Shown here piece by piece: positions 1 to 35,526 of a DNA stretch of 35,526 nucleotides. Origin of the DNA: an uncultured bacterium (lineage in GTDB: Bacteria > Bacillota_I > Bacilli_A > RF39 > UBA660). The notes beneath the pieces are model-generated. The model did not search any database and had not been told where the DNA came from. It saw only the letters and a list, made by a program, of their open reading frames with translations. The stretch spans positions 1 to 35,526 of the forward strand of contig CASDWO010000004.1 of NCBI GenBank assembly GCA_949284575.1. Direction: 5' to 3'. Both the position numbers and the translations under genes were made by a program. How positions within the stretch are numbered: position 1 is the stretch's first letter; every line of letters begins with the position of its first letter.

Positions 1-93
1 CTCTAACATGAATGGGATATTAATGCAAAAAAAGAATCATGTAAATTCACTATAAAAACAGAAATTCATTTTGTAAATTAGCTTAAAGAAATT

Positions 94-122
94 AAAAATT
101 GGCCCTAAAATTTAAGGTCAAT
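94..122 (-). terminator. probable terminator of the NAD operon
   Basis: Read on the minus strand, ATTGACC and GGCCAAT form a stem with one mismatch, extended inward by A/T pairs, followed by a short T run (97-94). It lies 20 bp after the nadE stop codon. The T run is short, so this is moderate evidence only. Positions 1-93 hold nothing I can recognise. Confidence 0.45.
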
Positions 123-141
123 TTATGAAGTTCATGATTTT

Positions 142-2064
142 TTAAGAAATTTTATCTAATTCTTCTAAAATTCCCTTAAAATTAGCTTCACTAGGCATTC
201 TTAAATCTCCTCTTGGAGATAGACTAATAGTACCTACTTTAACTCCATCTGGAATAGCATTTCTTTTAAATTGTTGGGTATAGAAACGCCTAACAAATAC
301 TTTTAACCATTTTTTTATCTCATCATCACTAAAACTATCTTTAAATGTTAGTTTAGCAAGTAAATATATTTTCTTAAAAGAAGCTCCATATCTTAACAAA
401 TGATATAAAAAGAAATCGTGTAAAACATAAGGACCGATACTAGACTCTGTCTTTTGTAAGATATTACCTGCTTCATCAGGTGGTAATAACTCTGGAGAAA
501 TAGGAGTATCTAAGATATCTGTTAAGATCTCTTTTCTTTTATCGGTGCTGTTATCTTTAACATAACATACTAAATATCTTACTAAAGTCTTAGGAATAGA
601 TGAATTAACAGAATACATACTCATATGATCACCATTATAAGTACACCAACCTAAGGCAAGTTCTGATAAGTCTCCTGTACCTATAACAATACCACCTAAC
701 ATGTTAGCGATATCCATAAGTATTTGCGTTCTCTCTCTTGCCTGAATATTCTCATATGTAACACTTCTATCAGATTCAACTAGACCAATATCCCTCATAT
801 GAAGTATACTTGCTTCCTTAATACTAACTTCCCTTAAAGTCGCACCATACTCTTTAACTAAATTAATAGCATTTAAATAAGTCCTATCAGTAGTACCAAA
901 TCCAGGCATTGTAACACCTATAATATCTTTATTATCACGACCAAGTTTTTGAAAAGCACGAACTATAACAAGAAAAGCAAGAGTAGAATCAAGTCCTCCA
1001 GACATACCAATTACACACTTAGTATTATTTAAGTGAATTAGACGTCTTGCAAGGGCACTACTTTGAATCTCTAAAATCTCTTCAAATCTTTTTTCTTTAT
1101 CATTAACAGGTATAAAAGGATACATCTTATAAGTCCTATCAAGAGTCTTTATTTTATCACAAACATCAACTTCTATTACTTTATAGTCTCCATTATAAAC
1201 ACTACTAGTAAAACTACTATTACGACATCTTTCATTAATTAATCTTCTAACATCTATATCTGTATATATTAAATTACTCTCTAACTCAAACCGTTTATTA
1301 GATTTAAGTAACTTACCATTCTCATAGATTAAAGAAGCTCCTCCAAATACTAAATCAGAAGTTGATTCCATAATACCACTACTTGCATAAATATAACCTG
1401 ATATTGTTTTAGCAGATTGCATAGAAACTAGATTTCTTCTATAACTATCTTTACCAACAATTTCATTACTACTAGATAAATTAAAGATAATAGATGCTCC
1501 ATTTAAAGCATGATTATTACTAGGAGGATTAACCGCCCATAAATCTTCACATATTTCTATTGCAAAACTAACTTCTCTATATTTCTTATCTCTAAATAAT
1601 AACTTAGTAGAAATAGGAACCACTTGATTTAATAGTCTTACTTCACTTACTCTTAAATCAAAACTAGAAGTAAACCATCTCTTCTCATAAAATTCACTAT
1701 AATTAGGTATATAACTCTTAGGAACAATACCAATAATATTACCTTTTTCTATTATAACAGCAGTATTCAAAAGTTGATTATTACATCTTAACGGCATCCC
1801 TATAATAGAAATAATATCTAAATCTTTAGTAGATTCTATAATAATACTTAAAGCTTTCTTTCCTTCATCAAGTAATTCATCTTGTAAAAACAAATCCCCA
1901 CAAGTATAACCAGTAAGAGCAAGTTCAGGAGTAGTAACAATTGATACACCTTCTTTATCTGCTTTCTTAATCATTTTAACTATCTCTTTAGCATTGTCTA
2001 AAGGACTTGCAAGTACTAACTTATTAACAATTGCCCCTACTCTAACAAAACCATATTCTAACAC
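142..2064 (-). CDS. nadE: glutamine-dependent NAD+ synthetase
   Basis: Catalyses the last step of NAD synthesis: nicotinate adenine dinucleotide plus ATP and glutamine gives NAD+. Numbering here is from the upstream ATG at 2085. The N-terminal nitrilase-type glutaminase domain shows the Glu-Lys-Cys triad (E54, K123, C179 in EICEDLW). The C-terminal synthetase domain has the PP-loop SGGLDST (362-368) and a GTGDLSELALGW motif. Length is normal for the two-domain form. I place the start at GTG 2064: AAGGAG lies 9 nt before it, whereas it abuts the ATG at 2073 directly and lies inside the frame from 2085. The resulting N-terminus (LEYGFVRVGA) matches how the family begins. It is the last gene of the operon; its initiation region lies at the stop codon of the radical SAM gene, which suggests translational coupling. 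Confidence 0.96.
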   Translation of the reverse strand: MLEYGFVRVGAIVNKLVLASPLDNAKEIVKMIKKADKEGVSIVTTPELALTGYTCGDLFLQDELLDEGKKALSIIIESTKDLDIISIIGMPLRCNNQLLNTAVIIEKGNIIGIVPKSYIPNYSEFYEKRWFTSSFDLRVSEVRLLNQVVPISTKLLFRDKKYREVSFAIEICEDLWAVNPPSNNHALNGASIIFNLSSSNEIVGKDSYRRNLVSMQSAKTISGYIYASSGIMESTSDLVFGGASLIYENGKLLKSNKRFELESNLIYTDIDVRRLINERCRNSSFTSSVYNGDYKVIEVDVCDKIKTLDRTYKMYPFIPVNDKEKRFEEILEIQSSALARRLIHLNNTKCVIGMSGGLDSTLAFLVIVRAFQKLGRDNKDIIGVTMPGFGTTDRTYLNAINLVKEYGATLREVSIKEASILHMRDIGLVESDRSVTYENIQARERTQILMDIANMLGGIVIGTGDLSELALGWCTYNGDHMSMYSVNSSIPKTLVRYLVCYVKDNSTDKRKEILTDILDTPISPELLPPDEAGNILQKTESSIGPYVLHDFFLYHLLRYGASFKKIYLLAKLTFKDSFSDDEIKKWLKVFVRRFYTQQFKRNAIPDGVKVGTISLSPRGDLRMPSEANFKGILEELDKIS

Positions 2065-2069
2065 ATTAA

Positions 2070-3317
2070 TCATCTCCTTAAACATTTTTGATAACCAACA
2101 GGAATACCCTTCTTTTCAAATTCCTCTTTTAACTCTAAAAATCTTAAATGTAGTGTATCTTCTTTAAAGAAATCTCTAACATTATCTTGATAAAAATTTG
2201 AAGTATAATATTCCCACTGATAATAAAACATCTCATATTCCATTCTTTTTCTTATCTCTAAATCTTTCTCTAAGAAAGCACTTTTAGATGTATATAAATC
2301 ATAATCATAGACACTAACTAAATCTTTATATTGATCCCATATCTTAGTACCTCTAAAAGGCATTAAGAAATTACCACATACCATTTCAGGTTTTAACTCA
2401 TAAAATCTCTCTAATAATCTATCATAAAAGTCTCTACTCTCTTCTTCATTATGTACTTTTAATGGATTAACAATAAAAGATAAGTAAGTCATAATATCAT
2501 TCTCATGAAGTAAATCACATGCTTTATCTAATTCTTTATTTTTAGCATAATTAACAGTAATATCTTCAAGTCCTAAACAGACCATATAGACATTATGTAA
2601 CTTCATAAACTCTACTGTATCTACATTTAATAGATTAGCAGAAGCGAAAAGATATATTTTAGCATCAAGACTACTTATAACTTCTAATCTTTCTTTAAAG
2701 TCTTTCTGTAAAGGAAAGTTCTCATCACGGATAAAAATGTACTTAGGATTATATTGTTTTAAATAATTAATCTCTTTTTCAATTAACTCTATAGGTTTAG
2801 ACATTAACTTATCACACATCAATGGACTACAACAAAAGTCACAATTAAAGGGACAACCTTGTGAAGTATTAATAGAAGTACAAACATCATCTTTTAATTT
2901 ATCAGGTATAATCTGTTGATTATTTCTAATATCATATAAATCATATCTAGGTATCTTATTATAGTTAGTAATACCTTTTACAATATCTCCCTCTTGATTA
3001 ATAGTTGCATAAAAATCATCACAAGGCCCTACAATAACTTTAGAAGCATAAGGTAAAAACTCTTCCGGATTAATAGTAGGTTCATATCCTCCTACAATAA
3101 TTTTACTTTTATCATGTTTTAAAGCCCACTTCTTAAACTCATTCATACCTGTAATATAAATAGAACAAGCATACTTTTCAACCTTATTATCATCAAAATC
3201 TTTATTTTCCATAGAATACATAACATTATCTCCATCAGGAAGTACCGTTAATAAAGATGGCTCTAATCCTAAAGTAACATCTTGTCTTGGAAAAGTCATA
3301 CCAATAATTTTTTTCAC
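2070..3317 (-). CDS. radical SAM protein with N-terminal B12-binding-like domain, function unknown
   Basis: 415 aa. Residues about 1-140 resemble the Rossmann domain that precedes many radical SAM cores (VGGYEPTINPEEFLP, then VIVGPCDDFY, like the GG...P and GE/GD motifs of B12-binding domains). No DxHxxG cobalamin motif is visible, so it may not bind B12. The radical SAM cluster motif CxxxCxxC is C155-C159-C162, inside GCPFNCDFCC. The start is GTG with AGGAGG 8 nt upstream; that SD is formed by the last two Arg codons (AGG AGG) and TAA of the Nudix gene. It sits between the Nudix gene and nadE in a tight operon, so a link to NAD or nicotinamide chemistry is inferred from position only. The substrate is unknown. 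Confidence 0.88.
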   Translation of the reverse strand: MKKIIGMTFPRQDVTLGLEPSLLTVLPDGDNVMYSMENKDFDDNKVEKYACSIYITGMNEFKKWALKHDKSKIIVGGYEPTINPEEFLPYASKVIVGPCDDFYATINQEGDIVKGITNYNKIPRYDLYDIRNNQQIIPDKLKDDVCTSINTSQGCPFNCDFCCSPLMCDKLMSKPIELIEKEINYLKQYNPKYIFIRDENFPLQKDFKERLEVISSLDAKIYLFASANLLNVDTVEFMKLHNVYMVCLGLEDITVNYAKNKELDKACDLLHENDIMTYLSFIVNPLKVHNEEESRDFYDRLLERFYELKPEMVCGNFLMPFRGTKIWDQYKDLVSVYDYDLYTSKSAFLEKDLEIRKRMEYEMFYYQWEYYTSNFYQDNVRDFFKEDTLHLRFLELKEEFEKKGIPVGYQKCLRR

Positions 3318-3322
3318 TATTT

Positions 3323-3916
3323 TTACCTCCTCTTAATATATTTTTTAGATAATTCTAAAGCATATTTAGACTGTATATCTTTAATATACCCCATTTTAAC
3401 AAGTTCTAATACTTCTTCATAATTACACAAGAAATATCTAACAAATTCATCTTTATCTAGCTTCTGTTCTTTTACCTTTTCACAGTCTAAAGCAAGATAA
3501 GCATAGTTATATGCTTCACTACAACCTTGGTCTTGATAGAAAGAATCAAGATACTTAATATTATCAGAGTAATATCCTGTCTCTTCAATAAGTTCTCTTT
3601 TAGCAGAAATCAAAGGATTTTCTTTATCTTCTACATAACCAGCAGGAAATTCAACAAGAAATCCTTCTTTAACTGGTCTAGGTTGTACTATTAATAAAAA
3701 CTCATTATCTTTAGTAACAGGTAGCATAACAACGGCATCACCATTACTATTACCTTTAATTATTTTATCTCTAAAGATAGTGATACCGTTATTAAGTAAA
3801 CAGTTATAACTTTCTACTTTTATATAAGAATTATTACTTCTTTCTAATAAATTTCTTTTAATTATTTTTAATTCTTCTATATAACAATGTAACTCTTCTA
3901 ACTTCTCTTTTCTCAT
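3323..3916 (-). CDS. Nudix hydrolase, probable ADP-ribose pyrophosphatase
   Basis: 197 aa with a complete Nudix box at residues 93-115 (G-x5-E-x7-REL-x-EE-x-G-Y), preceded by EFPAG as in ADP-ribose pyrophosphatases of the NudF/YqkG type. Such enzymes split ADP-ribose to AMP and ribose 5-phosphate, clearing a product of NAD breakdown. There is no helix-turn-helix tail, so it is not an NrtR-type Nudix regulator. It lies 9 bp after pncB and 5 bp before the radical SAM gene. The family is certain; the substrate is inferred from the sequence flavour and the NAD operon context. Confidence 0.92.
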   Translation of the reverse strand: MRKEKLEELHCYIEELKIIKRNLLERSNNSYIKVESYNCLLNNGITIFRDKIIKGNSNGDAVVMLPVTKDNEFLLIVQPRPVKEGFLVEFPAGYVEDKENPLISAKRELIEETGYYSDNIKYLDSFYQDQGCSEAYNYAYLALDCEKVKEQKLDKDEFVRYFLCNYEEVLELVKMGYIKDIQSKYALELSKKYIKRR

Positions 3917-3925
3917 TTTTCTTTC

Positions 3926-5383
3926 CTACTTTTTAACTAATTTCTTTTCTTCATCTATCATTTTATTTTTAACATTCCATAAATCATAACTTAAATCAAC
4001 ATGTACAGGATGAGGATTTACAAATCTTTTATTCTCTTCACTCAAAGTTTCTTTTTCCATACTACAGTAATCTCTAAGCTCCATCACACTATCACTTTTA
4101 TAAACACATTCCCCATTTATAAATATTGGTTCTAACAACTCTCTTACTGTATAAGTACCTTTCTCTAATTCTTTTCTCTTCCAAGTATCTACAGGATCAA
4201 ACATTATAGTTGTCTCTTTCTCACTATATTTTTCATTTGCAAAGCCAATAATATCTCCTCTAATTTTACCTGTTTCTTTATCATAGAATCTAAATATTTG
4301 TTTATCTCCTGGATTAGTAATTTTTACTCTATCTTCACTAAGTTTAATCTTAGGAATAACAACTCCAGATTTCTTAATGGCTGCAAGTTTATAAACTCCT
4401 CCAAAACTAGGACAATCTTTAGAAGTAATTAAGCTTGTACCTACTCCCCAAAGATTTATTTTAGCATCTTGTTCTTTTAAAGATTCTATTAGATATTCAT
4501 CCAAATCATTAGAAGCACAGATGGTTGCATCAGGAAATCCTGCTTCATCTAACATGATTCTTGCTTTTTTAGATAGGTATGCTAAGTCTCCACTATCAAG
4601 TCTTATTCCATATTTTTTAGGCATCTTACCTTGTTCTTTTAATTCTTTAAAGACTCTTATCGCATTAGGAACACCTGAATTTATTGTATCATAAGTATCT
4701 ACTAGTAAAGTTGCATTATTTGGAAAAAGTTCTGCATATTTCTTAAAAGCCTCATATTCACTATCAAAACTCATAATAAAGCTATGTGCATGAGTTCCTG
4801 CAACAGGAATATTAAACTCCCTACCAGCAAGAACATTACTAGTTGATGAACATCCTCCAATAACTGCTGCTCTTGCCCCATATACACCTGCATCAGGTCC
4901 TTGTGCTCTTCTAAGTCCAAACTCCATAACAGCATCACCTCTAGCCGCTTCACACACTCTTGACGCTTTAGTAGCAATTAAACTTTGATGATTAATAATA
5001 TTTAAAATAGCTGTTTCCACAAGTTGAGCTTCTATAATAGGAGCTTCTACTTTTAATAAAGGCTCCATTGGAAAGACAACAGTTCCTTCTTTAATAGCAT
5101 AAATATTACCAGTGAACTTAAAGTTTTCTAAATATTTTAAAAACTCTTCATCAAAAAGCTCTAATTCTCTTAAGTACTCAATATCATCTTTCTCAAAATG
5201 TAAATTTTTAATATAGTCAATTACTTGTTCAAGTCCTGCTACAATAGCATATCCTCCGTCTGATGGATTTTTACGATAAAAGACATCAAATACTACTCTT
5301 TCATCCCTTCTCATATCAAAATATCCATTCATCATAGTAAGTTCATATAAATCAGTTAATAAAGTTAAATTTTCTTTTTTCAT
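3926..5383 (-). CDS. pncB: nicotinate phosphoribosyltransferase
   Basis: 485 aa, normal for the bacterial enzyme. Joins nicotinate to PRPP with ATP to give nicotinate mononucleotide (Preiss-Handler salvage). Recognisable stretches are the N-terminal LLTDLYELTMMNGYF, then EFGLRRAQGPDAG (residues 154-166), and GTHAHSF, where H200 is the likely phosphorylated histidine. LVDTYDT and RLDSGDL follow, as in the family. SD AAGGAA lies upstream of ATG 5383. It is the second gene of the operon, 43 bp after pncA, whose product nicotinate is its substrate. Confidence 0.97.
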   Translation of the reverse strand: MKKENLTLLTDLYELTMMNGYFDMRRDERVVFDVFYRKNPSDGGYAIVAGLEQVIDYIKNLHFEKDDIEYLRELELFDEEFLKYLENFKFTGNIYAIKEGTVVFPMEPLLKVEAPIIEAQLVETAILNIINHQSLIATKASRVCEAARGDAVMEFGLRRAQGPDAGVYGARAAVIGGCSSTSNVLAGREFNIPVAGTHAHSFIMSFDSEYEAFKKYAELFPNNATLLVDTYDTINSGVPNAIRVFKELKEQGKMPKKYGIRLDSGDLAYLSKKARIMLDEAGFPDATICASNDLDEYLIESLKEQDAKINLWGVGTSLITSKDCPSFGGVYKLAAIKKSGVVIPKIKLSEDRVKITNPGDKQIFRFYDKETGKIRGDIIGFANEKYSEKETTIMFDPVDTWKRKELEKGTYTVRELLEPIFINGECVYKSDSVMELRDYCSMEKETLSEENKRFVNPHPVHVDLSYDLWNVKNKMIDEEKKLVKK

Positions 5384-5410
5384 TTAAATCATTCCTTTCT
5401 TTTTATCAAA

Positions 5411-5424
5411 TTATTAATATCAAA
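5411..5424. repeat. 14-bp motif repeated upstream of pncB and pncA
   Basis: TTATTAATATCAAA occurs here in the pncA-pncB gap and again at 6040-6053 in the pncA leader, same orientation, each a short way upstream of a ribosome binding site. The first ten bases also occur within the operon operator. AT-rich sequence makes chance similarity possible; the function is unknown. Confidence 0.4.
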
Positions 5425-5426
5425 TT

Positions 5427-6014
5427 CTAAATTTTTTTAACTAACTGAATCCCTTGTTGTTCCATAAGTAAATAAGCTGCATCTACATAGTTTTGTCTAT
5501 CATCTTCTGCAAAGGTTGCAACAGCATCTTTATGTACTCTTATAATACTATCTCTATTATGTTCATCAAGGTAATTTGCAAGGCCAATAGATCCATTGCA
5601 TACACAAATATCAGTACAACAGCCTACGATATCAAATTCTTTTATATTAGTTGCATTATCAATCATTTTTCTAAAAGACTGTGCTTCCATAAAATTTGTA
5701 GAGTTCTTAGGTATACAGATAGTATCATCTAAATTAGTAAAAGGTTTTAATTCGTCAACTACTTCCTCTTCTCCACTACCTTTAAGACAGTGATAATCTG
5801 GAAATCTCTTATGTTCCATAGATTCTTTAGTATGGGTATCTTGGATAAAGATAACTAATTCTTTTTCTTTATTATATTCTTTAATAAGTTCTATCTGTCT
5901 AGGTATAATTTTAGTGATAGATTTATCATGTAACACTCCTTCCTTAACAAAGCCATTAACCATATCAACAACAATTAAAGCTTTATTATATACTTTTAAA
6001 TTCTTAAGTTTCAT
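5427..6014 (-). CDS. pncA: nicotinamidase (isochorismatase-like cysteine hydrolase)
   Basis: Hydrolyses nicotinamide to nicotinate and ammonia, feeding PncB. Numbered from ATG 6020, the catalytic triad is D19 (VVDMVNGF), K105 (PKNSTNF) and C139 (TDICV). The metal-binding pattern is D61-x-H63 with H77. I prefer the internal ATG at 6014: AGGAGG lies 7 nt before it but abuts the upstream ATG. It is the first gene of the NAD operon, about 70 nt after the promoter start point. The family could include other isochorismatase-fold amidases, but the neighbouring pncB makes nicotinamidase the clear choice. Confidence 0.94.
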   Translation of the reverse strand: MKLKNLKVYNKALIVVDMVNGFVKEGVLHDKSITKIIPRQIELIKEYNKEKELVIFIQDTHTKESMEHKRFPDYHCLKGSGEEEVVDELKPFTNLDDTICIPKNSTNFMEAQSFRKMIDNATNIKEFDIVGCCTDICVCNGSIGLANYLDEHNRDSIIRVHKDAVATFAEDDRQNYVDAAYLLMEQQGIQLVKKI

Positions 6015-6081
6015 AAACATTCCTCCTCTTATTAACTTTTTATTAATATCAAAAGCTTAAAAATTAGCAAGTATTTAAACT

Positions 6082-6106
6082 TGTTATTAACATTATATTA
6101 ATAACA
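6082..6106. promoter_or_regulatory. dyad operator overlapping the NAD-operon -10 box
   Basis: Perfect inverted repeat: TGTTATTAA (6082-6090), 7-bp spacer, TTAATAACA (6098-6106). The spacer contains the -10 hexamer, so a bound dimer would block RNA polymerase. Only one arm lies downstream of the -10, so an RNA hairpin is an unlikely explanation. The binding protein is not encoded in the window; a niacin- or NAD-responsive repressor is inferred from the genes controlled. Confidence 0.7.
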
Positions 6107-6120
6107 TAATATTCTGTCAA
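6092..6120 (-). promoter_or_regulatory. consensus sigma-A promoter of the NAD operon
   Basis: On the minus strand, TTGACA (6120-6115), a 17-bp spacer and TATAAT (6097-6092), both hexamers perfect. The start point is expected near 6085, giving a leader of about 70 nt before pncA. Confidence 0.9.
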
Positions 6121-6130
6121 CACTTTTTTC

Positions 6131-6165
6131 AAAAAAAATAAATTCTCTAAACAATTTAGAGAATT
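6131..6165 (-). terminator. terminator of the GntR-ABC operon
   Basis: Perfect 10-bp stem AATTCTCTAA / TTAGAGAATT (6141-6150, 6156-6165) with a 5-nt loop, followed on the minus strand by TATTTTTTTT. It starts at the stop codon of the permease gene and separates this operon from the NAD promoter. Confidence 0.85.
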
Positions 6166-6818
6166 TAAAGCTCTTTATTACTATATATTTTAATAGAAAT
6201 GTAATAAGAAATAGTCATAATTATAACTGTTATTATTATTAAAAGTATAGTAAACATTCCTAAACTTAGGCTATTTAGACTATTTATTATATTCATTAAT
6301 TCTATATTATTAAAGATATCTAAATTAGTAATTGCACCTATTAGTAAAGCGAGTATGGCAATGGTAAGGAATAACATTATTCTTCCCTTCTGTGAACCAA
6401 ATTTATAATAGAATGGTATTAGTAAAGATATTACTAAACATATACCAAAAGCAACACCAATAATACTTGCATAAATAGATTCAAAAGTAGTATTTTCTAT
6501 GAAGTTTGGAATGATAAAGGATGCAAGTATACCTATTATTAAAACAATAAGGGATGTAGCATTAAATAATATATACTTGGCTTTAACTATTTCTTTTCTA
6601 CTAAGAGGTAAGCTGTTACAGTAACACTCCAATTTATTAAACTCATCATAACTAAAAGTAGTTATAAGGATCATAATCATATAAAAGGGAATTAAGAAAA
6701 GAACAAATGTTGCATCTTTATTAGCAATTGATAGAAAGATAAATAAAGCTAGTACTAATAATAAACTTTTCATTTGATTTTTAATTACACATAAATCTTT
6801 AATAATTAAACCTTTCAT
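6165..6818 (-). CDS. ABC-2 type transporter permease
   Basis: 217 aa with about six hydrophobic segments (roughly residues 18-33, 38-55, 85-105, 113-136, 148-165 and 187-209) and no signal peptide, as expected for a small ABC-2 permease in the plasma membrane. The ATG overlaps the stop of the ATPase gene by 1 bp (TAATG), with GGAG just upstream, so the two are translationally coupled. Together they form one exporter. Organisation after a YtrA-like GntR gene resembles systems that respond to cell-envelope antibiotics, but the substrate cannot be read from the sequence. Confidence 0.85.
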   Translation of the reverse strand: MKGLIIKDLCVIKNQMKSLLLVLALFIFLSIANKDATFVLFLIPFYMIMILITTFSYDEFNKLECYCNSLPLSRKEIVKAKYILFNATSLIVLIIGILASFIIPNFIENTTFESIYASIIGVAFGICLVISLLIPFYYKFGSQKGRIMLFLTIAILALLIGAITNLDIFNNIELMNIINSLNSLSLGMFTILLIIITVIIMTISYYISIKIYSNKEL

Positions 6819-7666
6819 TATTTTTCTCCTTTCACTATTAATAACATAATATCTTCTAAAGTAGCTTTATCAACGACTAAGTTAGAATTATTTTTCTTAA
6901 TCTTTTTTCCATCACTAACTAATACTTCATAGTTATATTTATTTTTTAGGTAAGATATTACATCTTCTTTAGAAATCTTCTTAAAATCACTATCATTACA
7001 TTTAACTATTCCATAATTATCTAAGATATCATCTTTTTCTTTATCAAAGACTAATTTACCATTATCTATAAAGATTATATAGTCAGCGATAGACTCAATA
7101 TCACTAGTTATATGGGATGAGAATAAAATACTGTTTTCACCATTTTCAATAAAATCTAGAAAGATATCTAATATTTCTTTTCTAACAACTGGATCTAGTC
7201 CACTAGTTGGTTCATCTAATATTAATAGTTTAGGATGATGCGATAGAGCGGTTATTATTTCTAGTTTTTTCTTCATTCCTTTAGATAAGTTTTTTATTAA
7301 CATATTTTCATTTAAAGAAAAGTCTTTTAGGTATTTAAGAAATAATTTTTCATCCCATGCGTTATAGATATTTTTCATAATAGAGTTAACATCTTTTACT
7401 TTAATAACTTCTGGAAAGAATGAGTCATCTAAGACTACACCAATATCTTCTTTTACTTTACTATTTAAAGTTTTATTAAATATTAAGATATCTCCTTTAT
7501 CTTTTTTAATTAAACCTAATAATAGTTTAATTAGAGTTGTCTTACCTGCTCCATTTTCTCCTATTAGACCAATGATACTACCTTTCTTTATTTCAATAGT
7601 AATATTATCTAGTTTAAAGTTATCATAAGTTTTAGTTAAATTATTAACTTTAATTATATTATCCAT
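6818..7666 (-). CDS. ABC transporter ATP-binding protein
   Basis: 282 aa. Walker A GENGAGKTT (36-44), signature LSKGM (127-131), Walker B LLILDEP (147-153) and the SGLDP D-loop are all present; a switch histidine follows in FSSHIT. The C-terminal 60 residues beyond the nucleotide-binding core are typical of this exporter class. The SD AAAGGAGG lies inside the last codons of the GntR gene, which it overlaps by 8 bp. It drives the adjacent permease. Confidence 0.93.
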   Translation of the reverse strand: MDNIIKVNNLTKTYDNFKLDNITIEIKKGSIIGLIGENGAGKTTLIKLLLGLIKKDKGDILIFNKTLNSKVKEDIGVVLDDSFFPEVIKVKDVNSIMKNIYNAWDEKLFLKYLKDFSLNENMLIKNLSKGMKKKLEIITALSHHPKLLILDEPTSGLDPVVRKEILDIFLDFIENGENSILFSSHITSDIESIADYIIFIDNGKLVFDKEKDDILDNYGIVKCNDSDFKKISKEDVISYLKNKYNYEVLVSDGKKIKKNNSNLVVDKATLEDIMLLIVKGEK

Positions 7667-8039
7667 TATTATCCTCCTTTAAAGCATTAAGTATCTCTAG
7701 TACTTCATCATAACTAATATGATATGTATCAGCGATAGTTAAAGCTTCTTCTAAATTTTCTTCTATTTTTTTTAATATTTCTTCTTTTAAATAGTTCTCA
7801 CTTTTATTTTTAACAAAGTATCCTTTTGTAGCGACTGCTTCAATAAAACCATCTTTTTCTAATTCTTCATAAGCTCTTTTAGTGGTAATGTTACTGATTC
7901 GAAGATCTTTGGCAAGTGTTCTAATAGAAGGTAAGGCCTCTCCTCCTACTAAATTACCATTAAGTATTTCTCTTTTAATATTATCAACTATCTGCCTATA
8001 TATTGGTATATCACTACTATTACTGATAATTATCTGCAT
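7659..8039 (-). CDS. GntR-family regulator, YtrA type
   Basis: 126 aa. The N-terminal winged helix (residues about 10-76) contains LPSIRTLAKDLRISNITTKRAYEELEKDGFI, the usual GntR recognition region, followed by a short C-terminal dimerisation tail with no ligand domain. This length is typical of the YtrA subfamily, which represses its own operon with an ABC transporter. It is the first gene of the operon; tandem palindromes at its promoter suggest autoregulation. SD is weak (GAAAG region). Confidence 0.9.
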   Translation of the reverse strand: MQIIISNSSDIPIYRQIVDNIKREILNGNLVGGEALPSIRTLAKDLRISNITTKRAYEELEKDGFIEAVATKGYFVKNKSENYLKEEILKKIEENLEEALTIADTYHISYDEVLEILNALKEDNNG

Positions 8040-8060
8040 TTAATCACTGCTTTCTTTTTT

Positions 8061-8081
8061 TGTATATATACAGTATATACA
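8061..8081. promoter_or_regulatory. tandem palindromes, probable GntR self-operator
   Basis: GTATATATAC (8062-8071) and GTATATAC (8073-8080) are each self-complementary and together overlap the -10 box. The same stretch also reads as TGTATA...TATACA (8061-8066, 8076-8081). Position and symmetry fit repression by the adjacent YtrA-like protein. Confidence 0.6.
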
Positions 8082-8100
8082 GTTATTATATGTTTGTCAA
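8072..8100 (-). promoter_or_regulatory. promoter of the GntR-ABC operon
   Basis: TTGACA (8100-8095), 17-bp spacer, TATACT (8077-8072) on the minus strand. A TATAAT at 8090-8085 is too close to the -35 to pair with it. Confidence 0.8.
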
Positions 8101-8103
8101 TAT

Positions 8104-8134
8104 AAAAAGATACTATTTTGTTTTAACAGTATCT
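8104..8134 (-). terminator. terminator of the UDG-fold gene
   Basis: Stem AGATACT / AGTATCT (8108-8114, 8128-8134), 13-nt loop, then a minus-strand T run. One arm is made of the last codons of the gene and its TAG stop falls within the other arm. Confidence 0.65.
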
Positions 8135-8790
8135 TTAACATAATTATCTATAATATATTTTAAGTCCTCTATCGCTTTATCTATATTAAATGTTCCATTA
8201 CCAACTGGATAATAGACTGGAAATACTTTATAAGTATTACTACCTATTTCTTTTTCAAAGTATTGTTTTCTACACTCTCCTACTGATACTTTCTTATTTA
8301 AAATAATTGATGATACTTGATTACCAAAAGTAATTATTATTTTAGGTTTAACTATATCCATTTCTTGTTCTAAAAGTCCAAGATAACTTCTTAAGACTTC
8401 ATCTTTTAGAGGTCTTGCATCTGTTTGCGTACACTTACCTAAGTTTGTTATAAAGTAGTTATTTCTTTTAACCTCATCATAGACTTTGTTAGCAAAAAGA
8501 TAGTCCCAGTCTTTAGATTTCTTTTCATTTATTTCATCTAAAAGACTTTTATCAAAAAGATTAATGGCTGTAAATAGTTTCCAGATGTTCTTAGTACCAA
8601 GCCAAGGAGCCTTTAAGCCTTTCCAAGTTTTGGGGCTTGCAATGTTTCTTCCAGTTGGATTCATAAAAACAAATAATATATCTGGATTATTAGATTCTCC
8701 TCCATTATAGATAGAATCTAAGGTTTTATCACCATACTTCTTTTGTAATTTGTCGTATTCCTTATATAACTTTTTAAACTTCTCTTCCAT
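8113..8790 (-). CDS. uracil-DNA glycosylase superfamily protein
   Basis: 225 aa. The order of motifs matches the UDG fold: FVFMNPTGRN (residues 40-49) at the place of GEAPG, YFITNLGKC (112-120) like vTNvvKC, IIITFGNQVSS (151-161) like ivalG..A, and VYYPVGNG (192-199) at the place of the HPS loop. The catalytic motif residues are not those of canonical family 1-5 enzymes, so activity on uracil is uncertain. The SD GAAAGG lies 7 nt before the ATG; the gene follows the 255-aa unknown gene by 13 bp and ends the operon. Confidence 0.65.
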   Translation of the reverse strand: MEEKFKKLYKEYDKLQKKYGDKTLDSIYNGGESNNPDILFVFMNPTGRNIASPKTWKGLKAPWLGTKNIWKLFTAINLFDKSLLDEINEKKSKDWDYLFANKVYDEVKRNNYFITNLGKCTQTDARPLKDEVLRSYLGLLEQEMDIVKPKIIITFGNQVSSIILNKKVSVGECRKQYFEKEIGSNTYKVFPVYYPVGNGTFNIDKAIEDLKYIIDNYVKDTVKTK

Positions 8791-8803
8791 TAGGTTAGCC
8801 TTT

Positions 8804-9571
8804 CTATAATTTCTTTAAAGTTTTACTACTTTCATTACACTTAATTAAATATTTTTTATACAAATCAGATGGAATAACTTCTTGAGGTATTTTAATCTCT
8901 TTAATTTTTTGAAACATTTCTTGCATCTTTTCTATACCTATTTTATTTTTAGCATCCTGCATTCTAGATGGTGTTAAATCATATCTTAAATATAATTGTT
9001 CATATAAGAATTGATCTCTTGTCTCAAAACAAAGTTGTGCACATGCTTTTACAAAATCAATATGAAAACAAGTCCAAGTATCATCTATTTTTAGTACATA
9101 ATGTATTTTTTTAGATAGATTTAATACTTGTTCATTTTCAGTATAAAAAACTAGTAGCTCTTCTATATTTCCATCATATTTTTCAATATCATATAATTCT
9201 AAAGAGTCATTATTTCTTCGTTTTCTAACATTAAAATTACTTATAAAGAAGTTTTCATCAAAGTTATTTGTAAACTGTTCTTCTGTTATATTTTCTTTTC
9301 TTTCTATATCTATAATTGCATATCTATAAAGATGTAGTTTTAATATTAAGTACTTATTATTATTGTTATTTAATAGTTTAATATCTTCTATACTACTATA
9401 TTCATCAAAATATTCAATATTATTTTCACATAAAGCATTAAGGTTATCCCAAACTTCAGGAATAAATGATAATTTATCAACTAATTCAGTGGCATTAATT
9501 CCTTCTTCTACTTCAAAATATTTTGCAAATAGTTTATTTCTTAATTCTTCCTTATCAGTATTATTTTGCAT
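8804..9571 (-). CDS. hypothetical protein, 255 aa
   Basis: Not recognised. Soluble, rich in Asn, Glu and Lys, with a run of five Asn (about 69-73) and no signal peptide or membrane segment. A central stretch (HYVLKIDDTWTCFHIDFVKAC) looks like a compact alpha/beta core, followed by a helical C-terminus. SD GGGAGG lies upstream of ATG 9571. It is placed between another unknown gene and the UDG-fold gene, with short gaps on both sides, so cotranscription is likely. Confidence 0.75.
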   Translation of the reverse strand: MQNNTDKEELRNKLFAKYFEVEEGINATELVDKLSFIPEVWDNLNALCENNIEYFDEYSSIEDIKLLNNNNNKYLILKLHLYRYAIIDIERKENITEEQFTNNFDENFFISNFNVRKRRNNDSLELYDIEKYDGNIEELLVFYTENEQVLNLSKKIHYVLKIDDTWTCFHIDFVKACAQLCFETRDQFLYEQLYLRYDLTPSRMQDAKNKIGIEKMQEMFQKIKEIKIPQEVIPSDLYKKYLIKCNESSKTLKKL

Positions 9572-9608
9572 TACCTTACCTCCCTTTTATAAATATGTAT
9601 AATGATAT

Positions 9609-10106
9609 TTATTTTCTTACCTTTGTTTCCTCTTCTATTTCTTTTTGTGCTTCCTTTAACTTTTTATTATACTCTTCCATAATAGAATCAAAATCTTGTC
9701 CTCCATAATAAAAATCTATCTTAATATGATTATTAATCTTACCTGTTTCTTTATTTATACTTATAGCATCCATTCCTCTTCTACTAGTTGGAGGCATACT
9801 TTTAATTTCAAAAAATGGACTTACACCCATGATGTCATCTTTTGCAAACCTATCTACTAAATCACTAGTAAACTGTCTTGTAAAAATATCACTATGAATA
9901 CTTGGAATACCTAAATTCAAATGCCTTTCAGTATTATTATTTAATATAATATCTACAGTACACATTTTCTCTTTTTCTCCATCTATTTTATTAAAACTAA
10001 AAATCATATTACCTAATATGTTATCATCATTTAATATTTGCTCTAGATATTCTATCATTACTCTTGATTTATCTATAGCAAGTACTTCTGCGTCTTGCTT
10101 TTTCAT
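9609..10106 (-). CDS. hypothetical protein, 165 aa
   Basis: Not recognised. An alpha/beta pattern (residues about 1-130) is followed by a charged helical tail (DSIMEEYNKKLKEAQKEIEEETK), probably a coiled coil. No signal peptide. SD AAGGAG lies 10 nt before the ATG. It begins 22 bp after the HAD gene ends, so it belongs to the same operon. Confidence 0.75.
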   Translation of the reverse strand: MKKQDAEVLAIDKSRVMIEYLEQILNDDNILGNMIFSFNKIDGEKEKMCTVDIILNNNTERHLNLGIPSIHSDIFTRQFTSDLVDRFAKDDIMGVSPFFEIKSMPPTSRRGMDAISINKETGKINNHIKIDFYYGGQDFDSIMEEYNKKLKEAQKEIEEETKVRK

Positions 10107-10128
10107 ATTTTAATATCTCCTTACACTC

Positions 10129-10599
10129 TTACTCCATAAATGAACTAGGATGATATGCAGTTATTCCTAACTCTTCTGCTTTTCTTAAGACATCTAATCT
10201 ATCATCTATAAAAACTACTTCTTCTTTATTAATATTTAGATGTTTAGAGTATTCTAATATTACTTCTGGCTTTAACATTGTAGATGAGATGAAACAGATA
10301 TTTTCATGTTTTATATTAGGATAATTTTCTTTTAACCAAGTATATTTTTGTTCTATTTCATTATTAGTTACAATTGTTCCTAATACAAATACTCTATTTG
10401 AATCAAGATTACTAACTATCTTTTGCATTGTTTTTAATGGCCTTGCTTTAGAGAAAAGATTAGAGAATAATAAATCTTCTAAAGTTTGACAACCTAGTTC
10501 AGGAGAAGCACCACTATATAATTTATCGTTGTATCTATACTCTGATAAAGTTCCATCTACATCAAAAAATACATATTTATCTTTTAGTTTTTCTAACAT
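10129..10599 (-). CDS. HAD-superfamily hydrolase
   Basis: 156 aa. Motif I is FFDVDGTL (nucleophile D13, acid D15), motif II probably the T in VLGTIVT, motif III a Lys in MLKPEVILEY, and motif IV VFIDDRLD. This is a small HAD with little cap domain, likely a phosphatase on a small metabolite or modified macromolecule. GGAGGG lies 9 nt before the ATG. It sits 20 bp after the beta-helix gene; the two proteins begin with similar octapeptides (MLEKLKDK and MLDKLKEK), probably coincidence. Confidence 0.85.
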   Translation of the reverse strand: MLEKLKDKYVFFDVDGTLSEYRYNDKLYSGASPELGCQTLEDLLFSNLFSKARPLKTMQKIVSNLDSNRVFVLGTIVTNNEIEQKYTWLKENYPNIKHENICFISSTMLKPEVILEYSKHLNINKEEVVFIDDRLDVLRKAEELGITAYHPSSFME

Positions 10600-10619
10600 A
10601 ATTATTATCCCTCCAATTG

Positions 10620-11678
10620 TTAATTTATATAAATATTATTTGTTTCTATATATTTTTTAGGTTTTGTTGTTTCAATAACTACTTTGTTATTATTTATAAA
10701 AGTATTCCCATTTATTACTATGTTTTCACAAGAAATAGACTTCTCATTTAATTGTTTATCTTCATTCCCAAAACATAGAGCTGTATCTTTACTATTTTTT
10801 ATTATATTGTTATTAATAACAATATTTTTAGCTCCATAATCTAAATAAATGCCGTTAATATTATCATAAATATTATTAGCTGTTACTAAAACAGAATCTC
10901 CACCTCTTATACCAATAGCATAATGTCTACTATTTCTAATTATATTGTTAGAAATTATTTGTCCTTTTGGATAATTCTTCTTATTATGAAAAATTCCTTG
11001 ATCTTCTATAAAAATTCCAAAATGTCCACAATGTTCACAAATGCAGTTTCTAATAATAAAATTTTCATTGTTCCATTTTCCAGTACCTATTCCAATACCT
11101 GCTCCTCCTGGTCCACCATAAGACCAACTTTTTCCACCTTCATACACATAAATGGAATCAATAACAACATTATCTAACATATCAATACCCAATGCTGTTG
11201 AAGGAGTAGAAATTAATTTTAAATCTCTAAAAATACTATCTTTAACTCCACTATAATAAAATGCTTTACCTCTATGTGTATACTCTTCTAAACTTGCTAA
11301 AGACATATCTATAGTAAAATTTTGAGCGTTGGCACCTTCCAGTATTTCACAAGAAAAATCACTATTGTAGCAAAATAATGCTGCTCCTTTTTTGGTTTTA
11401 CCAGTAACTTTTAAAATTGTTTTAGAAATGTTTTCTCCAAGTATAGATACAAATGACTTCATTTGACAAAGAGCAGTAATATTATCAGTCATATCATATG
11501 AGCTTTTTTCTGAATCAAATAAATAAGTACCATTAGGGAAATATATAGTACCACCTCCTAAATTATGTACCATATCTATTAGTTTTTGTAATGCTTCAGT
11601 ATTATCTATATTATTAGTTGTTATTCCATAATCAAGCACATTATATATAAGTTTTTTTTCTTTTAATTTATCTAACAT
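10620..11678 (-). CDS. right-handed parallel beta-helix protein (pectate lyase 3-like)
   Basis: 352 aa. The N-terminus (NVLDYGITTNNIDNTEALQK, then GGGTIYFPNGTYLF) is the entry segment of pectate-lyase-3/GH28-like beta-helices. The body repeats coil motifs such as NNIYDNINGIYLD and NNIIKNSKDTALCF (residues about 230-340). No signal peptide or membrane anchor is visible, so it would stay in the cytoplasm unless exported by another route. Proteins of this fold are polysaccharide lyases, hydrolases or tail-spike-like binders; the activity here is unknown. SD AGGAGG lies 5 nt before the ATG. Confidence 0.8.
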   Translation of the reverse strand: MLDKLKEKKLIYNVLDYGITTNNIDNTEALQKLIDMVHNLGGGTIYFPNGTYLFDSEKSSYDMTDNITALCQMKSFVSILGENISKTILKVTGKTKKGAALFCYNSDFSCEILEGANAQNFTIDMSLASLEEYTHRGKAFYYSGVKDSIFRDLKLISTPSTALGIDMLDNVVIDSIYVYEGGKSWSYGGPGGAGIGIGTGKWNNENFIIRNCICEHCGHFGIFIEDQGIFHNKKNYPKGQIISNNIIRNSRHYAIGIRGGDSVLVTANNIYDNINGIYLDYGAKNIVINNNIIKNSKDTALCFGNEDKQLNEKSISCENIVINGNTFINNNKVVIETTKPKKYIETNNIYIN

Positions 11679-11687
11679 AATAACCTC

Positions 11688-12401
11688 CTAAATATCAAAA
11701 TAATAGCCATCTTCTACGATTTTGAAGTCTTTCAATTTTTTATCAGCTAATAACTCTCTGGTATCATCTCTTAAATGAGTGGCAATTACTATTTTGCCTT
11801 TATTTTCTTTTAACAGTTTCTCTATATCATTAAATCCCATATGATAGTTATCCCCTTTTATTAAAGAACAATCTGCTACTATTATTTTACTATTGCTAAA
11901 AATTTCTTTAACACCATCACAAATTGAACTATCTCCAGTTAAACCTAGTTTATCATTTATTATAAAGCCATATGCTTCAATACCTTCATGATTAACTTTT
12001 AACATATTAATTTTATAGTTATTATAAAGTTTATTATATTTGTTTTCTCTTACTTCAATAAATTCAAAGTTTTTATTTATAAAATCATCAAAGTAATTAC
12101 CATACATCAGCTCTAATAGTTTTAATAATTTTTCTTTCATATTAACTGGCCCTATAACTCTTACTTTGTGATTTATATTTAAAACTTCTAAATTAACTAT
12201 TAATGTTGGAAAATCTAATATATGATCTGAATGAAGATGAGATATTAATATAGTATTAATTTCCTTTAAATCATAATTTTCTTTTAATAATTGTTTTATT
12301 GTTCCAGGACCAATATCAAATAAAATTTTTTTATCAATTATTAAACTAGCACAATTTCTTTTTGAGTATATCGCTCCTGTTCCTAAAATCTTTACTTTCA
12401 C
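11688..12401 (-). CDS. metallo-beta-lactamase-fold hydrolase, RNase Z-like
   Basis: The metal motif HLHSDH (H55, H57, D59, H60 from the GTG start) and later NHEG, GDSS and ATHL motifs fit the MBL fold. Its closest style is the RNase Z/phosphodiesterase branch (KILGTGAIYSKRN at the N-terminus). I choose GTG 12401, which has GGTGA upstream and gives the family-like start KVKILGTGA, over the TTG at 12416. An extended -10-like TGTTAGAAT lies just upstream, after the pflA terminator, so it probably leads the six-gene operon down to 8113. The substrate is unknown. Confidence 0.85.
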   Translation of the reverse strand: MKVKILGTGAIYSKRNCASLIIDKKILFDIGPGTIKQLLKENYDLKEINTILISHLHSDHILDFPTLIVNLEVLNINHKVRVIGPVNMKEKLLKLLELMYGNYFDDFINKNFEFIEVRENKYNKLYNNYKINMLKVNHEGIEAYGFIINDKLGLTGDSSICDGVKEIFSNSKIIVADCSLIKGDNYHMGFNDIEKLLKENKGKIVIATHLRDDTRELLADKKLKDFKIVEDGYYFDI

Positions 12402-12430
12402 TTTGTCACCACACAAATTTATTCTAACAT

Positions 12431-12456
12431 AAAAAGAAGCCTATTTTCTAGACTTC
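12431..12456 (-). terminator. terminator of pflBA
   Basis: Stem GAAGTCTA / TAGGCTTC (one G-U pair) with a GAAAA loop, followed by TTTTT on the minus strand. The left arm is the end of pflA and the TAG stop is in the hairpin. Confidence 0.8.
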
Positions 12457-13163
12457 TCATATTTCTTTATAAACATTTTATATAGTTCATCACATTTACT
12501 AGCATCCAACTCAGGTGTATCTTTTAAGGGATTAGGAATATTAAGTTTTTGATACTTTTCAAAACCTAAGTGATGAAATGGTAGAAATTCTATTTTTTCA
12601 ATGTTTTTTATTTTCTTTAAATATTCTACTAGACAATCTAAATATTCATCATTATCCATAATACCTGGAACAATTACTTGTCTAATCCAGACTGGTTTAC
12701 CACTCTTATTTAATTCTTCAATGAACTTCTCTGACTCTTCTATATCTCTTCCTGTTAAGTCCTTATAACCTTCTTTTGTTACGTGCTTAATATCTAAAAT
12801 AACAAGGTCAATTAATTCTAATATTTCTTTATATTTGCAGGTACCAACACCAGCGGTATCTAAGGCAATGTGAATACCTTCTTTTTTTAGTTTCCCACAG
12901 ATATCTAATAAGAAATTAATTTGTAAAAGAGGTTCTCCACCAGAGAAAGTTACACCACCATTATTTCTTTTAAAGTATGGTTTGTTACGAAGAATTTTTT
13001 TAACTAGTTCATCTGTATCATAGTTTACTTCATTCATAGCCCATGTTTCAGGGTTATGACAGTATTTACATCTTAGAGTACAGCCATCTAGAAAGATTAC
13101 AGTTCTAATACCTGGTCCATCGACAAGACCAAAGGTTTCAATTGAATCTACACTTGCTTTCAT
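12441..13163 (-). CDS. pflA: pyruvate formate-lyase activating enzyme
   Basis: 240 aa radical SAM enzyme that installs the glycyl radical on PflB. CxxxCxxC is C28-C32-C35 (GCTLRCKYCHNPETW), followed by the SAM-binding GGV(T)FSGGEPLLQ stretch. There are no extra ferredoxin-like clusters, as in true PflA rather than other glycyl-radical activases. The ATG follows the pflB stop codon directly (TAAATG), so coupling is certain. Confidence 0.96.
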   Translation of the reverse strand: MKASVDSIETFGLVDGPGIRTVIFLDGCTLRCKYCHNPETWAMNEVNYDTDELVKKILRNKPYFKRNNGGVTFSGGEPLLQINFLLDICGKLKKEGIHIALDTAGVGTCKYKEILELIDLVILDIKHVTKEGYKDLTGRDIEESEKFIEELNKSGKPVWIRQVIVPGIMDNDEYLDCLVEYLKKIKNIEKIEFLPFHHLGFEKYQKLNIPNPLKDTPELDASKCDELYKMFIKKYEKSRK

Positions 13164-15395
13164 TTACATCTTCTCATGGAAAGTTCTTGAAATAACTTCT
13201 TCTTGTTGTTTTCTTGTTAGACGATTAAATCTAACAGCATAACCTGATACTCTGATTGTTAATAATGGATATTTATCTGGATTATTCATAGCATCTATTA
13301 GCATCTCTCTTTGTAAAACATTAACATTTAAGTGATGTGCTCCTTGGACGAAGTAACCGTCTAAAAGACTTACTAAGTTTTCGATTTGTTCATCTTTATT
13401 ATGTCCTAGGGATGATGGAACAATTGAGAATGTATTAGAAATACCATCACGACAACAATCTGCATAGTTAAGTTTTGCAACTGAGTTAAGAGATGCGATG
13501 GCACCGTTTTTGTCTCTTCCATGCATTGGGTTTGCTCCTGGAGCGAATGGTTCTCCTGCTTTACGTCCATCTGGAGTAGAACCTGTCTTACTACCATAAA
13601 CAACGTTAGATGTAATTGTTAAGACAGATAATGTTGGTGTAGCGTTACGATAACATTTATGTTTAGATAACTCTTTATACATCTTTTCAAGTATTTCTTT
13701 AGCGATATTATCTACTTTATCATCATCATTACCATATTTTGGATAATCTCCTTCTACTTCAAAGTCAATGGCAATACCATCCTCATTTCTAATTGGTTTT
13801 ACTTTAGCATATTTAATTGCAGAAAGTGAGTCTGTGGCAACTGATAATCCTGCAACACCATAAGCCATTAGACGATTTACATTTGTATCATGTAAAGCCA
13901 TTTGTCCTGCTTCATAAGCATATTTATCATGCATATAGTGAATAACATTCATTGCATTAGAATAAACTTCGGCAACTTTTTCTATCATCATGAAGTATGC
14001 ATCTTTTACTTTATCATAATCAAGTACTTCATCAGTCATCTTAGGGAATCCTTCAACTACTAAGTCACCTTTAACTTCATCTACACCACCGTTAATAGCA
14101 TATAAAAGGGCTTTAGCAAGGTTACAGCGTGCTCCAAAGAATTGCATATCTTTTCCTTCTCTCATTGCAGATACACAACAAGCGATTGCATAGTCATCTC
14201 CATATACTGGACGCATAACATCATCGTTTTCATATTGGATAGCATCTGTTTCAATACTCATCTTAGCACAATATTTCTTGAAGTTAAGAGGTAAGTCCTG
14301 TGCCCATAATACGGTCATATTTGGTTCTGGGGCAGTATCTAAGTTAGTTAGTGTATGTAACAAGCGATAACTTGTCTTAGTTACCATACTCTTTCCTTCA
14401 GTAGTAACACCACCGATAGATGCCGTTACCCAAGTTGGATCACCTGAAAATAATTCATCATAATCAGGTGTTCTTAAATGTCTAACTAATCTTAATTTAA
14501 TAACAAACTGATCAATAATCTCTTGAATTTCTTTTTCAGTTATAGTTCCAGCATTTAAATCTCTTTCAAAGTAAATATCAAAGAAAGCATCAACTCTACC
14601 TAAACTCATAGCAGCACCATTATTTTCTTTAACTGATGCTAGATAACCAAAATAAGTCCATTGTACTGCTTCTTTACCATTACGTGCTGGTCTAGAGATA
14701 TCAAATCCATAACCTTTAGCCATTTTCTTAATTTCATCTAAAGCACGATATTGCATAGAAACATCTTCTCTTAGTTGAATTAACTCATTAGTCATTGGTC
14801 CTAATAGTTTATTATCCCACTCATCCTTCTTTTGTTCCATTAGATAGTCAATACCATATAAAGCAACACGTCTATAATCCCCTATTATTCTACCTCTACC
14901 ATAAGCATCAGGTAGTCCTGTTAATAGACCTACATGTCTTGCTTTTCTAATCTCTGGTGTATAAGCATCAAAAACACCTTGATTATGAGTTTTACGGTAA
15001 AGATTAAAATATTTATCAACTTCAGGATTTAATTTATATCCATAAGCATCTAATTCTTGATAAACCATTCTAATTCCACCATATGGATTAACTATTCTTT
15101 TTAGTGGAGCATCTGTTTGAAGTCCTACGATTACATCATCATCTTTACTGATATAACCTGGTTCAAAAGCATTAATCCCTGACATATGGTCAACATCAAT
15201 ATCAAGTACGTGTTTTTTTAATTCTTCTTTTAATAAGTCACTACATTTTCCCCAAACTCTATTAGTTTTCTCTGTAGTACCTTCTAGGAAACTTTCATCT
15301 CCATCATATCCTTTATAGTTAGTTTTAATAAAATCACTAACATTTATTTCTTTAGTCCAGGCTCCTTCTTTAAAGCCTTTCCATTCTTCTCTCAT
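13164..15395 (-). CDS. pflB: formate C-acetyltransferase (pyruvate formate-lyase)
   Basis: 743 aa, normal length. Converts pyruvate and CoA to acetyl-CoA and formate during anaerobic growth. The active-site pair is C406-C407 (AIACCVSAM), and the glycyl radical is G718 in RVSGYAVRF near the C-terminus. Both are the classical PflB sequences rather than a diol dehydratase or choline lyase. SD AAGGAGG lies 9 nt before the ATG. It is first in the operon with pflA. Confidence 0.98.
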
Positions 15396-15419
15396 TTTTT
15401 CATACCTCCTTGCATTCTT

Positions 15420-15428
15420 ATTATACCA
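15420..15428 (-). promoter_or_regulatory. extended -10 promoter of pflBA
   Basis: TGG-TATAAT on the minus strand, a TGn extended -10 with a perfect hexamer. No good -35 is visible at 16-18 bp. I see no Rex- or FNR-like palindrome here. Confidence 0.7.
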
Positions 15429-15447
15429 TTAAATGTATAATTTCATT

Positions 15448-15478
15448 AAAAAAAATACTATTCTTGACAGTATTTTTT
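15448..15478 (-). terminator. terminator of the HExxH gene
   Basis: Stem AAAAATACT / AGTATTTTT with a 9-nt loop and minus-strand T run. The last codons and TAG stop of the gene lie in the hairpin. Confidence 0.8.
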
Positions 15479-16447
15479 ATTATTAATATTTGATATTATA
15501 TAATATTTATTATAAGGCATTTTTAAATTTAACTTTTTTTGTTTAAATCCATCATCATATAGTCTTTTATCTTCATTAGATACTAAAAGACTTTGAATAT
15601 ATTCTTTGATATCTTTATCATCTTCTCTTTCTAAAATATTTTGTAATTCTTCTGTTGTTCTTTTCCTAACTTTTCCTTCTCCATCTTGATAATATTCTAT
15701 TATTAATTGGGGACAACTACACCATTCTGGATTATCTCTAATTAAAAAGTCAAAAGCTTCTTCAAAATCCATAAAAAAATTATTAAATTTTAAAGCATTT
15801 CTAAAGTCACGAAAATAATTATGATATTGGATTTTATTATTAGTATAAATATTGAGTAATTTTATTTCATCTTCTCTAGTTAAAGTTATATTCATATACT
15901 CCATTATTTTTCTAAATAATTCTACCCCTTCAATGTTAGCTAACTTTTCTTCAGAAGCAAACTTATAATTATCACTATAATAATCATATTTAAAAATAGG
16001 TGCAGAATTTTCCGCATCATGTCGTATTAATATTTCTTTAGCAACTCTTACTGTATTTTTATTTATTATTTCCGCATTTATGTCAGTATCATATTTAAAA
16101 TGTATAAGCTCATGACAAGGAGTAAAGAAGTCCAAAATATTTCCTTTAAAAATATTCCATGGTATAGTTTCATCTAATCTAATCATATTATAATGATAAT
16201 CTCCATTCGTATTATCTTTAAAATCAACTATTTTAACTTTTGGCTCTTTTCCTCTATAATCAGCAAAGCTCATTTTTATTAAATAGTTTCTCATAATCTC
16301 TTCAATAAAATTTATTAATACTTGTCTAAATTCACCATACGATATAATAGACTTAAAATTATCTTTATTTGTATAGTGATATGAAAAAACTTTAGATAGT
16401 ATTTGAAAGTTTTTAGATTCTTTTATTTCTTCAGTTATTAAGTCCAC
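15458..16447 (-). CDS. putative zinc metallopeptidase (HExxH), family unknown
   Basis: 329 aa from GTG 16447. It has CHELIH (H112, E113, H116 from this start), the zincin signature. A later glutamate in EEKLANIEGVELF could supply the third ligand as in gluzincins, but this is inference. No signal peptide: the open frame extends upstream to an ATG at 16501 giving a hydrophobic MIFFLFFSII start, but that lies at the -35 of the gene's own promoter and so is not translated from this transcript. AGGGGGAG precedes the GTG by 5 nt. The substrate is unknown; the protein appears cytoplasmic. Confidence 0.75.
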   Translation of the reverse strand: MDLITEEIKESKNFQILSKVFSYHYTNKDNFKSIISYGEFRQVLINFIEEIMRNYLIKMSFADYRGKEPKVKIVDFKDNTNGDYHYNMIRLDETIPWNIFKGNILDFFTPCHELIHFKYDTDINAEIINKNTVRVAKEILIRHDAENSAPIFKYDYYSDNYKFASEEKLANIEGVELFRKIMEYMNITLTREDEIKLLNIYTNNKIQYHNYFRDFRNALKFNNFFMDFEEAFDFLIRDNPEWCSCPQLIIEYYQDGEGKVRKRTTEELQNILEREDDKDIKEYIQSLLVSNEDKRLYDDGFKQKKLNLKMPYNKYYIISNINNKKYCQE

Positions 16448-16472
16448 TGTCTCTCCCCCTTTAGTGAGGCTT

Positions 16473-16501
16473 ATTATACTAAAAAATAAGAAAAAAATCA
16501 A
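16473..16501 (-). promoter_or_regulatory. promoter of the HExxH gene
   Basis: TTGATT (16501-16496), 17-bp spacer, TATAAT (16478-16473) on the minus strand. The start point falls near 16466, about 19 nt before the GTG, which decides the start codon. Confidence 0.8.
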
Positions 16502-16662
16502 GCATAGATGCTTGTTATGATAATAGTTGCAACTAAAGCGATTAGAAATAGTACTAAACTAGTTACCCATACTTTCTTTTGTTTCTTTTTATAACCTAAT
16601 ATAAATAAAGCGATTAAAGCGATATAAAGAATCGCAAATAAAACTATCATACCAATTCTCAT
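16498..16662 (-). CDS. small two-helix membrane protein, 54 aa
   Basis: ATG at 16662 with AAGGTG 7 nt upstream. Two hydrophobic segments (about residues 4-23 and 34-52) are separated by a very basic loop, GYKKKQKKVW, so the loop should be cytoplasmic. It has its own promoter, and its stop overlaps the -35 of the next gene. Not recognised. It lies divergent to the toxin-like gene with about 35 bp between the -35 boxes; any functional link is speculation. Confidence 0.75.
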   Translation of the reverse strand: MRIGMIVLFAILYIALIALFILGYKKKQKKVWVTSLVLFLIALVATIIITSIYA

Positions 16663-16687
16663 AAATAACACCTTCTATTCTATAAGT

Positions 16688-16716
16688 ATTATATCAATTG
16701 TTTTAGTAAGATACAA
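16688..16716 (-). promoter_or_regulatory. promoter of the 54-aa membrane protein
   Basis: TTGTAT (16716-16711), 17-bp spacer, TATAAT (16693-16688) on the minus strand, 25 bp before the ATG. Confidence 0.75.
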
Positions 16717-16750
16717 TTATTATTTTTTATAGAAAATTTGTTTCAATTTC

Positions 16751-16779
16751 TTGCTATTGTTAGTTATTAATAGTATACT
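16751..16779 (+). promoter_or_regulatory. promoter of the toxin-like peptide gene
   Basis: TTGCTA (16751-16756), 17-bp spacer, TATACT (16774-16779). The start point is expected near 16786, giving a 5' leader of about 59 nt. Confidence 0.75.
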
Positions 16780-16797
16780 TTTTATAGAGAATATCAG

Positions 16798-16842
16798 TTA
16801 TCTTGAGTGTCTACCTCCATCTTAGGAAAGGAGGTTTGATAA
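16798..16842 (+). promoter_or_regulatory. leader hairpin hiding the ribosome binding site
   Basis: ACCTCC (16813-16818) pairs with GGAGGT (16830-16835), covering the SD AGGAGG; an outer stem TTATC (16798-16802) / GATAA (16838-16842) closes it. Sequestered SD sites are a hallmark of type I toxin mRNAs. Confidence 0.7.
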
Positions 16843-16844
16843 GA

Positions 16845-16937
16845 ATGAAAACTAAGACTTTTATCGTAAAAGTTCTAAAGCTCATTGCTATCATTTTATT
16901 TCTCCTTATCATTATGATAGTAGTTATAAAAAAATGA
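16845..16937 (+). CDS. 30-aa hydrophobic peptide, candidate type I toxin
   Basis: A basic N-terminus (MKTKTFIVKVLK) is followed by one hydrophobic helix (about residues 13-28, rich in Ile, Leu and Val) and a C-terminal KK. AGGAGG lies 10 nt before the ATG inside a hairpin. The stop is TGA, in the stem of the convergent RNA's terminator. Size, charge pattern, hidden SD and a converging RNA overlapping the 3' end are all features of type I toxins such as those of the TxpA/BsrG and Fst groups. I do not recognise a match to any named family, so toxicity is inference. A plain small membrane peptide is the alternative. Confidence 0.75.
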   Translation: MKTKTFIVKVLKLIAIILFLLIIMIVVIKK

Positions 16938-16966
16938 CACTTAATTCGCATTTGAATTAAATGTCA
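16928..16966 (-). terminator. terminator of the antisense RNA
   Basis: A 13-bp stem, TGACATTTAATTC against GAATTAAGTGTCA (one U-G pair), with loop AAATGC, followed by TTTTTTT (16934-16928) on the minus strand. The T tract is the complement of the two terminal Lys codons of the peptide. Confidence 0.9.
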
Positions 16967-16980
16967 ACCTAATTAAATTT

Positions 16981-17028
16981 GGGTAGACATTCAACGTTGC
17001 TAAACTGAATGTTCCCATTTTTTATTTT
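16981..17028 (+). terminator. terminator of the toxin-like mRNA
   Basis: GGG (16981-16983) and ACATTCA (16987-16993) pair with TGAATGT (17006-17012) and CCC (17014-17016), followed by ATTTTTTATTTT. The left arm can alternatively pair over 14 nt with the mRNA leader (16803-16816). Confidence 0.75.
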
Positions 17029-17051
17029 ATGTAAATTTCTCCTGTGTATTC

Positions 17052-17080
17052 ATAATATCATTTTTTTTTATAAATGTCAA
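17052..17080 (-). promoter_or_regulatory. promoter of the antisense RNA
   Basis: TTGACA (17080-17075), 17-bp spacer, TATTAT (17057-17052) on the minus strand: a perfect -35 and a good -10, stronger than the facing toxin promoter, as expected for an antitoxin. Confidence 0.85.
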
Positions 17081-17123
17081 AATTGCAATAGCTACTAATA
17101 TCTGAAATTTTTGTAGCTTCTTT

Positions 17124-17510
17124 TTAATTATTAAATATTAATAAATAACCATCAGGGTCCTTTACTAAAAACTCTTTATCTAAATACGTTTTACCATTAA
17201 CATCATATTTATTTATCATTATATCTTTAAAGAAGATTATATTTTTATTAACTAACTCTTGATAATAGTTATCTATATCACTTACAGTCATACTTATATT
17301 AATACCTCTACCAAAAGGATATTCTAACTTACCTGTATTCCAGTTATCATTAATTTCTTCTATCATTAATTGATTTCCTTCTAGTTCTAAAAATACAAAC
17401 TTATCTTCTTTTCTCTCATACATTATTTTAAATCCTAATTTAAGATAAAACTCTTTACTTTTATTTATATTAGTTACACTTAATTCTGGTATTAATTTAT
17501 TGAACTCCAT
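17124..17510 (-). CDS. VOC-superfamily protein (glyoxalase/bleomycin-resistance-like)
   Basis: 128 aa, one VOC unit pair. The N-terminal ELSVTNINKSKEFYLKLGFKIMYE and later VKDPDGYLLIF are characteristic, and the length and W/F pattern are closest to bleomycin-resistance-type proteins. It could bind a drug or act as a metal-dependent lyase or dioxygenase; the sequence does not decide. SD AAGGAAAG lies before the ATG, and a TATAAT at 17539-17534 is a likely -10. Confidence 0.88.
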   Translation of the reverse strand: MEFNKLIPELSVTNINKSKEFYLKLGFKIMYERKEDKFVFLELEGNQLMIEEINDNWNTGKLEYPFGRGINISMTVSDIDNYYQELVNKNIIFFKDIMINKYDVNGKTYLDKEFLVKDPDGYLLIFNN

Positions 17511-17609
17511 AGTATCTTTCCTTTTCTATTACAATTATATCATTTAATAGATAATAGTAATAACTAATTTCTAAATTAATCATAAACTATATTGGAAAGG
17601 AGAATTGCT

Positions 17610-18002
17610 ATGTTTGGAGAGTCTTGCAATAATAATACTCATCCTAGATGCCGTTTCTGTTATGTTCAAGGCCCAACTGGTCCAACTGGCCCTACTGGTC
17701 CTGCTGGAGGTCCTACAGGTCCTACAGGACCTACTGGTGCGACTGGAATTACTGGTCCAACAGGTCCAACTGGTTCTACAGGAGCGACAGGTTCTACAGG
17801 TGCTACACCAAGTCTTACTATAGGTACTGTTACAACAGGGGCACCAGGAAGTACTGCTACTGCTAGTATAACAGGAACTGCTCCTAATTTTATTTTAAGT
17901 TTAAGTATTCCACAGGGGCCAACGGGTCCGACAGGAGCTCGAGGAGCGACTGGTCCGACAGGAGCGACAGGGACAACAGGACCTACAGGCTCTAGTGACT
18001 AA
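17610..18002 (+). CDS. collagen-like Gly-X-Thr repeat protein
   Basis: 130 aa from ATG 17610, which AAAGGAG precedes; a TTG at 17592 would put that SD inside the frame. A short Cys/Asn/His-rich N-terminus (three Cys in residues 6-17) is followed by collagen repeats of GPT/GAT/GST type. These are interrupted by a non-collagen segment ([15 protein letters not shown] to LSLSIPQ) common in Firmicute collagen-like surface and exosporium proteins, then more repeats to the end. No signal peptide or sorting motif is visible. Thr in the Y position suits O-glycosylation as in BclA-like proteins; the surface or spore location is inference. Confidence 0.85.
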
Positions 18003-18028
18003 AAACTCACATCATCGTGAGTTTTTTA
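18001..18028. terminator. bidirectional terminator between collagen-like gene and tspO
   Basis: AAAAACTCAC / GTGAGTTTTT with a 6-nt loop. Both flanking stop codons abut or overlap the stem, and T runs follow on both strands. Confidence 0.9.
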
Positions 18029-18472
18029 GTTTAATAGAAAAATACCAATATTAAGGTAAGTTGCAAATAATAACCAAATAAGATAAGGAAGTTGTATATA
18101 ACCACTTATTTTATTATTCTTTAATAATTCTTTAATCATTGCAACTACCAAAATTATTAAAAGAATTATCCAAAGAAAAGCAGTAAAATACATTTCTAAA
18201 ACAAAGAAAATTATTGGCCATAATAAATTTACAAAAAGTTGTAATAAATAGATTTGATTTAACTCTTTATCATCCTCCTTATCTTTAGTAGCTATAAAAT
18301 AAGATATCCCCATTAAAATATAAAGTATTGTCCAAACAATAGGAAATGCTATACTTGGTGGACTTAGTGGCGGTTTTACCATATCCCCGTAATTCATATA
18401 ACCTGATATAATTAAGCCTACTATTGCCCCTCCAACGACTGGTAATAAACTATAAATTATTTTTTTAATCAT
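18026..18472 (-). CDS. TspO/MBR family membrane protein
   Basis: 148 aa with five hydrophobic segments. MVKPPLSPPSIAFPIVWTIL and YILMGISYF (residues about 31-60) are signature TspO sequence, including the PP and W residues near the porphyrin or cholesterol site. TspO proteins bind tetrapyrroles and other hydrophobic ligands in the membrane; the role in Firmicutes is unclear. AAGGAGG lies before the ATG. It is convergent with the collagen-like gene. Confidence 0.92.
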   Translation of the reverse strand: MIKKIIYSLLPVVGGAIVGLIISGYMNYGDMVKPPLSPPSIAFPIVWTILYILMGISYFIATKDKEDDKELNQIYLLQLFVNLLWPIIFFVLEMYFTAFLWIILLIILVVAMIKELLKNNKISGYIQLPYLIWLLFATYLNIGIFLLN

Positions 18473-18547
18473 AAGTCCTCCTTAATATATTTATATGCAA
18501 CTATTACTTTTTTATAAGTCTTTCATAGAATATATAGAGGTGTATTT

Positions 18548-19639
18548 ATGAGTAAATATAAAGTATGTGTTTATACTATATGTCTAAATGAAGAAAAATT
18601 CGTTGATAGATGGTATGAATCTATGAAGGAAGCTGATGAAATTTATGTTCTTGATACAGGCTCTACTGATAATACAGTAGAAAAACTAAAAGAGAAAGGT
18701 GTTCATGTAGAGGTAAAAAAAATAGATCCGTGGAGATTTGATGTAGCAAGGAATGAATCTTTAAAATTAGTGCCAGTTGATACTGATATTTGTGTCTGTA
18801 CAGATTTAGATGAAGTATTTTTACCTGGTTGGCGTGAAGAACTTGAAAAAGCTTGGGGAGATAATACTACAAGGCTTAGATATATTTATAACTGGTATTT
18901 AGATGAAGAAAATAGGCCTATAATAAGTTTTTATTATGAGAAAATTCATAAAAGATTAGGTTATTCTTGGTATCATCCAGTTCATGAAATATTAAAGTAT
19001 GATGGTATTGAAACTTTTAATGTTACTGATAATATCATTTTAAATCATTATCCTGATAGAACTAAGTCTAGAAGTAGTTATCTTCCTCTTTTAGAAATCT
19101 CTGTTAAAGAAGATCCTAATGATGATAGAAATATGCATTACTTAGGTCGTGAATACATGTATTATGGTAAATATAATGAAGCGATTGATACTTTAATTAG
19201 ACATTTAAATTTAGAAAATGCCACTTGGAAAGATGAACGATGTGCATCTATGAGATTTATTGGTAGATGTTATAAGTACTTAAAAAGATATGATGAAGCG
19301 AAAATGTGGTTAGAAAAAGCAATTAAAGAAGCCCCCTATTTAAGAGATCCTTATATGGAAATGGCTCTTCTATATTATGTCCTTAATGATTATGATAATG
19401 TTATTAATTATGTAAATAAAGCATTAAATATAAAAAGTCATACTAAAAGTTATATTAATGAGACCTTTAGCTTTGATTATACACCATATGACTTATTAAG
19501 TATTTCTTATTATAATAAAGGAGAGATAGAGGCTAGTAAGGTATTCTTAGAGAAAGCAATAAAGATAGAGCCAAATGATTCTAGACTTAATAATAATTTA
19601 AAGATAATTAATGAGAAATTAAAAGAAACTACTGAGTAA
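18548..19639 (+). CDS. family 2 glycosyltransferase with C-terminal TPR repeats
   Basis: 363 aa. A GT-A domain (residues 1-180) has VLDTGSTDNT (34-43) for the nucleotide sugar and DLDE (86-89) as the metal-binding DxD-like motif. Residues about 190-355 form TPR repeats (for example YLKRYDEAKMWLEKAIKEAP and YYNKGEIEASKVFLEKAIKIEP). This GT2-TPR architecture is seen in glycosyltransferases that modify peptides or proteins, such as SunS-like enzymes. The acceptor is unknown; the collagen-like Thr-rich protein nearby is a possible but unproven acceptor. SD is GAGGTG. Confidence 0.9.
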   Translation: MSKYKVCVYTICLNEEKFVDRWYESMKEADEIYVLDTGSTDNTVEKLKEKGVHVEVKKIDPWRFDVARNESLKLVPVDTDICVCTDLDEVFLPGWREELEKAWGDNTTRLRYIYNWYLDEENRPIISFYYEKIHKRLGYSWYHPVHEILKYDGIETFNVTDNIILNHYPDRTKSRSSYLPLLEISVKEDPNDDRNMHYLGREYMYYGKYNEAIDTLIRHLNLENATWKDERCASMRFIGRCYKYLKRYDEAKMWLEKAIKEAPYLRDPYMEMALLYYVLNDYDNVINYVNKALNIKSHTKSYINETFSFDYTPYDLLSISYYNKGEIEASKVFLEKAIKIEPNDSRLNNNLKIINEKLKETTE

Positions 19640-19653
19640 ACTTTCAGTAGTTT
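19626..19653. terminator. bidirectional terminator
   Basis: Perfect 10-bp stem AAACTACTGA / TCAGTAGTTT with an 8-nt loop containing the TAA of the glycosyltransferase gene. The stop codon of the opposing 253-aa gene abuts the other arm. T-rich tails follow on both strands. Confidence 0.8.
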
Positions 19654-20414
19654 TAATCTATGAAATCAAAACCTTTTATTTTTACCTTACTTCTTCTATA
19701 TTTATCGCGTTCTTCTAAAGGTACAGTTTTACAGATAGATTCAAGTTCCATTTTTAATCTTAATTCTTTATCAGAAATCATATAATCAGGTAACGACCAC
19801 TGAACATACTTACCCTTTTTTTCATCATATATTTGTTTAGGTATTTGATATATCTTATAGCCATGTAAAATATAATCATAGAAGGTCTCATAGATATTAA
19901 ATTTTGATGTAGTAATCGTTCTATATAGTGTACTTTCTAAAGAATCATAATTACAAGCCATTACTAAAACATCTTTTAAAAATCTATCTCTTCCTATAAA
20001 GTTTTCTGTTTCTTTTTTTATCCCAGTAGCATAAGATAAATCAACATATCCATTTTTTCTATCCCAAATAGTATATTTACTTTTATAAACATTGATTAAA
20101 TATTTTACTAAAGCTAAACGCATTTTTTGTTCTTTTGGATTAACATCATATTCTCTTGTACATAAAGTATATTCCCAATCAATTAAATTTTTTAATACTT
20201 TTTCTTTTGTATAATACCTTAACTCATCTTCATCTGGATCAGTGTAACTTAAGAAAAATGGAAGAACAAATCCCCCTGCATGAGCAACTCTTGCATAACT
20301 ATCGACATCAAATAATGTTCCTTCGGGTGTAATATAAGTTCCATTCCGCCACCATTTATCATCTTTATCTCTTTTTCCAAATCCCTCAACATAATTATCA
20401 TAATAATAAGTCAT
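19653..20414 (-). CDS. hypothetical protein, 253 aa
   Basis: Not recognised. Rich in Tyr, Lys and Asp (opening MTYYYDNYVEGFGKRDKDDKW), soluble, no signal peptide. GGAGG lies 7 nt before the ATG, and a TATAAT at 20445-20440 is a likely -10. It is divergent from the next gene and convergent with the glycosyltransferase gene. Confidence 0.75.
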   Translation of the reverse strand: MTYYYDNYVEGFGKRDKDDKWWRNGTYITPEGTLFDVDSYARVAHAGGFVLPFFLSYTDPDEDELRYYTKEKVLKNLIDWEYTLCTREYDVNPKEQKMRLALVKYLINVYKSKYTIWDRKNGYVDLSYATGIKKETENFIGRDRFLKDVLVMACNYDSLESTLYRTITTSKFNIYETFYDYILHGYKIYQIPKQIYDEKKGKYVQWSLPDYMISDKELRLKMELESICKTVPLEERDKYRRSKVKIKGFDFID

Positions 20415-20461
20415 AATTATTCCTCCGCTAAATAAATTAATTATATAATAACATATTTACA

Positions 20462-20490
20462 TTGCTATTTTCATCTTTTTTCATTATAAT
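20462..20490 (+). promoter_or_regulatory. promoter of the 264-aa unknown gene
   Basis: TTGCTA (20462-20467), 17-bp spacer, TATAAT (20485-20490). The start point near 20497 lies after the ATG at 20493, so that ATG cannot be the start. Confidence 0.8.
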
Positions 20491-20516
20491 AAATGAGCAA
20501 GAAAGGACGTGAAATT

Positions 20517-21311
20517 ATGTTTAGTAAAGAATCCCTAGGTATAAATGACGCTGATTTTATTTACTATGAACTAAATACAGATCAAAAAGTACTTGAAGAA
20601 ACGATTAAAACATATAATTTCTTTACTAGAGATTTTCCTAATTACTTAAAACAAAATTATCCTAAATATTATACCAAAAATATTAAAATTAAATTTATAA
20701 ACTGGGGCCATATGGAAGTTGTCTATGTCTTAGATAATGAAAAGAATAAATACACTTTATTAATGGGTCAACCTAATTTAGAATTTGGTAAAGTAAAAAA
20801 AGAATATGACAATTTAAAAATACTTAGTCAAGCTCAAGATAAAGATAATAATATAGTTAACCCCCTACTTTACTATGCTAATCATAATAACCATCGTGAA
20901 GTTTATATGACTCCTTACTATTATCAAGCAAGATGTATAAGCTATTTAGATAACGAATTAGGTATTTATGTTCCTGAACCCAACTATCATTTTGAAAAGT
21001 TTAATAGTAACCAAAAAGAAATAATTGAAAAAGCTATTACAGCAAAAATTCTTTCGCTATATAATTTAGATACAAAAATAGGACTTGCTGATTTCACAGT
21101 AAGTAGTGGAGATTTTATCTTAGAAAAAGGTTTTAACGATAATATAGATAATATCTTTAATAAAATGAAAATTATTGCTGCAAGAAATTTAGTTAATATG
21201 CCATTAGATGATTACATCGCTTTAATTTATCAAAACCTTAAATTATTCAAGACAAAAAACATTGATAAAGGTATAGAATTAGGCATTAGTAAAATAAAGA
21301 AAAGAACTTAG
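20517..21311 (+). CDS. hypothetical protein, 264 aa
   Basis: Starts at ATG 20517 (AAAGGA 9 nt upstream). Not firmly recognised. Residues about 45-125 run VVYVLDNEKNKYTLLMGQPN, KKEYDNLKIL, NPLLYY, EVYMTPYY. This order is loosely like the N-lobe and hinge of phosphotransferase or kinase folds (lysine strand, Glu helix, hinge), and GLADFTVSSGDFIL could stand where a catalytic loop is expected. No clear HxD or DFG motif is present, so I treat kinase likeness as weak inference. Soluble, no signal peptide. Confidence 0.75.
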   Translation: MFSKESLGINDADFIYYELNTDQKVLEETIKTYNFFTRDFPNYLKQNYPKYYTKNIKIKFINWGHMEVVYVLDNEKNKYTLLMGQPNLEFGKVKKEYDNLKILSQAQDKDNNIVNPLLYYANHNNHREVYMTPYYYQARCISYLDNELGIYVPEPNYHFEKFNSNQKEIIEKAITAKILSLYNLDTKIGLADFTVSSGDFILEKGFNDNIDNIFNKMKIIAARNLVNMPLDDYIALIYQNLKLFKTKNIDKGIELGISKIKKRT

Positions 21312-21327
21312 CAAATTACTAAGTTCT
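21303..21327. terminator. bidirectional terminator
   Basis: Perfect 9-bp stem AGAACTTAG / CTAAGTTCT with a 7-nt loop. The plus-strand TAG stop is inside the left arm and the ddl stop overlaps the right end; T-rich tails follow on both strands. Confidence 0.85.
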
Positions 21328-22546
21328 ATTTATTTTGGATTTTACCTTTCATTCCTTTTATACCATTCTTAGCAAATCCTTGTAAAATATTAGTATTAAA
21401 AGAATGAGTTTTACTTTCACGTTTCTTATAATCTTTAATAGCTATACTAATCATATCATCTAATAGTTCTGTATAATCTTTTCCTTTAGGATCCCATAAA
21501 TAGAAAGCAAGTGATCCTGGAATTGAATTAATCTCATTAACATAAACTTTTTTAGCTTTCTTATCAATTAACATATCAATACGAGCATCTCCACTACTTC
21601 CTAAAGCTCTAAAGACTTTAATAGCAAGTTCTTCTACTTCCTTAGTCATTTTATCAGTTATATCTGCAGGTATCTTTCTATCAGCAGAAGCCATTCCTTT
21701 AGAACCTTTTAAAGGCGTCATTTTAGCACCTAGTTTTCCTTTAACTTTACTACTACCAACATATTTTTCATCATATGTTAAGAAAGCACTTTTAGATAAA
21801 ACTTCTTCAATAACACTAACTTCTTGTGATTCATAATTACCTAAAACAGAAATATTAACTTCCATTAAATTTTTAATTACTTCTTCTACTACAATCTTAC
21901 TATCATAATTAATTGCTTCTTCAATTGCTTTTACTAATTCATCTTTATTATTAGCAACCCCTATTCCAATACTACTACCTGTTGTCGCAGGTTTAATAAT
22001 AACAGGATAATTAATTTTTTCAATTTTTTCTATTACATCATCTGGATTATTTTTATAATCTGTATCATAAAACCAAGTATAATTTGGAATAGGTAATCCA
22101 TTAGCTTTAAAGATATCTCTCATATAAGCTTTATCTTGAGAAACTACTGCTGAATATACATTAGGACCAACATATGGAATACCTACTGTTTGGAAATATC
22201 CTTGTAATACTCCATCTTCTACATTAGTACCATGAGTAATTGGAAATATTACATCTAAATCTGTAACTATTTTCTTAAATAATCCTTTATTTTGAAGAAC
22301 AAAAGCTCCATCTTTTTTATAAAGTACTACATTAGTAGCATATTTTCTAATTAAATCTAAATCTTGATATACTTCCATATCCATTAACATATTTCCAGTA
22401 TACCATTCATTATCTTTTGTTATATAAATTGGAATAATATCATACTTCTCTTGATCTATTTTATTCATCGCTTGTAAAGCCGATATTATACTTATTTCAT
22501 GTTCTACAGATTCCCCACCGTATACAACTCCTAATTTTATTTTCAT
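21326..22546 (-). CDS. ddl: D-alanine-D-alanine ligase
   Basis: ATP-grasp enzyme making the D-Ala-D-Ala dipeptide that MurF attaches to the peptidoglycan precursor. GGESVEHE (10-17), HGTNVEDGVLQG (105-116), KPATTGSSIG (185-194) and NEINSIPGS near residue 340 are all family motifs. 406 aa is longer than usual because of a basic tail of about 35 residues (KRESKTHSFNTNILQGF to the end). GGAG lies upstream of the ATG. It follows murF by 13 bp. Confidence 0.96.
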   Translation of the reverse strand: MKIKLGVVYGGESVEHEISIISALQAMNKIDQEKYDIIPIYITKDNEWYTGNMLMDMEVYQDLDLIRKYATNVVLYKKDGAFVLQNKGLFKKIVTDLDVIFPITHGTNVEDGVLQGYFQTVGIPYVGPNVYSAVVSQDKAYMRDIFKANGLPIPNYTWFYDTDYKNNPDDVIEKIEKINYPVIIKPATTGSSIGIGVANNKDELVKAIEEAINYDSKIVVEEVIKNLMEVNISVLGNYESQEVSVIEEVLSKSAFLTYDEKYVGSSKVKGKLGAKMTPLKGSKGMASADRKIPADITDKMTKEVEELAIKVFRALGSSGDARIDMLIDKKAKKVYVNEINSIPGSLAFYLWDPKGKDYTELLDDMISIAIKDYKKRESKTHSFNTNILQGFAKNGIKGMKGKIQNK

Positions 22547-22559
22547 ATATTATCATCTC

Positions 22560-24179
22560 CTACTTTTCATTATATGTATCAGGTAAATCATTCTCAAATA
22601 AGGCATAGATTTCTTTTTTCGTTTTTATACCTCTTATAAAATTATATGCTTCTTTAACATCATTGTAAACAACTAAATTATCCATATCAAACTTTCCTTC
22701 TTTTAAGCCTTTCTTTATTGGAAGAGTTCTCTTTTCTCCAATTAAGACAACATAGTCTGCTTTACTAATTGTAGCAATTTGCATACCAAATTCTTTATTT
22801 AATTCTTCTTCTTTAGCACCTAATTCTATCATACCTGGTGTTACAACTATCTTCATTCCTGGCATCATTGATAATACTTCTAAAGCACTCTTAGCACCAA
22901 CAGTATTTGAGTTATAGGCATCATCTATTTGATAGAAATAACCCATCTTCTTAAGTTCTAGTCTATGTTCTACCTGTTTAACATTTCTAACCGCTTGTTG
23001 TAATTTTGTAATAGATATTCCAAATTCACGTCCTAATGCAAGTCCTGCTAAAATATTATAAACATTATGTTTACCTAATAATTTAGTTTCAAACTCATAT
23101 TTTTTATTATCACCTTTAAAAGTTACATCAAAAGTTGTTCCCACACTAGAACATTTTATATTGCTAGCATGAACATCTACATCTTCTTCATCTATTCCTA
23201 TCCAAAGAATCTTACATTTATTTTTAAGATCATAACTTACTTGTTTAGGATCATCCCTATTTAAAACTCCTACTCCATCAAGTGGTAATGACTCAATAAG
23301 TTCAAATTTAGTCTTCCTAATATTTTCTTCACTACCAAAACTTTCTAAATGAGCTGTACCAATTCTTGTTAAAATACCATATTTAGGATGCACTAAATTA
23401 CATAAATCTTTAATTTCTCCCCTAACATAAGCTCCCATCTCTGCAATGAATACTTCTGTAAATTTATCTAAATGATTATTAATAGTAATAATTAAACCAT
23501 AAGGAGTATTCAAATTACGTGGTGTTGGTAGTGTTGTATATTTAATATTTAATATATCTGCTAAAATATTCTTACTACTTGTCTTACCATAACTTCCAGT
23601 TACCCCTATAACTTTTAAATTAGGCATACTCTTTAACTTCTTAATAGCTTTACTCTTAAAATGATGATAAACATATTTTTCTAAAGTATATTTGTTAATA
23701 AAATTAGCAAGTAAAATTATAAAAGTATTAAAGTATGAAAATAAAATGAAAATAAAAATAATAAAATGACTTATCAAAAGATTATCTCTATAAATAATAG
23801 TAAACACTAGAGGTATTAAATATAATATTGTTGTAGTAACAATTAATCTTTTAACTCTTGCTGTAATAACCAAAGGCTTTTTTACTTGTTCTTGTCCAAG
23901 TGCCTTTTTAAAGTTATAAATATAAACTAGATAAAGAACTATTGCAATAATATTCAAAACAAGACTTACTGATTCATTATCTATTAAAAAGATATTTGCT
24001 AAAGCTACTATTAAAACAGCAAAAAGTTCTAAAGAAAAGAAATTACTACTATTACTTAAAACCCATTTAACATAACGATTATTTTCATTATATAAGTTTT
24101 GTTGTAACATATGTAAGCTCTTTTTAGATTTAATTAGTATAGTTAAAATAGCCACAAAAATTAAAAGTATTTCTATCAT
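22560..24179 (-). CDS. murF: MurF with N-terminal membrane domain
   Basis: 539 aa, against about 450 for typical MurF. Residues 1-165 contain four to five hydrophobic helices (about 2-16, 49-66, 71-90, 111-129 and 136-160) before the Mur-ligase core. The core has the P-loop GVTGSYGKTSSK (192-203), EMGAYVRGEI, GTAHLESFGS and HNVYNILAG. It should add D-Ala-D-Ala to UDP-MurNAc-tripeptide, but anchored to the membrane. Its place directly before ddl supports MurF rather than another Mur ligase. A gap of 1 bp after the alpha/beta hydrolase gene indicates one transcript. Confidence 0.9.
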   Translation of the reverse strand: MIEILLIFVAILTILIKSKKSLHMLQQNLYNENNRYVKWVLSNSSNFFSLELFAVLIVALANIFLIDNESVSLVLNIIAIVLYLVYIYNFKKALGQEQVKKPLVITARVKRLIVTTTILYLIPLVFTIIYRDNLLISHFIIFIFILFSYFNTFIILLANFINKYTLEKYVYHHFKSKAIKKLKSMPNLKVIGVTGSYGKTSSKNILADILNIKYTTLPTPRNLNTPYGLIITINNHLDKFTEVFIAEMGAYVRGEIKDLCNLVHPKYGILTRIGTAHLESFGSEENIRKTKFELIESLPLDGVGVLNRDDPKQVSYDLKNKCKILWIGIDEEDVDVHASNIKCSSVGTTFDVTFKGDNKKYEFETKLLGKHNVYNILAGLALGREFGISITKLQQAVRNVKQVEHRLELKKMGYFYQIDDAYNSNTVGAKSALEVLSMMPGMKIVVTPGMIELGAKEEELNKEFGMQIATISKADYVVLIGEKRTLPIKKGLKEGKFDMDNLVVYNDVKEAYNFIRGIKTKKEIYALFENDLPDTYNEK

Positions 24180-24180
24180 A

Positions 24181-24903
24181 TTATCCCTCCATAAAATTAT
24201 TAATAATGTTTATAACCTGATTTAAATTTTCAAGATATGCATAATGTGTTCCTGAAAGAACAATTAAAGCTCCATCAGTAAGTAAATTTTCTAAAAGCTT
24301 CGCCTCCTCTAAAGGTGCTGCTTCATCATCTTCACCCCATATTAAAATGGTAGGAGCTACTATTTTTTTTGCATAATTAGATAAATCTTCATTAACAGTT
24401 TTAACTAAGATCTCTCTCATTCTAGGAGTTGCATTTTTATAATCAACTGAACCTATATAATTTTTAGCAATCTCAGATATCTTACTCATACCAGGTAAAG
24501 TTTTCGCTTTCTTTAACATTTTCTCTTTTAAAGTCAAATCTTTTTTCATTCTAACACAAGGAGCACCAAATAAAACAACTCTATCAACTTCATACTTTGA
24601 TGCATAAACAATCGCTACTCTTCCTCCAAAAGAATGTCCTATTAAAGTTGGTTTTTTTATCTTTAATTTTTTTACTAATTCATGAACAAGCTCTGCATAA
24701 TTAGAAACTGTCCAAACTTCATCTGGCTCCTCACTTTTTCCATGTCCCGGAAAATCTAATATCGTAATATGATATTTACAAGATAATGGATTACCAAGGG
24801 GCATCATCATTTCAATATTTTGACCCCAACCATGCAAAAGAATGATATCCTTACCTTTATCATTACCATATTGTATGTAATTCACTTTATCTAGGTTAAT
24901 CAC
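24181..24903 (-). CDS. alpha/beta hydrolase
   Basis: 240 aa. Oxyanion HGWG (24-27), nucleophile elbow GHSFGG (S91), acid at WGEDDEAAP (D192 or D193) and H220 (GTHYAYLEN) make the triad complete. Soluble, no signal peptide. The start is GTG with AGGAGG 8 nt upstream. It is first in the operon with murF and ddl; a role in cell-envelope metabolism is suggested by position only, and the substrate is unknown. Confidence 0.9.
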   Translation of the reverse strand: MINLDKVNYIQYGNDKGKDIILLHGWGQNIEMMMPLGNPLSCKYHITILDFPGHGKSEEPDEVWTVSNYAELVHELVKKLKIKKPTLIGHSFGGRVAIVYASKYEVDRVVLFGAPCVRMKKDLTLKEKMLKKAKTLPGMSKISEIAKNYIGSVDYKNATPRMREILVKTVNEDLSNYAKKIVAPTILIWGEDDEAAPLEEAKLLENLLTDGALIVLSGTHYAYLENLNQVINIINNFMEG

Positions 24904-24943
24904 TTTTACTTCCTCCTATTTAAAAGAATATCATAAAAAGAAA

Positions 24944-24970
24944 AAAAAGTCTTTATTTTAAGAGCTTTTT
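24944..24970 (-). terminator. terminator of the 154-aa unknown gene
   Basis: AAAAAG-C-TCTT pairs with AAGA-CTTTTT across a 6-nt loop (one bulged base), followed by more T on the minus strand. Confidence 0.65.
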
Positions 24971-24971
24971 A

Positions 24972-25436
24972 TTAATTTTTTGTCTTTGTCTTAAGCATAT
25001 TTTTTAACTCATCATAAAGCTGTTCACTAGTTAAAAGTAGATTTTTAATCTGCCTAAATTCCCCATTATCACAATATAGACTAATAAAAGTATCAAGACT
25101 ATTTAAATAATTATTCTCAAAATAAGCAAGTTGACTTTCACTAAAGTCATTAGGAACAATAACAACAACACTATTAGAAGGATTTTGTTCATTAACATCT
25201 TCTAAATACATCATCATCTCTAAATTTTTAGCAACAAGAAAAGCATTAGGCCATACTCCAACCATCGCATCACCATTAAGACTTTTATCTTCAAGAGAAT
25301 CTATAAAATCTTTAAACATATCATAAGCTATACTATTATGATTAACTCTAATCCCATCTTGAGAAACAAGATTATCATCATCTACTTCTTTTGAAACAAC
25401 ATTTCCATATTTACCAACAGCTGTTACTTTTTTCAT
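24972..25436 (-). CDS. hypothetical protein, 154 aa
   Basis: Not recognised. ATG 25436 is preferred over 25448 because GGGAGG lies just before it. Small alpha/beta protein; the central SVVVIVPNDFSESQLAYFENNYLNSLDTFISLY suggests a strand-helix core. No membrane segment. It lies close behind the 310-aa gene and may share its transcript. Confidence 0.75.
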   Translation of the reverse strand: MKKVTAVGKYGNVVSKEVDDDNLVSQDGIRVNHNSIAYDMFKDFIDSLEDKSLNGDAMVGVWPNAFLVAKNLEMMMYLEDVNEQNPSNSVVVIVPNDFSESQLAYFENNYLNSLDTFISLYCDNGEFRQIKNLLLTSEQLYDELKNMLKTKTKN

Positions 25437-25482
25437 ATTTCCTCCCATACAAAGAATCTTTACTTTCTAATAGTAAATACCT

Positions 25483-26415
25483 TCAAAACGCATATTTATT
25501 TTTACTATCATAGCTAGGAAAAGATAAGTTTAACCCTTCTAATTCATCTCTTCTAATAGTATAATCTAAATCACTAAATAAGATCTTTTCATAATAATTT
25601 ACATCTTTTTTTAAATCTATTTTATCTAAATCTTTTAAAGGAATACTTGCTTTATAAAAAGCCTCTCCATATTTTTTAGCATTCTCTTTAGTTAATTCAA
25701 TATATCCATCTTTCATTAGCATTTTAGCAAATATTTCATCAGTTACAAAATATCCTGGATCAGGTGCTACTTTTAAATTAGTATTCTCTTCTTCTTTATA
25801 ATATCTCCCTTCATTACAACGAACAGTTGAAAAGAATTGCCGGTATGTTACATCTATTAAATATGTTTTATTTATTATTTGTTCATGATCTTTAAAAGGA
25901 AAAGTAACTGTTCCAAAGGCATGATTAAATGAATAATTAAAAGAGGCAGCAGCAGTATTTTTAGTAACTTCAAGCCCTAGGTTTTCTAAAGGCATAATAC
26001 TAAGCGCTTGACCTAATTCACATAATCCATTTAAGGAATTTGTTTTTACATTAAGACCAAAACTTTCAAAAGTTCTTCTCGCATTTTCTACACTATAATC
26101 TAATAGAATAGTTATTTCTTCTATATTTAGTCCATCATCATAATTATTATTTTTAATCTCTTCATAATGTCTTAAAGTCTGTTGTAACTTTTCTTTATCT
26201 ATTTGTTTTCTTTCTGGCTCTTGATAAATTATATAACTCTCATTTTCAAGAACTAAATATAGATTATAAGCATCATCTAACTCAATACCTAACTTTTCAC
26301 TTAGTTTATAATATCTAGTCCATAATGATGCTAATAATTGATGTTTTTTATCATTATCTAATTCTTCATTATAAACATCTATAATTGTATTTAATATTTC
26401 TTTTAATGTTTCCAT
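25483..26415 (-). CDS. putative transglutaminase/papain-like fold protein
   Basis: 310 aa, not assigned to a named family. A helical N-terminal half is followed by a Cys-His-Asp order typical of papain or transglutaminase folds: C132 in NGLCELGQAL at a helix start, H165 in NHAFGTVTF, D188 in YLIDVTYRQF. Spacing (33 and 23 residues) fits that fold. No signal peptide, so any substrate would be intracellular. Activity is inference from this pattern. Confidence 0.7.
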   Translation of the reverse strand: METLKEILNTIIDVYNEELDNDKKHQLLASLWTRYYKLSEKLGIELDDAYNLYLVLENESYIIYQEPERKQIDKEKLQQTLRHYEEIKNNNYDDGLNIEEITILLDYSVENARRTFESFGLNVKTNSLNGLCELGQALSIMPLENLGLEVTKNTAAASFNYSFNHAFGTVTFPFKDHEQIINKTYLIDVTYRQFFSTVRCNEGRYYKEEENTNLKVAPDPGYFVTDEIFAKMLMKDGYIELTKENAKKYGEAFYKASIPLKDLDKIDLKKDVNYYEKILFSDLDYTIRRDELEGLNLSFPSYDSKNKYAF

Positions 26416-26432
26416 AACTCACCCACTATTAA

Positions 26433-26461
26433 ATAATAGCACAAAAAGAAAAAAGAGTCAC
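26433..26461 (-). promoter_or_regulatory. promoter of the 310-aa gene
   Basis: GTGACT (26461-26456), 17-bp spacer, TATTAT (26438-26433) with TGC just before it (extended -10), on the minus strand. Confidence 0.6.
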
Positions 26462-26477
26462 TAATCAAAACTCTTTT
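26446..26477 (-). terminator. terminator of the YfiH-like gene
   Basis: AAAAGAGT / ACTCTTTT (26451-26458, 26470-26477), 11-nt loop, then TTCTTTTT on the minus strand. The stem starts in the TAA stop of the gene. Confidence 0.75.
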
Positions 26478-27300
26478 ACAATCTCTTTACTTTTTGATAG
26501 TAAGCACCTTCAAAATGCATACCATTTTTTTCTTTTGGTCCTTTACCATGATTATAAACACTATTAGAATAATAATTTGGATTAGTAATTGTATTATCAT
26601 CATTTACAATAAATGTTTCAAAATCATTAGGATTTAATTGATTTAAAATAGCTTTACGAAGATCAATCTTATAACTACCATTCTCTTCTTTTATAGCACC
26701 TGTCTTTTCCCAAAAAGTTTCTTTAGCAAAGAAAGGCCATTTATCATAAGTCCAATCATTACCAGCATGAGCTCCAACATAAACATAAATTTCCTCTAAT
26801 TTACTATTATATTTACTTTGAAGTTCTTCGACAATCATCTTAGGTAAATATTTATCAATCATTTCTGCACTACAATGAGCAGTAGCTGTTACACCATTTC
26901 TTAAGTCACTAGCAATAATAACAGGACAATCAGCAACAGGGAAACCTGCTACAACCCCTGGAGTTTTATTAGTAACTATTAATATATCACTAGGAATATC
27001 TAAATCCCAACCATCTTCATAAGCTTCTACCATTTCTCTTGTAAGTTCTACTGCTTTACCTTCACCATTTTGACTAGGCATATAAAACTTATAAGGATCA
27101 AAAGCATATTTTTTAGCTTCTGCTACTTTTTTACGACGTTCTAAAAAGATAGCTTTTCTCTCATCAAAAGGCATTCCCTCTTTATAAAACGTAGCTTCAG
27201 TAGTCATAGTACCATACATATTACCTGTATTTAAAATACGTAAATTTCTTACTGGCATCTTTCCAATTTTATAAAATTCATAATTCACACTATTTTCCAT
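26476..27300 (-). CDS. YfiH/LACC1-family protein (multicopper polyphenol oxidase-like), atypical
   Basis: 274 aa. PVADCPVIIAS (C125) and GVTATAHCS (H142) correspond to the Cys and second His of the HCH metal site in YfiH/YlmD proteins, which act on purine nucleosides. The place of the first His (usually QVHG..V) reads SQNGEGKAV, with Asn where His is expected. The usual AHAGWRG is also altered (AHCSAEMID). So the fold is likely but standard chemistry is doubtful. The SD region is AAGGGGG. A consensus promoter directly follows the polC stop. Confidence 0.65.
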   Translation of the reverse strand: MENSVNYEFYKIGKMPVRNLRILNTGNMYGTMTTEATFYKEGMPFDERKAIFLERRKKVAEAKKYAFDPYKFYMPSQNGEGKAVELTREMVEAYEDGWDLDIPSDILIVTNKTPGVVAGFPVADCPVIIASDLRNGVTATAHCSAEMIDKYLPKMIVEELQSKYNSKLEEIYVYVGAHAGNDWTYDKWPFFAKETFWEKTGAIKEENGSYKIDLRKAILNQLNPNDFETFIVNDDNTITNPNYYSNSVYNHGKGPKEKNGMHFEGAYYQKVKRL

Positions 27301-27332
27301 TTTTATTTCCCCCTTTTCATAAATGCAGACAT

Positions 27333-27361
27333 ATTATAGCACAGTTTAATTAGTTTGTCAA
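27333..27361 (-). promoter_or_regulatory. consensus promoter of the YfiH-like gene
   Basis: TTGACA (27361-27356), 17-bp spacer ending TGC, TATAAT (27338-27333) on the minus strand: both boxes perfect plus an extended -10. The -35 abuts the polC stop codon. Confidence 0.9.
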
Positions 27362-30300
27362 TTAAAACAAGCTTAACTGATTAGAATCAGGTAAATCATT
27401 AATAATTCCCATCTCACTCATTTTATCAGTTAATGTCTTAGAAACCTTACCTCGTTTTTGTAAATCTTCTTTACTTAAGAATGGTCCTTTTTCTCTTGCT
27501 TCCACTATAGTCTTTGCAACTGTTAAACCTAGCCCATCTATTGTTTTAAAAGGTGGTATAAGAGTATTTTCATGAGTATCATCTACGATAAACCTAGTAG
27601 CATCACTCTTTTCTAAAGAAATAGGAGCAAATTTAATCCCCCGAGCTGTCGCTTCTAAAGCAACATGAAGAGATTCTATTATATTACTTTCTTTATTAGT
27701 CGCTTCAAAACCCTTAGCCATTAAATCATCATATCTTGTTTTAATAGCATTATAACCTTTTATCATTGTTTCAATATCATAATCATCTACTCTAATTGAG
27801 AAGAAAGCTGCATAATAGTAAAGAGGCTTATAAACTTTAAACCAAGCAATTCTAATAGCACTCATAACATAAGCACAAGCATGAGCTTTAGGGAACATGT
27901 ATTTTATTTTATGACATGACTCGATATACCATTCTGGAACGTTAGCAGCTTTCATTTCTTCGACCATACCCTTCCAAGTTTCAGGATCTTTAGTCGCTTT
28001 ACCTTTTCTAACATGCTCCATTATTTTAAAGGCTCTAATAGGCTTCATTCCCCAGTTCATTAAATTAACCATAATATCATCACGACAACCTATAACATCT
28101 TTAAAAGGAACTATCTTATTTCTAATTAATTCACTAGCATTACCTGCCCAAACATCAGTACCATGAGAAAGTCCTGATATTTTAACAAGTTCAGCAAAAG
28201 TACTTGGCTTAGTCTCAACAAGCATTTGAATAACAAAACGCGTTCCAAGTTCAGGAAGACCAAGAGTTCCTGTAGGACAAAGAATTTGTTCTTCACTAAC
28301 CCCTAAAGCTTTAGGACTAGATAGAATTGAAAAGATATTTTTATCATCCATTGGTAGTGTTGTAATATCAATTCCTGATAAATCTTGTAACATTCTAAGA
28401 ACAGTAGGATCATCGTGACCTAGTATATCTAGTTTTAAAACATCTTGGTCAATAGCATGGTAATCAAAGTGAGTTGTTCGCCAAAGCGATGTATTATCAT
28501 CGGCTGGATACTGGAATGGTGTAAAATCAAAGACATCCATATAACCAGGTATAACAACGATACCTCCAGGATGTTGTCCTGTTGTTCTTTTAACTCCTGT
28601 ACACCCTTTTGCAAGTCGTTCAATCTCGGTGCTTCTTTTACCTACAATACCATGTTCTTCAAAGTAACCTTTAACATAACCATAAGCAGTTTTTTCGGCA
28701 ACTGTACCAATTGTACCTGCTCTATATACATTATCAACTCCAAATAATACTTTTGTATATTCATGAGCTTTCCATTGATATTCTCCTGAGAAGTTAAGGT
28801 CAATATCAGGAACTTTATCGGCATTAAAACCAAGGAAAGTTGCAAATGGCATATCTTGTCCTTCTTTACCTAAAGGTTCTCCACACTTAGGACAAGTCTT
28901 ATCTGGTAAATCATAACCTGATGGATAATCCTTTCCATAAGGAACTCCCTCATCATTAATAAATTCTGAGTATTTACAACTTTTATTACGACATAGATAA
29001 TGTGCTGGAAGAGGATTAACTTCTGTTATTCCCATCATAGTAGCAACGAAAGATGAACCAACAGAACCACGGGAACCAACGATATAACCGTCATCATTAG
29101 AATGTTTAACTAACTTTTGAGCGATTAGGTAAATAACATCGAAGCCTCCACCTATTACACCACCTAAATTTTTCTTAAGAGTTTTCTCTAAGTCTTCATT
29201 AGTTATCTCAGGATCAGTTATTTTAAGATTTTCTTTTATTACTTTCTTTACTTCATCAAACCCTTTTAAAAGAGTACTATGTAAGTTAGCAAATAATTTC
29301 TTCTTAAACTCATCTTCACTTAGATTAGGCTCTTCTCCTTTTAACTTAGCTTCTATCGCTTCATAAACACCATCACCATATAACTCTTTACTAATTCTCT
29401 CTTCTATATTATAAGGAAGTGGCTCTCCATACATATCACTAGCTTTTGTAAAGACTAAATCAGTAACAGTTTCTACACTTTTATCAATTTTAGGAGAAAA
29501 AGGTATTCCTCCTGTTTCAATAATAACTTCAATAATCTCAGTCATATCAGCAATTTTTTTAGGATTATCTATAACAATTAATTTTCTAGTCTCATCATCT
29601 AAGAATGAGAAATCTTTTAACATCTCTGTTGTCGTTCTAAAGTGATTAGATGGAATATTTTTAATACCCCCCCTTGCTAGAGGATGACGTCCTCCTCCTG
29701 GTACTTTTTGATTAACAATAATTTCTCTATATATTTTATCTTCTCTTGTTAAATGATGAACATCTCCTGTTGCCACAATTAATTTACCAGCATCAATTGT
29801 CGTATTAATAATTTTATTGATATTACTGATTACTTCCCCTTCATTGGCAAAATCCCCTGTTTCAATAAGGTGAGAATAACATTCAGGTGGTTGAACTTCA
29901 ACATAGTCGTAAAATCTAATTATATTAGATAACTCTTCTTCACTTTTACTTGATGCTTGTTTAAAGACTTCACTTTCATAACAACCACTACCAATTAAAA
30001 GTCCTTCTCTATATTCATTAATAACACTTCTTGGTATTCTTGGAGTCTTATATAGATAAGTAGTATTAGCATAACTAACTATCTTAAACAAGTTCTTTAG
30101 GCCTTTCTTATTTAAAGCGATAATATTGATATGATTAGTATTACCATATTTATACATCTCTTTAGAATCTACTATATTTGAAAGTTGTTCCATTGTCTCT
30201 ATATTTCTACTATCTAGTTTCTCTAACATTTTATATAAAACTAAAGCCGTACCTTCAGCATCATAATCTCCTCTATGATGTGCATCTTCATCCCAAGGAA

Positions 30301-31972
30301 CATTATATCTTTTAACTAGAGCAGATAAACCATGACGAGCATAGTTATTATCTAAAGTTCTTGATAATTCTAATGTATCGATAACAGGATTCTTAAATTC
30401 CCCTAAATTGTATTTTTTATAAGCCATCTCTAAGAAAGAAACATCAAACTTTGCATTATGGGCAACCATAGGTAAGTCAGAAAACCACTCTATAAATCTT
30501 TTAACAGCATTTTCTTCATTATCTTTATCTTCTAGCATTAAATCTGTTATATTTGTTAGCTCCGTTATCTTAGCAGGTAAAGGTCTTCCTGGATTAATTA
30601 ACTCATCATAACGTTCAAGGATTTCTCCACCTTTCATCTTAACCGCACCAATTTCAATAATAGAATCAGCACCACCTGCATTAAAACCAGTTGTTTCAAA
30701 GTCAAAGACAACATAAGTTTGGTCTAATAGTTTACCATCATTAGGTCTAATAACGATATCTACATTATCATCTACCATAACAAGTTCTGTTCCATATAAG
30801 GCTTTAAACTTTTCTTTTTCATCTTTACCCGCATTATAATCTCTTACTAAGTTATAAACATGAGGAAAGGCTTGAACCCCATTATGATCAGTTATCGCAA
30901 TTGCTTTATGTCCCCATTTCATCGCTTGTTTTACTAGTTTTACTTCATCAACAACCCCATCCATTTGACTCATCATCGTATGCGCATGAAGTTCTACTCT
31001 TTTTTCTTCTGCATCATCAATAATCTCTTCCTCAACATGATCTACTGGCATAATATCTCTAGCATTAAGAACTAACTCATCTTTTGCAAAAGAATCATTT
31101 TTAGTATATCCTCTAATCTTTAACCATGTTCCAACTTTTAAAGCTTTACAAAGTCTTCCATACTCTTCATCTTCATTAGAAAATACTTTACAAGCAATAC
31201 TATCAGCCTCATCAGTTATTTTTAAAGTAATAATCTTAAAATTAGTCTTACTAGATTCAAAATATTCTACTCCAAAAATATAACCTTCTACTGTTACATC
31301 ATTATCTTCTCCTAATAATAAACTCATCTTAATAGGAGCACTATCAATAACTTTACCTAAAATACACCCTTCATCAGTACTCTTTCTTCTTCGTGGTGTC
31401 CCATTATTATAATGTTTAGTCTCTTCTTTAATAACTTCTTTCTTAACAGGTTCAGGAATAGTAACATTAGAAAGTTCATTACTAATCTCTTCTTCTATTA
31501 AATCATCTTCTCTTAAAACAATCTCTATATAATCATCATAACCAAACTTATGATAAAAATTATTTATATCGCTACTAACTTCTTTTAATCGTTCTTCTTC
31601 TTTAGTACAAGTAGCAATTAACTTCAAAGTATTATCTTCACATATTAAAGCATTACTATAAAGCTCTATAATATTTATTTTATTAGCATTTTTTAACTCT
31701 TCTAAAAGATAAGGAAAATATTCTAATAATAAATTATTATCTTTATTTAAAACATTAAAATTAAATGTTACATCTTCTCCAAATAAATGTTTATTAACTT
31801 CAAGTTCATTAATTACCTCAAAAGATAAATAAGTAGGAAGAGTAATTTTTATTAAAATATGTTTACTATTTTTATTAATAATAATTTTCTCAAGTAAAGC
31901 TTCTTTAAAAAAAGAATAATAATCTTCTTTAAGATTAATTCTTTTTAATAGTAATTCTAATTTATCATCCAT
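27362..31972 (-). CDS. polC: DNA polymerase III alpha subunit, Gram-positive type
   Basis: 1536 aa, slightly longer than B. subtilis PolC. Main replicative polymerase. In order: N-terminal domain, OB fold (about 200-310), PHP domain beginning RVELHAHTMMSQMDG (about 323), the inserted DnaQ-type proofreading exonuclease with VVFDFETTGF (about 419-430) and its HNAKFD motif, the rest of the PHP domain, a four-Cys zinc region (CRNKSC...CPKCG, about 990-1025), catalytic PDIDLNFSG (about 1053), fingers and C-terminal helix-hairpin-helix. GGAGG lies 6 nt before the ATG. It follows the 279-aa unknown gene by 16 bp. Confidence 0.98.
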   Translation of the reverse strand: MDDKLELLLKRINLKEDYYSFFKEALLEKIIINKNSKHILIKITLPTYLSFEVINELEVNKHLFGEDVTFNFNVLNKDNNLLLEYFPYLLEELKNANKINIIELYSNALICEDNTLKLIATCTKEEERLKEVSSDINNFYHKFGYDDYIEIVLREDDLIEEEISNELSNVTIPEPVKKEVIKEETKHYNNGTPRRRKSTDEGCILGKVIDSAPIKMSLLLGEDNDVTVEGYIFGVEYFESSKTNFKIITLKITDEADSIACKVFSNEDEEYGRLCKALKVGTWLKIRGYTKNDSFAKDELVLNARDIMPVDHVEEEIIDDAEEKRVELHAHTMMSQMDGVVDEVKLVKQAMKWGHKAIAITDHNGVQAFPHVYNLVRDYNAGKDEKEKFKALYGTELVMVDDNVDIVIRPNDGKLLDQTYVVFDFETTGFNAGGADSIIEIGAVKMKGGEILERYDELINPGRPLPAKITELTNITDLMLEDKDNEENAVKRFIEWFSDLPMVAHNAKFDVSFLEMAYKKYNLGEFKNPVIDTLELSRTLDNNYARHGLSALVKRYNVPWDEDAHHRGDYDAEGTALVLYKMLEKLDSRNIETMEQLSNIVDSKEMYKYGNTNHINIIALNKKGLKNLFKIVSYANTTYLYKTPRIPRSVINEYREGLLIGSGCYESEVFKQASSKSEEELSNIIRFYDYVEVQPPECYSHLIETGDFANEGEVISNINKIINTTIDAGKLIVATGDVHHLTREDKIYREIIVNQKVPGGGRHPLARGGIKNIPSNHFRTTTEMLKDFSFLDDETRKLIVIDNPKKIADMTEIIEVIIETGGIPFSPKIDKSVETVTDLVFTKASDMYGEPLPYNIEERISKELYGDGVYEAIEAKLKGEEPNLSEDEFKKKLFANLHSTLLKGFDEVKKVIKENLKITDPEITNEDLEKTLKKNLGGVIGGGFDVIYLIAQKLVKHSNDDGYIVGSRGSVGSSFVATMMGITEVNPLPAHYLCRNKSCKYSEFINDEGVPYGKDYPSGYDLPDKTCPKCGEPLGKEGQDMPFATFLGFNADKVPDIDLNFSGEYQWKAHEYTKVLFGVDNVYRAGTIGTVAEKTAYGYVKGYFEEHGIVGKRSTEIERLAKGCTGVKRTTGQHPGGIVVIPGYMDVFDFTPFQYPADDNTSLWRTTHFDYHAIDQDVLKLDILGHDDPTVLRMLQDLSGIDITTLPMDDKNIFSILSSPKALGVSEEQILCPTGTLGLPELGTRFVIQMLVETKPSTFAELVKISGLSHGTDVWAGNASELIRNKIVPFKDVIGCRDDIMVNLMNWGMKPIRAFKIMEHVRKGKATKDPETWKGMVEEMKAANVPEWYIESCHKIKYMFPKAHACAYVMSAIRIAWFKVYKPLYYYAAFFSIRVDDYDIETMIKGYNAIKTRYDDLMAKGFEATNKESNIIESLHVALEATARGIKFAPISLEKSDATRFIVDDTHENTLIPPFKTIDGLGLTVAKTIVEAREKGPFLSKEDLQKRGKVSKTLTDKMSEMGIINDLPDSNQLSLF

Positions 31973-31988
31973 ATACTGCCTCCACTAC

Positions 31989-32828
31989 TTATATTATTTC
32001 TAATTCATTTATTTTTAATATATGTCTTTGATTTTTAATACAAAAATCTATAAAAGAATATAAATCTACACTTGCTAACCCTCGTTCAAATGTATATTTA
32101 TCTAACTCAAAAACAATATGATCTTTAAGCATTCTATTTAATATCTCTTCTTTAGAATAACCAAGATACATTAAGAAATAAGGATATAGTTGTTTTTTTA
32201 AATATTTCAAAGAAGCATCTCCTCTTAAATAAACACTTTTATCTAAAAGTCTTGAAGCAAGCTCATTATCAATAGCAAGTTCTATAATCGCTTCAACTAT
32301 ATCTTTATAATCCTCCCTATAAGTAGCCATCTCTTTTCTCACAATAGCACTAATAATATTGATAACTGCTAATTTATAATCTTTAGAATCAACAGTATTA
32401 CCCCAAGTAATAGTATTTACCCTTCTATTTTTAGGTATTTTCATTCCCTTTATATCTAAAAGAGGATCAACGACCAAAACATGATATAGTTTTATATCAA
32501 ATTTTAGGATCTCTTTCATATTTTTACTAAGTTCTTTTTTTATATTATCAAAAGTATGTAAAAGATTTAAACGATATTTTTCTGTCTCTTCTCTTAATTC
32601 TTTATACCCCTCACTATTTTTTACCATATCAAAAACCGTATCATTAGAGGGAATATAATTTTTAGGATCTTTTAACATATTATCTTCTTCATTATATAAA
32701 GAATTATATTCATGCCGATAATTTTTCCAAAGTTTTTTCTTTAAAGTTTGAATAGCTGGAGAAATTGATGGATTAAATAAAATGTTCCAGATTAAAACAT
32801 AATCATTTAAAACAAAGTTTAAATTCAT
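31989..32828 (-). CDS. hypothetical protein, 279 aa, upstream of polC
   Basis: Not recognised. Predominantly helical and charged, without a signal peptide or clear membrane segment. A notable stretch is AIIELAIDNELASRLLDKSVYLRGD (about 184-208). It has its own promoter and GGGGGG before the ATG, and is followed by polC after 16 bp, so it may be cotranscribed with the replicative polymerase. Confidence 0.8.
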   Translation of the reverse strand: MNLNFVLNDYVLIWNILFNPSISPAIQTLKKKLWKNYRHEYNSLYNEEDNMLKDPKNYIPSNDTVFDMVKNSEGYKELREETEKYRLNLLHTFDNIKKELSKNMKEILKFDIKLYHVLVVDPLLDIKGMKIPKNRRVNTITWGNTVDSKDYKLAVINIISAIVRKEMATYREDYKDIVEAIIELAIDNELASRLLDKSVYLRGDASLKYLKKQLYPYFLMYLGYSKEEILNRMLKDHIVFELDKYTFERGLASVDLYSFIDFCIKNQRHILKINELEII

Positions 32829-32859
32829 AAAAATCCCCCCTTAAGTTTATATTATATTA

Positions 32860-32888
32860 ATTATAACTGATATTATGATAATAGTAAA
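32860..32888 (-). promoter_or_regulatory. promoter of the 279-aa gene and polC
   Basis: TTTACT (32888-32883), 17-bp spacer, TATAAT (32865-32860) on the minus strand. Confidence 0.7.
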
Positions 32889-32889
32889 A

Positions 32890-33729
32890 CTAAAAATTCA
32901 CAATTATATAATATACTCCAAATCCTACTGCAACTATTAAAAGAAGAGAAAGAAGAAATTTTAAGAAAGTTAAAAACTTTGATGGTTTCTTAAACTCTTC
33001 TAATTCATCTCCTTCAAAATCTTCATCACTTAAATCAAGACTTCTAGTATAAAAGGATTTATCAATTTCTGTAAGATTCTTTTCGTTTTTAGCATCTTCT
33101 TCTATCATAATATTTTCTTTTTCTTCACTAATATTAGTAATAGGCTCTAAAACTTCTTCATTAACATTAGTAGCCATTAAGTCATTTAATAAGCTATTAT
33201 TATCGATATTTTTATCTATTTCTTCTCTTAATTCTTTAGAAGTTATAGTATTAATAAGTTCTTCTAACTCTTTTTCATTTTCAATAGGTTTATGGCGTAA
33301 TTTAGTCTCTTCTTTAAATTTCTCTAACTCTTCTTCACTACTCTCTAAGATATTATATTTTTCATTATGAAGTTTTCTTTTCTTCTCAAGACTATCTCTT
33401 TCTCTTAACTCTTTCGCTTCTTCTAAAACTCTATTAATATCATAAGTTTTATGATGATCTGTATCATAAAGATAGTTAAATTCTTCTAATTCTTTTCTAA
33501 CTACAGGTTTTTCCATTGGAATATTATATTCTTTTATTTTATGATACCCTTCTCTAGTTCGATAATTTTTCTTAGCCGCTTCCAATTCCACCGCTTCAAT
33601 TTTAGAAATATCACTCATCGTTGTATATTTTTCAAGATTACCAATATTATTATAGAGATCTTGATTTTTAACAGTTCTACTTCTAATGACTTTATTAGAA
33701 GTACCATCATATCGTTCCATCCGCCTCAT
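32890..33729 (-). CDS. tail-anchored acidic membrane protein, 279 aa
   Basis: Not recognised. A long charged N-terminal part rich in Glu, Lys and Asn (coiled-coil-like stretches such as EEAKELRERDSLEKKRKLHNEK, about 105-126) ends in one hydrophobic helix at about 255-276, with only NF after it. There is no signal peptide, so the charged part should face the cytoplasm. AGGTGA precedes the ATG. It is divergent from the ferredoxin gene with overlapping promoters. Confidence 0.8.
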   Translation of the reverse strand: MRRMERYDGTSNKVIRSRTVKNQDLYNNIGNLEKYTTMSDISKIEAVELEAAKKNYRTREGYHKIKEYNIPMEKPVVRKELEEFNYLYDTDHHKTYDINRVLEEAKELRERDSLEKKRKLHNEKYNILESSEEELEKFKEETKLRHKPIENEKELEELINTITSKELREEIDKNIDNNSLLNDLMATNVNEEVLEPITNISEEKENIMIEEDAKNEKNLTEIDKSFYTRSLDLSDEDFEGDELEEFKKPSKFLTFLKFLLSLLLIVAVGFGVYYIIVNF

Positions 33730-33763
33730 GTTTTCACCTACTTTACTATAAGAATATCATAAC

Positions 33764-33792
33764 ATAATATCTATAAAAATTAAAGTAGGCAA
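33764..33792 (-). promoter_or_regulatory. promoter of the tail-anchored protein gene
   Basis: TTGCCT (33792-33787), 17-bp spacer, TATTAT (33769-33764) on the minus strand. Its -35 overlaps that of the divergent ferredoxin promoter. Confidence 0.55.
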
Positions 33793-33814
33793 AATAATAA
33801 AAATACGTTATAAT
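33786..33814 (+). promoter_or_regulatory. promoter of the ferredoxin gene
   Basis: TAGGCA (33786-33791), 17-bp spacer, TATAAT (33809-33814), followed by GGAGG 7 nt before the ATG at 33833. Confidence 0.65.
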
Positions 33815-33832
33815 ATTTGTGGAGGTTATATA

Positions 33833-34024
33833 ATGAAAGTAAAAGTAAATAAAGATGCTTGTATCGGCTGTGGAGCTTGTGCTTCTATTTGTCCTGATGT
33901 TTTTAAACTTAATGATGAAGGATTAAGCGAAACAGTTAAAGAAGAAGTAAAAGAAGAAGAACAAGATGAAGTAAGAGATGCTGCTGATTCTTGTCCTACA
34001 GGAGCTATCGAAATAGAAGAGTAA
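33833..34024 (+). CDS. ferredoxin, single [4Fe-4S] cluster
   Basis: 63 aa electron carrier. Cluster ligands are C10, C13 and C16 (CIGCGAC) and C54 (SCPTGAI). C20 in ICPD remains, but the second cluster motif of two-cluster ferredoxins is absent; the usual middle segment is replaced by a very acidic stretch (EEVKEEEQDE). It is monocistronic, like the Fer of Bacilli. The TAA stop abuts, or may be supplied by, the inverted-repeat element that follows. Confidence 0.95.
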   Translation: MKVKVNKDACIGCGACASICPDVFKLNDEGLSETVKEEVKEEEQDEVRDAADSCPTGAIEIEE

Positions 34025-34324
34025 AAAAGGGGCTGTCGAGAAATTAATTAATTGATTTCTTAACAGTTTCTTTTTTTGGGAAAAATTAAAACCTTGAAAG
34101 CATAAGCTTTCAAGGCATTTTGTGATGCAATAATCTTGTTCAAGGAGTTGTATCACACTGAATACTTTACTACAAAAAAGCCCGTTTTTCTAGTCACCTC
34201 AGATAAATGTAATGAGGGATTTGAGAAAAATGCATTAATTTTAGATTTCATAATTTAATAACTGTTGAAAAATATAGAAAAAGAGGCTAGAAGTTTTCAC
34301 TTAATTTCTCGACAGCCCCTTTTT
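34024..34324. mobile_element. MITE-like element with 24-bp perfect terminal inverted repeats
   Basis: Left arm 34024-34047 and right arm 34301-34324 are exact reverse complements (AAAAAGGGGCTGTCGAG... at the outer end). The interior of about 250 bp encodes no intact transposase: a 32-codon minus-strand frame from near 34244 and another from 34156 are too short. Long matching ends on a short non-coding body are typical of MITEs driven by a full insertion sequence elsewhere. An AGT just outside each run of A or T could be a 3-bp target duplication. I cannot name the parent IS family. Confidence 0.7.
34092..34115 (-). terminator. hairpin inside the inverted-repeat element
   Basis: Perfect 10-bp stem CCTTGAAAGC / GCTTTCAAGG with a 4-nt loop, followed on the minus strand by TTTTAATTTTT, so it can act as a terminator for transcripts crossing the element from the right. 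Confidence 0.65.
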
Positions 34325-34347
34325 AGTTTATAACAAATACTACAATT

Positions 34348-35526
34348 CTAAACATATGTAACTTGACTAACTCCACTATCACTAAACATACCACGTATAT
34401 AAGTATTAGAACCTATTATCCATTTATTTCGATCTACTAATACTTTCGTTAAATTAGTAGTCTTATAAAACATACTACCCATATATGTTACCTTAGAAGT
34501 ATCAAAACTTGTTAAATCTAGTTCTGTTAAACTACTGCAACTAGCAAACATACTGCCCATATCAGTTACATTTGAAGTATCAAAACTACTTAAATCTAAC
34601 TCTATTAAACTGCTACAAATCGAAAACATAGCGTACATTTCTGTTACATTTGACGTATCAAATTTACTTAAATCTAATTCTGTTAAACTGCTACAACTCG
34701 AAAACATGCTTTGCATATTTGTTACTTTTGATGTATCCAAATCACTTAAATCTAATGTTGTTAAACTGCTACAATCATTAAACATCATACTCATATTTGT
34801 TACATTTGATGTATCTAAGCTACTTAAATCTATCGTTGTTAAATCACTACATCTTGAAAACATACTACTCATATCTGTTACATTTGATGTATCTAATTTA
34901 CTTAGATCTAGTTCTGTTAAACTGCTACAATAACGAAACATATTACTCATATCCGTTACTTTTGATGTATCTAAATTACTTAAATCTATCTCTGTTAAAT
35001 CACTATAAGAAAACATACTACTCATATCTGTTACTTTTGATGTATCAAAACTGCTCAAATCTATTGCTGTTAAACTATCATTACTTGAAAACATACGATT
35101 CATATCTGTTACTATACTAGTATCAAGATAACTTAAATCTATACTTGTTAATTTAGAAAAATCATAGAAATAATATGACATATCAGGATTAGCAATTATT
35201 TTTCCATTTCCTCCTATTGTAAGTTTATATGTCCCTGAGCCACTTCCATCATCTTCTACATATGCTACTACACTATTATCATCTGCTACCGACATATCCC
35301 ATGACTCTATTATTCCTTCAGGTATTATTGTATCTCCCTTTGTTACTATACTTGTTATATTTTTCTTATACGTATCAGCATGAAAATCTGTTTGTGGCAA
35401 ATTTGAGCTACTTGCTCTATCAGGATTATATGCTTTTAATACTGGTCCTGTCATCGCTTCATTTTTACCATAGACATTTACTTTAACTCCAAAAGTTTTA
35501 TTTCCTCCATCTCCTTGAGGATTATA
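34348..35526 (-). CDS. BspA-like surface protein with DUF285 repeats, 5' end outside the window
   Basis: Partial: the frame stays open to the window edge, beyond the ATG at 35454 (the preceding visible residues include GDGGNKTFGVKVNVYGKNE), so the true N-terminus is missing. After about 130 residues comes a run of nine 26-aa repeats of the form SLTELDLSKLDTSNVTDMSSMF, then a degenerate tenth (NLTKVLVD...). These are DUF285/BspA leucine-rich repeats, common in surface proteins of host-associated bacteria and used in adhesion. The protein ends soon after the repeats (SQVTYV) with no LPxTG or C-terminal anchor, so attachment must lie in the missing N-terminus. Confidence 0.9.
   Translation of the reverse strand, partial: YNPQGDGGNKTFGVKVNVYGKNEAMTGPVLKAYNPDRASSSNLPQTDFHADTYKKNITSIVTKGDTIIPEGIIESWDMSVADDNSVVAYVEDDGSGSGTYKLTIGGNGKIIANPDMSYYFYDFSKLTSIDLSYLDTSIVTDMNRMFSSNDSLTAIDLSSFDTSKVTDMSSMFSYSDLTEIDLSNLDTSKVTDMSNMFRYCSSLTELDLSKLDTSNVTDMSSMFSRCSDLTTIDLSSLDTSNVTNMSMMFNDCSSLTTLDLSDLDTSKVTNMQSMFSSCSSLTELDLSKFDTSNVTEMYAMFSICSSLIELDLSSFDTSNVTDMGSMFASCSSLTELDLTSFDTSKVTYMGSMFYKTTNLTKVLVDRNKWIIGSNTYIRGMFSDSGVSQVTYV
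34450..35160 (-). repeat. tandem 78-bp repeats in the DUF285 gene
   Basis: About nine in-frame units of 78 bp (one unit is 75 bp), each with the shared core tctgttaaactgctac and acatttgatgtatc on the plus strand. Similarity is high enough for slippage or recombination to change copy number. Confidence 0.85.

Follow-up and report, generated by a model that had tools for sequence, protein, structure and literature searches.

The window analysed here is a stretch of 35,526 nucleotides of contig CASDWO010000004.1 (assembly GCA_949284575.1), from an uncultured bacterium of the GTDB lineage Bacillota_I; Bacilli_A; RF39; UBA660, and has a GC content of 28%. On its minus strand we find an operon for NAD salvage with the gene order pncA-pncB-Nudix-radical SAM-nadE, headed by a consensus promoter (TTGACA-17-TATAAT) whose -10 box is enclosed by a perfect 9-7-9 inverted repeat. 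The original prediction had called this promoter, repeat and gene order, and each is present as claimed. The features of the locus are listed below, "operator site" denoting a predicted repressor-binding site.

6120-6115, minus strand: -35 hexamer TTGACA
6097-6092, minus strand: -10 hexamer TATAAT, inside operator site B, with a 17-bp spacer to TTGACA
6082-6106: operator site B, the perfect 9-7-9 dyad TGTTATTAA-CATTATA-TTAATAACA, centred on the -10 box (31.0 bits, family matrix)
6068-6083, minus strand: small hairpin CAAGT-N6-ACTTG, which begins within the edge of site B and lies at the 5' end predicted for the pncA mRNA
6027-6051, minus strand: operator site C, TGATATTAATAAAAAGTTAATAAGA (23.3 bits), its position kept in relatives
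5427-6014, minus strand: pncA, nicotinamidase (PF00857)
5398-5422, minus strand: operator site within the operon, TGATATTAATAATTTGATAAAAAGA (23.3 bits)
3926-5383, minus strand: pncB, nicotinate phosphoribosyltransferase (NF006695, TIGR01513)
3323-3916, minus strand: Nudix hydrolase of 197 aa without an HTH, with intact Nudix signature GYVEDKENPLISAKRELIEETGY
2070-3317, minus strand: radical SAM protein, its N-terminal part B12-binding-like
142-2085, minus strand: nadE, glutamine-dependent NAD synthase (NF002730)

The ATG at 6014 is more likely to be the start of pncA than 6020, since the ribosome-binding site GGAGGA lies at 6026-6021. The domain search found no HTH in the Nudix protein, as had been stated beforehand; this enzyme is a possible ADP-ribose pyrophosphatase. 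Radical SAM genes recur in or beside the NAD operons of relatives as well as at 2070-3317 of the window: They are seen at L105:8947-10020 and L105:5181-5981, one of the L105 genes having an operator at its own ribosome-binding site, and at L118:4547-7223, where three such genes follow an operator array.

By itself, the dyad at 6082-6106 is weak evidence, near chance at the composition of the window. There are three perfect 9-7-9 repeats, compared with 0.63 expected from dinucleotide shuffles (at most two in any of 30 shuffles), and 17 repeats with spacers of 3-10, compared with 5.7 expected on the same basis. The dyad is significant because of its position on the -10 box, together with a near-identical copy at the promoter of another NAD operon in the genome and conservation at most pncA orthologues of the family. 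Another perfect 9-7-9 repeat (6141-6165), with a T run after it on the minus strand, is likely to be the terminator of the upstream ABC-transporter/GntR-type operon.

The genome assembly to which the window belongs comprises 1.48 Mb in 110 contigs and is 93% complete. Genome-wide scans were pattern searches, the matrix being applied to extracted loci. At one mismatch or fewer there is a single other copy of the dyad, on contig C49 (locus L011) at 8612-8636, with one mismatch. This copy covers the -10 box of another TTGACA-17-TATAAT promoter, before the operon prs-nadD-pncC-CHC2-nrtR-nadK, so that the check suggested with the original prediction, a search for further copies by NAD genes, gave a positive result. 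A relaxed consensus with up to two mismatches matches six places in the 1.48 Mb, every one of them in the two NAD operons:

Window: 6082-6106, 6027-6051 and 5398-5422
C49: 8612-8636, 8556-8580 and 5564-5588, the last a degenerate site at the start of nrtR

Two of the window copies thus lie beyond the dyad noted originally. Site C is 55 bp from site B and touches the pncA ribosome-binding site; the site at 5398-5422 lies in the pncA-pncB gap, touches the pncB ribosome-binding site and has counterparts in the relatives L102, L105, L110 and L112-L114, among others. The window has no counterpart of site A, which some relatives carry 41 bp upstream of B; the score at that position is -29.9 bits.

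The fifth gene of the C49 operon encodes a transcriptional regulator of the NrtR type:

L011:4722-5573, minus strand: nrtR, 283 aa, Nudix domain and NrtR winged helix

The protein has an N-terminal Nudix-like domain (PF00293, 47.7 bits, residues 55-138) and a C-terminal winged helix (NrtR_WHD, PF21906), which exceeds the cut-off of 27 with 57.4 bits and reaches 61.3 bits in the genome search, where it is the sole match. Its Nudix signature, GFLDPKKETLENCAKRVLKRETNL, is broken by one insertion and by changes at three signature positions, and the signature is broken in the NrtR of relatives too; the impairment is as in NrtR regulators without catalysis, and loss of activity is predicted. Among proteins of known structure, its relatives are BtAraR and SoNrtR. 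An AlphaFold model (mean pLDDT 79.8) retrieves 5bs6 (E 2e-17) and the SoNrtR-DNA complex 3gz6 (E 4e-15) in Foldseek. Against the NCBIfam equivalog NF050029 (NtrR model) the protein scores 150.7 bits, under the cut-off of 400, which may reflect a stringent model derived from other lineages, since the protein passes the Pfam cut-off and agrees in fold and context. Its closest named relatives are from Candidatus Onthousia (Bacilli). The gene is linked in the genome to NAD genes, upstream of which lie conserved palindromes.

Three further candidates for control of the NAD genes were rejected. NiaR has no match in the assembly (PF02829, the 3H domain; 93% complete); the CHC2 zinc-ribbon protein is found only in this genome's NAD cluster; and an Rfam search of the window and L011 at the gathering score returned two tRNAs only, with no NAD riboswitch.

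A conserved TG(T/A)TATAATCA that looks like an extended -10 promoter lies a short distance upstream of nrtR, or of a small gene that precedes nrtR (seen at L011:5564-5588, L101, L103, L105, L110, L111, L114, L121, L138 and L140, among others), and overlaps a degenerate operator. The combination suggests a separate, autoregulated nrtR promoter. In one relative, an NT5C-like 5'-nucleotidase gene (L125:14983-15558) lies ahead of nrtR and behind the extended -10 site; it is conceivable that this enzyme acts on nicotinate or nicotinamide mononucleotide.

Loss of the dyad upstream of orthologous pncA genes had been named beforehand as the finding that would count against an operator. Instead, most pncA orthologues of the family are preceded by the dyad, with position and sequence conserved. 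A pncA relative is present in 41 of 145 family genomes, and NrtR in every one of these 41 (Fisher P 4e-34), NrtR occurring without pncA in two genomes; the dyad (one mismatch or fewer) is present in 32 of 43 genomes with NrtR and in 3 of 102 without (P 2e-19), these P values being indicative since related genomes are counted as independent. A larger draw taken at order level gave 70/95 and 13/193, respectively (P 5e-32, to be read in the same way), and is no independent test, since the genomes listed all belong to the window's own genus or family and overlap the family sample.

We examined six exceptions. In three (G307, G157, and G212), the sites are off-consensus in the centre. The other three (G219, G165, and G285) have canonical sites and no convincing NrtR was found in their assemblies, which are fragmented, so that gaps are possible; in G219, of the same genus, the canonical site adjoins pncA. 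Weaker NrtR-like proteins of ~200-270 aa occur in many family genomes and are possibly AraR-like sugar regulators. About 100 of the 145 family genomes have neither pncA nor a close NrtR, so that many members of the family may meet their need for NAD in a different way.

A matrix built from 58 loci gives the 25-bp consensus TSTTWTTAAYAWWWTRTTAAWAASA. At 12 bits it finds 170 sites, compared with five in a reversed-sequence control; at 20 bits, 80 named loci, some of which share genomes, yield 170 sites and the reversed control none. The sites are arranged with some regularity. Site A, where relatives have it, lies 41 bp upstream of site B, just before the -35 box. The distance from B to the next site downstream is in most cases 53-56 bp, a second cluster of distances lying near 46-52; several long leaders have a middle site at about the 53- to 56-bp spacing and another that touches the ribosome-binding site. 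The 41- and 55-bp spacings cannot both be accommodated on one helical face, which counts against the reading proposed below. Once sites A and B are set aside, 61 of the remaining 82 run straight into a ribosome-binding site with a start codon and an open frame behind it, and operon-internal sites are found before pncB, prs and nrtR.

The regulator of the window's NAD salvage operon is most likely the NrtR of the C49 operon, since that second NAD operon, with its near-identical -10 site, encodes the only NrtR of the genome. The original prediction had the -10 box covered by an operator for a repressor, for which conservation now provides support (repression itself being predicted), and a regulator outside the window, which agrees with nrtR lying on C49 in an operon with a like operator. 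It had left the regulator's identity open, a position not borne out given the single PF21906 match in the second NAD operon, and had considered a niacin or NAD sensor; of the homologues it proposed to look for, NrtR was found and NiaR was not.

We propose that the 25-bp site on the -10 box would be occupied by an NrtR dimer, which would block RNA polymerase there. More dimers would sit on the copies ~55 bp downstream, next to the ribosome-binding site of pncA, and between pncA and pncB, with a possible role in cooperative binding or as roadblocks. If this NrtR behaves like those already characterised, ADP-ribose, a breakdown product of NAD, would free the repressor while NAD is consumed, and the operon's Nudix enzyme may clear this signal. 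The sites, consensus promoters, conservation, nrtR gene and co-occurrence are observed; NrtR binding, repression, ADP-ribose as inducer and what the additional sites do are all steps that we infer. As a whole, the reading of the dyad as a promoter-core NrtR operator, with extra NrtR copies downstream and release by ADP-ribose, is one that we hold with high confidence. We are more doubtful about a second control layer, in which the copies at ribosome-binding sites might act beyond promoter occlusion through a gene-by-gene polymerase block or translation coupling; this idea is tentative.

A different repressor, of the NiaR, NadR or Rex type or some further factor, might instead bind the dyad, NrtR being encoded nearby by chance. 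The three genomes with canonical sites and no NrtR found would fit such a case, as would the fact that NrtR binding is itself deduced. However, the genome has no 3H/NiaR domain; among the genes compared, no further DNA-binding regulator is common to the NAD clusters, the CHC2 zinc-ribbon gene being confined to the cluster of this genome; NrtR is present in every pncA genome of the family sample; and the start of nrtR has a degenerate site as well. We regard a different repressor as very improbable.

Since so many sites directly precede ribosome-binding sites, those of internal genes included, they could also be mRNA hairpins that steer translation or decay. The halves of the site do not covary, however; G-U pairs are as rare as A-C pairs, and G-G forms the outer pair in 53 of 74 unique sites, being the usual outer pair of the downstream class. 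For these reasons we take the sites to be DNA operators and reject the RNA reading, to which we give little credence. The centre, which would be the RNA loop, is conserved, and the motif is common with the promoter-core site, which lies mostly upstream of the expected transcription start. The small leader hairpin shows a different pattern: a stem of at least five pairs just after site B is present in 39 of 51 orthologous leaders, compared with 11 expected from a shuffle that preserves base composition only, the transcription start being predicted, and there are compensatory changes (e.g., AAGT/ACTT, AGAT/ATCT, and AAAC/GTTT). That the dyad is a functionless, chance inverted repeat in AT-rich DNA, where ~0.6 perfect 9-7-9 repeats are expected at the window's composition, is hardly credible given its conserved position and sequence at most pncA genes, the copy at the second operon, and 170 matrix sites compared with five in the control.

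The assignment to NrtR can be compared with known systems. In Mycobacterium smegmatis the NrtR box is GTTTTCGA-N7-TCGAAAAC and ADP-ribose disturbs DNA binding (PMC6800001). It resembles the window site, GTTATTAA-N7-TTAATAAC, in being a 23-bp palindrome of 8-7-8 layout with GTT...AAC ends, and the two systems share a Nudix-related regulator without catalysis as well as NAD genes and nrtR as targets (PMC6800001), both features being predicted here. The original prediction had judged the site to be unlike an NrtR palindrome; this is unsupported, because the 8-7-8 layout is shared and NrtR motifs differ between taxa (PMC5343134; PMC4666351). The differences are in the inner arm (GTTTTCGA there and GTTATTAA here), in the targets (nadABC in M. 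smegmatis; the salvage genes pncA-pncB and prs-nadD here), and in the number and placing of the sites, of which there are several per promoter here, with some at ribosome-binding sites.

NrtR of Streptococcus (S. suis and S. sobrinus) is likewise from Bacilli, controls NAD salvage including pncB, and has a Nudix signature that is not conserved (PMC12735969). Its motif differs, being ATA-N-TTTA-N3-TAAAA-N2-ATA as quoted in PMC6800001; one to two sites per genome are reported, and the wHTH of the S. sobrinus protein is described as N-terminal (PMC12735969), whereas the winged helix here is C-terminal. AraR of Bacteroides thetaiotaomicron, a member of the NrtR family (5bs6), is the closest solved structure to the C49 protein by sequence and fold and also has tandem sites upstream of its targets, 3 bp or 42 nt apart (PMC4666351), but it responds to arabinose, controls sugar genes and has a reported motif of 21 bp (PMC4666351). 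NiaR and NadQ are also regulators of NAD genes, NadQ having an NrtR-type HTH and palindromic sites (PMC5343134); NadQ is without the Nudix domain (PMC5343134) that the NrtR here possesses, and the NiaR domain is not found in this genome.

The type of regulator is therefore already known, whereas the lineage motif and the array layout appear new: We found no description of this motif or of an array at ribosome-binding sites in the literature searched, a comparison that lay outside the founding NrtR and NiaR papers and RegPrecise. The repeated sites at ribosome-binding sites within operons are unusual and testable. The analysis links a known repressor to the NAD salvage operon of this uncultured gut lineage and predicts its binding motif, with which the regulon can be traced in the family's other genomes.
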